Assembly (NCBI GenBank): GCA_025352045.1
Contig: JANXUD010000136.1
Coordinates: forward strand, 1 to 64,000
Direction: 5' to 3'
Origin: Gammaproteobacteria bacterium
Lineage (GTDB): Bacteria; Pseudomonadota; Gammaproteobacteria; Xanthomonadales; Xanthomonadaceae
DNA: 64,000 nt
The notes under the pieces were generated by a model, which saw only the letters and a program-made list of their open reading frames with translations, searched no databases and was not told the DNA's origin. Shown here one piece after another: positions 1-64,000 of this stretch. Each line of letters starts with the position of its first letter. The first letter of the stretch is position 1. The position numbers and the translations under genes were made by a program.

Positions 1-30
1 TGGCCGGCGCGGGCCGGCCAGCCGCGGCGG

Positions 31-129
31 TCACTTGGTCTTCTTGGCGGCCTTTTCGGCGCGCTTTTCCTTCAGCGACTTCTCCGGCTTCTTCTTGGTT
101 TCCTTTTTCTTGTCCAGGCTCTTGCTCAT
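31..129 (-). CDS. Small lysine-rich protein (32 aa, MSKSLDKKKETKKKPEKSLKEKRAEKAAKKTK)
   Basis: Read directly from the reverse complement; ATG to TGA, strongly biased K/E composition. Not in the supplied ORF track because it is short. Confidence 0.5.
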   Translation of the reverse strand: MSKSLDKKKETKKKPEKSLKEKRAEKAAKKTK

Positions 130-191
130 GGTCGTCCTCGTCGGTGGTGGTCCAGCACCATGATGGTAAGCAGTTTTCGCCCGCTGCAATA

Positions 192-247
192 GTCGCGTCG
201 CAGGCGTCGCGTCGCAGGCGTCGCGCTGCAGCGGTCGCGGTGCAGTA
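192..247. repeat. 14-bp imperfect tandem repeat, 4 units (gtcgcgtcgcaggc x2, gtcgcgctgcagcg, gtcgcggtgcagta)
   Basis: Direct reading of the intergenic sequence upstream of the NUDIX gene. Confidence 0.8.
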
Positions 248-278
248 GGCTTGCAGCCCCGCCGCTCCGGTCCCGCGC

Positions 279-764
279 ATGCCCTACCAGCCGATCCTCG
301 CCACCCTGGGCTACGTGCTGTCGCCCGACCGGCAGCGCGTGCTGCTGGTCCATCGCAATGCGCGTGCCGACGACCACCACCTGGGCAAGTACAACGGCCT
401 GGGCGGCAAGCTCGAGGCCGACGAAGACGCGATGTCGGGGATGCGCCGCGAGATCCGCGAGGAGGCCGGGATCGACTGCGGCGCGATGTCCCTGCGCGGG
501 ACGATCAGCTGGCCCGGGTTCGGCAAGCAGGGGCAGGACTGGTTCGGCTTCCTGTTCCTGGTCGAGGCGTTCGCCGGCACCCCCGCAGCCAGCAATGCCG
601 AAGGGGACCTGGAATGGGTGCCGATGGAGGCCATTGCCAGCCTGCCGCTCTGGGAGGGCGACCGGCTGTTCCTGCCCCTGGTCTTTGACGCCGACCCGCG
701 GCCCTTCCACGGCGTCATGCCCTACCGCGACGGCCGGATGGCCGGCTGGTCCTGGTCCCGCTGA
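279..764 (+). CDS. NUDIX hydrolase (MutT-like)
   Basis: NUDIX box GGKLEADEDAMSGMRREIREEAGI. Confidence 0.88.
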   Translation: MPYQPILATLGYVLSPDRQRVLLVHRNARADDHHLGKYNGLGGKLEADEDAMSGMRREIREEAGIDCGAMSLRGTISWPGFGKQGQDWFGFLFLVEAFAGTPAASNAEGDLEWVPMEAIASLPLWEGDRLFLPLVFDADPRPFHGVMPYRDGRMAGWSWSR

Positions 765-1005
765 GCGTCCGGACGGGCCGGGAGGCCGGTTTGCTGAATG
801 GGCATTCAGCGGGGGTTTGCATTTGCCCTGAATAGGTGTATGGTTCGCGCACTGTGTTTGACAGGGTCACTGTGAATTGTGGCCCGGTGCGGTAGATCAG
901 AGATTCGACGATCCGCTACATCGTTTCGCCAAGCTTGCTCCCTGCAACTCAGTCTGGATCCGGGTGTTCCGGTTCTCGAAAACAAAGCTACATCAGGAGT
1001 TAGTC

Positions 1006-1215
1006 ATGTCGGAGCGTCAGAGCGGTACTGTCAAGTGGTTCAACGATGCCAAGGGTTTTGGCTTCATCACCCCGGAAAGCGGTGAGGACCTCTTCGTCCA
1101 TTTCCGCAGCATCCAGGGCAGCGGTTTCAAGACCCTGCAGGAAGGCCAGAAGGTCACCTTCAACGTCGTGAAGGGCCAGAAGGGCCTTCAGGCGGACCAG
1201 GTCCAGGTCGCCTAA
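1006..1215 (+). CDS. CspA-family cold-shock protein
   Basis: [31 protein letters not shown]; start ATG 1006 follows AGGAG. Confidence 0.95.
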
Positions 1216-1240
1216 GCACCAAATCGAGCTGCAAGCTCAC

Positions 1241-1273
1241 AAAACCCCGGGTGGAAACACCCGGGGTTTTTGT
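1241..1273 (+). terminator. Rho-independent terminator downstream of csp gene
   Basis: aaaaccccgggtg-gaaa-cacccggggttttt: perfect hairpin with T-run. Confidence 0.9.
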
Positions 1274-1371
1274 TTGCGCGCGATTCGGCGTGGCGCGGCG
1301 CCGCCCGCGGCCCGCGTTTTCCCAAGCTGGCGATGATGCGCTAGGCTCGCCGCAGGCCGGGGAGGGTCGCG

Positions 1372-2640
1372 ATGCGCGAGCGCTGGTGGCAGAACCTTTA
1401 CCTGCAGGTGCTGGTCGCGATCGCCGCGGGCGTGCTACTCGGCGTGTTCGCGCCCGGCACCGGCACGGCGATGAAGCCGCTCGGCGACGGCTTCGTCGCC
1501 CTGGTGAAGATGATCATCGGGCCGGTGATCTTCCTGACCGTGGTCGGCGGCATCGCGCACATGGGCGAATTGCGCCACGTCGGCCGGATCGGGCTGAAGG
1601 CCCTGGTCTATTTCGAGGTGATGACCACGATCGCGCTCGCCCTCGGGCTGGCGGTGGTCAACCTGGTGCGCCCCGGCGCGGGCATGGGCGTCGATGCGGC
1701 CAGCCTGGACGCGGCGGCGGTGGCCGAGTACCAGCACAAGGCCGAGGCCAGCGGCGTGGTCGGCTTCCTGCAGGACATCATTCCCAAGACCTTCGTGTCC
1801 GCCTTCACCGACGGCAACCTGCTGCAGGTGCTGCTGGTCGCGCTGCTGTTCGGCATCGCGCTGTCGCGCATCGGCGAACCGGGCCGGCAGGTGCTCGATG
1901 CACTCGACCGCCTGGGCAAGGTGATGTTCGGCGTCGTGCACCTGATCATGCGCTTCGCGCCGATCGGCGCCTTCGGCGCGATGGCCTTCACGATCGGCAA
2001 GTACGGCGTCGGGACGCTCGCCTCGCTGGGTTGGCTGCTGGCGTCGGTGTACCTTACCAGCCTGTTGTTCATCCTGGTGGTGCTGGGGACCGTGGCGAGG
2101 CTTTCGGGATTCCCGCTGTGGAAATTCCTGCGCTACATCCGCGCCGAACTGTTGCTGGTGCTCGGCACCTCGTCATCGGAATCCGCATTGCCGCGCCTAA
2201 TCGAGCGGCTGGAGGAGCTGGGCTGCGAGCGCGGCGTGGTTGGCCTGGTGGTGCCCACGGGCTATTCGTTCAACCTCGACGGCACCTGCATCTACCTGAC
2301 CATGTCCGCGGTGTTCGTCGCCCAGGCCCTGTCCATCGACCTCAGCCTGGGTGACCAGTTGCTGCTGATGGGCGTGCTGCTGTTGACCAGCAAGGGCGCG
2401 GCGGGCGTCACCGGCTCGGGCTTCATCACCCTGGCGGCGACGCTGGGCGCGCTGGCGGGCAAGGTGCCGGTGGAAGGCGTGGCGCTGATCCTGGGCGTGG
2501 ACCGCTTCCTGTCCGAGGCGCGCGCGCTCACCAACATCATCGGCAACGGCGTCGCCACCCTGTTCGTGGCGCGCTGGGAAGGCAAGCGCGACGACGTCAA
2601 GATGCGCGCCGCCCTCGACGCAGGCCCGCCGGCGGCCTGA
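1372..2640 (+). CDS. dctA: Dicarboxylate:cation symporter, DAACS family (DctA-like)
   Basis: Multi-TM; motifs [49 protein letters not shown]. Confidence 0.9.
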
Positions 2641-2722
2641 GTCCCGTCGCATCGCACGCGCGCGATTGACGCTGTCCCGGCCTTGCACGATGCTGGGCCG
2701 GCCAACCCGAGGATGCGACGAC

Positions 2723-3202
2723 ATGAGCACCGCCTACGATTTTTCCGCCGAGACCCTCGACGGCGCGCCCCAGCCGCTGGACGCCTACCGTGGCAAGCCG
2801 ATGCTGATCGTCAACACCGCGTCCAAATGCGGCTTCACCCCGCAGTACACGGGACTGGAGGCGATGTGGAAAAAACATCGCGACCAGGGCCTGGTGATCC
2901 TCGGGTTTCCCTGCGACCAGTTCGGCCACCAGGAACCCGGCAATGCCGAGGAGATCCGCAACTTCTGTTCGCTCAGCTATGACGTGAGCTTCCCCATGTT
3001 TTCCAAGGTCGAGGTCAACGGGTCGAACGCACATCCGCTGTACAAATGGCTCAAGAAGGAAAAGCCGGGCCTGCTCGGCATGGAATCGATCAAGTGGAAC
3101 TTCACCAAGTTCCTGGTCGACCGCAGCGGCCACGTGGTCAAGCGCTATGCGCCCACCGATACGCCGGAGAAGATCGAAAAGGACCTGGGATCGGTGCTTT
3201 GA
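2723..3202 (+). CDS. Glutathione peroxidase (Cys type)
   Basis: NTASKCGFTPQYTGLE, GFPCDQFGHQEPG, WNFTKFLVDRSG. Confidence 0.93.
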   Translation: MSTAYDFSAETLDGAPQPLDAYRGKPMLIVNTASKCGFTPQYTGLEAMWKKHRDQGLVILGFPCDQFGHQEPGNAEEIRNFCSLSYDVSFPMFSKVEVNGSNAHPLYKWLKKEKPGLLGMESIKWNFTKFLVDRSGHVVKRYAPTDTPEKIEKDLGSVL

Positions 3203-3216
3203 ACCTGCGCCTGTAG

Positions 3217-3564
3217 AACTTCACCCACGACGTGCGCGGCAACATCAGCGACTCGTTCAAGGTCACGTCCTATCCCAACCTGTACGTGATCGACCAGACG
3301 GGCGTGTCCTCGGTTCACGTCGGCTATGGCGAAGGCTCGCTGGCCGAGATCATCGGCAACATCAACGCGTTGCTGGCCAAACCCTCGACGGCGCCGGCTC
3401 CCGCGACCGCTCCCGAGCCTGCGCCTGCGCCAGAAACGTCAGCCGGCTACGGTCCCGGCGCGGCGGCGGGGTCCAGCGCGCGCAGCATCAGCCAGTCGTC
3501 CTTGGGATCGTCGCCAACCACGAAGACCAGGGTGCCCGCCTTGGCGAAGCCGGATTTCTCGTAG
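3217..3564 (+). pseudogene. C-terminal remnant of a thioredoxin/TlpA-like redoxin lacking the catalytic half
   Basis: Open frame after a stop at 3214 reads NFTHDVRGNISDSFKVTSYPNLYVIDQTGVSSVHVGYGEGSLAEIIGNINALLAK, then a Pro/Ala tail running antisense into the GNAT gene; no CxxC region. Confidence 0.5.
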
Positions 3565-4001
3565 TAGCGCACCGCCTGCGGCTGCTCCTGCCAGACGCTC
3601 AGCCACAGGGCAAGCGCGCCGCGCGAACGAGCGAGCCGCTCGACCTCCGCCATCAGCAACTGGGCAACGCCGGTGCCGTGGTAGGCCGTGTCCACGTAGA
3701 AGCGCGACACCTCTGCCGCCGGGCGCGGCGCTACCGGCCCCGGGGTCGGGCCATCGAAATGCAATTGCGCGTGTCCCAGCCACTCCCCCGTGCCGCCTTC
3801 GGCGATGAGGTTGCAGCGCGACGCGTCGGCGATCTGGCGCGACTGTGCCGCTTCGCCGTAATGCTTCGAGATCGCCGCGGTGATGTTTTCCGGCGTCGAG
3901 CAATGCCCGTACGCGGCGATGAAATTGCGCGCCATGAACTCGCCCAGCGCGGCGGCGTCGGCGGGGATGGCGGCGCGGAAGCGGATCGCCGGAGCGGTCA
4001 T
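3447..4001 (-). CDS. GNAT family N-acetyltransferase
   Basis: VDTAYHGTGVAQLLMAEVERLARSRGALALWLSVWQEQPQAVRYYEKSGF. Confidence 0.88.
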   Translation of the reverse strand: MTAPAIRFRAAIPADAAALGEFMARNFIAAYGHCSTPENITAAISKHYGEAAQSRQIADASRCNLIAEGGTGEWLGHAQLHFDGPTPGPVAPRPAAEVSRFYVDTAYHGTGVAQLLMAEVERLARSRGALALWLSVWQEQPQAVRYYEKSGFAKAGTLVFVVGDDPKDDWLMLRALDPAAAPGP

Positions 4002-4777
4002 TTCTCGACGAAGGCCCGCTCGAAGACGTAGTGGCCGGCAACGCCGATCTTCGGCGAGGCGCTGAAGCCGCGGGCGTCGAGGATGCGCCGGAAGTCGGCG
4101 AGCATGCCCGGGCTGCCGCAGATCATGAAGCGGTCCGTGGCCGGATCAATCGGCGGCAGGCCGAGGTCCTGCGCCATCTGGCCCGTGTCCAGCAGGGTCG
4201 TGAGCCGGCCTTGGTGCACGAAGTCCTCGCGGCTGACCGCTGGGTAATACAGCATCTGGCGCGCAATCTGTTCGCCGAGGTATTCGTGGTTCGGCAGTTC
4301 CCGGCGGATGTAGTCGGCGTAGGCCAGGTCCTCCGCGCGGCGCACGCCGTGGGTGAGGATGACTCGGTCGAAGCGCTCGTACGTCGCCGGGTCCTTCACG
4401 ATCGCCAGGAAGGGCGCCAGCCCGGTGCCCGTGCCCAGCAGGTAGAGGTTGCGCCCGGGCAGCAGGTCGCTGGTCAGCAGGGTGCCGGTAGGCTTGCGGC
4501 TGAGCAGGATCTCGTCGCCGGCGCGGATATGCTGCAGGCGCGAGGTCAGCGGTCCGTTGGGCACCTTGATGCTGAAGAACTCGAGCTGTTCCTCCCAGTT
4601 GGCGCTGGCGATCGAGTAGGCGCGCAGCAGCGGTTTCCCATCGACCTCGAGTCCGATCATGACGAACTGCCCGTTGTCGAAACGGAATCCGTCGTCGCGG
4701 CTGGTCGTGAAGCTGAAGTAGTCCCGGGTCCAGTGGCGGACGTCGAGGACGGTTTCCCGGATGAAGGCGGCGGACAT
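3998..4777 (-). CDS. fpr: Ferredoxin--NADP reductase
   Basis: RAYSIASANWEEQLEFFSIKVPNGPLTSRLQ, LLGTGTGLAPF, FMICGSPGMLADFRRIL, C-terminal GHYVFERAFVEK. Confidence 0.92.
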   Translation of the reverse strand: MSAAFIRETVLDVRHWTRDYFSFTTSRDDGFRFDNGQFVMIGLEVDGKPLLRAYSIASANWEEQLEFFSIKVPNGPLTSRLQHIRAGDEILLSRKPTGTLLTSDLLPGRNLYLLGTGTGLAPFLAIVKDPATYERFDRVILTHGVRRAEDLAYADYIRRELPNHEYLGEQIARQMLYYPAVSREDFVHQGRLTTLLDTGQMAQDLGLPPIDPATDRFMICGSPGMLADFRRILDARGFSASPKIGVAGHYVFERAFVEK

Positions 4778-4909
4778 TCGGTCTTGCGCAGGCAGTCGTG
4801 CGGGCAGGGTGCCATTGTCGCATTCAGCCGCAGGCCTGTGTGTGCCGCGTCCGCCGACTATAATTTGCGTCCAGGCCGGAACCCCGGCCGCCAACCGGAC
4901 GCTACGCCC

Positions 4910-5392
4910 ATGCAGATCGACGACCACGCCGTCGTGACTTTCCACTACACCCTCACCGACGACAGCGGTCGCGTGCTCGATTCCTCGGTCGGCAACGATC
5001 CCCTGACCTACCTGCAAGGCAGCGGGCAGATCGTCCCCGGGCTGGAGCGGCAGATGGCGGGCCACGTGGCTGGCGACAAGTTCGACGCCACGGTCGCCCC
5101 CGAAGAGGCCTACGGCGTCACCGACCCTGGCCTGGTGCACGTGATCTCGCGCGCGCAGTTGCAGGGCGTGGACGATCTGGAAGTCGGCATGCAATTCCAG
5201 GCCGAGGGCGGACGCCACGCGACCACGGTGACGATCAGCAAGATCGAGGGCGACCAGGTGACCGTGGACGCCAACCATCCCCTGGCCGGGGCGACCCTGC
5301 ACTTCGCCATCGAAGTCACCGATGTGCGTGCGGCGACGGCGGAAGAGCTGAGCCACGGCCACGTGCATGGCGCCGGTGGACACCACCACTAG
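4910..5392 (+). CDS. slyD: FKBP-type peptidyl-prolyl cis-trans isomerase (SlyD-like)
   Basis: YTLTDDSGRVLDSS...GSGQIVPGLERQMAGHVAGDKFDATVAPEEAYG; short His-rich tail GHVHGAGGHHH. Confidence 0.9.
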   Translation: MQIDDHAVVTFHYTLTDDSGRVLDSSVGNDPLTYLQGSGQIVPGLERQMAGHVAGDKFDATVAPEEAYGVTDPGLVHVISRAQLQGVDDLEVGMQFQAEGGRHATTVTISKIEGDQVTVDANHPLAGATLHFAIEVTDVRAATAEELSHGHVHGAGGHHH

Positions 5393-5465
5393 GCTTACCT
5401 GGTTCGCCGCGCATCCTTTGGCGTTCGGCCAGCCTCTGTTGGGCAGGACATCCGGGAGTACGACG

Positions 5466-6266
5466 ATGGCGCAGGGACGGAAGCAGGGAGCGGGGCTGGC
5501 GATGCTGGCACTGGCGGGCGTATTGGCGGTGGGTACCGCGCACGCGGCGGGACAGTGCAGCGCGCGCAGCGGCGAACGTGCCGGGGCCCTGCTCGAGTTG
5601 TATACCTCGGAAGGCTGCAGCAGCTGCCCGCCGGCCGACCGCTGGTTCGGCAGCCTGGCGGCGGGCTCGGATCCGGCGACGCTGGGCCTGCTCGCCTTCC
5701 ACGTGGACTATTGGGACCAGCTCGGCTGGAAGGATGGCTTCGCGCAGGCGGCGTTCAGCCGGCGGCAGTCCCAGCGCGTGCACGCCGCCGGCAGTTCGAC
5801 CGTCTATACGCCCCAATTGATGGCGTCCACGCGCACCATGCTGCGCTGGAACGCCCCGGGTGACGTCACGCAGTTGCTCGCCGAGCAATCGGCCGAACCG
5901 GCGCGCTACCGGCTCGGTCTGCAGGCGACGCCGTCGCCCACGGGCTGGCGCGTCGAGCTGGGCGCGGCGCTGCGCGGCGCACCGGTCCCTGGCGCACCGA
6001 TGGCCTGGCTGGCGCTGGCGCAGGACGGCCTGTCGAGCGCAGTGACGCGCGGCGAGAATGCCGGTGCGCGACTATCCCATGCGCGGGTGGTGCGCGGCCT
6101 CTGGGGTCCCTGGCCGATTGCCGGCGCCGGGCTGCATCGCGACCTGCTCCTGCGCCCACCCGCAGGTGCGCCCGCGACCGGTTACCACCTGGTGGCCTTC
6201 GTGCAGGATCCGGGCAACGGCCGGACCTGGCAGGTGCTCGGCTTGCCCCTGGCTGACTGTCGCTGA
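5466..6266 (+). CDS. DUF1223 domain-containing secreted protein
   Basis: Signal-like N-terminus; LLELYTSEGCSSCPPADRWF, HVDYWDQLGWKDGFA typical of DUF1223. Confidence 0.85.
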   Translation: MAQGRKQGAGLAMLALAGVLAVGTAHAAGQCSARSGERAGALLELYTSEGCSSCPPADRWFGSLAAGSDPATLGLLAFHVDYWDQLGWKDGFAQAAFSRRQSQRVHAAGSSTVYTPQLMASTRTMLRWNAPGDVTQLLAEQSAEPARYRLGLQATPSPTGWRVELGAALRGAPVPGAPMAWLALAQDGLSSAVTRGENAGARLSHARVVRGLWGPWPIAGAGLHRDLLLRPPAGAPATGYHLVAFVQDPGNGRTWQVLGLPLADCR

Positions 6267-6461
6267 GCGTGCGAGGCGGCCCGGCAGCGCGGGCTGCCGG
6301 CTGCGATGGAATGGCTGGGGCGGTCCAGTCGCGCGGAAAGATCGTCCTGACCGCCAATCCCGTCGCGGCGCCGTAGTCCGGCTGTCACGGGCGGGGTAGG
6401 GCACTTGACCCGCCCGGCTCCGAGGCTGGACGATGGCCGCCGGATCATCGAGGGGAAGCGA

Positions 6462-8654
6462 ATGTCCCGATCACGGCAGCTTGCCCGGCTCAGCCTGGTC
6501 CTGGCCAGCGCGATTTCCTGTTCGGCGCTGGCGCAAAACGCCGCCGTCACGGTCAATGTGGATGCCAACGCCAACAAGCATCCGATCCCCGCGACGATCT
6601 ACGGCGTGGCCTTCGCCAGCCCGTCCCAACTGTCCGATCTCAATGCCCCGTTGAACCGCTATGGCGGCAATGCCAGTTCCAGTTACAACTGGCAGCAGAA
6701 CGCCAGCAACCGCGGCTTCGACTGGTACTTTGAATCGATCGCCGAGACCAGCGCCACGCAGGGCGAACTGGGCGACACCTTCATCAGCAACAGCCGCGCC
6801 GGCGGCGCCGAACCGATGCTGACCCTGCCGATGCTCGACTGGGTCGCGAAGCTGGGCGCCAACCGCGCCAAGCTGGCGGCCTTCTCGCAGGTGAAGTACG
6901 GCGTCCAGTCGGGCAACGATGCGCAGTGGTTCCCGGATGCGGGCAACGGCGTGCTCGCGAGCACCGGCAAGGACATCACCGGCAACGATCCAAACGACGC
7001 CAACACGCCGGCCGGCGTGGCCTTCCAGCAGGGTTGGGTCAACCACCTGCTCGGCCGCTGGGGCAGCGCGGGCAATGGTGGCCTGCGCTACTACCTGCTC
7101 GACAACGAACACAGCCTCTGGCAATCCACCCACCGCGAGGTCAAGCCGACCGGCGCGACGATGGACGAGATCCGGCAGAATATGATCGACTACGGCGCGA
7201 TGGTGAAGACGGCCGATCCGTCCGCCACCGTGGTGGGCCCGGAGGAATGGGGCTGGAGCGGCTATTTCTGGTCCGGGTACGACCAGCAGTACGCCGCCGC
7301 CAACAACTGGTGCTGCTATCCCGACCGCACCGCCCACGGGGGCATGGCCTACATGCCTTGGCTGCTGGACCAGCTGCGGCAGTACGAGACAAGCACCGGC
7401 AAGCGCGTGCTCGACGTGTTCTCCCTGCACTACTACCCGCAGGGCGGCGAGTTCGGCAACGACACCTCCACCACGATGCAGCAGCTGCGCAACCGTTCCA
7501 CGCGTTCGCTCTGGGACCCGAATTACATCGATCCGACCTGGATCAACGACAAGGTCATGCTGATCCCGCGCATGAAGGGCTGGGTCAACAGTTACTACCC
7601 GGGCCTGAAGACCGCGATCACCGAATACAACTGGGGCGCCGAGGCGCACATCAACGGCGCGACCACGCAGGCGGACATCTACGGCATCTTCGGCCGCGAG
7701 GGCCTGGACATCGCCACGCGCTGGACCACGCCGGACGCGAGCACGCCGACCTACAAGGCGATGAAGCTGTACCGCAATTACGACGGGGCCAGGTCCGGGT
7801 TCGGCGACACCTCGGTGTCCGCCAGCGCGCCCGATCCCGACGCCCTGTCGGCCTTTGCGGCCTTGCGCGGCAGCGACGGCGCGATGACGGTCATGGTGGT
7901 GTCCAAGGTCTTGTCCGGCAGCACTCCGCTGACGGTGAACCTGGCCAACTTCGCCAATGCAGGCAGCGCCCAGGTCTGGCAGCTGACGTCGGCAAATGCG
8001 ATCACCCATCCGGCCAACCTGACGCTGGGCGGAAACAGCCTGGTGACCTCGGTGCCCGCGCAGAGCGTGACGCTGTACGTGATCGCCGCCGGCGGCGCGC
8101 CCAACCTGCCGCCCAACGCGGTGATCAGCGCGACGCCGAGCAGCGGCAGCGCGCCGCTGGTGGTGAATTTCTCCGGCGCCGGCTCCAGCGATCCGGACGG
8201 CAGCATCGCGCAGTACGGCTGGTCGTTCGGCGACGGCAGCAATGGCCTGGGCGTCACCGCGTCGCGCAGCTATCCGACCGCCGGCGTCTACACCGCCACC
8301 TTGACGGTCACCGACAACCTGGGCGCCACGGCCAGCCAATCCACGTCCATCACGGTCAATGCCAACCCGAACGTCATCAACGCGCCCGGCGTGCTGGTCG
8401 GCAGCGCGGCCAAGGGCTACAGGGCGACCTTGCGCTGGACCGACAATTCCGGCAACGAGGAAGGCTTCCGCATCGAGCGCGCGCCCTCGGGGTCGAGCAG
8501 CTTCGTGCAGGTGGGCCAGGTCGGCGCCAACGTCACCACGTATGCCGAGACGGTGTCGCGCGGCAGCTTCGTCTATCGGGTACGCGCCTTCAGCACCAGC
8601 CTTGGCGTGTATTCGGCCTACTCGAACTCGGTGACGGTCAAGCTGACCAAGTAG
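6462..8654 (+). CDS. Secreted glycoside hydrolase family 44 with PKD and fibronectin type III modules
   Basis: Signal peptide; GH44-like YYLLDNEHSLW, VGPEEWGWSGYF, AITEYNWGAEAHINGA; PKD (PNAVISATPSSGSAPLVVNFSGAGSSDPDGSI...WSFGDG); C-terminal FnIII-like LRWTDNSGNEEGFRIER. Confidence 0.9.
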   Translation: MSRSRQLARLSLVLASAISCSALAQNAAVTVNVDANANKHPIPATIYGVAFASPSQLSDLNAPLNRYGGNASSSYNWQQNASNRGFDWYFESIAETSATQGELGDTFISNSRAGGAEPMLTLPMLDWVAKLGANRAKLAAFSQVKYGVQSGNDAQWFPDAGNGVLASTGKDITGNDPNDANTPAGVAFQQGWVNHLLGRWGSAGNGGLRYYLLDNEHSLWQSTHREVKPTGATMDEIRQNMIDYGAMVKTADPSATVVGPEEWGWSGYFWSGYDQQYAAANNWCCYPDRTAHGGMAYMPWLLDQLRQYETSTGKRVLDVFSLHYYPQGGEFGNDTSTTMQQLRNRSTRSLWDPNYIDPTWINDKVMLIPRMKGWVNSYYPGLKTAITEYNWGAEAHINGATTQADIYGIFGREGLDIATRWTTPDASTPTYKAMKLYRNYDGARSGFGDTSVSASAPDPDALSAFAALRGSDGAMTVMVVSKVLSGSTPLTVNLANFANAGSAQVWQLTSANAITHPANLTLGGNSLVTSVPAQSVTLYVIAAGGAPNLPPNAVISATPSSGSAPLVVNFSGAGSSDPDGSIAQYGWSFGDGSNGLGVTASRSYPTAGVYTATLTVTDNLGATASQSTSITVNANPNVINAPGVLVGSAAKGYRATLRWTDNSGNEEGFRIERAPSGSSSFVQVGQVGANVTTYAETVSRGSFVYRVRAFSTSLGVYSAYSNSVTVKLTK

Positions 8655-10779
8655 GGCCGGCGCCGGTCGCCCCGCCCGTCGCGGCGATCGCAGGCGCGAG
8701 GCGCGTCACCTCGATCGGCAGTGCGTTCAGCGCCGCATTGCCGCAGCCGCCCTCGATCGCCAGCGGATCGGTCAGGTCGTTGTAGCTCTCGCCGGGAACC
8801 AGGCTGGCGCGCGCCATTCGCACACCATTACGGCCATGCCCGAAACCATGCGGCAGGCAGGCGACGCCCGGCATCAGCGTGTGGTCCGCGCGCACCTCGG
8901 TGTGGATTTCGCCTGTCCGCGAGCGCACCGACACCCGGTCGCCGTCGCCGATGCCACGCGCCGCCAGGTCGTCCGGATGCATCGCCAGCTGGTGCCGCGC
9001 CTTGCCTTTGACCAGGCGCGGTGCGATGTGCATCCAACTGTTGTTGCTGCGCACGTCGCGGCGTCCGATCAGGCGCAGCCCGGCCTCGGCGGCCTGCGCG
9101 CGATCGCGCCCGGCGAAGCGGTCGAGTTCGGCCAGCAGTTCGGCGGGCGCAGCCTCGATGCAGCCGCTCGCCGTTTCCAGCCGCGCCAGCAGGGATGGGC
9201 GCAGCGGCCCCAGGTCGATGCCGTGCGGCGCCGCCAGCAGCGCGGCCAGGTCCAGCCCACTGTCGCCACGCGCCAGGCCCGCCGCGATCATCGCCCGCGG
9301 TGGCGGCAGGGCGCGCCAGTCCTTACCGGCGGCCGCGGCGTAGGCGGCGCCCATTCCGTTGACGATCTCCCAGTCCGCGCGCTCGCCGGGCTCGCGTTCC
9401 CGCAGCGCCTGGCTCAGGCGGGCGACGCGACGAACGGCGAAGGCGTTGAAGATCAGGTCGTAGTGGTCCTGGGTCAGCGACGAGGCAGGCGGCAGGATCA
9501 GGTCGGCGTGGCGCGTGGTTTCGTTGATGTAGAAGTCGATCGAGACCATGAAATCCAGGCCGTCGAGCGCGCGATCGAGCCCGCGCCCGTCGGGCGTGGA
9601 GAGCACCGGGTTGCCCGCGACCGTCAGCAGCGCTCGGACCTGTCCATCGCCGGGGGTCACGATTTCCTCCGCGAGGCAGGCGACCGGCAATTCGCCAGCG
9701 AACTCCGGCAGCCCGCGCACGCGGCTGCGCCAGCGCCCGCCGTGGCCCGTGCTGGTGCCGGGGCCCGTGACCGGGATCTCCGCTTCGTTCGGCAGCGCGC
9801 CGCCCTCGCGATCGAGGTTCCCGCTGACCAGGTTGACCAGTTGCAACAGCCACTGGCACAGCGTGCCCCAGGGCTGCACGGACACGCCCATGCGACCGTA
9901 CGCGACCGCTCGCGGCGCGGCGAGGAATGCTGCGGCCAGGCGGCGCACGGTGTCGGCGCTGATACCGGTTTCGGTCTCCAGGCTGCCGGTCGCCACGGCG
10001 CCGACCGCCGAGAGGACCGCGTCGAGTCCGTTGAGCTTGCCCTCGTACGCCGACACGCGCGGCGGTCCGAGCGCGAGCATCGCCTGCAGGAAGGCCACCA
10101 GGAACAGGGCGTCGCCGCCGGGGCGGATGAACACGTGCTCATTCGCGACCTGCGCGGTTTCGGTGCGGCGCGGATCCACGACCACCAGGGTGCCACGCGC
10201 GGCGAGAGCCTTCAGGCGCTTGGCGATCCCCGGCGCGGTCATCAGGCTGCCATTGGAGGCAACCGGATTGGCGCCGAGCATCAGGAAGAAATCCGTCCGG
10301 TCGATGTCGGGGATCGGCAGCAGGAACTGGTGCCCGTACATGCGCGCGCAGGTGAACTGGTGCGGCCACTGGTCCACCGACGAGGCGCTGAACATGTTGG
10401 GCGTGCGCAGCGCCTTCAGCAGGGCGGGCAGGTAGGCGATGTGGCCGAAGTGGTGCACGTTCGGATTGCCGAGATAGGTAGCGACGGCGGATTGGCCATG
10501 CGCCTGCTGCAGCATCGCCAGCCGGCGTCCGGCCAGTTCGAACGCGTCCTCCCAGCCGATCGGCAGCCACTGCGCGCCCTCGCGGCGCATCGGCGTGCGC
10601 AGGCGGTCTGGATCGGCCTCCAGGTCGAGGATGGCGTTGCCTTTCGGGCAGATGTGTCCATGGCTGAAGGGGTCGTCCGCGTCGCCGCGGATCGCCACGA
10701 GGCGGTCGCCGTCCAGTTGCAGCTCCAGGCCGCAGATGGCCTCGCACAGGTCGCAGGCCCGGAACACCGATGTCTGCAT
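8638..10779 (-). CDS. Molybdopterin-dependent oxidoreductase (formate dehydrogenase/nitrate reductase superfamily), stand-alone
   Basis: N-terminal [4Fe-4S] motif CDLCEAICGLELQ...GHICPKG; VDPRRTETA; C-terminal molydopterin-dinucleotide-binding region ARHQLAMHPDDLAARGIGDGDRVSVRSRTG. Confidence 0.88.
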   Translation of the reverse strand: MQTSVFRACDLCEAICGLELQLDGDRLVAIRGDADDPFSHGHICPKGNAILDLEADPDRLRTPMRREGAQWLPIGWEDAFELAGRRLAMLQQAHGQSAVATYLGNPNVHHFGHIAYLPALLKALRTPNMFSASSVDQWPHQFTCARMYGHQFLLPIPDIDRTDFFLMLGANPVASNGSLMTAPGIAKRLKALAARGTLVVVDPRRTETAQVANEHVFIRPGGDALFLVAFLQAMLALGPPRVSAYEGKLNGLDAVLSAVGAVATGSLETETGISADTVRRLAAAFLAAPRAVAYGRMGVSVQPWGTLCQWLLQLVNLVSGNLDREGGALPNEAEIPVTGPGTSTGHGGRWRSRVRGLPEFAGELPVACLAEEIVTPGDGQVRALLTVAGNPVLSTPDGRGLDRALDGLDFMVSIDFYINETTRHADLILPPASSLTQDHYDLIFNAFAVRRVARLSQALREREPGERADWEIVNGMGAAYAAAAGKDWRALPPPRAMIAAGLARGDSGLDLAALLAAPHGIDLGPLRPSLLARLETASGCIEAAPAELLAELDRFAGRDRAQAAEAGLRLIGRRDVRSNNSWMHIAPRLVKGKARHQLAMHPDDLAARGIGDGDRVSVRSRTGEIHTEVRADHTLMPGVACLPHGFGHGRNGVRMARASLVPGESYNDLTDPLAIEGGCGNAALNALPIEVTRLAPAIAATGGATGAGPTWSA

Positions 10780-10888
10780 CGCCGCGCCTCTCCGGTCCCT
10801 TTCGATTGCCGATGGTAGTCCATCACGCCACGCCCACCCGTTAAGCGGGCATGATGGCGGCTTGGCCATCCAGACCCAGGGGAAACGC

Positions 10889-12817
10889 ATGATCCGCAGC
10901 GCAGGACTCGCCACCGCCATCGTCGCCGCGCTCGCCTCCGGCGCAGTCCAGGCGCAGGCCGCCCAGCCGACCCAGGCCGCGGCCTCGCCCACGGCCGGGG
11001 CACCCATCGAATTGAAGGTGGACCTGCGCGATGCCGGACGGAAGATCTTCCGGGTGCGCGAGTCCATTCCGGTGCAGCCGGGCGCCCTGCGGCTCGAGTA
11101 TCCGAAATGGATTCCGGGCGAGCATTCGCCTTCCGGCACCATCGCCGGCGTCACTGGCCTGCATCTGGTCGCCGGCGGCCAGCGCCTGGCCTGGCGCCGC
11201 GACCTGCGCGACATGTTCGCGATCACCACCCAGGTTCCCGCGGGCGTCGACCGCATCGAACTCGAATTCGACTATCTCTCGCCCACCGGCGGCGGCGAGT
11301 TCGGACAGTCGGTGTCCGCCACGCCGCGCCTGGTGGACCTGGAATGGAACCAGGTGCTGTTCTATCCCGCCGTGACCGGCTCGATGGCCTTGCCGGTGCG
11401 ACCGTCGGTCAACTTGCCCGCGGGTTGGCAGATGGGGACGGCGCTCGAAGCCGATGGCCCCGCCGGCGCCGATGGAAGCACGCGGTTCCACGTCGTGTCG
11501 CTGGAGCAACTGGTCGACTCGCCCTTGATCGCCGGCCTGCACTTCCGCCGCATCGACCTGGCGCCGGGCGCCGCGACGCCGGTGCACCTGGATATCGTCG
11601 CGGATTCGCCAGCCAACCTCGTGCTTACCGACGCCCAGCTGCGCGAGCACCGCAACCTGGTGGTGCAGGCCGAGAAGCTGTTCGGCGGCCACCACTATGG
11701 CCACTACGATTTCCTGTTCACCCTGTCCGACAACACCGGGCATTTCGGGCTGGAGCACCACCAGAGCAGCGATGACCGGCTGGAATCCGAATATTTCACC
11801 AACACCGACCAGTACGTCACCGGCGCGGGCCTGCTGCCGCACGAATACGTGCACAGCTGGAACGGCAAGTTCCGCCGGCCCAATGGCCTGCTGACCAGCA
11901 GTTTCGATACGCCCATGGAAGACGAGCTGCTGTGGGTCTACGAGGGACTGACCCAGTACCTGGGGGAAGTGCTGACGGCGCGCTCGGGCCTGTGGTCACC
12001 CGACCAGTACCGCGACGCCCTGGCCGCGACGGCGGCCGGCATGTCCGGCCAGACCGGACGCGTCTGGCGCCCGCTGCAGGACACCGCCGACGAAGCGCAG
12101 GTCCTCTATTACACGCCCGGCGCCTGGTCGAACTACCAGCGCAGCGTGGACTTCTACGCCGAAGGTACGCTGCTGTGGCTGGACGTGGACACGCGCATCC
12201 GCGAGTTGAGTGGCGGCAAGCGCTCGATCGACGATTTCACCCGCGCCTTCCACGGCGTGGGCGGCAGTGACTTCGCACCGCGCGGCTATGGCTTCGACGA
12301 CATCGTCGCGGCGCTGGAGGCCGTGCAGCCCGGCGGCTGGCGCGAGTTCCTGCGCGAGCGCCTGGACTATGTCGGCGCCAAGGCGCCGCTGAACGGCCTG
12401 GCGCGCGGCGGCTGGGCCCTGGCCTGGACCGACGTGCCCTCGGCCTACACCAAGGCCTACGAAGCGCGCGGACACCAACTCGACCTGATGGACTCGATCG
12501 GGCTGCGCCTGGCCGATGGCGACGGCGACGGCGCGGCCGGCCTGGTCGGCGATGTGCGCTGGGGCGGCCCGGCCTTCGAGGCGGGGCTGGCGCCGAACAT
12601 GACGGTGGTGGCCGTGAACGGACTCGCCTTCAAGCCGGGCATCCTGCGCGCGGCCATCGTGGATGCCAAGGCCAAGGGCGGGACGATCAAGTTGCTGGCG
12701 AAGAACCTGGACACCTACGCCACCTTCGACGTGGCGTACCACGATGGCCTGCGCTACCCGCACCTGGTGCGTGCGGCGGGGCCGGACCGGCTGGCGGCGA
12801 TCATCACGCCGCGCTGA
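10889..12817 (+). CDS. M61 family metallopeptidase (glycyl aminopeptidase-like), secreted
   Basis: Signal peptide; HEYVHSWNGKFRRP and ELLWVYEGLTQYLG zinc-binding region; C-terminal PDZ-like segment. Confidence 0.92.
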   Translation: MIRSAGLATAIVAALASGAVQAQAAQPTQAAASPTAGAPIELKVDLRDAGRKIFRVRESIPVQPGALRLEYPKWIPGEHSPSGTIAGVTGLHLVAGGQRLAWRRDLRDMFAITTQVPAGVDRIELEFDYLSPTGGGEFGQSVSATPRLVDLEWNQVLFYPAVTGSMALPVRPSVNLPAGWQMGTALEADGPAGADGSTRFHVVSLEQLVDSPLIAGLHFRRIDLAPGAATPVHLDIVADSPANLVLTDAQLREHRNLVVQAEKLFGGHHYGHYDFLFTLSDNTGHFGLEHHQSSDDRLESEYFTNTDQYVTGAGLLPHEYVHSWNGKFRRPNGLLTSSFDTPMEDELLWVYEGLTQYLGEVLTARSGLWSPDQYRDALAATAAGMSGQTGRVWRPLQDTADEAQVLYYTPGAWSNYQRSVDFYAEGTLLWLDVDTRIRELSGGKRSIDDFTRAFHGVGGSDFAPRGYGFDDIVAALEAVQPGGWREFLRERLDYVGAKAPLNGLARGGWALAWTDVPSAYTKAYEARGHQLDLMDSIGLRLADGDGDGAAGLVGDVRWGGPAFEAGLAPNMTVVAVNGLAFKPGILRAAIVDAKAKGGTIKLLAKNLDTYATFDVAYHDGLRYPHLVRAAGPDRLAAIITPR

Positions 12818-12832
12818 GCCAGCGGCCGGGGC

Positions 12833-14350
12833 TCAGGCGCTGCGCGTCTCGCGATAGAGCGGGCGCAAGCCCGCGTCGAGCCCCGGCAACTGCTCGGCGT
12901 AGCGCCGGCCCCGGCCGATGCTGCGCGCGTGCAGGGACAGCCCCATGCGCAGGGACGACCCATAGCGGATGCCGAGGAAGCCGCAGACCACGCGCAGCAC
13001 CATGTCGGGCTTGCTGACCAGGCTTTCGTAGTCGATGTCCATCAGCCGCCCGGGCAGGACGTGCTGCCAGTGCTGCATCAGCCGGTGGTACTGCAGGTAG
13101 TAGCGTGCCAGCGCGGCCGGGTCGTTGCTGGGCATGGCCGCTTCGCCACCGGCATGGGCGAGGATCGAGGCGCAGGTATCCATCGGATCCCGGCGCATGT
13201 GCAGCAGCCGGGCGCCGGGCAGGGCGCGGGCGATCAGCCCTGCCAACTGGAAATCCATCGGCCGGCTTTCGCAGACCAGCAGGGACTTGCGGCGCCCGCC
13301 GCCGGTGGCCGCCAGGAAGTCGCGGCCGAGCGCGTCGTAATCCAGTTGCTCCGGGCGGGCGAAGTCGCTCGACTCGAAAGGTCGCTGCGAATCGCGGCCC
13401 AGGGCGCGCGACAGCAGGGGCGCGAAGGCGTGCAGCTGGCCCAGGTGTTGCACGCCGGAATGGCGCGACAGCAAGTTGCCGAACAGGGCGACGCCGCTGC
13501 GCGGCATGCCGAACACGAACACCGGCGCGGCGACCGGGCGGGTCGCCGCGGGCGTGCGCACGAAGCGCTCGCCGCAGGCGGCGATCAATGCGTCGGCCCA
13601 GGCCTCGGGCGCTTCGCCGGCGAAGGGTGGACGGCTGGCGATGCCGGCCTGCAGCGCCGGCCACGCGACCGCCGGGTCGCCGTGGACATCCAGTTCGCGA
13701 AACAGGGCAAGCGAGGTGAGTTCGCGGTCCGACGCGCCAAGGGAAGAGTCCAGGCGTCGCTGCAGTTGCGCCCGGTGCGCGGGATCGTCGCGTCCGCGCA
13801 GGCAGGCCAGGGCCCAGTGGGCCTTGGCGTGCGCCGGGTTGAGTGCAAGGCAGGTGCGCAGGTCCTGCTCCGCGCCCTCGGCCTGCCCGAACTGGCGCCG
13901 CGCCAGCGCGCGATTGAAGTAGATCGATGGCTGGCGCGGATCGAGGGCGATCGCCTGGTCGAACAATTCCAGGGCAAGTGACTGTTCCTCCAGCCGGGCC
14001 AGGACCACCGCCAACGCGTCGATGACGACGGCGCTGCCGCGCGGCAGGGACAGGGCGCGCATGGACACCGTGCGTGCCGGCTCGACCAGGCCGCAGGCGA
14101 GCAGGCAGCGTGCGTGGTGCGCCAGCAGCTCGATCTGCTCCGGTTCCGTGGCCAGCACGCGCTCGACCAGGGCCAGCGCCGCCTGGTGGCGCCCGCGGCG
14201 CGCCATGACCATAGACAGCCGGAATTGCCCCGGCCCCGAGTTTGGCTCGCGGGCCAGGAAGGTTTCGAAATTGGCCTGCGCGGCTTCCATGTTCCCCAGT
14301 CGGAAGTGGCCCATCCCGCGCTGCCAGAGCTTCCCCGCCCGGCTGTCCAT
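12833..14350 (-). CDS. TPR-repeat sulfotransferase family protein
   Basis: TPR-like N-half; FVFGMPRSGVALFGNLL (PSB-loop-like) and LLHMRRDPMDTCASI (3'-PB-like); CGFLGIRY near C-terminus. Confidence 0.85.
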   Translation of the reverse strand: MDSRAGKLWQRGMGHFRLGNMEAAQANFETFLAREPNSGPGQFRLSMVMARRGRHQAALALVERVLATEPEQIELLAHHARCLLACGLVEPARTVSMRALSLPRGSAVVIDALAVVLARLEEQSLALELFDQAIALDPRQPSIYFNRALARRQFGQAEGAEQDLRTCLALNPAHAKAHWALACLRGRDDPAHRAQLQRRLDSSLGASDRELTSLALFRELDVHGDPAVAWPALQAGIASRPPFAGEAPEAWADALIAACGERFVRTPAATRPVAAPVFVFGMPRSGVALFGNLLSRHSGVQHLGQLHAFAPLLSRALGRDSQRPFESSDFARPEQLDYDALGRDFLAATGGGRRKSLLVCESRPMDFQLAGLIARALPGARLLHMRRDPMDTCASILAHAGGEAAMPSNDPAALARYYLQYHRLMQHWQHVLPGRLMDIDYESLVSKPDMVLRVVCGFLGIRYGSSLRMGLSLHARSIGRGRRYAEQLPGLDAGLRPLYRETRSA

Positions 14351-14462
14351 GGATCGAGCATAGCGCGCCCGTAGCGGCCGGACGCCGCGCTGGCGCACAG
14401 ATTGCGCGTGCGCCCGGGCCGTGTTTGCGGGCAACTGTGCGCCAGGCAGGTAAAATGGCCGG

Positions 14463-16358
14463 ATGTCCCTGATCACCCTCCAGGACGTCGACCTCGGTGT
14501 CGGCGGTCCGCTGCTGCTCGAAAAAGTCACGCTCGCGATCGAACCCGGCGAGCGCATCTGCGTCGTCGGTCGCAACGGCGCCGGCAAGTCCACCCTGCTG
14601 CGCCTGGTCGCCGGCGAGATCGCGCCCGACGACGGCGAGATCCGCCGCTTCGGGAGTCGCATCGCCGGGCTGGCGCAGGAAGTGCCGGCCGACCTCGCCG
14701 GCAGCGTGTTCGACGTTGTCTCGCTGGGCCTGGGCGACGCCGGCGCGCGGCTGGCGCGCTACCACCACCTGTTGCACGGCGATGGCACCGCGCCAGGCGA
14801 AGGCATTGACCTGCATGCGCTGGGCGAACTGCAGGAGATCATGGAAGCCGCCGGGGACTGGAGCCTGCAGACCAAGGTCGAGCAGGTGATCACCAAGCTC
14901 GAGCTGCCGGAGGACGCCGAGTTCGCCTCGCTGTCCGGCGGCATGAAGCGGCGCGTGCTGCTGGCGCGCGCACTGGTCGCCGCCCCCGACCTGCTGCTGC
15001 TCGACGAACCGACCAACCATCTCGACATCGAGTCGATCGCCTGGCTCGAGGCCTTCCTGAAGAGCTACAACGGCAGCGTGATGTTCGTGACCCACGATCG
15101 CGCCTTTCTGCGCTCGCTGGCCACCCGGATTGTCGAGATCGATCGCGGTCGCGTCACTTCCTGGCCCGGCGATTACGACAACTACCTGCGCCGCCGGGAA
15201 GAGCGGCTGCACGCCGAGGCCCAGGCAAGCGCGCAGTTCGACCGCAAGCTGGCCGAGGAGGAAGTCTGGATCCGCCAGGGCATCAAGGCCCGGCGCACCC
15301 GCAACGAGGGCCGCGTCACCGCATTGAAGGCGATGCGCCGCGAGCGCAGCCAGCGCCGGGCGCAGGTCGGCAAGGTGCGCATGGAAGCCGCCGAGGCGGG
15401 CGCCTCGGGTCGGCGCGTGATCGACGCGAAGGACCTCGGATTCGGTTTCAGGGACAAGCTCATCGTGCGCGGCTTCGACACCCGCATCCAGCGCGGCGAC
15501 AAGGTCGGGCTGATCGGGGCGAACGGCTCGGGAAAGACGACGCTGCTGCGCCTGCTGCTGGGCGACCTGCAGCCGCAGGAGGGCGAGGTCAGGCTGGGCA
15601 CCAACCTGGAGATCGTGTTCTTCGACCAGTTGCGTGCGGGCCTGCGCGAGGACTGGAACGTGCTCGACAACATTTCCGAAGGCCGCGAGTTCATCGAGAT
15701 CAACGGCGCGCGCAAGCACGCCATGGGTTACCTGCAGGACTTCCTGTTCGCCCCCGACCGGGCCATGGCGCCGATCTCGCGCCTGTCCGGTGGCGAGCGC
15801 AACCGCCTGCTGCTGGCCAAGCTGTTCGCGCGTCCCTCCAACCTGCTGGTGATGGACGAACCGACCAACGACCTGGACGTGGAGACGCTGGAACTGCTCG
15901 AGGAACTGCTGACCGATTACCCCGGCACCCTGATCCTGGTCTCGCACGATCGTGACTTCCTCGACAACGTGGTCACCAGCTGTCTGGTGATGGAAGGCGA
16001 GGGCCGGGTCGGCGACTACGTGGGCGGCTACAGCGACTGGTTGCGCCAGCGACCGGCCGCTGCGCAAACCTTCATGCCCACGCCGCCGCCCGCCGTGCGC
16101 GCGCCGCCGCCCGCCCCGGCGCCTGCTGCGACCGCGCCGGCCAAGCGCAAGCTCGGTTACAAGGACCAGCGCGAACTCGAGCAGCTGCCCGCCCTGATCG
16201 AACAGCTGGAGTCGCAGCTGGGCACGGCCACCGCGGCGATGCTGCAGCCCGCCTGGCACCAGCGCGCGGCGGCGGACATGCAGGCCGACACCGTCGCCAT
16301 GGCCGAACTCCAGGCTCGCCTGGACCGCGCCTACGCACGCTGGACCGAACTGGAATGA
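14463..16358 (+). CDS. uup: ABC-F family ATP-binding protein (Uup-like)
   Basis: Two NBDs (GRNGAGKST ... LSGGMKRRVLLARAL; GANGSGKTT ... LSGGERNRLLLAKL) and a charged C-terminal domain. Confidence 0.92.
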   Translation: MSLITLQDVDLGVGGPLLLEKVTLAIEPGERICVVGRNGAGKSTLLRLVAGEIAPDDGEIRRFGSRIAGLAQEVPADLAGSVFDVVSLGLGDAGARLARYHHLLHGDGTAPGEGIDLHALGELQEIMEAAGDWSLQTKVEQVITKLELPEDAEFASLSGGMKRRVLLARALVAAPDLLLLDEPTNHLDIESIAWLEAFLKSYNGSVMFVTHDRAFLRSLATRIVEIDRGRVTSWPGDYDNYLRRREERLHAEAQASAQFDRKLAEEEVWIRQGIKARRTRNEGRVTALKAMRRERSQRRAQVGKVRMEAAEAGASGRRVIDAKDLGFGFRDKLIVRGFDTRIQRGDKVGLIGANGSGKTTLLRLLLGDLQPQEGEVRLGTNLEIVFFDQLRAGLREDWNVLDNISEGREFIEINGARKHAMGYLQDFLFAPDRAMAPISRLSGGERNRLLLAKLFARPSNLLVMDEPTNDLDVETLELLEELLTDYPGTLILVSHDRDFLDNVVTSCLVMEGEGRVGDYVGGYSDWLRQRPAAAQTFMPTPPPAVRAPPPAPAPAATAPAKRKLGYKDQRELEQLPALIEQLESQLGTATAAMLQPAWHQRAAADMQADTVAMAELQARLDRAYARWTELE

Positions 16359-16416
16359 CCCGCCGGTCGCCTCCTGCGGCTGCTGCACGACGAACCACGA
16401 ACCACGAATCCCGACA

Positions 16417-17934
16417 ATGACCGACATCCGCCAGGAAGACTTCATCCGCAGCGTCGCCGACGCTCTGCAGTACATCAGCTACTACCATCCACCCGATTAC
16501 ATCCGCAACCTCGCCGCCGCCTACGAGCGCGAGGAATCGAAGGCGGCCAAGGATGCCATCGCGCAGATCCTGGTGAACTCGCGCATGTGCGCCGAAGGGC
16601 GCAGGCCGATCTGCCAGGACACCGGCATCGTCACGGTCTTCCTGGAGATCGGCATGGGCGTGCGCTGGCCGGACGCGACCATGGGCGTCGAGGACATGGC
16701 CAACGAGGGCGTGCGCCGCGCTTATCTGGATCCTGACAATCCCCTGCGCGCGTCGGTGCTGGCCGATCCCGCCGGCAAGCGGACCAATACCAGGGACAAC
16801 ACGCCCGCCGTGGTGAACATGCGCGTGGTGCCCGGCGATTCGCTGGACGTGATCGTGGCCGCGAAGGGCGGCGGCTCCGAGGCCAAGTCCAAGTTCGCCA
16901 TGCTCAACCCGTCCGATTCCATCGTCGACTGGGTGCTCAAGACGGTGCCGACGATGGGCGCCGGCTGGTGCCCGCCCGGCATGCTCGGCATCGGCATTGG
17001 CGGCACGGCGGAAAAGGCCATGCTGCTGGCCAAGCAAGCGCTGATGGAGCCGATCGACATCGTCGACCTGAAGGCGCGCGGCGCCAGCAATCGCGCCGAG
17101 GAATTGCGGCTCGAACTGTTCGAGAAGGTCAATGCGCTGGGGATCGGCGCGCAGGGCCTGGGCGGACTGACCACGGTGCTGGACGTGAAGGTGCGCGACT
17201 TTCCCACGCATGCGGCCAACTTGCCCATTGCGATGATCCCAAATTGCGCCGCCACCCGGCATGCGCATTTCACCCTGGACGGCAGCGGCCCGGCCGTGCT
17301 CGAGCCACCGTCGCTGGCCGACTGGCCCAGCCTGGCCTACGACGCCTCCAGTGGCCGGCGCGTGGACCTGGACACGGTCACGCGCGACGAGGTCGCGCGC
17401 TGGAAGCCCGGCGAGACCCTGCTGCTCAACGGCCGCCTGCTGACCGGGCGCGATGCTGCGCACAAGCGCATCGTGCAGATGCTCGACGCGGGTCAGTCCC
17501 TGCCGGTCGACCTCGCCGGCCGCTTCATCTACTACGTCGGCCCCGTGGATCCGGTGCGCGACGAAGTGATCGGGCCCGCGGGCCCGACCACGGCCACGCG
17601 CATGGACAAGTTCACCGAGCAGGTGCTGGCGCAGACCGGCTTGCTGGGCATGGTCGGCAAGGCCGAGCGCGGCCCGGCAGCGATCGAGGCGATCCGCAAG
17701 CATCGGTCCGTGTACCTGATGGCGGTCGGCGGCGCCGCCTACCTGGTGTCGAAGGCGATCCGCGCGGCGCGCGTGCTGGCCTTCGAGGACCTGGGCATGG
17801 AGGCGATCTACGAATTCACGGTGCAGGACATGCCGGTCACCGTCGCCGTGGACTCAACCGGCGAATCGGTCCATCGCACCGGTCCGCGCGAGTGGCAGGC
17901 GCGGATCGGCAAGATCCCGGTCGCGGTCGAATAG
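16417..17934 (+). CDS. Class I fumarate hydratase
   Basis: RRPICQDTGIVTVFLEIGMGVRW, FHLTLDG-type HAHFTLDGSGPA, AGRFIYYVGPVDPV, GPTTATRMDKFTEQVLAQTG. Confidence 0.94.
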   Translation: MTDIRQEDFIRSVADALQYISYYHPPDYIRNLAAAYEREESKAAKDAIAQILVNSRMCAEGRRPICQDTGIVTVFLEIGMGVRWPDATMGVEDMANEGVRRAYLDPDNPLRASVLADPAGKRTNTRDNTPAVVNMRVVPGDSLDVIVAAKGGGSEAKSKFAMLNPSDSIVDWVLKTVPTMGAGWCPPGMLGIGIGGTAEKAMLLAKQALMEPIDIVDLKARGASNRAEELRLELFEKVNALGIGAQGLGGLTTVLDVKVRDFPTHAANLPIAMIPNCAATRHAHFTLDGSGPAVLEPPSLADWPSLAYDASSGRRVDLDTVTRDEVARWKPGETLLLNGRLLTGRDAAHKRIVQMLDAGQSLPVDLAGRFIYYVGPVDPVRDEVIGPAGPTTATRMDKFTEQVLAQTGLLGMVGKAERGPAAIEAIRKHRSVYLMAVGGAAYLVSKAIRAARVLAFEDLGMEAIYEFTVQDMPVTVAVDSTGESVHRTGPREWQARIGKIPVAVE

Positions 17935-17985
17935 GGCTTGGTGTACGGTGGCGTCCCTCGCCACCGCGACCGCAGGGACATCCGA

Positions 17986-18621
17986 ATGCTGACGCTCTTC
18001 TACTCGCCCGGCACGGCCAGCTTCGTCGTGCACTGGCTGCTGATCGAACTTGGCCTGCCGCACGAGCTGCGCTTGGTGGACTTCGAAGCACGCCAGCAGA
18101 AGTCCCCGGAGTACCTGAAACTCAATCCCGGTGGCGTGGTGCCGACCCTGCTGGTCGACGGCGAGCCGGTGACCGAATGCGCCGCGCTGGCCATGCACCT
18201 GGCCGACCTGGTGCCGGCGGCGGGCCTGGCGCCGACGCCAGGCAGCATCGAGCGCGCCCGCTACTACCAGTGGATCGCGTACTGCGCCAACACCCTGCAG
18301 CCAGCCTTCCGCGCCTGGTGGTATCCGGACGAGCCGGCCGGCCCGGAACATGCCGAGCTGGCCAAGGCCGCAGCGCAATCGCGCATCGAAGCGTGCTTCG
18401 ACCGCCTCGATGCCCATCTTGCCGCGCACGGGCCCTACCTGCTGGGCGAGAACCTCAGCGCCGCCGATTTATACCTGACCATGCTGATGCGCTGGTCGCG
18501 CAAGCTGCCAAAGCCGGCGCTCGATTGGCCCGGTCTGCGCGCGCATGCCGACCGGATGCGGGCGCGACCCTCCTTCCGCGCCCTGTATGCGGTGGAAGGC
18601 CTGGAAGAATGGGCGCCATGA
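17986..18621 (+). CDS. Glutathione S-transferase
   Basis: MLTLFYSPGTASFVVHWLLIELGLPHELRLVDFEARQQKSPEYLKLNPGGVVPTLLVDG. Confidence 0.9.
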   Translation: MLTLFYSPGTASFVVHWLLIELGLPHELRLVDFEARQQKSPEYLKLNPGGVVPTLLVDGEPVTECAALAMHLADLVPAAGLAPTPGSIERARYYQWIAYCANTLQPAFRAWWYPDEPAGPEHAELAKAAAQSRIEACFDRLDAHLAAHGPYLLGENLSAADLYLTMLMRWSRKLPKPALDWPGLRAHADRMRARPSFRALYAVEGLEEWAP

Positions 18622-18646
18622 GCTGCACGCCGGCAGGCGCGGGCAC

Positions 18647-19348
18647 GTGACGCCGGGTGGCCAGCGGATCCTGCTGGCCGGGGGCACCGGCCTGGTGGGC
18701 GGCCTGGTTGCCCGCGACCTGCTCGCGGCAAGCAGTTTCAGCGGGGTGCTGCTCGCGCCCGCGCGCCGCGACATCGGACGGGTGGATCCCCGACTGGTGG
18801 CGCCGGTCCTAGACTTCAACGCGCCCGGGGCCGATGGCGAACTTGCCGCGGCCGCGCGTGTCGCGCATGCGGTGCCGCTGGATGCCTACGTCAGTTGCCT
18901 GGGCACGACACTGCGCGCGGCGGGATCGCGCGAAGCCTTCCTGGCCGTGGATCGTGAACTGGTCCTGCGACTGGCGCAGCTTGCCCGCGGCCTCGGTGCC
19001 AGCCGCGCCATCCTGGTGTCGTCGGTGGGAGCGAGCCGGCAATCGGGGAACTTCTACCTGCGCGTGAAGGGCGAGGTCGAAGACGCGATGGAGCGGCTCG
19101 GATTCGCACGCCTTGACATCCTGCAGCCCGGGCTGCTGATCGGCACGCGCAGCGAGCGCCGGCCGGCCGAAGCGCTGGCACAGCGGTTCGCGCCCTTGGG
19201 CAATGCGCTGCTGCGCGGTGGCTTGCGTCGCTATCGGAGCTTGGAGGCCGACGCGGTCGCCCGCGCCATCGTCGCATTGCTGGGCGAATCGGCGCCCGGT
19301 GTGTTCAGCCATACCCACGACGCGATCGTCGAACAGGCCGCGCGCTGA
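18647..19348 (+). CDS. NAD(P)H-binding Rossmann protein (atypical SDR)
   Basis: RILLAGGTGLVGGLVARDLL; SSVGASRQSGNFYLRVKGEVEDAMERLGFARLDILQPGLLIGTR; GTG start inferred. Confidence 0.8.
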   Translation: MTPGGQRILLAGGTGLVGGLVARDLLAASSFSGVLLAPARRDIGRVDPRLVAPVLDFNAPGADGELAAAARVAHAVPLDAYVSCLGTTLRAAGSREAFLAVDRELVLRLAQLARGLGASRAILVSSVGASRQSGNFYLRVKGEVEDAMERLGFARLDILQPGLLIGTRSERRPAEALAQRFAPLGNALLRGGLRRYRSLEADAVARAIVALLGESAPGVFSHTHDAIVEQAAR

Positions 19349-19397
19349 CTCGACCGACCCCGCCTCGAAATCGCGCGGGTCCGGCCCGGCAAATCCA

Positions 19398-19450
19398 GTC
19401 GGGCAAGGTTGGTCGGGCAGGGTTAGTCGAGCAGGGTTAGTCGAGCAGGG
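19398..19450. repeat. 14-bp tandem repeat (~3.8 units) spanning the tesA stop codon
   Basis: gtcgggcaaggttg / gtcgggcagggtta / gtcgagcagggtta / gtcgagcaggg; on the minus strand units repeat CTGCTCGACTAACC. Confidence 0.85.
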
Positions 19451-20129
19451 GCAGCAGCGCCGGCCAGACATGGTCGCGCAGCTTGCCTTGCACGGCCGCC
19501 ACCGGATGCATGTTGTCGGCCTGGAAGTTGCGCCGGTCGGCGGAGATCGGCGCCAGCAGGAAGGGCAGGAAGGCGACGCGATGCGCCTTGGCCAGGTCCT
19601 GGTACATCGCGTCGAAGCCGCGGGTGTATTGCGGCCCGAAATTCGGCGGCAGGTGCATGCCCACCAGCAGGACGCGGGCGCCGGCCCCGTTCGAGGCGCG
19701 GATCATCTGGTCGAGGTTGGCGCGGCTCCGGCTCAGGTCCAGCCCGCGCAACCCGTCATTCGCGCCAAGCTCGATCACCACCACCGCTGGCCGGAGCCGC
19801 TGCAGCTCGCCGCCGATCCGCGATGCACCGCCCGCGGTGGTCTCGCCGCTGACGCTGGCATTGACCAGGCGCCAGGCCGGGCGGGTCTCGCGCAGGCGCA
19901 GCGCCGCCAGGCTCACCCAGCCCTGGCTGGCGGCCAGGCCGTAGCCCGCCGACAGGGAATCGCCCATCACCAGGATCGTCTTCGCAGGTGCAGCCGTTGG
20001 CCCCGGCGCAGGCGTTGCCGCCCGCGTCACGGCCGACCAGGCCAACATCAGCAGGAGCAACAGGGGCAGCACCAACAGTGCCCGCACCAGTTGAACTCGA
20101 CGTGCCAACGCTCCATATCCTTCGTTCAT
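19437..20129 (-). CDS. tesA: Arylesterase/lysophospholipase L1, SGNH hydrolase
   Basis: ILVMGDSLSAGYGL, ELGANDGLRGL, DNMHP; divergent from a ybbA/ybbP pair. Confidence 0.92.
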   Translation of the reverse strand: MNEGYGALARRVQLVRALLVLPLLLLLMLAWSAVTRAATPAPGPTAAPAKTILVMGDSLSAGYGLAASQGWVSLAALRLRETRPAWRLVNASVSGETTAGGASRIGGELQRLRPAVVVIELGANDGLRGLDLSRSRANLDQMIRASNGAGARVLLVGMHLPPNFGPQYTRGFDAMYQDLAKAHRVAFLPFLLAPISADRRNFQADNMHPVAAVQGKLRDHVWPALLPLLD

Positions 20130-20148
20130 CCTGCGGATTTCCTGGCCC

Positions 20149-20868
20149 ATGACTGATGCAATGGCGGCGACGTCGCCCAATTCAAGCCGCGCGGCGCCTT
20201 CAGGCGCCCTGGTGGCCGAGGACCTGGGCAAGCGCGTGCGCCTGCCCGACCATGAGCTGACCATCCTCGACTCTGTCGGGTTCCATATCGCGGCGGGCGA
20301 GGCGGTGGCGATCGTCGGTGCCTCCGGTTCAGGCAAGAGCACCCTGCTGTCCTTGCTGGCGGGGCTCGACACCCCGAGCGTGGGCCGGGTCCGGCTGGGC
20401 GACGTGGACCTGTCGGCGCTCGACGAAGATGGCCGGGCCAAGTTGCGCGGCGAGCGGGTGGGCTTCGTGTTCCAGAGTTTCCAGTTGCTGCCGGCGCTGA
20501 CCGCGCTCGAGAACGTCATGCTTCCGCTGGAATTGCGCGGCGACCGGGACGCCGCGGGACCCGCGCGGCGCATCCTCGAGCGCGTGGGCCTGGGCGAACG
20601 CCTGGAACACTACCCGCGCCAGTTGTCCGGCGGCGAGCAGCAGCGCGTCGCGCTGGCCCGCGCATTCGTCACCGGACCTTCCCTCCTGTTCGCGGACGAG
20701 CCCACCGGCAACCTCGACACCGAGACCGGCCGCTCGGTGATCGACCTGCTGTTCGAACTCAATGCGCAAGCCGGCACCACCCTGGTGCTGGTCACCCACG
20801 ACGAACGCCTGGCCGAACGATGCGGCCGCGTGCTGCGCCTGGACCGCGGACGGCTGGTCGCCGGATGA
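20149..20868 (+). CDS. ybbA: ABC transporter ATP-binding protein (YbbA-like)
   Basis: Walker [37 protein letters not shown]. Confidence 0.9.
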   Translation: MTDAMAATSPNSSRAAPSGALVAEDLGKRVRLPDHELTILDSVGFHIAAGEAVAIVGASGSGKSTLLSLLAGLDTPSVGRVRLGDVDLSALDEDGRAKLRGERVGFVFQSFQLLPALTALENVMLPLELRGDRDAAGPARRILERVGLGERLEHYPRQLSGGEQQRVALARAFVTGPSLLFADEPTGNLDTETGRSVIDLLFELNAQAGTTLVLVTHDERLAERCGRVLRLDRGRLVAG

Positions 20869-20920
20869 GCATCCGCCGCTGCGAGCCGCTCGATGGCAGT
20901 CGTGCGGCGAAGGCATTTCG

Positions 20921-23416
20921 ATGAAGACGCTCGCCCTGGCCTGGCGGCAATTGCGCCGCGACCTCGCGGCTGGCGAATTGCGCGTCCTGCTCGCCGCATT
21001 GGTGCTCGCGGTGATGGCCGTGGGTTCGGTCGGTTTCCTTACCGACCGCGCCGAGCGCGCGCTGGCGCTGCAGGCCAACGCCCTGCTGGGCGGCGATGCC
21101 GTGCTGCGCGCGGACGAACCCATTGACCCCGGGCTGCGCGCGCTGGCGCGGGCGCCTGGCCTCGTCGCCACCGAAACGCATGCCTTCCCGAGCATGGTCG
21201 GTGTCGGCGACCAATTGAAGCTGGGTGACGTGCGCGGATTGGGCGCCGGCTTTCCCTTGCGCGGGCGCTTCACCGTCGTGCGCGAGACAGGGGGCGGCGA
21301 GCATGCCGCCAGCGGCGTCCCCGCCCGCGGCACGGCCTGGATGAGCCGGGCGGGCGCGCAGGCCCTGTCGGCGCACCTGGGCGATATGGTCCAGGTTGGC
21401 AGCAGCCGGCTGCGCCTGGCGGCGCTGGTGACGCAGGAACCGGAGGCCGCGCTGGATTATTTCGCCGCGGGCCCAAAGGCCTTCCTCAGCCTGGCCGACC
21501 TGCCGGCGACCGGACTGGAGCAGCCGGGCAGCCGCATCATCTATCGCCTCGTGGTCGCAGGCGATCCATCGGCCGTGGAGGGATTCATCGCCGCGGCGCG
21601 CCCACGACTCGCACGCGGCCAGCGACTCGAGACTGCCGCCGATGCGCGGCCGGAAGTGCGCGCGGCGCTCGACCGCGCCAGCCGCTTCCTCGGACTGGCC
21701 GCACTGGTCGCGGTCGTCCTGGCCGCGATCGCCGTGGCCATGGGCGCGCGACGGCACAGCGAGCGCCACCTGGCAGGCAGCGCGGTGATGCGGTGCCTGG
21801 GCGCCAGCCAGCGCACCCTGGTAGGCATCCACGTGGGCGAACTGGCGATGCTGGGCGTGGCGGCCGGCATCGTCGGCGTTGGACTGGCCTGGGCCTTGCA
21901 AGCGATCGCCGGCGAGTGGCTCGCGCACGCGATGCAGGTGGCGGTGCCCGCAGCAGGGTGGACGCCCGCGCTCGAGGCGCTGGCGGTCGGCTTCACCGTG
22001 CTGCTGGCCTTCGGTATCCCGCCGGTGCTGGCGCTGCGCCGCGTGTCGGCGTTGCGGGTGCTGCGCAAGGATGTCGGCAACGCCGAACCCAGCGCCTGGG
22101 TCGTCGGCCTGCTCGGACTGGGCGGCCTGGCCCTGCTGCTGTGGTGGAAGGCGGGGTCGGCAACGCTTGGCACCGCGATGCTGCTCGGCATCGTGGCCAC
22201 GTTGGCGCTGCTCGGCCTGCTCGCCTTCGCACTGATCGCCGTGTTGCGCCGGCTGCGTTCGCGCCTGCATGGGCCGTTGCGCTATGGACTGGCAAACGTG
22301 AGCCGGCGCCCGGCGGCGAGCGTGGCGCAGGTCGCCTCGCTCGGCCTCGGCCTGATGGTGCTGTTGCTGCTGACCTTCGTGCGGACCGACCTGCTGGCGC
22401 GCTGGCAGGAGGCCCTGCCGGCCGATGCGCCGAACCGCTTCATCATCAACGTGCAGCCGGACCAGCTCGAGGGCGTGCAGCGCCTGATCGCCCAGCCCGG
22501 CGTCCCGGCGCCCGAGCTGGTGCCGATGGTGCGCGCGCGCCTGGTCGAGTGGAACGGCAAGCCGGTCACCGGCAATGACTTTGCCCAGGGCGGCGATCGT
22601 GCGCAGCGACTGGCCGAACGCGAGTTCAACCTGAGCTCGGCGGCCACGCTGCGACCGGACAACCGCATCACCGCAGGTCGTTTCTGGCCAGCGCGCAAGG
22701 CCGGCGCGCCGGAACTGTCGGTCGAAGAGGATTTCGCGCACATGCTCGGCTGGAAGCCCGGGGACCGCGTGGCCTTCGACGTGGCTGGCCAACGCCTCGA
22801 GGCGACCATCACCAGCCTGCGCAAGGTGGACTGGCAGAGCTTCAAGCCGAATTTCTTCGTGATGGTGTCGCCGGGCGTGCTCGATGGCTACGCCGCCAGC
22901 TATGTCGGCGGCGTGCACGTGGCCGATGGCGACAAGCTCACGCGCAACCTGGTCGCCGCCTATCCGAACCTTACCGTGATCGACATCGACGCCGTGCTGG
23001 CGCAGGTGCGGGCCACCGTGGACCAGGTGTCGGCCGTGGTCGAGGCGGTGTTCTATTTCTCCCTGGCTGCCGGCGTTCTGGTGCTGGTGGCGGCGATCGG
23101 CGCCTCGCAGGACGAGCGCCTGCTCGAGGCCGCGGTGATGCGCGTGCTCGGCGGCCGGCGCCGGCAACTGGTGCTTGCGCAGCTGTCCGAGTTCGCGGTG
23201 ATCGGCTTGCTGACCGGCCTGGCCGCAGCGATCGCGGCCAGCCTGCTGGCCGGCGTGGTCGCCGACCAGGTGCTTGATCTTCCCTTCGCCCTGGATTGGC
23301 TCCTGGTGCTCACCAGCACGGCCGTTGGCGTGCTCGCGTCGGTCGTCGCGGGCATGCTGGCGACCCGACGCATCCTGTCGGCGCCGCCGACGGTCAGCCT
23401 GCGCGAACTGGGCTGA
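20921..23416 (+). CDS. ybbP: FtsX-like ABC transporter permease (YbbP-like)
   Basis: Large multi-TM FtsX-like permease directly downstream of ybbA; AVMRCLGASQRTLVGIHVGELAMLG and AVMRVLGGRRRQLVLAQLSEFAVIG. Confidence 0.9.
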   Translation: MKTLALAWRQLRRDLAAGELRVLLAALVLAVMAVGSVGFLTDRAERALALQANALLGGDAVLRADEPIDPGLRALARAPGLVATETHAFPSMVGVGDQLKLGDVRGLGAGFPLRGRFTVVRETGGGEHAASGVPARGTAWMSRAGAQALSAHLGDMVQVGSSRLRLAALVTQEPEAALDYFAAGPKAFLSLADLPATGLEQPGSRIIYRLVVAGDPSAVEGFIAAARPRLARGQRLETAADARPEVRAALDRASRFLGLAALVAVVLAAIAVAMGARRHSERHLAGSAVMRCLGASQRTLVGIHVGELAMLGVAAGIVGVGLAWALQAIAGEWLAHAMQVAVPAAGWTPALEALAVGFTVLLAFGIPPVLALRRVSALRVLRKDVGNAEPSAWVVGLLGLGGLALLLWWKAGSATLGTAMLLGIVATLALLGLLAFALIAVLRRLRSRLHGPLRYGLANVSRRPAASVAQVASLGLGLMVLLLLTFVRTDLLARWQEALPADAPNRFIINVQPDQLEGVQRLIAQPGVPAPELVPMVRARLVEWNGKPVTGNDFAQGGDRAQRLAEREFNLSSAATLRPDNRITAGRFWPARKAGAPELSVEEDFAHMLGWKPGDRVAFDVAGQRLEATITSLRKVDWQSFKPNFFVMVSPGVLDGYAASYVGGVHVADGDKLTRNLVAAYPNLTVIDIDAVLAQVRATVDQVSAVVEAVFYFSLAAGVLVLVAAIGASQDERLLEAAVMRVLGGRRRQLVLAQLSEFAVIGLLTGLAAAIAASLLAGVVADQVLDLPFALDWLLVLTSTAVGVLASVVAGMLATRRILSAPPTVSLRELG

Positions 23417-23470
23417 GACGCAGCCGCGATCGAGCCTGTTGCGCGGAAACGCGCCCGCGCGCCTTGCCGG

Positions 23471-23962
23471 TCAGTTCCAGAGCAGCGCCAGCACGAAGAC
23501 GCCCAGCATCGCGAACGCCAACGCCAGCTTCAGCGCCGTTCCAAGCGCCAGCCCGAGCCATGCGCCCATGCCGATGTGCGAAGCCTCGCGCAGGGCCTTG
23601 CCGCGCGCCAGCTCGCCCAATACCGCGCCCACGAACGGGCCGAGGATCAGGCCCGGGATGCTGAAGAACAGGCCGCCGAACACCGTGCCCAGGGCCGCGC
23701 CCAGCATCGCCAGCTTGCCCGCGCCGACCCGCTTGGCACCCAGGGCGGTGGCGCCGACGTCGGCCACGATCGAGGCGATGGTCAGCAGCCCGAGCAAGCC
23801 GATCGTCCATCCACCGACTTTCGAATAGCCGTCGGCCCAGGCCGCCAGCCACATGCCGGCGAACATCAGCGGCAGGCCCGGCAGGGCCGGAAGCACCGTC
23901 CCAACAAGGCCGGCAAGGATCAGGATCGCAGCGAGGATCCAGGCGAGCAGGTGCATGTCCAT
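23471..23962 (-). CDS. DUF456 family membrane protein
   Basis: LVGTVLPALPGLPLMFAGMWLAAW; GGLFFSIPGLILGPFVGAVLGEL. Confidence 0.88.
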   Translation of the reverse strand: MDMHLLAWILAAILILAGLVGTVLPALPGLPLMFAGMWLAAWADGYSKVGGWTIGLLGLLTIASIVADVGATALGAKRVGAGKLAMLGAALGTVFGGLFFSIPGLILGPFVGAVLGELARGKALREASHIGMGAWLGLALGTALKLALAFAMLGVFVLALLWN

Positions 23963-24013
23963 GCGCTGATGATAGGGCAGGGCGCCTGCACGGCACATGC
24001 ATGCGCGGGCAAA

Positions 24014-24042
24014 GGAAGGGCCCGCCGAAGCGGGCCCTGTGG
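24014..24042 (-). terminator. Terminator-like hairpin with UUCG tetraloop downstream of the M35 peptidase gene
   Basis: Minus strand: agggcccgc-ttcg-gcgggccct followed by tcctttgc. Confidence 0.65.
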
Positions 24043-24058
24043 TGGCGCGCCGGGACGC

Positions 24059-25168
24059 TTACTGCTGGGTCGGGTTGTTCTCGGCGAAATACTCGTGGCT
24101 GTCGGCGTTGTTCAGCGCGCTGTCCGGATTGCTGATCGCCAGGCTGCGGGCGCCACTTTGGCCATAGACCACGTCGTTGGTGCCCGCGGTCACGTTGAAG
24201 TGGCTGGTCTCGTGGATCAGGGTGCCGCCCTTGGAGTCCGTACCCTGGGTCGGCGCGGTCCAGAAGGCCTTGCAGACGAAGATCTCGAAGGGTTTGGTCG
24301 GATACACGTAGGCGTAGTAGTTCTGGTTGCAGCCGCAATTGATCTTGACCTGGCCGCCGCTCTGGTCGAGGGCATTGTCGATCGCGATGTAGTGGTTGGT
24401 CGCCGTGGTGAAGCGTGTCGAGGTATAGGCGCCAAACCAGGTGGTGTAGCGCGTGGTCGGCGCGTTGTGCGACGCGAAGTAGTCGCGCGCGCCCTGCGAG
24501 TAGACACGGGCCTGCGCCACGCCTGCACCCGCATCGGTGATCTGGGTGGTGCTGCAGCCGACGTAGGTCACGCCATTGACCACGGTGCCGCCGCTGCCGG
24601 GCTTGCCCTGGCCGGAGACATTGCCCTTGCCCTGCGCCTTCAGCGCGCTGGCGCCGTCGACGAACAGGGTCACCGGCGCCGAGCGCAGGCCGGCGAGGTG
24701 GCCGTTGGCGCCGCTGATCTTCTTGCCGCCCGCGGTGCGCGCACCGTTGAGCACCGAGTCGAAGCTGACGTCGTAGACGCCGCCTGCCGACAGGTCGTAG
24801 GACTGGGCCAGGTTCACCTTGAAGACCTTGGTCTCGTAGGGCTGGAAGCTGGCCATGTCCGCTTCAGTGGGTGCCGGGCGCTTGACCTGCGGGCCGATGT
24901 AAGTGGCCGCCTTGCCGTTGCCGAACACCTGGAAGAGCTTGCCTTCGGAGCTGCCCGACGGCAGCTGCCAGTACGGCACCTTGATCACCTGCGCGCTGTT
25001 GTTGGTGATGCGGAAATCGACGTCGCCCGAGCCATTGGCCTCGGCCTGCATGCCGACGCTCAGCGGATTGCGCAGGGTCTGGTCGCCAACCTGGCGCGCG
25101 GCGAAGCTCGCGCCCGCGGCGGCCACGAAGGCGGTCGCGAAGGCGATGGTGCGGATGGGACTGGTCAT
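24059..25168 (-). CDS. M35 (deuterolysin/Lys-N type) secreted metalloendopeptidase
   Basis: Signal peptide; aspzincin region GGTLIHETSHFNVTAGTNDVVYG and NPDSALNNADSHEYFAENNP. Confidence 0.9.
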   Translation of the reverse strand: MTSPIRTIAFATAFVAAAGASFAARQVGDQTLRNPLSVGMQAEANGSGDVDFRITNNSAQVIKVPYWQLPSGSSEGKLFQVFGNGKAATYIGPQVKRPAPTEADMASFQPYETKVFKVNLAQSYDLSAGGVYDVSFDSVLNGARTAGGKKISGANGHLAGLRSAPVTLFVDGASALKAQGKGNVSGQGKPGSGGTVVNGVTYVGCSTTQITDAGAGVAQARVYSQGARDYFASHNAPTTRYTTWFGAYTSTRFTTATNHYIAIDNALDQSGGQVKINCGCNQNYYAYVYPTKPFEIFVCKAFWTAPTQGTDSKGGTLIHETSHFNVTAGTNDVVYGQSGARSLAISNPDSALNNADSHEYFAENNPTQQ

Positions 25169-25302
25169 GCGGACTCCCGGGGGACGGTTGGACGGAATGG
25201 ACCCGGGTGGACCCGGGCCGTCCCGACCTTAGCGAACTGTGCGCTGCTTCGCATGTTGCGGCGCATCAATCATCGCATTCCGTCAATTTCCGTTGCGCGC
25301 CT

Positions 25303-25701
25303 TCAGTTGCGGTAGTCGCGATGGCACGCGTCGCAGGCCTTGTCGAGATTGCTGAGGATGGCGCCGGCCGCGGCGCAACTGGCCGGCGGCACCTGGAGCG
25401 CACCATCCGCGGCTGCCCGCAACTGGCTGGCATAGCGGGCGAACTGCGGGTCGTCCTGCAGCTTGCCGAACGCCGGCTCGATGTCGTTGGCCACCAGGCG
25501 CAGGGTCTGCAGCTGCGGGCCGATGTCGGTGGTCGCGCAGCGGTTGGCCTTCAGGCTGCGATCCATGGCCTTCATGTGCTGGGCCATGACGGTCATGACC
25601 GCGGTGTCATAGTGCGGGCCACGGTTGATGGCGTTGACCACCAGCACGGTGGCGATGGCGCCGACCGCGAGGCCGACGAGGAACAGGACGAGCGAACGCA
25701 T
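25303..25701 (-). CDS. Membrane-anchored cytochrome c'-like protein
   Basis: N-terminal TM; single C-terminal haem motif KACDACHRDYRN. Confidence 0.7.
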   Translation of the reverse strand: MRSLVLFLVGLAVGAIATVLVVNAINRGPHYDTAVMTVMAQHMKAMDRSLKANRCATTDIGPQLQTLRLVANDIEPAFGKLQDDPQFARYASQLRAAADGALQVPPASCAAAGAILSNLDKACDACHRDYRN

Positions 25702-25733
25702 CAATAACTCCGGAACGCGGGGAATGGGCAAGC

Positions 25734-26183
25734 CTAATGTACGGCGACCAGGCGCCCCTGGACCAGCCGCACGCGCGCGCCGACGACGATGCCGCCGGCG
25801 ATCAGGTTCTGGTGCACGACCAGTTCCCGTCCGTCATCCATGCGCAGGTGGATTCGCCAGGCGCGCTGCGCGGGCGGCGGCGTTCCCGCAGCCGCGCCCG
25901 GCGTGCGCGCGGTCGGCGCCGGCGCCGACAGGACGCCGCCCACCACCCCGCCCAGGACGGCGCCACCCGAGGCCGTGGCGCGGATCGCCGCCACCGATTC
26001 GATGCGCTCGACGCGGCCGCAGTCGGCGCAGGCCGGGCGCGACGGCGCCTGTGACGCGATGGGCGGCATGCGAGCCGGGGGCATGGGCTCAGCCACGACG
26101 CGCGTCCGCGGAGCGCCCGCACAAGCCGCAAGCACCAGGCAGGCCGTGGCGGCCAGCAGGCGGGGGAAGGTGCGAATGGTCAT
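25734..26183 (-). CDS. Glycine-zipper outer-membrane lipoprotein
   Basis: Lipobox LVLAAC; AIRATASGGAVLGGVVGGVL; C-terminal GARVRLVQGRLVAV. Confidence 0.75.
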   Translation of the reverse strand: MTIRTFPRLLAATACLVLAACAGAPRTRVVAEPMPPARMPPIASQAPSRPACADCGRVERIESVAAIRATASGGAVLGGVVGGVLSAPAPTARTPGAAAGTPPPAQRAWRIHLRMDDGRELVVHQNLIAGGIVVGARVRLVQGRLVAVH

Positions 26184-26261
26184 GCGCGATTGTGGCCTGC
26201 CGGGCGCCCCCAGTGCCAACCGCCGGCTGAATCGCGATCGCACGCTCAATTACAATTCGCC

Positions 26262-27068
26262 ATGGATCCCATCCTCGAGCAACGCTTCGCCGGCATCGAC
26301 CGGCTCTATGGCCGCGGCGCTGTGGAGCGGTTGGCCGGGCGCCATGTCGCCGTCATCGGCCTGGGCGGCGTGGGTTCCTGGGCGGTCGAAGCCCTGGCGC
26401 GAAGCGGCGTGGGCCGACTCACCCTCGTGGATGCGGACGACGTCTGCCTGTCCAACAGCAATCGCCAGATGCATGCGCTCGATGGCCAGTTCGGCCGCGG
26501 CAAGGCCGAGTTGCTGGCCGAGCGCTGCCGCGCGATCAATCCGCTGGTGCAGGTCGAGCCGGTCGCGCAGTTCCTGACGCCGTCCAACCTCGAGTCGCTG
26601 CTGGATCGCGGCTACGACCTGGTGCTGGATGCCTGCGACAGTTTCCGCAGCAAGGTCGAGATGATCGCCTGGTGCCGCCGGCGCAAGCTCCCGGTGCTGG
26701 TGGTCGGCTCGGCCGGCGGGCGCAGCGATTCGACCCAGGTGCGGGTGCGCGACCTTTCCCGCACCGAGCACGATGCCCTGCTTGCCCTGGTGCGCAAGAA
26801 GCTGCGCTCGGATTTCAATTTCCCCAAGAACGCCAGCCGCTATTTCGGCGTGCCGGCAATCTATTCGCTCGAAAACGTCCGCTATCCCCAGGGCGATGGC
26901 AGTGTCTGCGGGACTCGACCTGCGCTGGGACCGGACGCGGCGCTGAAGCTGGATTGTGGCGCGGGCCTGGGTGCCGCGACCCACGTCACCGGCGCCTTCG
27001 CCTTCGCGGCAGTGGGCAAGGCCCTGGAATTGCTGCTGCGCCCGGACAAGGCCGTCACTCCGGATTAG
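26262..27068 (+). CDS. tcdA: tRNA threonylcarbamoyladenosine dehydratase (TcdA/CsdL)
   Basis: E1-like VIGLGGVGSWAVEALARSGVGRLTLVDADDVCLSNSNRQMHAL. Confidence 0.93.
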   Translation: MDPILEQRFAGIDRLYGRGAVERLAGRHVAVIGLGGVGSWAVEALARSGVGRLTLVDADDVCLSNSNRQMHALDGQFGRGKAELLAERCRAINPLVQVEPVAQFLTPSNLESLLDRGYDLVLDACDSFRSKVEMIAWCRRRKLPVLVVGSAGGRSDSTQVRVRDLSRTEHDALLALVRKKLRSDFNFPKNASRYFGVPAIYSLENVRYPQGDGSVCGTRPALGPDAALKLDCGAGLGAATHVTGAFAFAAVGKALELLLRPDKAVTPD

Positions 27069-27828
27069 CGAGGCCGAACAGCCGGCAGGCATTCGCGAAC
27101 GTGGCCTCCGCAATCGCCGCGGCGCTGGTTCCCCGCACCGCAGCGACGACGTTCGCGACCTCGACCAACCAGGCAGGTTCATTGCGTTGGCCGCGATGCG
27201 CCACGCCCGGCTGGTCCGGCGCGTCCGTCTCCAGCAGGAGGAAGTCCAGCGGCATCACCGCGACCACCCGGCGGATCCGCTTGGCGCGCTCGTAGCTCAC
27301 CGGACCGCCGATGCCGATGCAGAACCCGAGCTCGAACAGCTGCCGTGCCTGTTCCTCGCTGCCGGAAAAGCTGTGAACCACGCCGCGCAGGCCGCCGATG
27401 CGACGCAAGGCAAGGATCGTTGCTTCGACCGCCTGCCGCGCATGCAGGACCAACGGCAGGCCGAGGTCGCTGGCCAGTGCAAGCTGTCCGTCGAAGTAGA
27501 AACGCTGCGCGTCGGGATCGAGTCCCGGCACGAAATGATCCAGCCCGCACTCCCCGATCGCGCAGGCATGCTCGCGCTCGATCCAGTCGCCGAGTGCTTG
27601 CAGGTGGGCGGCCTCGTGGCGATCGAGGTACATCGGATGCAATCCATAGGCCGGATGCAGGCCCGGATCCAGGGTGCAGGCATCGCGCAGTCCCGGCCAG
27701 CTGGCATGGGCAACCGCGGGAACCAGTTGGGCGACCACCCCGGCCGCGCGGGCCCGATCGATCACGGCCTGGCGGTCGCCATCGAATTCCGTTGCGTCCA
27801 GGTGGCTGTGGCTGTCGAACAGCCGCAT
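27055..27828 (-). CDS. tatD: TatD family hydrolase
   Basis: LFDSHSHLDATEFD, AIGECGLDH, GVVHSFSGS, LLLETDAP. Confidence 0.92.
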   Translation of the reverse strand: MRLFDSHSHLDATEFDGDRQAVIDRARAAGVVAQLVPAVAHASWPGLRDACTLDPGLHPAYGLHPMYLDRHEAAHLQALGDWIEREHACAIGECGLDHFVPGLDPDAQRFYFDGQLALASDLGLPLVLHARQAVEATILALRRIGGLRGVVHSFSGSEEQARQLFELGFCIGIGGPVSYERAKRIRRVVAVMPLDFLLLETDAPDQPGVAHRGQRNEPAWLVEVANVVAAVRGTSAAAIAEATFANACRLFGLANPE

Positions 27829-27843
27829 CGGTCCGTCGCCCTG

Positions 27844-28038
27844 TCAGGGCGGAGGGGGGATCGAACGCTTCTTCCAGGACGACAACAGCACGGTCCCGAG
27901 CCCGAACAGGACCTCGAACGGCACCACCTCGGGAAGCAGCACATTGACGATGAGCAAGGCCACCCCGATCAGGCACAGTGTCGAGAAGCGCAGTCGGGCG
28001 GCGTAGGCGAGCAGGGAGCCGATCAGGAGCTTGGGCAT
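27844..28038 (-). CDS. Small two-TM membrane protein (DUF6116-like)
   Basis: 64 aa, MPKLLIGSLLAYAARLRFSTLCLIGVALLIVNVLLPEVVPFEVLFGLGTVLLSSWKKR; domain name from memory. Confidence 0.65.
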   Translation of the reverse strand: MPKLLIGSLLAYAARLRFSTLCLIGVALLIVNVLLPEVVPFEVLFGLGTVLLSSWKKRSIPPPP

Positions 28039-28175
28039 TGTCGTTTCCTCGTGGCGCCTGCACGCTATCACGGGAGGCGAGGGCGTGTGCCTGAACGGGT
28101 TCCTGGCGTTTCGGCAAGGGTTCAGGCCCGCGACGTAACCATGGGCCGATCCCGGCACTCCCGGGACCCAGGAGA

Positions 28176-28871
28176 ATGAACATGGACAAGACTCTCGCAG
28201 TCGCCCTTGGTGGCGTACTCGCCGCCGGTGCCGCCGTCGGCGCCTACAAGACTGGCGTCATCGGCCCGCAGTACGCGGATGTCGTGCGGTCCACGCCAGT
28301 CACGGTAAAGGAACCGGTTTACGCGGATGTCGTGGACTCCGTGCCGATCACCCAAGCCACCGAATCCCCGCAGCAAGTGTGCGGCAACCAGGCCGTGCGG
28401 GTGCGTCGACCCGAACGCTTCGGGGACAAGGACGGAATGCTGATCGGCGCCGTGGTGGGTGGCCTGCTCGGCCACCAGGTCGGTGGCGGCAGTGGTCGTA
28501 CGCTGGCGACCTTCGGTGGCGCCGTCGCCGGCGGCTATGTCGGCCGCGATATCGACCGCCGCCACGTCGGCGGCCGGGTGGTCGACGAGACGCAGCGCGT
28601 CTGTCACACCGAAACGCGCCGCCACGACAACATCATCGGCTACGAGGTGCGCTACCAGCAGGATGGCAGGCTGCGGACCACCCGCGTCAGCAAGAAGCCG
28701 AGCGACCAGGTCTGGCTGGGCGACCGCGACCGGATCATCGGCTACGACGTGGACTGGCGCTATCGCGACAAGACCGGCACCGTCCGCCTGGACCAGAAGC
28801 CGGCCGCGCGCCTGCCGATCCGCGACGGCGCGATCATTGTCGAGCGGCGCATCGCCACGACCAACGGCTGA
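28176..28871 (+). CDS. Glycine-zipper 2TM domain protein
   Basis: LIGAVVGGLLGHQVGGGSGRTLATFGGAVAGGYVGRDIDRR; YADVV motif duplicated in N-region. Confidence 0.8.
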   Translation: MNMDKTLAVALGGVLAAGAAVGAYKTGVIGPQYADVVRSTPVTVKEPVYADVVDSVPITQATESPQQVCGNQAVRVRRPERFGDKDGMLIGAVVGGLLGHQVGGGSGRTLATFGGAVAGGYVGRDIDRRHVGGRVVDETQRVCHTETRRHDNIIGYEVRYQQDGRLRTTRVSKKPSDQVWLGDRDRIIGYDVDWRYRDKTGTVRLDQKPAARLPIRDGAIIVERRIATTNG

Positions 28872-29027
28872 CTGGACTGCGGCATCCTGGCCTGGATTGA
28901 GCCACGCCCGGACCGTCGCAGGGGCGATGCCCGGCGCGGCCCCGGTCTTCCCGGGGACGCGTTTTCGTGCGCCTGAACACGCTTCCGGCTAAAATGGGAG
29001 TTTCCCGACCCAGAATGACCCGACGCA

Positions 29028-30191
29028 ATGGCCCTGTCCCCGACCGACCTGTTCGATGTCCGCTCCCTGCTGTCCGATGAGGAGCGCCTGATCCAGGATT
29101 CGGTGGCCCGCTTCGTCGACGAACGCGTGATCCCGATCATCGGCGATGCCTTCGACCAGGGCCGGTTCCCGAAGGAACTGATTCCCGAGATCGCCGCGAT
29201 GGGCCTCCTCGGCTCCTCGCTGCCGGAAAAATACGGCTGCGCCGGCCTCAACGCCGTGTCCTATGGCCTGATCTGCCAGGAACTCGAACGCGGCGACTCG
29301 GGCATCCGCAGCTTCGTCTCGGTGCAGAGCTCGCTGTGCATGTACCCGATCTACGCCTACGGCAGCGAGGAGCAGCGCGAGCGCTACCTGCCGGCCATGG
29401 CCCGCGGCGAGATCATCGGCTGCTTCGGCCTGACCGAGCCGCACGGCGGCTCCGATCCGGCCAACATGAAGACCACGGCGCGCAAGGACGGCGACGGCTG
29501 GGTGATCAACGGCGCCAAGATGTGGATCACCAATGGCAATGTCGCCCAGATCGCCATCGTCTGGGCACAGACCGACGAGGGCATCCAGGGCTTCATCGTG
29601 CCGACCGACGCGCCGGGCTTCACCGCGCAGGAAGTGCACAAGAAGATGAGCCTGCGGGCGTCGGTGACCTCGGCGCTGTTCTTCGACAACGTGCGCGTGG
29701 CCGACACCCAGCGCCTGCCGAACGTGAAGGGCCTCAAGGGCCCGCTGGGCTGCCTGACCCAGGCCCGCTACGGCATCACCTGGGGCCCGATCGGCGCCGC
29801 CATTTCCAGCTACACGACCGCGCTCGAATATTCCAAGACCCGCATCCTGTTCGACAAGCCCATCGCCGCCACCCAGGCCGTGCAGCTCAAGCTGGCCGAC
29901 ATGGCGCGCCGGATCACGCTTGCCCAGTTGCTCTCGCTGCAGCTGGGGCGGCTGAAGGATGCCGGCGCGATGCAGCCGGCGCAGGTGTCGCTGGCCAAGT
30001 GGAACAACGTGCGCATGGCCCTGGACATCTCGCGCGAGGCGCGCGACATCCTGGGCGGCGCCGGCATCACCACCGAGTACGCGCCGATCCGGCACGCGCT
30101 CAACCTCGAGTCGGTGATTACCTATGAAGGCACCGAGACGGTGCACCAGTTGGTGATCGGTCGCGAAGTCACCGGCATCAGCGCGTTCTGA
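29028..30191 (+). CDS. gcdH: Acyl-CoA dehydrogenase, probably glutaryl-CoA dehydrogenase
   Basis: CFGLTEPHGGSDPANMKTTA, KMWITNGNVAQIAIVWA, GAGITTEYAPIRHALNLESVITYEGTETVHQLVIGREVTGISAF. Confidence 0.9.
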   Translation: MALSPTDLFDVRSLLSDEERLIQDSVARFVDERVIPIIGDAFDQGRFPKELIPEIAAMGLLGSSLPEKYGCAGLNAVSYGLICQELERGDSGIRSFVSVQSSLCMYPIYAYGSEEQRERYLPAMARGEIIGCFGLTEPHGGSDPANMKTTARKDGDGWVINGAKMWITNGNVAQIAIVWAQTDEGIQGFIVPTDAPGFTAQEVHKKMSLRASVTSALFFDNVRVADTQRLPNVKGLKGPLGCLTQARYGITWGPIGAAISSYTTALEYSKTRILFDKPIAATQAVQLKLADMARRITLAQLLSLQLGRLKDAGAMQPAQVSLAKWNNVRMALDISREARDILGGAGITTEYAPIRHALNLESVITYEGTETVHQLVIGREVTGISAF

Positions 30192-30199
30192 CCGCGGCG

Positions 30200-30832
30200 A
30201 TGGCCTACGGTCCGCGCCTGGAAACCGAGCGCCTCCTGCTGCGCGTGCCGGAGGCCTGCGACTTCGACGCCTTTGCCGGGTTCCATGCCGACGAGGAGGC
30301 GATGCGTTTCATCGGCGGCCACATGCCGCGCGCGGCAGCCTGGCGCAAGTTCCTGGTGATGCCGGGTGCCTGGGTGGTCCAGGGTTTCGGCATGTTTTCC
30401 GTGCTCGACAAGTGCAGCGGCGAGTGGCTCGGGCAGTTGGGTCCCTGGCGGCCCGATGGCTGGCCCGGCACCGAGGTTGGCTGGGCTTTCAAGCGCAGCG
30501 CCTGGGGCCGGGGCTACGCGACCGAAGCGGCGATCGCCGCGATCGACTGGGCCTTCGAGACGCTCGGCTGGGAAGAGGTCATCCACTCGATCGATCCCGA
30601 CAACAGCGCGTCGATCCTGCTGGCGCAGCGGCTGGGTGCGCGCAATCGCGGTCCCGGCCTGTTGCCCGCGCCATTCGAGGCGGCGCGCATCGACATCTGG
30701 GCGCAGTCGCGGGCCGACTGGCGCGCCGGCAGCGGCGAGCGTGAGAGCATGGCCCGCGAGCGCGCGGCGTGGCGCGCGGCCAGCTCCGCGGCCCCAGCCG
30801 ACGCCGACCCCAGCGCGGGTGCCCGCGCATGA
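30200..30832 (+). CDS. GNAT family N-acetyltransferase (RimJ/RimL-like)
   Basis: LETERLLLRVPEACDFDAFAGF; EVGWAFKRSAWGRGYATEAAIAAIDWAFETLG. Confidence 0.88.
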   Translation: MAYGPRLETERLLLRVPEACDFDAFAGFHADEEAMRFIGGHMPRAAAWRKFLVMPGAWVVQGFGMFSVLDKCSGEWLGQLGPWRPDGWPGTEVGWAFKRSAWGRGYATEAAIAAIDWAFETLGWEEVIHSIDPDNSASILLAQRLGARNRGPGLLPAPFEAARIDIWAQSRADWRAGSGERESMARERAAWRAASSAAPADADPSAGARA

Positions 30833-31470
30833 GCGACGCTGGCGCCGTCGGCATCGGCGTGCCCACCGTTTATGGCATGTCGGCATCGGGCAACTGCTAC
30901 AAGGTGCGCCTGCTGCTCGAGCAGCTGGGGCGCGACTACCGATGGATCGAAGTCGACAGCTCGCGCGGGCAGACGCGAACGCCGGAGTACCTGGCCCGCA
31001 ATGCCAACGGCAAGGTGCCCCTGCTCGAACTCGACGACGGCCGCCGGCTGGCGGAGTCCAATGCAATCCTGTGCTTCCTGGCCGAGGGCAGCGCCTTGCT
31101 CCCGGCCGACGCCTGGCGGCGGGCGCAGGTCCTGCAGTGGCTGTTCTTCGAGCAATACAGCCATGAGCCCTACGTGGCCGTGGCGCGCTTCATCTGCGGG
31201 TGGCTGCCGGCGGACCATCCGCGGCGCGCCGAACTGCCGCGCTTGCGCGAGCGGGCGCACCACGCGCTGGCGCTGATGGAGCGCGAGTTGGCGGCGCGTG
31301 ATTTCATGGTCGACGGCGGCTACTCGGTGGCCGACATCGCCCTGTACGCCTACACCCACGATGCACCGCGCGGCGGCGTGGACCTGGATGGCTACCCGGC
31401 GCTGCGCGCGTGGATCGCGCGGGTCGAGGCGACGCCCGGATTCGTCCCGCTGCGCGTCGAGTTGCCCTGA
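30829..31470 (+). CDS. Glutathione S-transferase
   Basis: GMSASGNCYKVRLLLEQLGRDYRWIEVDSSRGQTRTPEYLARNANGKVPLLELDDGRRLAESNAIL; ATGA overlap with upstream GNAT gene. Confidence 0.9.
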   Translation: MSDAGAVGIGVPTVYGMSASGNCYKVRLLLEQLGRDYRWIEVDSSRGQTRTPEYLARNANGKVPLLELDDGRRLAESNAILCFLAEGSALLPADAWRRAQVLQWLFFEQYSHEPYVAVARFICGWLPADHPRRAELPRLRERAHHALALMERELAARDFMVDGGYSVADIALYAYTHDAPRGGVDLDGYPALRAWIARVEATPGFVPLRVELP

Positions 31471-31500
31471 GCCCGCCATCCCCTTCCTGGTAGCAAGTCC

Positions 31501-33768
31501 ATGTCCGCCCCAGCGCCACTGATTCCCGCCCGCCACAAGAACGTCAACCGCGCGCAAGTGTGCGACGAGAACTTCGTCGAGTTCGTTCGCGCCTGGGACG
31601 GCAAGGCGGCCCACAAGCCACGTCCCGACGCGCCGGTGCTGCCCGGCAGCGCCTGCACCGCGGCGGACTTCATGGCCCTGTTCGAGTCGCAGCTGGTGTC
31701 GCGGCACCTGGACCTCATGGCCCGCGTCCTGCGCGTGCAGCAGAAAGTGTTCTACACCATCGGTTCGTCCGGCCACGAGGGCAACGCGATGGTGGCGCGG
31801 CTGGCCCGCCATACCGATCCGGCCTTCCTGCATTACCGCAGCGGCGGCTTCATGGCCGAGCGCTTCCGCAAGTTGCCCGGCATGGATCCCATCATGGATT
31901 CGGCCTTGAGCTTCGCCGCGTCCATGGAGGACCCGATTTCCGGCGGCCGGCACAAGGTCTGGGGCAGCAAGCCGCTGTGGGTCCTGCCGCAGACCTCGAC
32001 CATCGCCTCCCACCTGCCCAAGGCCCTGGGCACGGCGGTGGCCATCGAGCAGGCCCGGCGCATCGGCCACGTGCTGCCGATCCCGGCCGACTCGATCGCG
32101 ATCTGCAGCTTTGGCGACGCGTCCAGCAACCACGCCACTGCGCAGACCGCGTTCAATGCCGCGGCCTGGACCGCCTACCAGCAGCTTCCCGCGCCCGTGC
32201 TATACGTGTGCGAGGACAACGGCATCGGCATTTCGGTGAAGACCCCGGACGGCTGGATCAGCAGCAACTTCCGCGATCGCAAGGGGCTGGACTACTTCTA
32301 TGCGGACGGCCTCGACCTCGCGACCGGCTATGGCCAGGTCCAGGCCGCGGTCGAGCATTGCCGGCGCAGCCGCCGCCCAACCTTCCTGCACCTGCGCACG
32401 ACCCGCGTGATGGGCCATGCCGGCACCGACTTCGAGATCGAGTGGCGCAGCATCGAGGAGTTGATGGCGGTGGAGGCCTCCGATCCCCTGCTGCGTTCGG
32501 CGGCGATCGCGCTGGAGTCCGGCCTGATGGACGCCGACGACCTGCTCGGCCTCTACGAACTCACCCGCGAGAAGTGCTTTGCCGCCGCGGAGCAGGCCGA
32601 CACGCGCCCACGCCTGTCAAGCCTGGCCGAGATCATCAAGCCGCTGGCGCCGTATTCGCCGGACAAGGTGGCCAGTGAAGCCGCGCGCGCCGACTATGCC
32701 GAGCGTCGCGCGGCGGTGTTCGGCGGCGTGGCGAAATTGCCCGAGGCGCAGGCGCCGCGACACCTCGCGATCCAGATCAACCAGGCCCTGCATGACCTGC
32801 TGGCCAAGTATCCGGAAGCCCTGCTGTTCGGCGAGGACGTGGCGCAGAAGGGCGGCGTGTACACGGTCACCAAGGGACTGCAGAAAGCCTTCAAGGGCGC
32901 GCGGGTGTTCAACACCCTGCTCGACGAGACCATGATCCTGGGCCTGGCCCAGGGCTTCGCCAATATGGGGATGCTGCCGTTCCCGGAGATCCAGTACCTG
33001 GCGTATTTCCACAATGCCTGCGACCAGATCCGCGGCGAGGCGGCCTCGCTGCAGTTCTTCTCGAACGACCAGTTCCGCAACCCGATGGTGATGCGCGTGG
33101 CCTCGCTGGGCTACCAGAAGGGCTTCGGCGGGCACTTCCACAATGACAATTCCATCACCGCACTGCGCGACATCCCGGGGCTCGTGGTCGGCTGCCCCAG
33201 CCGCGGCGACGACGCGGCGACCATGCTGCGGACGATGGCGGCCCTGGGCAAGGTGGACGGCCGGGTCTGCGCCTTCCTCGAGCCCATAGCCCTGTACATG
33301 ACCAAGGATCTGCATGCGGCGGGCGACGGCCTCTGGCAGACCGCCTATCCGCCGCCGGACCAGGCCATGGTGCTGGGCGAGGAGCGCGTGTATTTCCCCG
33401 AGGCCAGTGAGCTGGTGGTCTTCACCTTCGGCAACGGGGTCCCGATGAGCCTGCGCGCCGCGCGCGAGATCCAGGCCCGGCACGGCTGGTCGGTGCGCGT
33501 GGTGGACCTGCGCTGGCTCGCGCCGCTCAATGCCGGCGCCATCGCGCGCCATGCCGGGGACTGCAAGCGCATCCTGGTGGTAGACGAGGGCAGGCGCAGT
33601 GCCGGCGTGGGCGAGGGCGTGATCACGGCCATTGTCGAAGGCGGCGAGGGCGCCAAGCCGCTGCGCCGCGTCGTCGGCGCGGACACCTTCACGCCCCTGG
33701 CCGGCGCCGCGTTGCTGGTGCTGCCGTCGGAGGCGGATATCGTCGCGATGGCCGGTGAACTGGCATGA
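31501..33768 (+). CDS. Branched-chain 2-oxoacid dehydrogenase E1, fused alpha+beta subunits
   Basis: N-half E1-alpha (GSSGHEGNAMVARLARHTDPAFLHYR, CEDNGIGISVKTP); C-half E1-beta (LLFGEDVAQKGGVYTVTKGLQKAF, VRVVDLRWLAPLN). Confidence 0.88.
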   Translation: MSAPAPLIPARHKNVNRAQVCDENFVEFVRAWDGKAAHKPRPDAPVLPGSACTAADFMALFESQLVSRHLDLMARVLRVQQKVFYTIGSSGHEGNAMVARLARHTDPAFLHYRSGGFMAERFRKLPGMDPIMDSALSFAASMEDPISGGRHKVWGSKPLWVLPQTSTIASHLPKALGTAVAIEQARRIGHVLPIPADSIAICSFGDASSNHATAQTAFNAAAWTAYQQLPAPVLYVCEDNGIGISVKTPDGWISSNFRDRKGLDYFYADGLDLATGYGQVQAAVEHCRRSRRPTFLHLRTTRVMGHAGTDFEIEWRSIEELMAVEASDPLLRSAAIALESGLMDADDLLGLYELTREKCFAAAEQADTRPRLSSLAEIIKPLAPYSPDKVASEAARADYAERRAAVFGGVAKLPEAQAPRHLAIQINQALHDLLAKYPEALLFGEDVAQKGGVYTVTKGLQKAFKGARVFNTLLDETMILGLAQGFANMGMLPFPEIQYLAYFHNACDQIRGEAASLQFFSNDQFRNPMVMRVASLGYQKGFGGHFHNDNSITALRDIPGLVVGCPSRGDDAATMLRTMAALGKVDGRVCAFLEPIALYMTKDLHAAGDGLWQTAYPPPDQAMVLGEERVYFPEASELVVFTFGNGVPMSLRAAREIQARHGWSVRVVDLRWLAPLNAGAIARHAGDCKRILVVDEGRRSAGVGEGVITAIVEGGEGAKPLRRVVGADTFTPLAGAALLVLPSEADIVAMAGELA

Positions 33769-33825
33769 TTGCGTTTGCCTCCGTTGCAAAGCCCGCCCCC
33801 GCGGCTTGACCTATACTCCGACCCC

Positions 33826-34722
33826 ATGAGCCAATCGCGGCCGCTCACGATCCTGTTCGCCGATGTCAGCGGCAGCACCCGGCTGTTCGAATCCCGCGGT
33901 GACGTCGAGGCCCGGCGCCTGATCGCCTCGGTGCTGGACGCGCTCAGCGTGATCTGCCGCCAGTACGGCGGCCACGTGGTCAAGACCATCGGCGACGAGG
34001 TCATGTGCACGCTGCCGGGGCCGCTGGACGGCCTGCTGGCCGCCTGCGACATGCAGCGCAAGATGTCGCGCGACGTCAATTTCATCCGCGACAACCTCGC
34101 CGTCCGCATCGGCCTCCACCACGGCAATGCCCTGGAAGAGAACGACGATGTGTTCGGCGACGCGGTGAATGTCGCGGCGCGCATGACCTCGCTGGCCAAG
34201 CGCGAGCAGATCGTCACCACGGCCTCCACCGTCGCCGCCGCCAGCGGCCGGCTGCCCGAGACGCGCAGCCTGGGCCGCGCCCGGGTCAGCGGCAAGTTGC
34301 TGCCGATCGAAATCGTGGACGTGGTCTGGCAGGAGGACACCTCCGGCATGACCATGGTGCAGAGCGCGATCCGGCTGGGCGATGCACAACAACCCAGCGG
34401 CGCGCGCCTGACCTTGCGCCACCGCGGCAAGCTGATCGAACTCACCGAGACCTCGGAGCCCTTCATGATGGGCCGCGAGGCGGGCAACCACCTGGTGGTC
34501 GAGGCGGACTGGGTCAGCCGCACGCATGCGCAGATCGAATTCCGCCGCGGCCATTTCATGATCGCGGACCGCTCCACCAATGCCACTTACGTGTGCATCG
34601 GCAAGGATCCGGAACTGCGCGTGCACCGGGACGAGATCCACCTGCGCCAGTCCGGCAGCATCAGCATGGGCCAGGCCGGCGCGGTCAACACCCACGACCT
34701 GATCCACTTCGAAGCGCGCTGA
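33826..34722 (+). CDS. Class III adenylate/guanylate cyclase with C-terminal FHA domain
   Basis: ILFADVSGSTRLFE, VKTIGDEVMC, VFGDAVNVAARM; FHA MMGREAGNHLVVEADWVSRTHAQIEFRRGHFMIADRSTNATYV. Confidence 0.9.
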   Translation: MSQSRPLTILFADVSGSTRLFESRGDVEARRLIASVLDALSVICRQYGGHVVKTIGDEVMCTLPGPLDGLLAACDMQRKMSRDVNFIRDNLAVRIGLHHGNALEENDDVFGDAVNVAARMTSLAKREQIVTTASTVAAASGRLPETRSLGRARVSGKLLPIEIVDVVWQEDTSGMTMVQSAIRLGDAQQPSGARLTLRHRGKLIELTETSEPFMMGREAGNHLVVEADWVSRTHAQIEFRRGHFMIADRSTNATYVCIGKDPELRVHRDEIHLRQSGSISMGQAGAVNTHDLIHFEAR

Positions 34723-34786
34723 CGGTCGGGGCCGCCGGCCAGGCGTCAGCCTGCTGAAGGCCAGCCGCGATCGATCCCGGGCAGGA

Positions 34787-35695
34787 TCAGCGACGCGCCT
34801 TGATCTGCAACCCGGAGGACGGCTGGACCACGACCGGCGCACCCGGCGCAGTCGGCGGGGCCGTCGCCGTCGGGGCCAGGCTCCGGCCCGGCATCGGGGC
34901 ATAGCCGAACACGCCGCGCAACAGGCGCTCGTTGCCGACATAGTCGCCGGCGGTGGCCGCGACGAACTGGCTCGCGCCGATCTCGTCGAGTACGTCATGC
35001 GCCGTCGCATCGTGGTTCAGGCGGATGAGTGCGTCGGCCACCTTCTTGCGCACGTCCGCGGGCACCTTGGCACTGGCCGAGAAGCCGCGGCCGACGAAGT
35101 CGCGCGACGTCGCCACCGAACTCAGGTTGGGATAGGTCTGGGCGATGTAGCCGGGCACCATGGCGCCGTCGGTTTCGCCGGCGAACACCATTTCCACGCC
35201 GTCCTTCCAGCTGGCGGCGACCGACTGGATTTCCGGCTGCGCGATCGGGTTCTTGTACAACTCGCCGAGCAGCAGGTAGCCCAGGCTGGGCGCGGACATG
35301 CTGGCGATGCGCCGGCCGATCAGGCCGTTGGCACCGCCCGCGACATTGCTGGAGTCCACCAGCAGGACGAACTTGGTGGGATCGGCGACGCGGGCCAGCG
35401 GGATGAAGCGCTGGTGGTTGATGCGGTAGTCGGTGAAGTGCGCTTCCTCGAAGGCGAAGTCCACCGGCGTGTCGCCGCGCAGGTCGCGCCAGAACACGTG
35501 GTAGTTGGCCGAGGTGCGCAGGACGAACTTCAGCCCGGTCGCCTTGCTCAGGTAAGTGAGCAGGGGCTGGTACACCTGCTGCGCCTGGGCCGGCGGATAG
35601 TTCGGCTCGACGCTGACGGTGTAGTCGGCGGCCGTCGCGGCCCCGGCAAACAGGCCGACCAGCACTGCCACCGCGGAAATTGCGTACTTTTTCAT
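34787..35695 (-). CDS. PhnD/SsuA-like periplasmic substrate-binding protein (phosphate/phosphonate type)
   Basis: Signal peptide; YTVSVEPNYPPAQAQQVYQPLLTYLSKATGLKFVLRTSANY; no adjacent permease/ATPase. Confidence 0.75.
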   Translation of the reverse strand: MKKYAISAVAVLVGLFAGAATAADYTVSVEPNYPPAQAQQVYQPLLTYLSKATGLKFVLRTSANYHVFWRDLRGDTPVDFAFEEAHFTDYRINHQRFIPLARVADPTKFVLLVDSSNVAGGANGLIGRRIASMSAPSLGYLLLGELYKNPIAQPEIQSVAASWKDGVEMVFAGETDGAMVPGYIAQTYPNLSSVATSRDFVGRGFSASAKVPADVRKKVADALIRLNHDATAHDVLDEIGASQFVAATAGDYVGNERLLRGVFGYAPMPGRSLAPTATAPPTAPGAPVVVQPSSGLQIKARR

Positions 35696-35778
35696 GATGG
35701 AAAAGCTCCCCTGAGGCAGCGGGTATAGCAGGTCGGCGCCGCTGCGCCAATCGCGCGTGTGCGGGGCCGTGAAGCCGG

Positions 35779-36729
35779 TCACAGCGGGCGTTGCAGGCCT
35801 TCATCAAGCCGGACGGGCCACGCCGGATGGCCGCCGGACTGCAGCGTCGCGGCATGATCAAAGTCGCCTAGGACGCCTAGCGCAAGTCGACCCTGCGCGT
35901 CTGCGCAGACGATACTCCCCAGGGACTGTTCGTCCTGGCCACGGACATCGGCGCCTGGCGCCAGGGCCTCGCCCGTGACCAGGTGCAGGCTGCGCTTTGC
36001 CTGCCCGAGGTAATGCGTGCGCGCGACGATTTCCTGTCCCGGATAGCAACCCTTGGACAGGCTGTAGGCGTGCAGGCGTTGCAGCGAAAGCATCTGGGGC
36101 GTCCATTTCTCCCGTTGCGACGCAGGCAGGCGCGGCAGGCCGTAGCGCAGGTCATGTTCCATCCAGGCACCCGCTCCGGTGGACGGTGGGCCTGCGTCGG
36201 CTGGCATGGCGGCGATGGACTCGCGGGACAGGTGCATGCGACGACCGCCGGCCATGTCGAGCGTCCACGTGCCATCGTTGCCAAGCAGGGCCTTGTCTGC
36301 GTCGACACGCGGCTCGGCATTCGCGTCGACATTCGCGTCGACATTCGCGTCGCCTGGAGCATCGGCCGTCGCGAACTCGCCCAGCACATGCCAGCCTGCG
36401 CCAGCGTCGACACGGACCTTGCTCCGGAACACGTAGCGCTGCAACGCGGCACCAAGCTCGGCCGCGGGCAGGTCAGGTACGACCAGGACGAACGTCGCCT
36501 CGCCCGTGCGCAACAGCGCGAAGAGCGCGTGAAGGCGTCCCTTGGGGTTGAGCCAGCCATTCCATTGCCACTGCCGCGGCTGCAGGGCGCGGACGTCGTT
36601 CATCGTCTGCGCCTGCAGGAAAGCAGCCGAATCCGCGCCATCGACGGCCAGCACGCTCCATCCCGGGAGTGCAAAACGCCCGCGCGGGAACTGCATCTGC
36701 TTGTACGCAGAGGGGTCGGGACTTAACAT
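35779..36729 (-). CDS. ygfZ: YgfZ/GcvT-like folate-binding protein (Fe-S cluster related)
   Basis: Signature KGCYPGQEIVARTHYLG. Confidence 0.9.
   Translation of the reverse strand: MLSPDPSAYKQMQFPRGRFALPGWSVLAVDGADSAAFLQAQTMNDVRALQPRQWQWNGWLNPKGRLHALFALLRTGEATFVLVVPDLPAAELGAALQRYVFRSKVRVDAGAGWHVLGEFATADAPGDANVDANVDANAEPRVDADKALLGNDGTWTLDMAGGRRMHLSRESIAAMPADAGPPSTGAGAWMEHDLRYGLPRLPASQREKWTPQMLSLQRLHAYSLSKGCYPGQEIVARTHYLGQAKRSLHLVTGEALAPGADVRGQDEQSLGSIVCADAQGRLALGVLGDFDHAATLQSGGHPAWPVRLDEGLQRPL
36319..36354. repeat. 12-bp tandem repeat (3 units, attcgcgtcgac) inside ygfZ
   Basis: Direct reading; encodes DANVDANVDAN on the minus strand. Confidence 0.85.
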
Positions 36730-36735
36730 GTGCGG

Positions 36736-36990
36736 ATGGTGTCCAACCCGCAGATGATAGGCCAAGTCGAGCCGGACGCAGCCGTGGGCGCCAGCGACGC
36801 GGAGCAGGCGACGGCGGCACCAATGCGGCACCTCGAGGCGGCCGGCGCCGTTGTTCAATCCGACCTGCCGACATCCGAGCTTTCGCCACCCGACCTTTCG
36901 CCACGAAACCTTTCGCCACCCGACCCGCCGCGACTCGATCCGACCCGTTACGGTGACTGGGAACGCAACGGACGCTGCATCGACTTCTGA
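36736..36990 (+). CDS. DUF1674 protein (SDHAF4-like succinate dehydrogenase assembly factor)
   Basis: C-terminus DPTRYGDWERNGRCIDF matches the DUF1674/SDHAF4 signature; immediately upstream of sdhC. Start uncertain (GTG 36730, ATG 36736 or ATG 36823). Confidence 0.8.
   Translation: MVSNPQMIGQVEPDAAVGASDAEQATAAPMRHLEAAGAVVQSDLPTSELSPPDLSPRNLSPPDPPRLDPTRYGDWERNGRCIDF
36880..36924. repeat. 15-bp tandem repeat (3 units, ctttcgccacccgac) in the DUF1674 gene
   Basis: Encodes LSPPD-LSPRN-LSPPD in frame. Confidence 0.85.
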
Positions 36991-37023
36991 TCGCCAACGC
37001 GATCTCCCACCCACGAGTACACG

Positions 37024-37422
37024 ATGGCCGCGCATCCACGTCCCTTGTCCCCACACCTGCAGGTGTACACCCAGCCGTTGACGGCCGGCGCCATGTCCAT
37101 CGTGCATCGCATCACCGGCGGCATCCTCGCCGTCGGCGCGTTTGGCCTGGTCGCCTGGCTGCTTGCAGTCGCCGGCGGGAGCGACGCCTTCACGCGTTTC
37201 GGCGCCGTCGCCGGCTCGTGGCCCGGGGTCGTCGCGCTCGGCCTGGTCGCGGCGTCGCTCGCCTACCACCTGCTCAATGGCCTGCGACACCTGTTCTGGG
37301 ACATGGGCAAGGGATTCGACCTGCCGCGCAGCCATGCGTCGGGCCTGGCCGTGCTCGCGCTGTCGATCGTCCTCGCGGCGGCGCTGGTGTACGCGGGGCT
37401 GCGCGCGGGAGGGCTGGCATGA
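37024..37422 (+). CDS. sdhC: Succinate dehydrogenase cytochrome b556 subunit
   Basis: RPLSPHLQVYTQPLTAGAMSIVHRITGGIL; YHLLNGLRHLFWDMGKGF. Confidence 0.94.
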   Translation: MAAHPRPLSPHLQVYTQPLTAGAMSIVHRITGGILAVGAFGLVAWLLAVAGGSDAFTRFGAVAGSWPGVVALGLVAASLAYHLLNGLRHLFWDMGKGFDLPRSHASGLAVLALSIVLAAALVYAGLRAGGLA

Positions 37423-37796
37423 GCCTGCGTGATCCACTGGCGACCGCCCGCGGCCTGGGCTCGGCAAAGGACGGCACCGGCCACTGGTGGACGCAGCGCC
37501 TGACCGCGCTTGCCTTGCTGCTGCTAACGCCGTGGTTCGCGTGGCTGGTCCTGGGCCTGGTCGGCGCCGACCAGGGCACGACGCGCGCGGCGCTTGCACA
37601 GCCGCTCACCGCGTCCCTGCTGCTCGCCTTCCTCGTCTCGCTGTTCTGGCACGCCCAGCTCGGGATGCAGGTCATCATCGAGGACTACGTGCATGGCTGG
37701 CTGGAAGTCGCCTTGCAGGTCGCGATCAAGTTCGCCTACGCCTTCGCCACGCTCGCCTCCGCGCTCGCGCTGGGCCGCATCGTCTTCACGGCCTGA
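37419..37796 (+). CDS. sdhD: Succinate dehydrogenase hydrophobic membrane anchor subunit
   Basis: HWWTQRLTALALLLLTPWF, HAQLGMQVIIEDYVHGW; ATGA overlap with sdhC. Confidence 0.93.
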   Translation: MSLRDPLATARGLGSAKDGTGHWWTQRLTALALLLLTPWFAWLVLGLVGADQGTTRAALAQPLTASLLLAFLVSLFWHAQLGMQVIIEDYVHGWLEVALQVAIKFAYAFATLASALALGRIVFTA

Positions 37797-37817
37797 GCCG
37801 GGGATAATTAAATACGC

Positions 37818-39608
37818 ATGAGCGCCTACAAGATCACCGAACACAAGTACGACATGGTCGTGGTCGGCGCCGGCGGCGCCGGCTTGCGCGCCACCTTCGG
37901 CCTCGCGGCCAAGGGCCTGCAGACGGCCTGCATCACCAAGGTCTTCCCGACCCGGTCGCATACCGTCGCGGCGCAGGGCGGCATTTCCGCCGCGCTCGGC
38001 AACATGGGCGAGGACGACTGGCGCTACCACTTCTTCGATACGGTCAAGGGCTCGGACTGGCTGGGCGACCAGGACGCGATCGAGTACATGTGCCGCGAGG
38101 CCATCCCCGCGATCATCGAACTCGAGCACTACGGGGTGCCGTTCTCGCGCACCGACGAGGGCAAGATCTACCAGCGCCCGTTCGGCGGCATGACCACGAA
38201 GTACGGCGAAGGCCCACCGGCCCAGCGCACCTGCGCCGCCGCCGACCGCACCGGCCACGCGATCCTGCACACGCTCTACCAGCAGTCGCTCAAGCACGAT
38301 GCCAAGTTCTTCATCGAGTACTTCGCGCTGGACCTGATCATGGACAGCGAGGGCGCCTGCAAGGGCGTGCTGGCGCTGGACATGGCCGAAGGCTCGCTGC
38401 ACCTGTTCCGCGCCCAGGGCACGGTGCTGGCGACCGGTGGCTACGGCCGCGCCTATTTCTCCGCGACGTCCGCGCACACCTGCACCGGCGACGGCGGCGG
38501 CATGGCGCTGCGCGCGGGCCTGCCGCTGCAGGACATGGAGTTCGTCCAGTTCCACCCGACCGGCATCTATGGCGCCGGCTGCCTGATCACCGAGGGCGTG
38601 CGCGGCGAAGGCGGCATCCTGCGCAATTCCGACGGCGAGCGCTTCATGGAGCGCTACGCGCCCAGCGTGAAGGACCTGGCGCCACGCGACATGGTCAGCC
38701 GCTCGATGACCATCGAGATCCGCGAGGGCAGGGGCGTGGGCCCGCTGAAGGACCACATCAACCTCGACCTGACCCACCTGGACCCGGCGATCATCCACGA
38801 GAAGCTGCCGGGCATCTCCGAGACCGCGAAGATCTTCGCGGGCGTCGACGTCACCCGCCAGCCGATCCCGGTGCTGCCGACCGTGCACTACAACATGGGC
38901 GGGCTGCAGACCAATTACCACGGCGAAGTCGTGACCCTGAAGGACGGCAATCCGGACAGCGTCGTACCGGGCCTGTACGCGATCGGCGAGGCGGCCTGCG
39001 TGTCGGTGCACGGCGCCAACCGCCTGGGATCCAACTCGCTGCTCGACCTTGTCGTGTTCGGCCGAGCGGTGGCCAACCGCTGCGCCGAGACGATCCGCCC
39101 GTCCATGCCGCACAGCACGCTGGCGGCCAGCGCCTGCGACAAGTCGCTCGCCAACCTTGACACGCTTCGCAACGCCAACGGAGGAACGCCCACCGCGGTG
39201 ATCCGCGACCAGATGCAGCGGACGATGCAGAACGATGCGGCGGTGTTCCGCACCGGCGAAACCCTGGGGCAGGGCGTGGACAAGATCCGCCAGGTGCATG
39301 CCAGCTTCGCGGACGTGAAGGTATCGGACCGGTCGTTGATCTGGAATTCGGACCTCATCGAGACGATGGAGCTGCAGAACCTGCTGGGCCAGGCCGTGGC
39401 GACGATGGTGTCCGCCGAAAACCGCACCGAGTCCCGCGGCGCCCATGCGCGCGAGGATTTCCCGACCCGCAACGACGTGGACTGGATGAAGCACACCCTG
39501 TGCTGGGTGGACCACGAGGGCGGCACGCGCATCGACTATCGGCCGGTCCACCTGAGCGTGCTGTCGCAGGACGTCAGCGTCATCCCGCCGAAAGAACGCA
39601 AGTACTAA
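37818..39608 (+). CDS. sdhA: Succinate dehydrogenase flavoprotein subunit
   Basis: [59 protein letters not shown]. Confidence 0.97.
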
Positions 39609-39617
39609 GGGCAAGCA

Positions 39618-40406
39618 ATGGCCGAGTTCACCCTCCCCAAGAATTCGAAGATCCGCAAGGGCCGCCACTTCCCGGCGCCCGCGGGCGCCAAGCGCGTGCG
39701 CAGCTTCAAGATCTACCGCTGGGATCCCGACACCGGCGAGAACCCGCGCACGGACACCTACGACGTCGACCTCGACAAATGCGGCCCGATGGTCCTGGAC
39801 GCGCTGATCAAGATCAAGAACGAGATCGACCCGACGCTGACGTTCCGGCGTTCCTGCCGCGAGGGCATCTGCGGCAGCTGCGCGATGAACATCGACGGCG
39901 GCAACACCCTGGCCTGCACCAAGGGCATCGGCGACTGCGGCAAGGCAGAAGTGCCGATCTATCCCCTGCCGCACATGCCGGTGGTCAAGGACCTGGTGCC
40001 CGACCTGACCCACATCTACGCGCAGTACGCCTCCATCCGCCCGTGGATCCGCACCCAGAGCGCGCCGCCGGCGGCGACCGAGCGCCTGCAGTCGAAGGAA
40101 GACCGCGCCAAGCTCGATGGCCTCTACGAATGCATCCTGTGCTTCTGCTGCTCGACCTCGTGCCCGAGCTACTGGTGGAACGGCGAGCGCTACCTCGGGC
40201 CCGCCGTGCTGCTGCAGGCGCATCGCTGGATCGTGGATTCCCGGGACGAGGACACCGGCGCGCGGCTGGATGACCTCGAAGATCCATTCAAGCTGTACCG
40301 CTGCCACACCATCATGAATTGCACGCGGACCTGTCCCAAGGGCCTGAACCCGGCCAAGGCAATCGGCGAGATCAAGCAGCTCATGCTGCAGCGCCGCGGC
40401 GCCTGA
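39618..40406 (+). CDS. sdhB: Succinate dehydrogenase iron-sulfur subunit
   Basis: [43 protein letters not shown]. Confidence 0.97.
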
Positions 40407-40407
40407 C

Positions 40408-40827
40408 ATGGACTCCAACGCCATGCTGCTGCCGGTCTGCGCGATGGCCGGGATCACCTTCGTGGTCTGGGTACGCATGTACCTGGTGCGGATCCCGGAG
40501 ATGCGCCGGCGCCGGATCCATCCCCAGTCCGTGGCGACATCCGCCACCAAGGCCGGCGTCTTCGATGACACCCGCGCCAGCGACAACTTCGTCAACCTGT
40601 TCGAAGTGCCGGTGCTGTTCTACGTCGCCGTCTTCACGGCCATCCTCGGCGGCCTGGTCACGCCGCTGACGCTGGGACTGGCCTGGGTCTATGTCGGCTT
40701 GCGCGCGCTGCACAGCGCGGTGCAGTGCAGCTACAACAAGGTCATGCACCGCTTCACCATCTACTCGACCTCCTGCCTGGTCCTGCTCGCGCTCTGGCTG
40801 GACATGGCGCTGCACCTGGTCGGGTGA
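40408..40827 (+). CDS. MAPEG family membrane protein
   Basis: VWVRMYLVRIPEMRRRRI; NFVNLFEVPVLFYV; WVYVGLRALHSAVQC. Confidence 0.82.
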   Translation: MDSNAMLLPVCAMAGITFVVWVRMYLVRIPEMRRRRIHPQSVATSATKAGVFDDTRASDNFVNLFEVPVLFYVAVFTAILGGLVTPLTLGLAWVYVGLRALHSAVQCSYNKVMHRFTIYSTSCLVLLALWLDMALHLVG

Positions 40828-41087
40828 GCGAACAGGACGAATTGCGGGCCCTGCGCTGGCGCTGCCGGCGCGGCATGCGCGAACTCGACCAGTTGCTCAT
40901 CCGTTTCCTGGATCGCGATTGGCCGCTGGCGTCCGACAGCGAAAGAGGCGTCTTCCGACGGCTGCTGGATTGCGAGGACGATACGCTCTGGCACTGGTGC
41001 ATGGGCCTGTCGCGGCCCGCCGACCCGGAGCTTGACGCCCTTGTCCAAACAATCATCCGCGCAGCACCCGGCCCACTGCCGGCTTGA
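40824..41087 (+). CDS. sdhE: SdhE (YgfY/CptB) flavinylation assembly factor
   Basis: LRWRCRRGMRELDQLLIRFLDRDWP; FRRLLDCEDDTLWHWCMG; GTGA overlap with MAPEG gene. Confidence 0.92.
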   Translation: MSEQDELRALRWRCRRGMRELDQLLIRFLDRDWPLASDSERGVFRRLLDCEDDTLWHWCMGLSRPADPELDALVQTIIRAAPGPLPA

Positions 41088-41508
41088 CTGGCGTCCCTCG
41101 CGCCTGCACTGCGCCGCGTTGGTGCTGCTCGGCGGCCTGGCGGCGGCGTCCTGCCTGCTGAGCGCGGCACCCCGGGCCTGGCGCATCGGCGCGGCCTTGC
41201 TGGCCTGCACCCAGGGCATCCGGCTGGCGCGCCGCGAGGGCGCGACGGCGCCACGGCAACTGCAGTTCTCCGCCGACTACCGCGTCCTACGCCTGGGCCC
41301 GCCGGGCCGCGCGCTGCGACTGGTACGGGTGCGGATCCATGTGCAGGGAACTCTGGCCAGCCTCTCGGGTCAGGACGAGGGCGGCCGGATCCACCGGCTG
41401 TCCTGGTGGCCCGACACGCTGGGCCCGGCGGGACGGCGGGTGCTCCGGCTTGCCGCCGGCACGCCGATCGCCGAAACCGGCCCCAGTCTTGCGACAATGC
41501 AGGGCTGA
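41041..41508 (+). CDS. YgfX/CptA-like inner membrane protein
   Basis: Follows sdhE with overlap; CRLDWRPSRLH + two TM segments + RIHRLSWWPDTLGPAGRRVLRL; TTG start inferred. Confidence 0.65.
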   Translation: MSKQSSAQHPAHCRLDWRPSRLHCAALVLLGGLAAASCLLSAAPRAWRIGAALLACTQGIRLARREGATAPRQLQFSADYRVLRLGPPGRALRLVRVRIHVQGTLASLSGQDEGGRIHRLSWWPDTLGPAGRRVLRLAAGTPIAETGPSLATMQG

Positions 41509-41518
41509 ACTCCCAAGG

Positions 41519-42769
41519 ATGATCATGTTCCGCCCCCTGTCACTGGCGATCGGCCTGCGCTACCTGCGCGCCAAGCGCCGCAACGGCTTCATCAGCTTCA
41601 TCTCGATGGCCTCCATCCTCGGCATCCTGATCGGGGTCATGGCGCTGATCACCACCATTTCGGTGATGAACGGCTTCCAGGAGGAATTGCGCAGCCGCAT
41701 CCTCGGCATGGTTTCGCACGCCACCATCGATGGCGTGGACGGGCCGCTGCAGGACTGGCCCAAGGCGGTCGCGCAGAGCAAGCGCGACTCGCGCGTGCTC
41801 GGGGCCGCGCCCTACATCCAGGCCGAGGCCCTGCTGCAGGGCGCACGCCGCCAGGGGGCGATGCTGCGCGCGGTCATTCCGTCCAACGAGGCGGAAGTGT
41901 CCGACCTCGCCACCAAGATGAAGCAGGGCAAGTTGTCCGACCTGCAGGCCGGCCAATACCGGATCGTGCTGGGCAACGAGCTGGCACAGCAGCTCGGCGT
42001 GGGGATCGGCGATTCGGTGAACGTCTTCGTGTCCGAGGCGACGGTCACGCCAGTGGGGCCGATCCCGCGGGCGCGGCGATTCACCGTGTCCGGCATCTTC
42101 GAGGTCGGGGCGCAGGAATACGACTTCGGCCTGGCGGTGATCCACCTGCAGGATGCCCAACGCCTGCTCAAGATGGGCGACGGCGTCACCGGGGTGCGGC
42201 TCAAGCTCACCGACCTGTGGGATGCCTGGAACGTGGCACGCAGCCTGGCCAACCGGATGGACGGCATCTACCAGGTCCGCGACTGGACCCGCGACCACGA
42301 GAATTTCTTCCGCTCGCTGAAGATGGAAAAGACGGTGATGTTCGTCCTGCTGTCGCTGGTGATCGCGATCGCCGCCTTCAACCTGGTCTCGTCCCTGGTC
42401 ATGCTGGTGCAGGACAAGCAGGCCGATATCGCCATCCTGCGCACGCTCGGCCTGTCGCCGGGCGCGGTCATGCGGGTGTTCATGGTGCAGGGCTCGATCA
42501 TCGGCGTGGTCGGCGTCGGGCTGGGGACGATCGGCGGCGTCCTGCTGTCCGAAAACCTCAGCCATATCGTGAAATTCATCGAGCGGCTCACCGGCAGCGA
42601 GCTGATGCCGGCCGACGTCTACTACATCAGCGGCGTACCCACGGCCATCGAGCCGTCGGACGTCGCCCTGGTGGCTGTCGTGGCACTGGTCATGTGCCTG
42701 CTGGCCACGATCTATCCGGCACATCGCGCCTCGCGCACCGATCCGGCATCGGCCCTCCGCTATGAGTGA
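41519..42769 (+). CDS. lolC: Lipoprotein-releasing ABC transporter permease (LolC/LolF type)
   Basis: [26 protein letters not shown]; hook-like [56 protein letters not shown]. Confidence 0.9.
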
Positions 42770-43487
42770 CCCCGGACGCGACATGGACACCGCCAGCAAC
42801 GAGGAAGTCATCGCCTGCCGCGCCCTGGCCAAGACCTACAGCGAAGGCAACCTGGTCACCCCGGTGTTCGAAAACCTCGACCTGGGCGTGCGCCGCGGCG
42901 AGACCGTCGCCATCGTCGGCGCGTCGGGCGCGGGCAAGAGCACGCTGCTGCACCTGCTCGGCGGGCTGGATTCGGCCACGTCGGGCGAGGTTCGCGTCGC
43001 GGGCGAACTGCTGTCGGGCATGAGCGAGGCTGCACGAGGTCGCCTGCGCAACCGTGCATTGGGATTCGTCTACCAGTTCCATCACCTGCTGCCCGAGTTC
43101 ACCGCGCTCGAGAACGTGATGATGCCGCTGATGATCCGCGGCGATGCCGCCACGGCCGCGCGTGCGCCTGCGCAGGCCCTGCTCGAGCGCGTCGGCCTCG
43201 GCCACCGTCTGGGACACAAACCCGGCGAGCTGTCCGGCGGCGAGCGCCAGCGCGCCGCCGTGGCGCGCGCCCTGGTCACGCGCCCGGCCTGCGTGCTGGG
43301 CGACGAGCCGACCGGCAACCTCGACGAAAAGACGGCGGCCGGCGTGTTCGAACTGCTGCTCGAATTGAATCGCGAAATTGGCACGGCCCTGGTGCTGGTC
43401 ACGCACGACCGGCGCCTGGCGCGCCGGCTCGACCGTACCCTCGAGCTGACCCAGGGGCGGCTGCATCCGCTGACCGACGCCGACTGA
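42762..43487 (+). CDS. lolD: Lipoprotein-releasing ABC transporter ATP-binding protein
   Basis: [53 protein letters not shown]; start may be ATG 42783. Confidence 0.92.
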
Positions 43488-43490
43488 GCC

Positions 43491-45794
43491 ATGCGCACCG
43501 CCACGCCATCGCCGCCCCTGGGACTCGGGGTGGCGGTGGCGATGCTGGCGGGTGCGACCGTGGCACAGGTCTTTCCATGGCTTCCGCCGCTGCCCGCAAG
43601 TGGCGCCCTGCTTGCGCTTGCGCTGGTCGGATTCGTCGTGGCACCGGGGCGGCCGCGGCTCCTGGCGGCGCTGGGCGTGGGCGTCGCCTGGGCCTGCCTG
43701 GCCGGTGGCTGGCGGATGCAGCAGCGACTGCCCGAATCGCTGGCCGGCCTGGATGTGGACATCGTCGGCCGCGTCGTCGGTTTGCCGCAGCGGGGTGAGG
43801 GCAGCCTGCGCTTCGACCTGAAGGTCGAGCAGTCCGCGCTGCCACAGTTGCGCGGCGGCATCGTCCGGCTGGGCTGGTATGGCCGGGTGCCCGCGATCTT
43901 GCCCGGCAGTCGCTGGCAACTGGTCGCGCGGCTCAAGCCACCGCACGGCACCCTGGACCCCGGCGGGGGCGACAGCGAGAAGCGCAGCCTCGCGCAGGGC
44001 GTCGTCGCCACGGGCAGCGTGCGCGAACCCCGTCGCGCCACGGTGCTATCCCCCGCGCGTGGGGTGGATGCCTGGCGCGACGCGGTCTCCGGACGCATCG
44101 CTCGTGCGTTGCCGGGCGGTCGCGGCCGGTTCGTCCAGGCGCTGGCCGTCGGTGATACCCGCGGCCTGGACGATCGCGACTGGGAGCGGCTGCGCGCGAC
44201 TGGCCTCACGCACCAGATCGCCATTTCCGGATTCCATGTCGGCATGGTGGCGGGCCTGGGCGCCTTGCTCGCGCGGGCCGTGTTCGCCCTGTTCCCGGGG
44301 CTGGGACGTTGCATCGCGCGACCCCGCGCGGCGGCCGTCGGGGCCTTGCTGGCGGCGGGCGCCTACACCGCAGCCGCGGGTTTCGCGCTGCCGACGCAAC
44401 GCACCCTGCTGATGATCGGCATGGTCGCGGCGGCGCGCCTGGCCCGCCGGGCCGGATCGGCGACCGAGGGTCTGGCGCTGGCCCTGATCGTGCTGCTGGC
44501 CCGCGATCCGCTCTGCGTGCTGGCGCCGGGCTTCTGGCTGAGCTTCCTGGGCGTCGGGTGGCTGCTGTGGTGCTTGCCAGTGGAGCGCGGCGGCGGCATT
44601 CCGTGGCGCGGATTCCTTCGCGCGCAAGGGGTGGCCCTGGTGGGCTTGCTGCCGCTGTCGGTTTGGTTCTTCGGGCAGGCGTCCCTGCCCGGGCCGCTGG
44701 CCAACCTGATTGGCGTGCCCGTGATCAGCCTGGTGGTCGTTCCCCTGTGCCTGCTGGGACTGGCCTTCAATCCCGTGAATGGCGCGCTCGCAAGCGCGTG
44801 CTGGCAGGCCGCAGCCAGCGTGATGGACGGACTCTGGTCCCTTCTCGGCTGGATGGCCACCTGGCCGGGTGCGGCGCTATGGCTGCCGGAAGCGGGCGCG
44901 TGGGCGCTGTCTCTCGCAGCCATTGGCGCCTTCTGGCTGCTGCTGCCGCGCGCCGTGCCCGGCAAGCCGCTGGCCGTCCTGCTCTGGCTGCCCTTGCTAT
45001 GGCCAGACCCGGGGCGTCCCCCCGACGGCGCGGTGGATGTCGACATCCTCGACGTTGGGCACGGGCTGGCGGTGCTGGTCACCACCCGCCACCACGCCCT
45101 GCTCTACGCCACGGGGCCGGCGGGACCGGGAGGGCAGGACCTCGGTGAATCGGTGGTTGCGCCGGCACTGCATGCGCGCGGCGTGCGCAGGCTGGACGCG
45201 ATCTACGTCAGCCATGGCGACCGGGACCATGCGGGCGGACTCGACGCGGTCCTGCGGGCCTATCCCGGCACGCGGGTGCTGGGCCCGGAAGGCTGGGCGC
45301 GGCCGGGCATGGGCCTGTGCCGCCGCGGGCAGCGCTGGACCTGGGATGGGGTGGAGTTCCGCGTGCTGCATCCGCCACCGGCGTTCCCCTACCTGCGCAA
45401 CGAGAGTTCCTGCGTGTTGCGGGTCTCGGCGGCGGGCCGAGCCGCGCTCCTGCCGGGCGACATCGGCCGGCAGGTCGAAGCGCGCCTGCTGTCGGACGGG
45501 ACAGGCGAGCTTCGCGCCGACCTGGTAATCGCGCCGCGCCATGGCAGCCGGGGCTCGTCGTCCGGGGATTTCGTCGCCGCGACGCAGGCGCGGGCCGTGG
45601 TGTTTGCAACGGCCTGGCGCGATCGCCATGGCTTGCCTCGCGAAGACGTGGTGCTGCGCTGGCGCGCCGCTGGCGCCGACACCCTTGCCACCGGCGACTC
45701 CGGCGCCTTGCGCTATCGGCTCGATGCCGCCGGCCTGCGCCTGCTGTCGGCACGCCGACGGGACGTGCCCCGCTACTGGCGGGCGCCACCCTGA
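43491..45794 (+). CDS. comEC: DNA internalization-related competence protein ComEC/Rec2
   Basis: GDTRGLDDRDWERLRATGLTHQIAISGFHVGMVAGL competence domain; C-terminal MBL-like VDILDVGHGLAVLV...YVSHGDRDHAGGLDAVL. Confidence 0.93.
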   Translation: MRTATPSPPLGLGVAVAMLAGATVAQVFPWLPPLPASGALLALALVGFVVAPGRPRLLAALGVGVAWACLAGGWRMQQRLPESLAGLDVDIVGRVVGLPQRGEGSLRFDLKVEQSALPQLRGGIVRLGWYGRVPAILPGSRWQLVARLKPPHGTLDPGGGDSEKRSLAQGVVATGSVREPRRATVLSPARGVDAWRDAVSGRIARALPGGRGRFVQALAVGDTRGLDDRDWERLRATGLTHQIAISGFHVGMVAGLGALLARAVFALFPGLGRCIARPRAAAVGALLAAGAYTAAAGFALPTQRTLLMIGMVAAARLARRAGSATEGLALALIVLLARDPLCVLAPGFWLSFLGVGWLLWCLPVERGGGIPWRGFLRAQGVALVGLLPLSVWFFGQASLPGPLANLIGVPVISLVVVPLCLLGLAFNPVNGALASACWQAAASVMDGLWSLLGWMATWPGAALWLPEAGAWALSLAAIGAFWLLLPRAVPGKPLAVLLWLPLLWPDPGRPPDGAVDVDILDVGHGLAVLVTTRHHALLYATGPAGPGGQDLGESVVAPALHARGVRRLDAIYVSHGDRDHAGGLDAVLRAYPGTRVLGPEGWARPGMGLCRRGQRWTWDGVEFRVLHPPPAFPYLRNESSCVLRVSAAGRAALLPGDIGRQVEARLLSDGTGELRADLVIAPRHGSRGSSSGDFVAATQARAVVFATAWRDRHGLPREDVVLRWRAAGADTLATGDSGALRYRLDAAGLRLLSARRRDVPRYWRAPP

Positions 45795-45853
45795 ACAAGC
45801 CCGCGGCCGACGCCTCGGGCTATGCTATCGGCCATGCAGACGAGGGTTGCGGC

Positions 45854-46498
45854 GTGTTCGAACTGATCAAGGCGGGTGGCTGGGTGATGGTGCCGATCAT
45901 CGCGCTGGCGGTGGTCGCCACGGCGATCGTGATCGAGCGCTTCTGGAGCCTGCGCCGCAAGGACGTGTTGCCCGCCGGACTGGGCGAGGAAGTGCGCGAA
46001 TGGGCCCGCGGCCGCCAGCTCGACCCGTCCCACATCGAGGTGCTGCGCCGGAACTCGCCCCTGGGCGAGATCCTGGCCGCCGCGCTGGACATGCGCTACC
46101 GGCCCCGCGAGCTGATCAAGGAACGGGTCGAGGACGTCGCCCGCCACGTGATGCACCAGCTGGAGCGCTTCATGAACACGCTGGGATCGATCGCCAGCGT
46201 GGCGCCCCTGCTCGGCCTGCTGGGCACGGTGTTCGGCATGATCCAGATGTTCCTGAAGATCCTCACCACCGGCGTGGGCGACGTGAACGCCCTGGCCGGC
46301 GGCATCGGCCAGGCGCTGATCAGCACCGCGGGCGGCCTGTGCGTGGCGATCCCGGCGGTGATGTTCCATCGCTACTTCCGCGGCCTGATTGCCGAGTACG
46401 TGGTGGACATGGAGAAGCAGGCGATCGCGCTGCTCGATACCATCGACGAGGGAATCATGCCCGCCGCGCCGGCGCGGCGGCGTGGGGATGCGGCGTGA
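45854..46498 (+). CDS. MotA/TolQ/ExbB proton channel family protein
   Basis: FELIKAGGWVMVPIIALAVVATAIVIERFW; LGSIASVAPLLGLLGTVFGMIQMF; GTG start inferred. Confidence 0.92.
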   Translation: MFELIKAGGWVMVPIIALAVVATAIVIERFWSLRRKDVLPAGLGEEVREWARGRQLDPSHIEVLRRNSPLGEILAAALDMRYRPRELIKERVEDVARHVMHQLERFMNTLGSIASVAPLLGLLGTVFGMIQMFLKILTTGVGDVNALAGGIGQALISTAGGLCVAIPAVMFHRYFRGLIAEYVVDMEKQAIALLDTIDEGIMPAAPARRRGDAA

Positions 46499-46917
46499 GG
46501 ATCGGCAGCCAGCGTCCGGTGGACGAGCCGGAGATCAACCTCATTTCCCTGATCGACGTGCTGTTCTGCCTGATCCTTTTCCTGGTGCTGACCACCAGCT
46601 TCAACCAGCGTGCCGCGCTGAAGATCCAGCTGCCGAGCGCCCAGGCCGGACCGGTCGCCGACGAGGGTCCGCCGCTGATCGTGATGGTGGATGTCGAAGG
46701 GCGTTACTACGTCGGCAACAACGAGGTGCTCAAGACCGACGTCGGCTCGCTGAAGCAGGCGATCGCCGCCGCCGCGGGCGACGACCGCAGCCAACCGGTG
46801 ATCCTGCGCGCCGACGGGCGTACCCAGCACCAGGCCGTGGTGACTGCCGAGGACGCGCTCGCCCAGCTCGGCTTCGTGCACCTGCGCATCGCCACCGCGC
46901 CCGAACGCAAGCCGTGA
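46495..46917 (+). CDS. ExbD/TolR family biopolymer transport protein
   Basis: EINLISLIDVLFCLILFLVLTTSF; GTGA overlaps both sides. Confidence 0.92.
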   Translation: MRIGSQRPVDEPEINLISLIDVLFCLILFLVLTTSFNQRAALKIQLPSAQAGPVADEGPPLIVMVDVEGRYYVGNNEVLKTDVGSLKQAIAAAAGDDRSQPVILRADGRTQHQAVVTAEDALAQLGFVHLRIATAPERKP

Positions 46918-48692
46918 ACAGCACCGGATCGGGCGGCGCCGGCACGCCGCCGTCCCCCTGGCGCACCTATCGCCGCCTGCTCTCCTATGCGCTGCCGTAC
47001 CGCCTGATGCTGCTGGCGGCGGGCGCGGGCATGGTGGTGGAGGCGGGCGCGGCCGCGGCCTTCACTTCGCTGATGAAACCGATGGTCGACCAGACCTTCG
47101 TGCAGCACAACGCCGCGGTCCGCTGGACCCTGCCGATGGCCGTCGTCGGCCTGTTCGTGCTGCGCGGCCTGGCGACCTGGGTGACCGACGTCGGCATGGC
47201 GCGTTCCGGGCGCAGCGTGGTCCGCGACCTGCGCACGACGGTGCTGGCCAAGTACCTGCGCCTTCCGAGCGAGCGCTTCGACCGCGAGCCGGTGGCCGCC
47301 CTGGTGTCGCGCCTGAACTACGACACCGAGCAGGTCACCCAGGCCACCAGCGAGGCGCTGAAGGTGGTGGTGACCGACAGCCTGACCATCGTGTCCCTGC
47401 TGTGCGTGATGCTGTACCAGAGCGTGCGCGTGACCCTGGCCATGCTGGTCGTGGCGCCACTGATCGCGGCCATCTCCGGTTACGTCGGCGCGCGCTACCG
47501 GCGCATCAACCGCGGCATCCAGACCGGCGTGGCGAGCATGGCCCAGGCCGCCGAGGAAGTGCTGTCGGCGCAGCAGGAAGTGAAGATCTACGGCGCCCAG
47601 GCACAGGAAGCCGAGCGCTATCGCGCCCTGGCGCAGCGCAATCTCCGGCTCAATTTGAAGGTCGAGTCGACCCGGGCGAGTGCCTCGTCGGTGGTGCAGG
47701 TGCTGGCCGCCGGCGCGCTGGCGGTGATCCTGGTCGTCGCCGGCCGCGAAGCTGCGGCCGGGCGCATGAGCGCAGGCAGTTTCGTCGCGCTGATGATGGC
47801 GATGATGGCCCTGATCCCCTCGCTCAAGCGGGTCACCAATATCCAGAGTTCCGTGCAGCGCGGAATCGCTGCCGCGGAGCGCCTGTTCGCCGTGGTCGAC
47901 GAAGACGACGAGCCCGACCGCGGCACGCATCCGCTCGGGCGCGCGCGTGGCGAACTGGTGTTCGAGAACGTGTCGCTGCGCTACGACGGCGCGCCTGCCC
48001 CGGCCCTGGACGGCGTCAGCTTCCGCGCCTCGCCGGGGACCGTCACCGCGATCGTGGGCCGCTCCGGCAGCGGCAAGTCCAGCCTTATCCGCCTGCTGCC
48101 GCGCTTTTACCAGCCCAGTGGCGGCCGCGTCCTGCTCGACGGGGTGGCGCTGGAAGACTACCGGCTGTCGGACCTGCGCCGGCAGATCGCCCTGGTCGGG
48201 CAACGGGTGATGCTGTTCGACGACAGCGTCGGCGCCAACATCGCCTACGGCCAGGCGGATGCCGACGCGGGCGCGCTGCGCCGCGTCGCCGATGCCGCCA
48301 ATGCCAGCGAGTTCATCGACCGCCTGGCCAGCGGCATGGACACGCCCATCGGCGAGAACGGCGGCCTGCTGTCGGGCGGCCAGCGCCAGCGCGTGGCGAT
48401 CGCCCGCGCCATGCTCAAGGACGCGCCGATCCTGGTGCTCGACGAGGCGACGGCCGCGCTCGACAACGAATCCGAACGCCTGGTGCAGGACGCGCTCAAC
48501 CACCTGATCCCCGACCGCACCACGCTGGTGATCGCGCATCGCCTGTCCACCATCGAACACGCCGACCAGGTGCTGGTGCTGGACCAGGGCCGACTGGTGG
48601 AGCGGGGCACGCATGCCGAACTGCTGGCGCGCGACGGCCTGTACGCGCACCTGCACAGGATGCAGTTCCGCGAGGACGCGTCGGCCCCGTGA
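46914..48692 (+). CDS. msbA: Lipid A export ABC transporter MsbA
   Basis: Fused TMD-NBD; YRRLLSYALPYRLMLLAAGAGMVVEAG; GRSGSGKSSLIRLLPRFYQP; ENGGLLSGGQRQRVAIARAML. Confidence 0.94.
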   Translation: MNSTGSGGAGTPPSPWRTYRRLLSYALPYRLMLLAAGAGMVVEAGAAAAFTSLMKPMVDQTFVQHNAAVRWTLPMAVVGLFVLRGLATWVTDVGMARSGRSVVRDLRTTVLAKYLRLPSERFDREPVAALVSRLNYDTEQVTQATSEALKVVVTDSLTIVSLLCVMLYQSVRVTLAMLVVAPLIAAISGYVGARYRRINRGIQTGVASMAQAAEEVLSAQQEVKIYGAQAQEAERYRALAQRNLRLNLKVESTRASASSVVQVLAAGALAVILVVAGREAAAGRMSAGSFVALMMAMMALIPSLKRVTNIQSSVQRGIAAAERLFAVVDEDDEPDRGTHPLGRARGELVFENVSLRYDGAPAPALDGVSFRASPGTVTAIVGRSGSGKSSLIRLLPRFYQPSGGRVLLDGVALEDYRLSDLRRQIALVGQRVMLFDDSVGANIAYGQADADAGALRRVADAANASEFIDRLASGMDTPIGENGGLLSGGQRQRVAIARAMLKDAPILVLDEATAALDNESERLVQDALNHLIPDRTTLVIAHRLSTIEHADQVLVLDQGRLVERGTHAELLARDGLYAHLHRMQFREDASAP

Positions 48693-49693
48693 GCGCCGCG
48701 CTGGAACAATGGCTGCAGGCGCGCTGGTACGGCGGCGAGCGTCCTGGCCTGGGCCTTCGTGCGCTGGCCGGCGGGTATCGCCTTGCCGGGGCGCTGGCGG
48801 CGCGCGGCGTGGTGTCGATCCGCGTCGGCGTGCCCGTGCTGGTGGTCGGCAACTTCACCGCGGGTGGCGCGGGCAAGACGCCGCTGGTGATCGCCCTGGC
48901 GCGTTGGTTGTTGGCCGCCGGCCGCCGGCCAGCCGTACTCAGCCGCGGCCACGGCCGGCGCGGGAAGGGACCCATGGAAGTGCAGGCGAAGACCCCGGCC
49001 TCGGAGTGTGGCGACGAGCCGCGACTGATCTTCGAGGCCACCGGCGTGCCGGTGTTCGTCGACGCGGATCGGGTCGCGGGCGCGGCGGCGGCGATCGCTG
49101 CCGGCGCCCGGGTCCTGGTCTGCGATGACGGCCTGCAACACCGGCGCCTGGCCCGTGACATCGAGATCGAAGTCGTGGATGGCGCGCGCGGCTACGGCAA
49201 CGGCCTGCTGCTGCCGGCCGGGCCGCTGCGCGAAGGCCCCAGGGCCTGCGACTTCCGCGTGGTCAATGGCGACGCGGCCAACGGCGTCGCGCGGCCCGGG
49301 GACTGGACGATGCAACTGGCGCCGCAGGCGGCGCGCGCGCTCGACGATCCGGCGCGGTCGCGCGCGCTCGCAGGATTCCGGGGCGCCCCCGCGGATGCCG
49401 TCGCAGCGATCGGCAATCCCGCGCGCTTCTTCGCGATGCTCCAGGCGCAGGGACTGGCCTTGCGCACGCATCCCTTTCCCGACCACCATGGCTTCGTCGC
49501 CGTCGACTTCGCGGGCATGCCCGGGCCACTGCTGATGACCTCGAAGGATGCCGTGAAGTGCCGCGGCCTCGGGCTTGCGGATGCCTGGGACATCGGCGTC
49601 GAGGCCGAGCTTGACCCGGGCTTCTACGAGGCGCTGGCGCGGCGGCTGGACGCGCTTGCCACGGCCGCGGGCGGACCCGATGCCCGGGCCTGA
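48689..49693 (+). CDS. lpxK: Tetraacyldisaccharide 4'-kinase
   Basis: [67 protein letters not shown]. Confidence 0.95.
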
Positions 49694-50456
49694 CTTCATC
49701 GTCGCCATCCCCGCGCGATTCGGCGCCACCCGGCTACCGGGCAAGCCCTTGCTGTCGATCGCCGGCGAGCCGATGATCCTGCACGTGGTCCGGCGCGCGC
49801 TCGCCGCGGGCGCGCTGCAGGTCGTGGTCGCCACCGACGATGAACGCATCGTCCGCGCCCTTGATCGCCAGCCGGTGACGGTGTGCATGACCTCGCCCGA
49901 GCACGCCTCGGGCACCGATCGCCTCGCCGAATGCGCGCGCCTGCTGCACTGGCCGGACGATCGCATCGTGGTCAACCTGCAGGGCGACGAGCCTTTCGCA
50001 CCGCCCGAGGGCATCCGCGCAGTCGCGCGCGTCCTCGCCGACTCGGAGGCGGAGATGGCCACCCTGGCCGTCCCGGTCGAAGACAGCGACACGCTGTTCG
50101 ATCCGAATGCGGTGAAGGTCGCCTGCGATGCCCGCGGCCATGCCCTGTATTTCAGCCGCGCGCCGATTCCCTGGCCGCGCGACCGCTTCGCGACGGACCG
50201 CGTCTCGCCGCCGCCGCCCGGTGCGCTGCGGCACATCGGCATCTATGCCTATCGCGCGGGCTTCCTGCAACGCTTCGCGGCGCTGCCGCGCGGCCGGCTG
50301 GAACAGCTCGAATCGCTGGAGCAACTGCGCGCACTGGAAGCCGGTGCACGGATCGCGGTGGGCATCAGTCCGGTGCCGTTTGCACCGGGCGTGGACAGCG
50401 CCGCGGACCTGGCACGCGCCGACCAGCGCGCCCGCGCGGACGCAGCCGCACGATGA
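49680..50456 (+). CDS. kdsB: 3-deoxy-manno-octulosonate cytidylyltransferase
   Basis: [53 protein letters not shown]. Confidence 0.95.
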
Positions 50457-50478
50457 GCTGCGGATCGGCGCGCTAGCC

Positions 50479-51570
50479 GTGTCACCCGCAGTCGCCCTGG
50501 TCGACGCCTCGCAACCGGCGCGCTGGCGTGAAGCGCTGCGCGGGCTCCCGCATGCGTTCGGGCACGGCCCGGAATACGTCCAGGCCGCGGCCGATGTCGC
50601 GGCCGCTTCCGCGATGCTTTTGGTGTGGACGCGGGGTGCTGCGCGCGCCGCCTGCCCGCTGCTGGTCCGGGACGGCCCGTGGGGCCAGGAACTTTCGACG
50701 CCGCCCGGCTTCGCCGGGCTCACTTTGTCCGGCGATCCCCATGGCCTGGCCGCCGAGTGGACCGACGCATGCCGCGCACTCGGCGCCGTCTGCGCCTACA
50801 TCCAGCTTTCTCCATGGCTGGATCCGTCCGCCCTGTCGCCCGGCGCCTGGGCGACGCACGACGCGCGCATCGCACCCGCCGCGGACTGCCTGTTGTGGGA
50901 CCTGGCGCCCGTCCCCGAGACCTTGCTGGCCGGGATGTCGTCCAAGCATCGCCAACTGCTGCGCAAGTGGCTGCGTGGATCGCCACGGATCGTCGATGAC
51001 CAGGCCGAACTGCAGGCGCGGTTCCCGGCGCTGTATGCCGGCTTCATCGCGCGTCGCGCCGTGTCGCCCGCCTATCGCTACGACGCTGGCGCGCTGGCGT
51101 GCGTCCTCGGCGTGCCGGACAGCTTCCTGCTTGGCGCCCGCGGCGAGGATGGCGGCATCGAGACTGCCACCCTGTTCGTGTCCGCAGACGGTCGCGGCGA
51201 CAGCTTTCTCAATGCCGCCACGCCTATCGGGCGCGCGCATTCGCGCGGCTTGTACTGGCTGGGGGCGCTACGCCTGCGCGAGATGGGCGTGCGCGAACTG
51301 AACCTGGGCGGCGGTGTCGCCGGCGACGCGGGACTGGCGGACTTCAAGCAGCGCCTGGGCGCGATCCCGCGCGCGACGCAGGCAATCCACCAGGTGCTCG
51401 ACCGCCCGCGCTTCGCGCGTGCCTGCGCCGACGCCGGCCTGGATGCGGCTGCCCCGGGCGGCTGGTTTCCGCCCTGGCGGGGACCGGCGCCAACCCTTCA
51501 GGCTGGCGCGCAGACCAGCACTTGCTTGCGCGAGGAAGCCGAGGCGGGGGAGCGGTCGAAGTCGCCGTAG
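50479..51570 (+). CDS. FemAB/GNAT-like acyltransferase (BioF2-like)
   Basis: LLAGMSSKHRQLLRKWLRGSPRIVDD...LYAGFIARRAVSPAYRY...GLYWLGALRLREMGVRELNLGGGVAGDAGLADFKQRLGA; GTG start inferred. Confidence 0.7.
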   Translation: MSPAVALVDASQPARWREALRGLPHAFGHGPEYVQAAADVAAASAMLLVWTRGAARAACPLLVRDGPWGQELSTPPGFAGLTLSGDPHGLAAEWTDACRALGAVCAYIQLSPWLDPSALSPGAWATHDARIAPAADCLLWDLAPVPETLLAGMSSKHRQLLRKWLRGSPRIVDDQAELQARFPALYAGFIARRAVSPAYRYDAGALACVLGVPDSFLLGARGEDGGIETATLFVSADGRGDSFLNAATPIGRAHSRGLYWLGALRLREMGVRELNLGGGVAGDAGLADFKQRLGAIPRATQAIHQVLDRPRFARACADAGLDAAAPGGWFPPWRGPAPTLQAGAQTSTCLREEAEAGERSKSP

Positions 51571-52289
51571 TCGGCGACGATGCGCAGCCCGGCATCGGCA
51601 AGCAGGCGGCGGACCTCGTCCGGATGGAACTGGCGGATTGCGTAACGCGTGGCGGCGATCGGTCGCGAAGGATCGGCCAAGTCCACCAGCCGCCACTCCA
51701 GGTGCAGGATGCTGGCGGCTTCGTCGAAGCGCGCGTCCTCGCGCAGCTCGAGCCGCCGCGCGCCATCCACGATGCTGCGCGAAAGCGAGTCGCGCCGCTC
51801 GCGGCGCAGGACATCGAGGTTGGGCCGGTAGATGTCGAAGGCGTAGCGGCCATCGGGCGCGAGCAATGCGCGCGCGGCCGAGAACGCCATGCCGAGGTCG
51901 CGCGGCGTCGGCAACATCTGCAGGGTGTTGAAGCAGCAGAACACCAGGTCGAAGCTGCCGTTTACGGGCGGCGCGCGCAGGTCGCCCTCGACCCATTCGA
52001 CCTCCGGGAAGATCAGGCGCGCCTTGTCCAGCATGCCCGCGGCGGCGTCCACCCCGACGGCGTGGATCGGTTCGCCCGGATGCGCGGCGCGCAGGCTGGC
52101 ATGGATCGGCGCCAGCACCACGCCGGTGCCGCAACCCAGTTCCAGCACCGAGCGATCGCCCGGCCTCGGCAGGCTTCCATAGAAGTCGAGGAACGGGGTG
52201 CGGTCGCCTTCCACCAGGTCGTAGTGGTCGGCCCAGGCATCATAGGGCGATGCCGTCGGCTGCAGGTGGTCGCTGCCAGGTCGGGTCAT
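51498..52289 (-). CDS. Class I SAM-dependent methyltransferase
   Basis: SPYDAWADHYDLV; VLELGCGTGVVLAPI; FDLVFCCFNTLQMLPTPRDL. Confidence 0.88.
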   Translation of the reverse strand: MTRPGSDHLQPTASPYDAWADHYDLVEGDRTPFLDFYGSLPRPGDRSVLELGCGTGVVLAPIHASLRAAHPGEPIHAVGVDAAAGMLDKARLIFPEVEWVEGDLRAPPVNGSFDLVFCCFNTLQMLPTPRDLGMAFSAARALLAPDGRYAFDIYRPNLDVLRRERRDSLSRSIVDGARRLELREDARFDEAASILHLEWRLVDLADPSRPIAATRYAIRQFHPDEVRRLLADAGLRIVADYGDFDRSPASASSRKQVLVCAPA

Positions 52290-52296
52290 GGGGAGA

Positions 52297-53043
52297 TCAT
52301 GCGCCAGGCGAAGGCGAAGGCGCGGGCGCGGGCGATTCGGCGCGAAGCGAATCGGCGATGATCGCATCGGCGATGAACGCGGGATCGTCCTGCATCAACG
52401 CGGGCAGCAACTGCATTCCCGGGCCCGTCCAGGCCGGCAGGAATTCCAGCGCGATGCCGGCCTGGGCGAAGCGGGCCGGATCGTAGAGGGCGCGGCCACC
52501 CGGCGCATTCAGGTAATGGCTGGCGCCCAGCGCGGAAGCGATCGCCAGCACGCGGTCCTGGCCCCGCAGCGCCGCGGGCAGGCCCAGCGAGGAACTGCGG
52601 CAGAACTTGCAGTCGATGCCGAGCAAGCCGGCAGCCAGCCGCAATCCGTCCTCGAGGTAGTCGACCACGCCATCGAGCGGTGCGTGCAGGAAGGCGCGCA
52701 GGCTCGCGGCCGCGGTGCCGGTCGCGGCGGCGATCCAGGGCAGGGCGGCCAGCCGGGAATCCATGCGCGCCCGCGCATCGTCGGCGAAGGCGAGGTCGGC
52801 GATGCGCACATCGCGCGGCTGTGCGGCGAGCGGCAGCGTCAGCCAATGCGCGCCGGCGGGCCCGGGCACCTCGCAGCGATGCACGCGTCCCCGCCGCGGG
52901 AACTGCACGCAGTCGAACAGCACGAACTGGTCGGCCTGCGCCAGCAGCCGGAAATAGCCTGCGTAGGGGAAGAAGTAGGGCTGCATCACGGCGATGCGGT
53001 GCTGCCGGGTGGCAGCGCGGCCGGCAAGCGTCGGCGCGCTCAT
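52297..53043 (-). CDS. WbqC family protein
   Basis: RIAVMQPYFFPYAGYFRLLAQADQFVLFDCVQFPRRGRVHRC. Confidence 0.88.
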   Translation of the reverse strand: MSAPTLAGRAATRQHRIAVMQPYFFPYAGYFRLLAQADQFVLFDCVQFPRRGRVHRCEVPGPAGAHWLTLPLAAQPRDVRIADLAFADDARARMDSRLAALPWIAAATGTAAASLRAFLHAPLDGVVDYLEDGLRLAAGLLGIDCKFCRSSSLGLPAALRGQDRVLAIASALGASHYLNAPGGRALYDPARFAQAGIALEFLPAWTGPGMQLLPALMQDDPAFIADAIIADSLRAESPAPAPSPSPGA

Positions 53044-53963
53044 GGCGTCGTGCGCGCCGCGAGGCCCGGGCCGCCGGGCACGTCGTCGCCGCGCCAGTGG
53101 CGGAACATCTCCTCCGCGGTGTGCAGTACGCCTGCCGCGCGCAAGGTGGCGAACTGCTGGTCATCGAAACACTGGTGGCGGAATTCGGCGGCCACAGCCT
53201 CGGGTGTGTCGAGCGCCAGCCAGCGACGCCAATGCCAGGCAAGGTGCTCGCCAAAGTAACCGTCGTGCACCTCGAACACGCGCCGGATATTGGCGACCTT
53301 GCGCGCGAATCGTTCTGCCGTGGTGAATGGAACGTGGGCGATGAGCAGGTCGTCGGCAACCCCGCGACGCAGGCCGTCGCCGATCCCGTCCACCGCATGC
53401 CCGCCGTCGTGCATGTTGCCGATGCAGCCCGGGCGGGCTGCGACCTTCGGCACCGGCACGCCGCGGATCCAGGGCAGGCCGGCGCCGGCGTCCAGTCGCT
53501 CGCGGAAGTCTTCGACCGGTTGGGTCACCAGCCACAGGCCCTGCGCCGCGCGCGGCGGTGCGTGATCGGGCGTCATCAACCCGCCCTGCGTGGACAGCGG
53601 CACGTTGTAGCGATGCACGGTCAGCACGTCGTTGTCGCGCAGGCTGGCGCAGTCGCGCAGGCGACCCGAGGCGGGGATCCAGAATTCATCGGCGTCCAGG
53701 AAGATGACGCGGTCGGCGCCGCTGTCACGGGCGATGGCGACGTTCAGCCGGGCCCATCCCTGCGCATCAGGGTCCTGGTCGCTGAAGCGGTGCAGGCCCA
53801 GGTCGCCATCCGCGCGGTGCGCTTCGAGCCACTCCAGGCTGCCGTCAGTCGAGCCGGCATCGATCGCGTCGATCCGCTCCACCCCGATCGCGCGCAGCTG
53901 CGACATACAATGGGGCAAGAGGTCGAGTTCGTCCTTGACCCCGAGTATCGCGACGATCTTCAT
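53040..53963 (-). CDS. Glycosyltransferase family 2 protein
   Basis: KIVAILGVKDELDLLPHCMSQLRAIGVERIDAIDAGSTDGSLEWLE; RVIFLDADEFWIP. Confidence 0.88.
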   Translation of the reverse strand: MKIVAILGVKDELDLLPHCMSQLRAIGVERIDAIDAGSTDGSLEWLEAHRADGDLGLHRFSDQDPDAQGWARLNVAIARDSGADRVIFLDADEFWIPASGRLRDCASLRDNDVLTVHRYNVPLSTQGGLMTPDHAPPRAAQGLWLVTQPVEDFRERLDAGAGLPWIRGVPVPKVAARPGCIGNMHDGGHAVDGIGDGLRRGVADDLLIAHVPFTTAERFARKVANIRRVFEVHDGYFGEHLAWHWRRWLALDTPEAVAAEFRHQCFDDQQFATLRAAGVLHTAEEMFRHWRGDDVPGGPGLAARTTP

Positions 53964-53989
53964 TGCGCTTGCATGGACCCCGTGAACCG

Positions 53990-55330
53990 ATGACGACAGA
54001 CGCCAGCATGATCGCAGATTTGCTCGAGCTGCATGCCGCGGAGATTCCGGTCTGGGGTCATTTGCCTGCGGCGATGCGATTCAAGCAGGCGGTGGTGGCG
54101 CGGCTTGGGCCCGAGGCCGCGTTCGCCGCCTGTCGTCCCCACCTGGGCGTGCCCGGGCTGGATCGCCTGCAGGCGCTGCCGGTGCGCGCGATGCATGACG
54201 CGGCGCGCGAAGCCGGTGCGATCGTCGGCGAGCTCTGGGAGGGCGGCCGCCGCTTCGAGCGGCCGTCGATGCGCGTGCATGGGCCGCATCGGCACGGGCA
54301 GGCGTCGCTGCCCGGCGTGGACCGCTCGGCCTGGCTCGCGCGTTTCGAACAGGTCCGCCTGCGCGGCCGCTCCTCGCTGCTGCACCGGGGCGACGAGGTA
54401 CTGATGGACTACGAAGGCGCCGAATACGCCAGCCTGCCGGACAATCCCGGCTACGACCCGGGCGTGCTGCATGCCGATGGCCGCCGCTTCTGGCACATGG
54501 ACGCCGAGGCGCCCGCGCTGGAGGTTGGCGAGGCCTACCTGCTCAGCGGCAACCACAGCGTCGACTTCGGCCACTGGATCACCGAATACCTTCCGCGGCT
54601 GGCGCTGGCGCGCCTGGCCGGACTGCCGGCGGCGATGCCGGTGATCGTCGACCACATCGTCCCCTCGACCATCCTGGATGCGCTGCCCCTGCTGCTGGGG
54701 CCGGAGACGCCGGTGATCCGCCTGCCGCATCTGTCGGTGGCGTCGGTGGAACGCCTGTGGTGCGCGTCCAATCCGGTCCACACCGGCTTCTACCCGACGC
54801 AATGGAACGACGCGACCTGGTCGGCGATCGGCAGCGAACCGTCGCACCTGGCGACGCTGCTGCGCGAACTGCTGCGCATGTTCGGTCCCCAGGTCGAAGT
54901 CGCTACGGCCAGCGACCGCGTATTCCTCGCCAGGAAGGCGACGCGCAGCAAGAAGAAACTGCTGAACCATGGCGCCATCGAGGCATTGGCGGAGGCGCGC
55001 GGCTTTCGCATCGCGTATCCGGAAGATCTTTCGCTGGTTGAACAGGTGCGCCTGGTGCGCAACGCGCGTTTCCTGATCGCGCCGGAAGGATCCAACGCCC
55101 TGCTGTCGTGGTTCGCACGGGCTGGGGCGCGGGTGGCGATGCTCAGCCCGACCTATGCGCTGCCCCTGCTCGACGTGAATGCCATCCTGCGCGAACTCGG
55201 CGTCGACCTCACCGTGGTCACCGGAGTGGACACGCCGACCGAGGAGGAGTTCTGCCCGTACTGGAACGATTACACGATCGACGCGGGCGGATTCTCGCGC
55301 TTCCTCGACGACTGGCTGGCGGGCGCCTAG
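53990..55330 (+). CDS. Glycosyltransferase family 61 (DUF563) protein
   Basis: GNHSVDFGHWITEYLPRLALARL; FLARKATRSKKKLLN; APEGSNALLSWFARAGARVAMLSP. Confidence 0.82.
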   Translation: MTTDASMIADLLELHAAEIPVWGHLPAAMRFKQAVVARLGPEAAFAACRPHLGVPGLDRLQALPVRAMHDAAREAGAIVGELWEGGRRFERPSMRVHGPHRHGQASLPGVDRSAWLARFEQVRLRGRSSLLHRGDEVLMDYEGAEYASLPDNPGYDPGVLHADGRRFWHMDAEAPALEVGEAYLLSGNHSVDFGHWITEYLPRLALARLAGLPAAMPVIVDHIVPSTILDALPLLLGPETPVIRLPHLSVASVERLWCASNPVHTGFYPTQWNDATWSAIGSEPSHLATLLRELLRMFGPQVEVATASDRVFLARKATRSKKKLLNHGAIEALAEARGFRIAYPEDLSLVEQVRLVRNARFLIAPEGSNALLSWFARAGARVAMLSPTYALPLLDVNAILRELGVDLTVVTGVDTPTEEEFCPYWNDYTIDAGGFSRFLDDWLAGA

Positions 55331-56361
55331 TCCAGCGATTGCAGCACCAGCTCCAGGTGGCCGAGGTGGACCATCAGCCGGTTGCCGTGCTGGTAACCGT
55401 CATAGCAGTTCTCGTACACGACCATCGAATAGCGATGCCGGAGCAATCGGCAGATGTCGAACACGCCCGGGTTGATGAACAGGGGCGAGAAGCATTCGAT
55501 CACGTCCGAGCGCGGACGCTGGAACATGGCGTGCACGAAGCCCGCCCCGTGCGGACCGCCGAGCGCGACCGCGGCATGGGCAATGCGCAGTTGCTCCAGC
55601 ACCGGACGGCCGCCCATGTCCAGCACCTCGAAGCCGTGGCGCGCGACCAGCGCATGCACCTCGTCGGCGTTGACCAGCTCGCGCCCGGCGTTGTTCACCG
55701 CCAGGCGCCGTTCCAGCCACACGCGCCGGGAGGGCGCGGGGACCGATCCGGCGAGCGCGCCGTCCAGCAGGCGCTGGCGCAGCAGTTCGAACAGGCCGGG
55801 GTGGTCCGTCAGTGAGCGCGCGGTGATCGCATCGATGTACCAGGCGTGGGCGAAGCGCACGGGTACGTCCAGTCCGGCGAGGATGCGTTCGCGCGCAATG
55901 CCGAGGACTTCGAGGAACTCCGCGGCGAACGGCGGCAGCACGCCGAAGGCGTAGCAGCCGGTGAAGCCGGAGGCTTCCAGCGCCACGACCTTCACCAGTT
56001 CCTCGGTGATCCAGTGGAAAAAGTTGCGCGAATAGAAATTGCCGACGATGCAGGCCTCGCGCGGGTCGTCCACCACCTCGAAGGGAAGGCGGAAGGCAGC
56101 GGTCTTGCCCTGGAAATCCCGGCCAACTTCGAACGCCAGGCTCCATGTGTCGTAGACGGATTCGAGCGGAACCCTGGCGTCGCCGGCGAGCTGCAAGCCC
56201 AGGGCCGGCAGGTACAGCACGCCCGGAACGCGGCCCACTCGCAGGCCCGGATCGCCGATCGCGCCGGTGGCGATGCGCTCGGTGTGCAACCCGGCGGCCT
56301 CGCCGGAAAACACGGAGGTCGTCACCAGGAGCGCAGGATCGAGCCCCGGGTGCAGGCTCAC
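55327..56361 (-). CDS. Glycosyltransferase family 61 (DUF563) protein
   Basis: GNFYSRNFFHWITEELVKVVALE; VWLERRLAVNNAGRELVN; LGGPHGAGFVHAMFQRPRSDVIECFSP; GTG start inferred. Confidence 0.82.
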   Translation of the reverse strand: MSLHPGLDPALLVTTSVFSGEAAGLHTERIATGAIGDPGLRVGRVPGVLYLPALGLQLAGDARVPLESVYDTWSLAFEVGRDFQGKTAAFRLPFEVVDDPREACIVGNFYSRNFFHWITEELVKVVALEASGFTGCYAFGVLPPFAAEFLEVLGIARERILAGLDVPVRFAHAWYIDAITARSLTDHPGLFELLRQRLLDGALAGSVPAPSRRVWLERRLAVNNAGRELVNADEVHALVARHGFEVLDMGGRPVLEQLRIAHAAVALGGPHGAGFVHAMFQRPRSDVIECFSPLFINPGVFDICRLLRHRYSMVVYENCYDGYQHGNRLMVHLGHLELVLQSLD

Positions 56362-58253
56362 CGGCCCGCGCCCAGGGCCTGGGCGACCGCGGCCACCACG
56401 CGCACCACCGACAGCGCGTCCAGGTCCGGCGCCATGGGCAGCCCAAGCAATCGGGGTGCAAGTGCGTCCGTCACCGGCAGTGGGTGGCCAGGCGTGTCGG
56501 CAAACCAGCTTTGTCGCCGCAGGCCCAGGCCGTACCAGTGCCGGTAATCGATCGCCGCCGCGCGCAGCACGTCCTGCACGCGGTTGACCTCGGCAAGGTC
56601 GCGGCATTCCAGCAACCGGTAGCTCGAGCAGATCAAAGGCGCCCCATGGCTGCGTCCCGACAGGCCGGCGGCATCGAAGGCCGCGTCATAGGCGGCGTGC
56701 ACGCGGGCGAAGGCCGCCTGTTTCGCGGGCCAGGCATCGAGGTCGGCCAGCCCGACGGCTGCATGGTATTCGCTGAGCTTTCCGTTGGTGCTCGGGCCGC
56801 GACTGTCGCGGCTGTGGTGGAATCCGAAATTCAATGCCTGGCCGATGCGTTCGAGCAACTCCGGTTCGGTACAGGCCACGCAACCGCCTTCGCCGCTCGA
56901 CAGGCTCTTGGTCGCGTGCAGGCTGAACATCACCGGGATGGCCCCGATCGCGCGCCCGGGCGCGGCCAGCGCAGCCTCGAGGCCCGCGGCGCCGTCGATG
57001 ACCACAGGGATGCCGGTCCGCTCGCGGAAGCGCAGCCAGGGCGCCTGCGGCACGGGGCGACCGTACGCGGAGACGGGGATGACCACGCCGACCCGGGACA
57101 GGTCGGTGCGCGCTAGTGCATCGGGATCTAGCATCCAGTCGTCGGCGGATACATCGGCCAACCAGGGGACGAAACCGCATTCCTGCACGGCAACTGCGGT
57201 GGCGACAAACGTGTAGGAGGGAATCAGGGCATAGGCCCAGGCCGGATCGGCCCGTCCCGCCGCGGCGAGCACGGCGGCAAGCAGTGCCGCCGTTCCGCTG
57301 CTGGCGGCGACCACGCCACGGCCGGGCGCGCCGAGCAGGCTGGCGAGGCGCTGCTCGAATTCCGTCGCCAGCGGGCCGAAGTTGGAATAGATCCGGTGGT
57401 CGTCGATCCGCTGCAGGTAGGGCAGCAGCGCCCCGGCCTTGGGCAGCTGTGGCCGCAGGACCGGGATGGGGCGCAGGCCGGCGTTGCCGGCATCCTGGGC
57501 GGACTTCGCCATGCGTTGCGGGTCGGAGGCGGGCGCCGCCGCGCGTACGCGGCCAGGCGCGGACGCCAGCTCGCCGCGCGGCGCCGCCGTCGGCGCCTGC
57601 ACGTCCGCGTGCAGGGTGTCGCGCCAGGCATAGCAACTGAACTCGTACAGCCCGTAGTCCGCGCGCAGGCGCACATGCCGTCCCGCCAGGCCATGCAGCA
57701 GGGCGGCCATGTCGTCCATCGACGCGTGGTAGAGGTCGTCGCGCTCCCAATCCACGTGCCGGGACATGACGTTGAAGGCCAGGCCGCGACGCACGTGCGG
57801 CCAGGCGGCGCGGATGGTGGAGTCCAGGAATTCGCGCATCTGCGCAGGGCTGACCACGTGGCGCACGGTGAACAAGCCGTTCGCCACCAGGTAATCGCAG
57901 TCCAGCACGGACAGGTCGACCCCGGGCGCGGTGATGTCGAGTTCGACGAAGCGTTCGCCCGGGAACTTGGCCCGCGCCAGGGCCAGCGCACGCTGGGACC
58001 GGTCCACGCCCACGTAGTCCACGCGCTCCAGCCGGCGTTCGCGGATCCGGGTCAGCAGTTCGCCAGTGCCGCAGCCCAGGTCGCAGAGCAGCAGCCGGCC
58101 GGGCGGTGCGCCTTCGAGCAAGTCCAGCATCACGTCGTAGCGGGTCTGGCGATCGCGGGCGTTTGGCCACAGCGCGCCCTGCGGCGTGTCGCCGTGCAGT
58201 TCGAGGGCACGATCGTAGTGGGCCAGCAGCAGGTCCTCGGGGCGATCGTTCAT
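56358..58253 (-). CDS. Fusion protein: SAM-dependent methyltransferase + DegT/DnrJ/EryC1/StrS aminotransferase
   Basis: N-half LLLCDLGCGTGELLTRIRERRLERVDYVGVDRS; C-half IYSNFGPLATEFEQRLASLLGA, MFSLHATKSLSSGEGGCVAC, NGKLSEYHAAVGLADLD; single uninterrupted frame. Confidence 0.88.
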   Translation of the reverse strand: MNDRPEDLLLAHYDRALELHGDTPQGALWPNARDRQTRYDVMLDLLEGAPPGRLLLCDLGCGTGELLTRIRERRLERVDYVGVDRSQRALALARAKFPGERFVELDITAPGVDLSVLDCDYLVANGLFTVRHVVSPAQMREFLDSTIRAAWPHVRRGLAFNVMSRHVDWERDDLYHASMDDMAALLHGLAGRHVRLRADYGLYEFSCYAWRDTLHADVQAPTAAPRGELASAPGRVRAAAPASDPQRMAKSAQDAGNAGLRPIPVLRPQLPKAGALLPYLQRIDDHRIYSNFGPLATEFEQRLASLLGAPGRGVVAASSGTAALLAAVLAAAGRADPAWAYALIPSYTFVATAVAVQECGFVPWLADVSADDWMLDPDALARTDLSRVGVVIPVSAYGRPVPQAPWLRFRERTGIPVVIDGAAGLEAALAAPGRAIGAIPVMFSLHATKSLSSGEGGCVACTEPELLERIGQALNFGFHHSRDSRGPSTNGKLSEYHAAVGLADLDAWPAKQAAFARVHAAYDAAFDAAGLSGRSHGAPLICSSYRLLECRDLAEVNRVQDVLRAAAIDYRHWYGLGLRRQSWFADTPGHPLPVTDALAPRLLGLPMAPDLDALSVVRVVAAVAQALGAGR

Positions 58254-58320
58254 CTGACCAGCGCGGCAAACACGGGCCTGCATCATAGGCGATGCAGCCC
58301 GCCCGGGCGATAATGCGGCC

Positions 58321-60174
58321 ATGCCACCGACCCCGGCCATTCCCCGTTTCGATGGTCGCGAGTTCGTCCGTGACCTCACCAGCGCCCCGGGTGTGTACCG
58401 CATGCTGGCCGCCGACGGCGCCACCCTGTACGTGGGCAAGGCGATGTCGCTGAAGAAGCGGGTCGCCAACTACTTCCGCGCCGACCAGCCCTCGCTGCGG
58501 ATCGCGACGATGGTGGCGCAGATCGCCGCGATCGACGTGACCGTGACGCGCACGCCGGGCGAGGCCCTGCTGCTGGAAAACCAGCTCATCAAGTCGCTCA
58601 AGCCGCGCTACAACGTGCAGCTGCGCGACGACAAGAGTTACCCCTATCTGTTGCTGACCGAGGAAACCTGGCCGCGGGTGGCCTTCCATCGCGGCCCGCG
58701 CTCCCGCGCCGGCCGCTATTTCGGCCCCTATCCCGGCGCCGGCGCGGTGCGCGAGACCATGGACCTGATGCAGAAGATCTTCCGCCTGCGCAGCTGCGAG
58801 GACAGCGTGTTCCGCAACCGCAGCCGGCCCTGCCTGCAACACCAGATCGGCCGCTGCAGCGCGCCCTGCGTCGGCCTGGTGGCGCCGCGCGACTACGATG
58901 CGGACGTGCGCCGCGCCGCGTTGTTCCTGGCCGGGCGAAGCAGCGAGCTGGTGGACGAACTGACCCGCGGCATGGACGCGGCCAGCGCCCGGCTGGAGTT
59001 CGAGTCGGCGGCCGCGCTGCGTGACCAGATCGCCGGCGTGCGCAAGGTGCAGGCACGGCAGCACGTGGAGGGCGAGCAGGTGGAGATGGACGTGCTCGCC
59101 TGCGCGATGGAGGCAGGCACGGCCTGCGTGCTGCTGCTGGGATTCCGCGACGGCATGAACCAGGGCACGCGGCCGTTCTTCCCGCGGCTCAATGGCGCCG
59201 ACACGCCCGAGGAAGTGTTGGGCGCCTTCGTCGGCCAGTACTACCTGGAGCGCAAGCCGCCGCGCGAGATCGTGCTCAGCCACGAAATCCCCGACCTGGA
59301 GCTGTACGAGGCCGCGTTCTCGCAATCGGCCGGGCGCAAGGTCGAACTCAAGCCGAGCGTGCGCGGCGAACGCGCCCGCTACCTGGAACTGGCGCAACGC
59401 AATGCCGTGCACGCCCTGCAAGCCCAGGCCAACAGCGCCGCGGCCCAGGCGCGGCGCTTGCGCGACCTGCAGGACCTGCTGGACCTGCCGGCAGCGCCGA
59501 CGCGGATCGAATGCTTCGACATCAGCCACACCATGGGCGAGGCGACGGTCGCCTCCTGCGTGGTGTTCGATGGCGACGGCCCGGTACGCAGCCAGTATCG
59601 GCGCTTCAACATCCAGGGCATCACGCCCGGCGACGACTACGCGGCCATGCGCCAGGCGCTGGATCGGCGTTTCAAGCGCGCGGTGGAGGAGGGCGTGCTG
59701 CCGGACCTGCTGCTGATCGACGGCGGTGCCGGCCAGTTGCAGCAGGCGCGCGAGGTGCTGGCTTCGCTCGGCGTGCAAGGCGTCGCCATGGTCGGCGTGG
59801 CCAAGGGCGAGGAGCGCCGTGCCGGCCACGAAGCGCTGGTCTTTCCCGATGGCCGGGAGCTGCGCCCCGGCGCGGAGTCACCGGGCTTGCAGTTGATCCA
59901 GCAGGTGCGCGACGAAGCCCATCGCTTCGCGATCACCGGGCACCGCGGCAGGCGCGCGAAGGTACGCGAAACGAGCCGGCTCGAGGACATCGCGGGCATC
60001 GGGCCGCGCCGCCGCGCGAGCCTGCTCAAGCATTTCGGCGGCTTGGCCGGGCTCAAGCTCGCCGGGGCGGAGGAAATCGCGGGGGCGGCGGGCGTCAGCA
60101 CCGCCCTTGCCGCGCGCATCTATGCTTCACTACACGGGCTGGAAGCACCGGCCTCGCCGCCGACGGAGCCCTGA
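58321..60174 (+). CDS. uvrC: Excinuclease ABC subunit C
   Basis: GVYRMLAADGATLYVGKAMSLKKRVANYF; IGRCSAPCVG; ECFDISHTMGEATVASCVVF; C-terminal HhH. Confidence 0.96.
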   Translation: MPPTPAIPRFDGREFVRDLTSAPGVYRMLAADGATLYVGKAMSLKKRVANYFRADQPSLRIATMVAQIAAIDVTVTRTPGEALLLENQLIKSLKPRYNVQLRDDKSYPYLLLTEETWPRVAFHRGPRSRAGRYFGPYPGAGAVRETMDLMQKIFRLRSCEDSVFRNRSRPCLQHQIGRCSAPCVGLVAPRDYDADVRRAALFLAGRSSELVDELTRGMDAASARLEFESAAALRDQIAGVRKVQARQHVEGEQVEMDVLACAMEAGTACVLLLGFRDGMNQGTRPFFPRLNGADTPEEVLGAFVGQYYLERKPPREIVLSHEIPDLELYEAAFSQSAGRKVELKPSVRGERARYLELAQRNAVHALQAQANSAAAQARRLRDLQDLLDLPAAPTRIECFDISHTMGEATVASCVVFDGDGPVRSQYRRFNIQGITPGDDYAAMRQALDRRFKRAVEEGVLPDLLLIDGGAGQLQQAREVLASLGVQGVAMVGVAKGEERRAGHEALVFPDGRELRPGAESPGLQLIQQVRDEAHRFAITGHRGRRAKVRETSRLEDIAGIGPRRRASLLKHFGGLAGLKLAGAEEIAGAAGVSTALAARIYASLHGLEAPASPPTEP

Positions 60175-60735
60175 TTGAAGCTGACCATCCCCACCATGCT
60201 GACGATTTTCCGCATCGTCCTGGTGCCGGTGTTCGTGGCGGTGTTCTACTGGGGCGCGCGCTGGAGCAATGTCATCGCAACCGCGATCTTCGTGCTCGGG
60301 GCGCTCACCGACATCGCCGATGGCTGGGTCGCCCGGCGCTGGGGCATGTACTCGGCCTTCGGCGCCTTCCTGGATCCGGTCGCCGACAAGCTCAGCGTCA
60401 CCATCGCCCTGTTCCTGGTCGTGCAATGGCACCACACGGTGCCGATCGCCCTGTTGGCCGCGGTGATCGTCGGGCGCGAGATCACCATCTCCGCGCTGCG
60501 CGAATGGATGGCGCAGATCGGCGCGCACGGCCTGGTCAAGGTCGCCGGCCTAGGCAAGCTGAAGACGATCGTGCAGATGACCGCGATCAGCTGCCTGGTC
60601 TTCCGCGAACCCCTGCTGGGCCTGCCGGTCTTCCTGATCGGCGAGTGGCTGCTTGGCGTGGCCGCTGCGCTGACGCTGTGGTCCGGCGCCGACTACCTGC
60701 GCGCAGCCTGGCCCGAAATGCGCCGCGGCGGCTGA
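60175..60735 (+). CDS. pgsA: CDP-diacylglycerol--glycerol-3-phosphate 3-phosphatidyltransferase
   Basis: LTIPTMLTIFRIVLVPVFV; DIADGWVARRWGMYSAFGAFLDPVADK; TTG start. Confidence 0.94.
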   Translation: MKLTIPTMLTIFRIVLVPVFVAVFYWGARWSNVIATAIFVLGALTDIADGWVARRWGMYSAFGAFLDPVADKLSVTIALFLVVQWHHTVPIALLAAVIVGREITISALREWMAQIGAHGLVKVAGLGKLKTIVQMTAISCLVFREPLLGLPVFLIGEWLLGVAAALTLWSGADYLRAAWPEMRRGG

Positions 60736-60795
60736 ACCAGCGCGAGGATCGGCCGCCTTCGCGCAGCGATTTGACGGGGACGGGGCGCCTCGGGG

Positions 60796-60826
60796 TTGAC
60801 ATGCCGGGCCGCATCAACAAAAATAC
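60796..60826 (+). promoter_or_regulatory. Putative sigma70-type promoter of the tRNA-Gly gene
   Basis: Consensus TTGACA at 60796-60801, ~17-19 nt spacer, A-rich -10 (aaaaata), GC-rich discriminator before the tRNA. Confidence 0.5.
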
Positions 60827-60834
60827 GGGGCTCC

Positions 60835-60910
<76 letters not shown>

Positions 60911-60920
60911 GTTTCAGCAC

Positions 60921-60949
60921 GAAGCCCCGACGCGTCGGGGCTTCGTTTT
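60921..60949 (+). terminator. Hairpin terminator downstream of tRNA-Gly
   Basis: gaagccccgacgcgtcggggcttcgtttta. Confidence 0.8.
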
Positions 60950-61027
60950 ATCCGGCCCCCGATCTCGCCATCGCGGGGCTGGCGCGTCTTCGGAACGTGG
61001 CGGTAAGCTGCGTCCTCGAGTCCCACC

Positions 61028-61101
61028 GGCCAGGTGGCAGAGTGGTCATGCAGCGGCCTGCAAAGCCGCGTACGCCGGTTCAATTCCGACCCTGGCCTCC
61101 A
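61028..61101 (+). tRNA. tRNA-Cys (GCA)
   Basis: 74-nt cloverleaf, anticodon loop ctGCAaa, encoded CCA. Confidence 0.95.
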
Positions 61102-61109
61102 TCGAACGG

Positions 61110-61135
61110 ATCCCCGCCCCGGCGGGGATTTTTTC
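61110..61135 (+). terminator. Hairpin terminator between tRNA-Cys and tRNA-Leu
   Basis: atccccgccccggcggggattttttc. Confidence 0.8.
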
Positions 61136-61180
61136 CTGGCGCTTGGGCAGGGCGACGGCTTCGGGCACCATGGGCCGCTG

Positions 61181-61265
61181 GCCCGGGTGGCGGAGTTGGT
61201 AGACGCAGGGGACTTAAAATCCCTCGCCGCAAGGCACGTGGGTTCGAGTCCCACCCCGGGCACCA
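61181..61265 (+). tRNA. tRNA-Leu (UAA)
   Basis: 85-nt with long variable arm, anticodon loop ctTAAaa, encoded CCA. Confidence 0.95.
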
Positions 61266-61388
61266 CGTGTCCTGCCACAAGGCCGGATCCCGGCCGATGG
61301 ATCTGCCGGTCATTGCGGCCCGCGGCTGCCGGCTGCCGCGCGCCGTGCCCGGCCGGTATCCTTGACCCCGGTTCCCCGGGAGGCGCGC

Positions 61389-63029
61389 ATGCCGCCGATG
61401 CGATACTGGCCGTTCGCCGCCTGCGTGCTGCTCGCGCTCGCGTCGCTGCTCGCCCTGGTGCTGATGCCTCCGTCCTGGGGCTGGGGCTGGACCTTCGTGC
61501 TCGCCGGCGGCCTGGCCGGGGTCGGGTTCGCCGACATGCTGCAGCCGCAGCGGACCCTGCGCCGGAACTACCCGCTGCTGGCGCACCTGCGCTATTTCCT
61601 CGAAAGCATCGGCCCGGAAATCCGCCAGTACTTCATCGAGGCCGATACCGACGAGCGGCCGTTCTCGCGCCTGCAGCGCAACATCGTCTACCAGCGCGCC
61701 AAGGACACGCTCGACGTGCGCCCGTTCGGCACGCAGATCGACGTCTATGCACCGCGTTATGAATGGATCAACCATTCGCTGGCGCCGACCCGTCCCGATC
61801 CGGCGGACTTCCGGGTGCTGGTGGGCGAGGGCAGGGCCCAGCCCTACTCGGCCAGCGTGTTCAACATCTCGGCGATGAGCTTTGGCGCGCTCTCGGCGAA
61901 CGCCATCCGTGCGCTGAACGAAGGCGCGCGCCGCGGCAATTTCTACCACGACACCGGCGAAGGCTCGATCTCGCAATACCACCGCGAGAACGGCGGCGAC
62001 CTGGTCTGGGAAATCGGCTCGGGCTACTTCGGCTGCCGCGACGCACAGGGTGCCTTCGACGCCGCGCGCTTCACCGCCAACGCGGCCAATCCGCAGGTGA
62101 AGATGATCGAGGTGAAGTTGTCGCAGGGCGCCAAGCCGGGGCATGGCGGCGTGCTGCCGGCCGCCAAGGTGTCGCCGGAGATCGCCGCCGCGCGGGGCGT
62201 GCCGGCTGGCATGGATTGCATCTCGCCGGCCCGGCATTCGGCGTTCTCCACGCCCGTGGGACTGCTGCAGTTCGTGGATCGCCTGCGCACGCTGTCGGGC
62301 GGCAAGCCGACCGGGTTCAAGCTTGCGATCGGCCATCCCTGGGAGTGGTTCGCGATCGCCAAGGCCATGGCCGAAACGCGGATCCTGCCCGACTTCATCG
62401 TCGTGGACGGCGGCGAGGGCGGCACCGGCGCCGCCCCCCTGGAGTTCACCGACCACGTGGGGGCGCCGATGCATGAAGCGCTGGTGCTGGTGCACAGCAC
62501 CCTGGTCGGGCTGAACCTGCGGCGCAACATCCGGATCGGCGCCGCCGGCAAGGTGGTGACCGCATTCGACATCGCCAGGACCATCGCCCTGGGCGCTGAC
62601 TGGTGCAATGCCGCGCGCGGCTTCATGTTTTCGCTCGGCTGCGTGCAGTCGCTCAGCTGCCATACCGACCGGTGCCCGACCGGCGTCGCGACCCAGGACC
62701 CGGGCCGGCAGCGCGGCCTGGTGCCCGCCGACAAGGCGACCCGCGTGCACCAGTTCCACGGCAATACCATCCATGCACTGCGTGAGCTGGTCGCGGCCGC
62801 CGGCCTGATGCACCCGGCCGAACTGGGGCCGGAGCACATCATCCGGCGGGTCTCGTCCAGCGACGTGCGCCCGCTTTCGCTGCTGTTGCGCTTCCTCCAG
62901 CCCGGTGACCTGCTCGATGGGGCGGTTCCGGACATCCCGGTGTTCCAGGCGTTCTGGGGCAGCGCGCGCAGCGACAGCTTCGAGGCGCCGGACATGGTGC
63001 GGGCGATGCGTTCCACCAAGATCCGGTGA
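61389..63029 (+). CDS. FMN-binding glutamate synthase-domain protein (membrane-anchored, GltB domain-like)
   Basis: Two N-terminal TM segments; FNISAMSFGALSANAIRALNEGA, DGGEGGTGAAPLEFTDHVG, CVQSLSCHTDRCPTGVATQDP. Confidence 0.9.
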   Translation: MPPMRYWPFAACVLLALASLLALVLMPPSWGWGWTFVLAGGLAGVGFADMLQPQRTLRRNYPLLAHLRYFLESIGPEIRQYFIEADTDERPFSRLQRNIVYQRAKDTLDVRPFGTQIDVYAPRYEWINHSLAPTRPDPADFRVLVGEGRAQPYSASVFNISAMSFGALSANAIRALNEGARRGNFYHDTGEGSISQYHRENGGDLVWEIGSGYFGCRDAQGAFDAARFTANAANPQVKMIEVKLSQGAKPGHGGVLPAAKVSPEIAAARGVPAGMDCISPARHSAFSTPVGLLQFVDRLRTLSGGKPTGFKLAIGHPWEWFAIAKAMAETRILPDFIVVDGGEGGTGAAPLEFTDHVGAPMHEALVLVHSTLVGLNLRRNIRIGAAGKVVTAFDIARTIALGADWCNAARGFMFSLGCVQSLSCHTDRCPTGVATQDPGRQRGLVPADKATRVHQFHGNTIHALRELVAAAGLMHPAELGPEHIIRRVSSSDVRPLSLLLRFLQPGDLLDGAVPDIPVFQAFWGSARSDSFEAPDMVRAMRSTKIR

Positions 63030-63115
63030 TGCCGGTCGCAGGAACCGGATCCGGGGGCGTGCGCCGGGTCCAATCAGGGTAAAGTCGCCCCGTTGCCGGC
63101 TCCCCGGCGAGGTGG

Positions 63116-64000
63116 GTGCGTTCCTTGGCCAACGATGCAAACCCTCCCGCCCAGGCTTGGCTGGGCGATGCGGAATACCGCCGGCTGTGGGAAGCCATTC
63201 CCGATCCGGTGATCGTCGTGGACCAGTCCGGCGTGATCCGCTATGCCAATCCGCAACTGCTTTCGCTGTTCGGCTATGCCGAGCCGGAGCTGGTCGGGCA
63301 ATCTCTGTCGCTGCTGCAACCGCCGGCGGCCTTCGCCGCGACCGCTGGCACCCTGGCCGACTACCTGCGGACGGGCGAGCGCAGGCTCGACTGGTCTTCG
63401 GTGCGCTCGGCCTGCCGGCGCCGCGATGGCACGGAATTCCCGGTCGAGATCAGTTTTGGCGAAACACGCGTTGGCGACCAGCGCCTGTTCGCGACCGTCC
63501 TGCGCGACATCAGCGAGCGGGTCGCGGCGGAAGGCCGCCAGGCCGCGCTGCACAAGATCTCCGAAGCGGCGCATTCGGCCGACGACCTGCGCTCGCTGTT
63601 CCCGCGCATCCACGAAATCATCGCCGAGCTGTTGCCGGCGCGGAACGTCTACGTCGCGCTGTACGACGTCGAGACCGACCTGATCAGCTTTCCCTACTAC
63701 ATCGATGAATTCGACCAGGCGCCCGAGCCGCGCCGCCTGACCGGCGGCCTGGGCCTCACCGACATCGTCTTGCGCACCGGGGAGCCGCTGCTGCTGACGC
63801 CAACGGCCATGCGCGAGCTGGCCGGCGCCGGCGAGGTTGCCCTGATCGGCACCGATGGCGTGGACTGGCTGGGGATTCCGCTCAAGACCGCGCACGGCAC
63901 GATCGGCGTGCTCACGGTGCAGAGTTACAGCGGCTCGGTCCGCTACACCAACCGGGACAAGGAGCTGCTGCAATTCGTCTCGGACCAGGTGGCGGCGGCG
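63116..64000 (+). CDS. PAS-GAF sensor protein, truncated by window end (output domain not visible)
   Basis: PAS: LWEAIPDPVIVVDQSGVIRYANPQLLSLFGYAEPELVGQSL...VLRDISERVAAE; GAF-like LLPARNVYVALYDVETDLISFPYYIDEFD. Frame open to the end of the window. Confidence 0.8.
   Translation, partial: MRSLANDANPPAQAWLGDAEYRRLWEAIPDPVIVVDQSGVIRYANPQLLSLFGYAEPELVGQSLSLLQPPAAFAATAGTLADYLRTGERRLDWSSVRSACRRRDGTEFPVEISFGETRVGDQRLFATVLRDISERVAAEGRQAALHKISEAAHSADDLRSLFPRIHEIIAELLPARNVYVALYDVETDLISFPYYIDEFDQAPEPRRLTGGLGLTDIVLRTGEPLLLTPTAMRELAGAGEVALIGTDGVDWLGIPLKTAHGTIGVLTVQSYSGSVRYTNRDKELLQFVSDQVAAA

Follow-up and report, generated by a model that had tools for sequence, protein, structure and literature searches.

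The window, the whole 64,000-nucleotide stretch of DNA that we analyzed, belongs to a genome of 3.0 Mb in 141 contigs. Between kdsB and uvrC it carries seven open, intact genes with intact family motifs, as judged by open reading frames and Pfam (Table 1). The left flank consists of msbA-lpxK-kdsB and the right flank of uvrC-pgsA followed by tRNA genes for Gly, Cys, and Leu, with msbA, lpxK, and pgsA having been identified by eye from the sequence.

Table 1 Genes of the kdsB-uvrC interval and its flanks
Feature	Position	Strand	Assignment	Basis
kdsB	49680..50456	+	Left flank of interval; marker for locating the interval in relatives	
P0001	50479..51570	+	FemAB/FemX-like double-GNAT transferase, 363 aa, GTG start	Foldseek; PF13480 in homologues
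P0002	51498..52367	-	SAM methyltransferase; start probably ~52289	Methyltransf_25, 58 bits
P0003	52297..53043	-	WbqC-family protein	PF08889, 125 bits
P0004	53040..53963	-	GT2-type glycosyltransferase, LDADE motif	Glyco_tranf_2_4 PF13704, 41 bits
P0005	53990..55330	+	GT61 glycosyltransferase	Glyco_transf_61 PF04577, 70 bits
P0006	55327..56361	-	GT61, 344 aa, GTG start overlapping P0007 stop	PF04577, 58 bits; start from junction sequence
P0007	56358..58253	-	Methyltransferase (residues ~1-225) fused to DegT-family PLP sugar aminotransferase (~255-631)	PF01041, 166 bits
uvrC	58321..60174	+	Right flank; divergent from P0007, 67 bp apart; marker in relatives	

The seven families that a sequence-only reading of this DNA had named between kdsB and uvrC were borne out by the open reading frames, which lie at or near the positions given there, by the Pfam scores, and by the motifs, namely LxGCGTG for the two methyltransferases, an HATK motif containing the PLP lysine, LDADE for the GT2 protein, and GPHGAG or APEGSN for the GT61 proteins. 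Its description of neighbors as overlapping or nearly touching also held, with 4-bp overlaps joining P0003 to P0004 and P0006 to P0007, 22 bp separating the kdsB stop codon from the GTG of P0001, and P0001 and P0002 overlapping convergently by 73 bp. As it had stated, no dehydratase, flippase, or polymerase was found among the seven genes; the components of a complete O-antigen cluster (a flippase/polymerase or an ABC exporter, plus nucleotide-sugar synthesis) are not present among them. Given that the maximum hydrophobicity over 19 residues was 1.97 across the seven proteins, with no strongly hydrophobic segment, none of them looks membrane-embedded. Mean third-position GC was 0.858 for the seven genes versus 0.860 for the other genes of the window (p = 0.36), and there is therefore no compositional sign of recent transfer.

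The same interval was located in relatives with uvrC, found in 81 of 81 genomes, and kdsB, found in 80 of the 81. In 25 same-genus genomes with both markers on one contig, it measured 8668 bp in one congener (G025), 7867 bp in the host genome, 2413 bp in the next, and between 2029 and 57 bp in the others; 23 of the 25 intervals were thus at most 2.4 kb, versus 7.9 kb in the host genome. The range was 153 to 2013 bp in 20 other family members. Gene content was listed for 20 intervals, of which 12 came from the genus, seven from the family, and one from the order. A thioredoxin-NHL protein of ~470 aa was encoded in 18 of these; G005, whose interval is nearly empty, and G069, whose interval is short, were the exceptions. 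Within the genus this gene was present in 11 of 12 intervals, often with a phosphatase gene; the latter, of the low-molecular-weight type, was clear in several intervals and missing from others of ~1.5 kb. The thioredoxin-NHL protein had no match in the host genome, and no significant remnants of either gene were detected in the window or the G025 region. Because the usual genes are absent and have left no such remnants, we conclude that the 7.8 kb glycan block stands in their place. A displaced phosphatase was also considered, but the sole PF01451 match in the host genome looked ArsC-like by eye and did not significantly match the phosphatase of G026. The comparison across relatives thus agrees with the sequence-only reading of the block as inserted, with a glycan set at this site in the host genome and G025. 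The length of the interval and the same-site set in G025 are more than chance; in the host lineage, the interval is an entry point for glycan genes.

The G025 counterpart comprises seven genes, five of which, including the fusion, are 42 to 67% identical to genes of the window. From kdsB to uvrC, they encode a FemAB-like protein (49% identical to P0001), a GT61 protein (55% to P0005), a WbqC protein (59% to P0003), and a GT2 protein (42% to P0004), followed by two fusions, one of a methyltransferase with a GT61 protein and the other of a methyltransferase with an aminotransferase (67% and 57% to the two parts of P0007). The last gene, at the uvrC end, encodes a stand-alone methyltransferase. 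Gene order and strands differ in part between the two genomes, P0005 being inverted relative to its neighbors in the window. G025 lacks close counterparts of P0002 and P0006, P0002 being ~30% identical over 105 residues to its stand-alone methyltransferase. Given that a second genome holds this arrangement, an assembly error is unlikely.

Related sets were also found outside the genus. In Ideonella oryzae (L001), relatives of P0001 (32%), P0003 (61%), P0004 (44%), P0005 (42%), and the aminotransferase (33%) lie within 7.5 kb, together with a second GT61 gene and a methyltransferase gene, and are followed by sulfotransferase genes, another GT61 gene, rmlD, rmlB, and rmlC. In G874, a member of another class of the same phylum, relatives of P0001, P0002, P0003, P0005, and the aminotransferase (27 to 53%) occupy one 11 kb stretch that adjoins transposase-like ORFs; the P0002 counterpart (46%) adjoins the WbqC gene, and the P0005 relative is 34% identical. 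When 399 genomes sampled from the phylum were searched, those that matched the aminotransferase best besides the host (G874, G944, and G959) proved to be the three that matched WbqC best, the two genes lying within ~6 kb; this coincidence was noticed after the lists had been seen, and its nominal probability of ~1e-7 is descriptive only. The related aminotransferase gene of G944 lies near that for a pseudaminic acid (PseI-type) synthase. A GT2 profile retrieved the host genome and one partial match from 299 family genomes in first-look searches, in which absences are not certain; G025 was not among the matches and was presumably outside that sample. The set is rare near the host lineage. By tblastn, four loci with GT2 relatives in the class sample (G663, G532, G484, and G386) contained no other window-like module gene. 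Scattering of the genes among relatives without co-occurrence had been set beforehand as the finding that would speak against a functional unit; instead, they occurred together in G025, Ideonella, and G874. Because related sets are found again in Ideonella and in a different proteobacterial class, the seven genes appear to form a mobile, co-inherited module.

P0007 belongs to the DegT/DnrJ/EryC1/StrS superfamily (PF01041, 165.7 bits), with the PLP lysine of its HATK motif at residue 446. Its best equivalog model was DesI (TIGR04427), although the score of 143.8 bits is below the curated cut-off of 650 bits. The same model was best for four related aminotransferases, scoring 149 bits for that of G025 and 409 bits for the portion of the Ideonella protein examined, and the best solved relatives of the P0007 aminotransferase were 3ju7 and DesI itself (PDB code 2po3). 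DesI aminates dTDP-4-keto-6-deoxyglucose. The genes rmlB, rmlA, rmlC, and rmlD, which make up a full dTDP-rhamnose set and are the probable source of the precursor, lie together on contig C96 of the host genome (the last three recognized by eye), and this likely substrate would therefore be available. Given that P0007 scores far below every equivalog cut-off and that the related G944 gene is near a pseudaminic acid synthase gene, the substrate could be another keto-sugar.

The PDB matches of P0002 were YunM, CypM, CcbJ, and CalS10, its solved relatives thus including the N-methyltransferase CypM as well as CcbJ and CalS10, which we take to function as N-methyltransferases. Only weak solved relatives were found for the fused methyltransferase of P0007. 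The stand-alone methyltransferase of G025 matched TylM1/DesVI, which are dTDP-amino-sugar N,N-dimethyltransferases (E = 1e-50), and CalS10. This TylM1/DesVI-type enzyme strengthens the earlier suggestion of methylation, and on its account N-methylation of an amine is favored, although O-methylation would be an alternative.

P0001 gave no Pfam match, and the FemAB family (PF02388) was not reached, the G874 homologue scoring 20.5 of 24 bits; two homologues pass PF13480 (Acetyltransf_6). We obtained a structure model of P0001 (pLDDT of 74) from a four-sequence alignment. The model has the double-GNAT FemX fold, with FemX matched by Foldseek at E ~1e-10 and TM 0.58 to 0.70, and its nearest matches were the aminoacyl-tRNA-dependent peptide synthases Sbb17/Sba18 (E = 3e-13). 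Identity is low, at 19 to 22% to these synthases and 10 to 14% to FemX. Lys290 is invariant in five homologues and belongs to an FK pair in four of the five. In DhpH-C, Lys329 is essential and Phe328 contributes, and the FemX-type enzyme Orf11 glycylates streptothrisamine from Gly-tRNA (PMC12945691). P0001 thus appears to have the fold of the FemABX transferases (FemX, Orf11, and Sba18), and Lys290, with the FK pair of the four homologues, putatively corresponds to Phe328-Lys329 of DhpH-C. Given the modeled fold and the invariant lysine, tRNA-dependent aminoacylation by P0001 is a possibility, but no more than a putative one.

P0003 is a member of the WbqC family, its PF08889 score of 125 bits comparing with a gathering score of 21, and it is 59 to 61% identical to its relatives in G025 and Ideonella. 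The family has been called functionally uncharacterized and has a member encoded by the EPS273 locus of Pseudomonas stutzeri (PMC5532660); in Bacteroides, neighboring WbqC and DegT genes have been listed. No solved homologue was found by sequence. The best PDB fold match was BshC (E = 0.022, TM 0.38), followed by TyrRS; this apparent weak resemblance to BshC and class I tRNA synthetases was too slight for a function to be read from it, and the viral library matches were unnamed.

From the families and motifs, the site and content common to G025, the recurrence of the set, and the rmlBACD genes, we infer the following reactions, their order, and their acceptor. RmlA and RmlB would provide dTDP-4-keto-6-deoxyglucose, which the aminotransferase half of P0007 would aminate to a dTDP-4-amino-4,6-dideoxyhexose of the viosamine or thomosamine type. 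The fused methyltransferase, P0002, or both would methylate this sugar, most likely on nitrogen, and P0001 would acylate or aminoacylate the amino group in at least part of the product, with WbqC acting in a related step. The glycosyltransferases P0004, P0005, and P0006 would then work in the cytoplasm, adding sugars to a surface glycan with its own export route, cytoplasmic addition to a glycan exported otherwise being the simplest arrangement because the interval contains no flippase or polymerase. We consider it moderately probable that the genes constitute such a mobile module, making a modified amino sugar and attaching it to a surface glycan. A more specific version, in which P0001 moves an amino acid from aminoacyl-tRNA to the P0007 amino sugar on a Gram-negative surface glycan and WbqC is a second ligase on the same kind of amine, is speculative and in our estimate rather unlikely. 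Were the aminoacyl-tRNA step real, surface amino sugars would join peptidoglycan, lipids, and antibiotics as targets of tRNA-dependent aminoacylation. The recurring set provides a testable context for the uncharacterized WbqC family and a concrete hypothesis for WbqC and a FemX-fold partner.

The likeliest acceptor would be LPS core or O-chain. The sequence-only reading had proposed an amino-sugar module acting on LPS core or another surface glycan with precursors made elsewhere; the inserted, co-inherited module and rmlBACD on C96 support this view, whereas LPS core is a putative acceptor, position alone tying the module to LPS. Adjacency to kdsB is weak evidence in this regard, given that other genes occupy the site in relatives and that the module is found in different contexts elsewhere. 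The same chemistry might instead serve an O-chain, capsule, or exopolysaccharide from other loci, a reading that overlaps the preferred one and to which we give somewhat less than an even chance; kdsB-uvrC may simply be a site that accepts insertions, unrelated to LPS core. Such a site would fit the variability of the interval, with thioredoxin-NHL and sometimes phosphatase genes in most relatives, interval lengths of 57 bp in G005 and 185 bp in G024, and a low-GC ORF in G008, as well as the location of the module elsewhere near sulfotransferase and rml genes or beside transposase-like ORFs. The host genome also has other glycan loci, on C45 (an ABC-2 membrane protein with GT4 and FkbM genes) and C122 (an RgpF protein), and the EPS273 locus is an exopolysaccharide precedent for WbqC (PMC5532660). 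Against this reading, the P0001 gene follows kdsB closely in both congeners (a 22-bp gap in the host and a 4-bp overlap in G025), a spacing suggestive of coexpression with Kdo synthesis.

Neither the enzyme families nor this general type of island is new. The viosamine island of Pseudomonas syringae (vioA, vioM, vioT, vioS, vioB, vioR, and acp) decorates flagellin (PMC3927599), and in Dickeya zeae WH1 seven strain-specific genes that separate fliA from fliC include those for a SAM methyltransferase, WbqC, and a DegT aminotransferase (PMC9650423). On account of these two loci, a protein acceptor such as flagellin is a real alternative, albeit an improbable one in our judgment. The aminotransferase, methyltransferase, acyl transfer, and glycosyltransferase functions predicted here parallel vioA, vioM, vioB, and vioT (PMC3927599) in a similarly compact island, with dTDP-4-keto-6-deoxyglucose the probable common substrate, and related genes lie close to the PseI-type synthase gene in G944. 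The interval, however, lacks vioS/vioR/acp-like genes for acyl supply or acyl carriage, and no flagellar or pilus genes were recognized around it. The window locus differs further in its GT2 and GT61 glycosyltransferases, its methyltransferase-aminotransferase fusion, its site, and probably its acceptor, and the viosamine island has no listed FemX-fold protein or WbqC. The resemblance to an island with a dTDP-4-keto-6-deoxyglucose 4-aminotransferase is apparent at the level of family only. The Dickeya zeae insertion likewise has seven genes, with a methyltransferase, WbqC, and DegT as in the window, but at a flagellar site and, in the description compared, with no FemAB-like, GT2, or GT61 gene named. 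Given this published set, WbqC-DegT-methyltransferase sets are not new as such. In the literature searched, we found no description of the combination of a FemX-fold protein, WbqC, GT2, GT61 proteins, and a fused methyltransferase-aminotransferase, of the kdsB-uvrC site, or of possible charged-tRNA decoration of an amino sugar in such an island, an absence that supports novelty only to a limited extent.

The locus also departs from the desosamine pathway in its DesI score, far below the cut-off, in its glycan-type glycosyltransferases, and in having no antibiotic synthase gene. Polysaccharide loci are where the GT61 and WbqC families typically occur. Together with the lack of a polyketide or peptide synthase gene in the interval and the rml and sulfotransferase genes around the Ideonella set, this makes it highly improbable that desosamine-type enzymes here glycosylate a secreted metabolite, despite the DesI-like aminotransferase, the DesVI/TylM1-like N-methyltransferase of G025, and the resemblance of P0001 to the antibiotic enzymes Sba18/Sbb17.

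Because kdsB and uvrC nearly adjoin in two congeners, G005 and G024, with gaps of 57 bp (contig C72) and 185 bp (contig C6), respectively, the interval between these genes has been emptied in both genomes. In the relative G008, a 203-amino acid ORF is located between kdsB and the thioredoxin-NHL gene, where it occupies the place of the phosphatase gene of other relatives. The GC content of this ORF is much lower (0.47, 0.46, and 0.52 at the three codon positions), and it represents a further exchange at the kdsB-uvrC site.

Transposase-like ORFs adjoin the module in G874, a genome of another class, and may reveal its means of moving. In the window, P0001 (FemAB/FemX-like transferase) and P0002 (methyltransferase) are convergent, and their 3' ends share 73 bp. 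Past approximately residue 335, the tail of P0001 shows no conservation.

Proteins of approximately 300 to 400 amino acids with similar openings (such as WxxTHAQxPT), as grouped by eye, repeatedly adjoin WbqC and the aminotransferase. A Pfam search with the L183 protein yielded no match. On one 20-kb stretch of G944, a gene whose product scores 505 bits as a pseudaminic acid synthase of the PseI type lies together with genes for WbqC and a P0007-like aminotransferase; a protein adjoining the latter is possibly PseG-like.

Coordinates of features in the window and in stretches (L) of other genomes
Feature	Coordinates
P0001/P0002 overlap	window 51498-51570
203-amino acid ORF, G008	L107:2094-2705
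Transposase-like ORFs, G874	L181:15976-19651
Proteins with similar openings beside WbqC/aminotransferase (by eye)	L183:7591-8721; L182:12161-13090; L005:14135-15250; L007:14001-15113; L013:5309-6505
PseI-type synthase/P0007-like aminotransferase region, G944	L182:2825-3880 and 13840-16069
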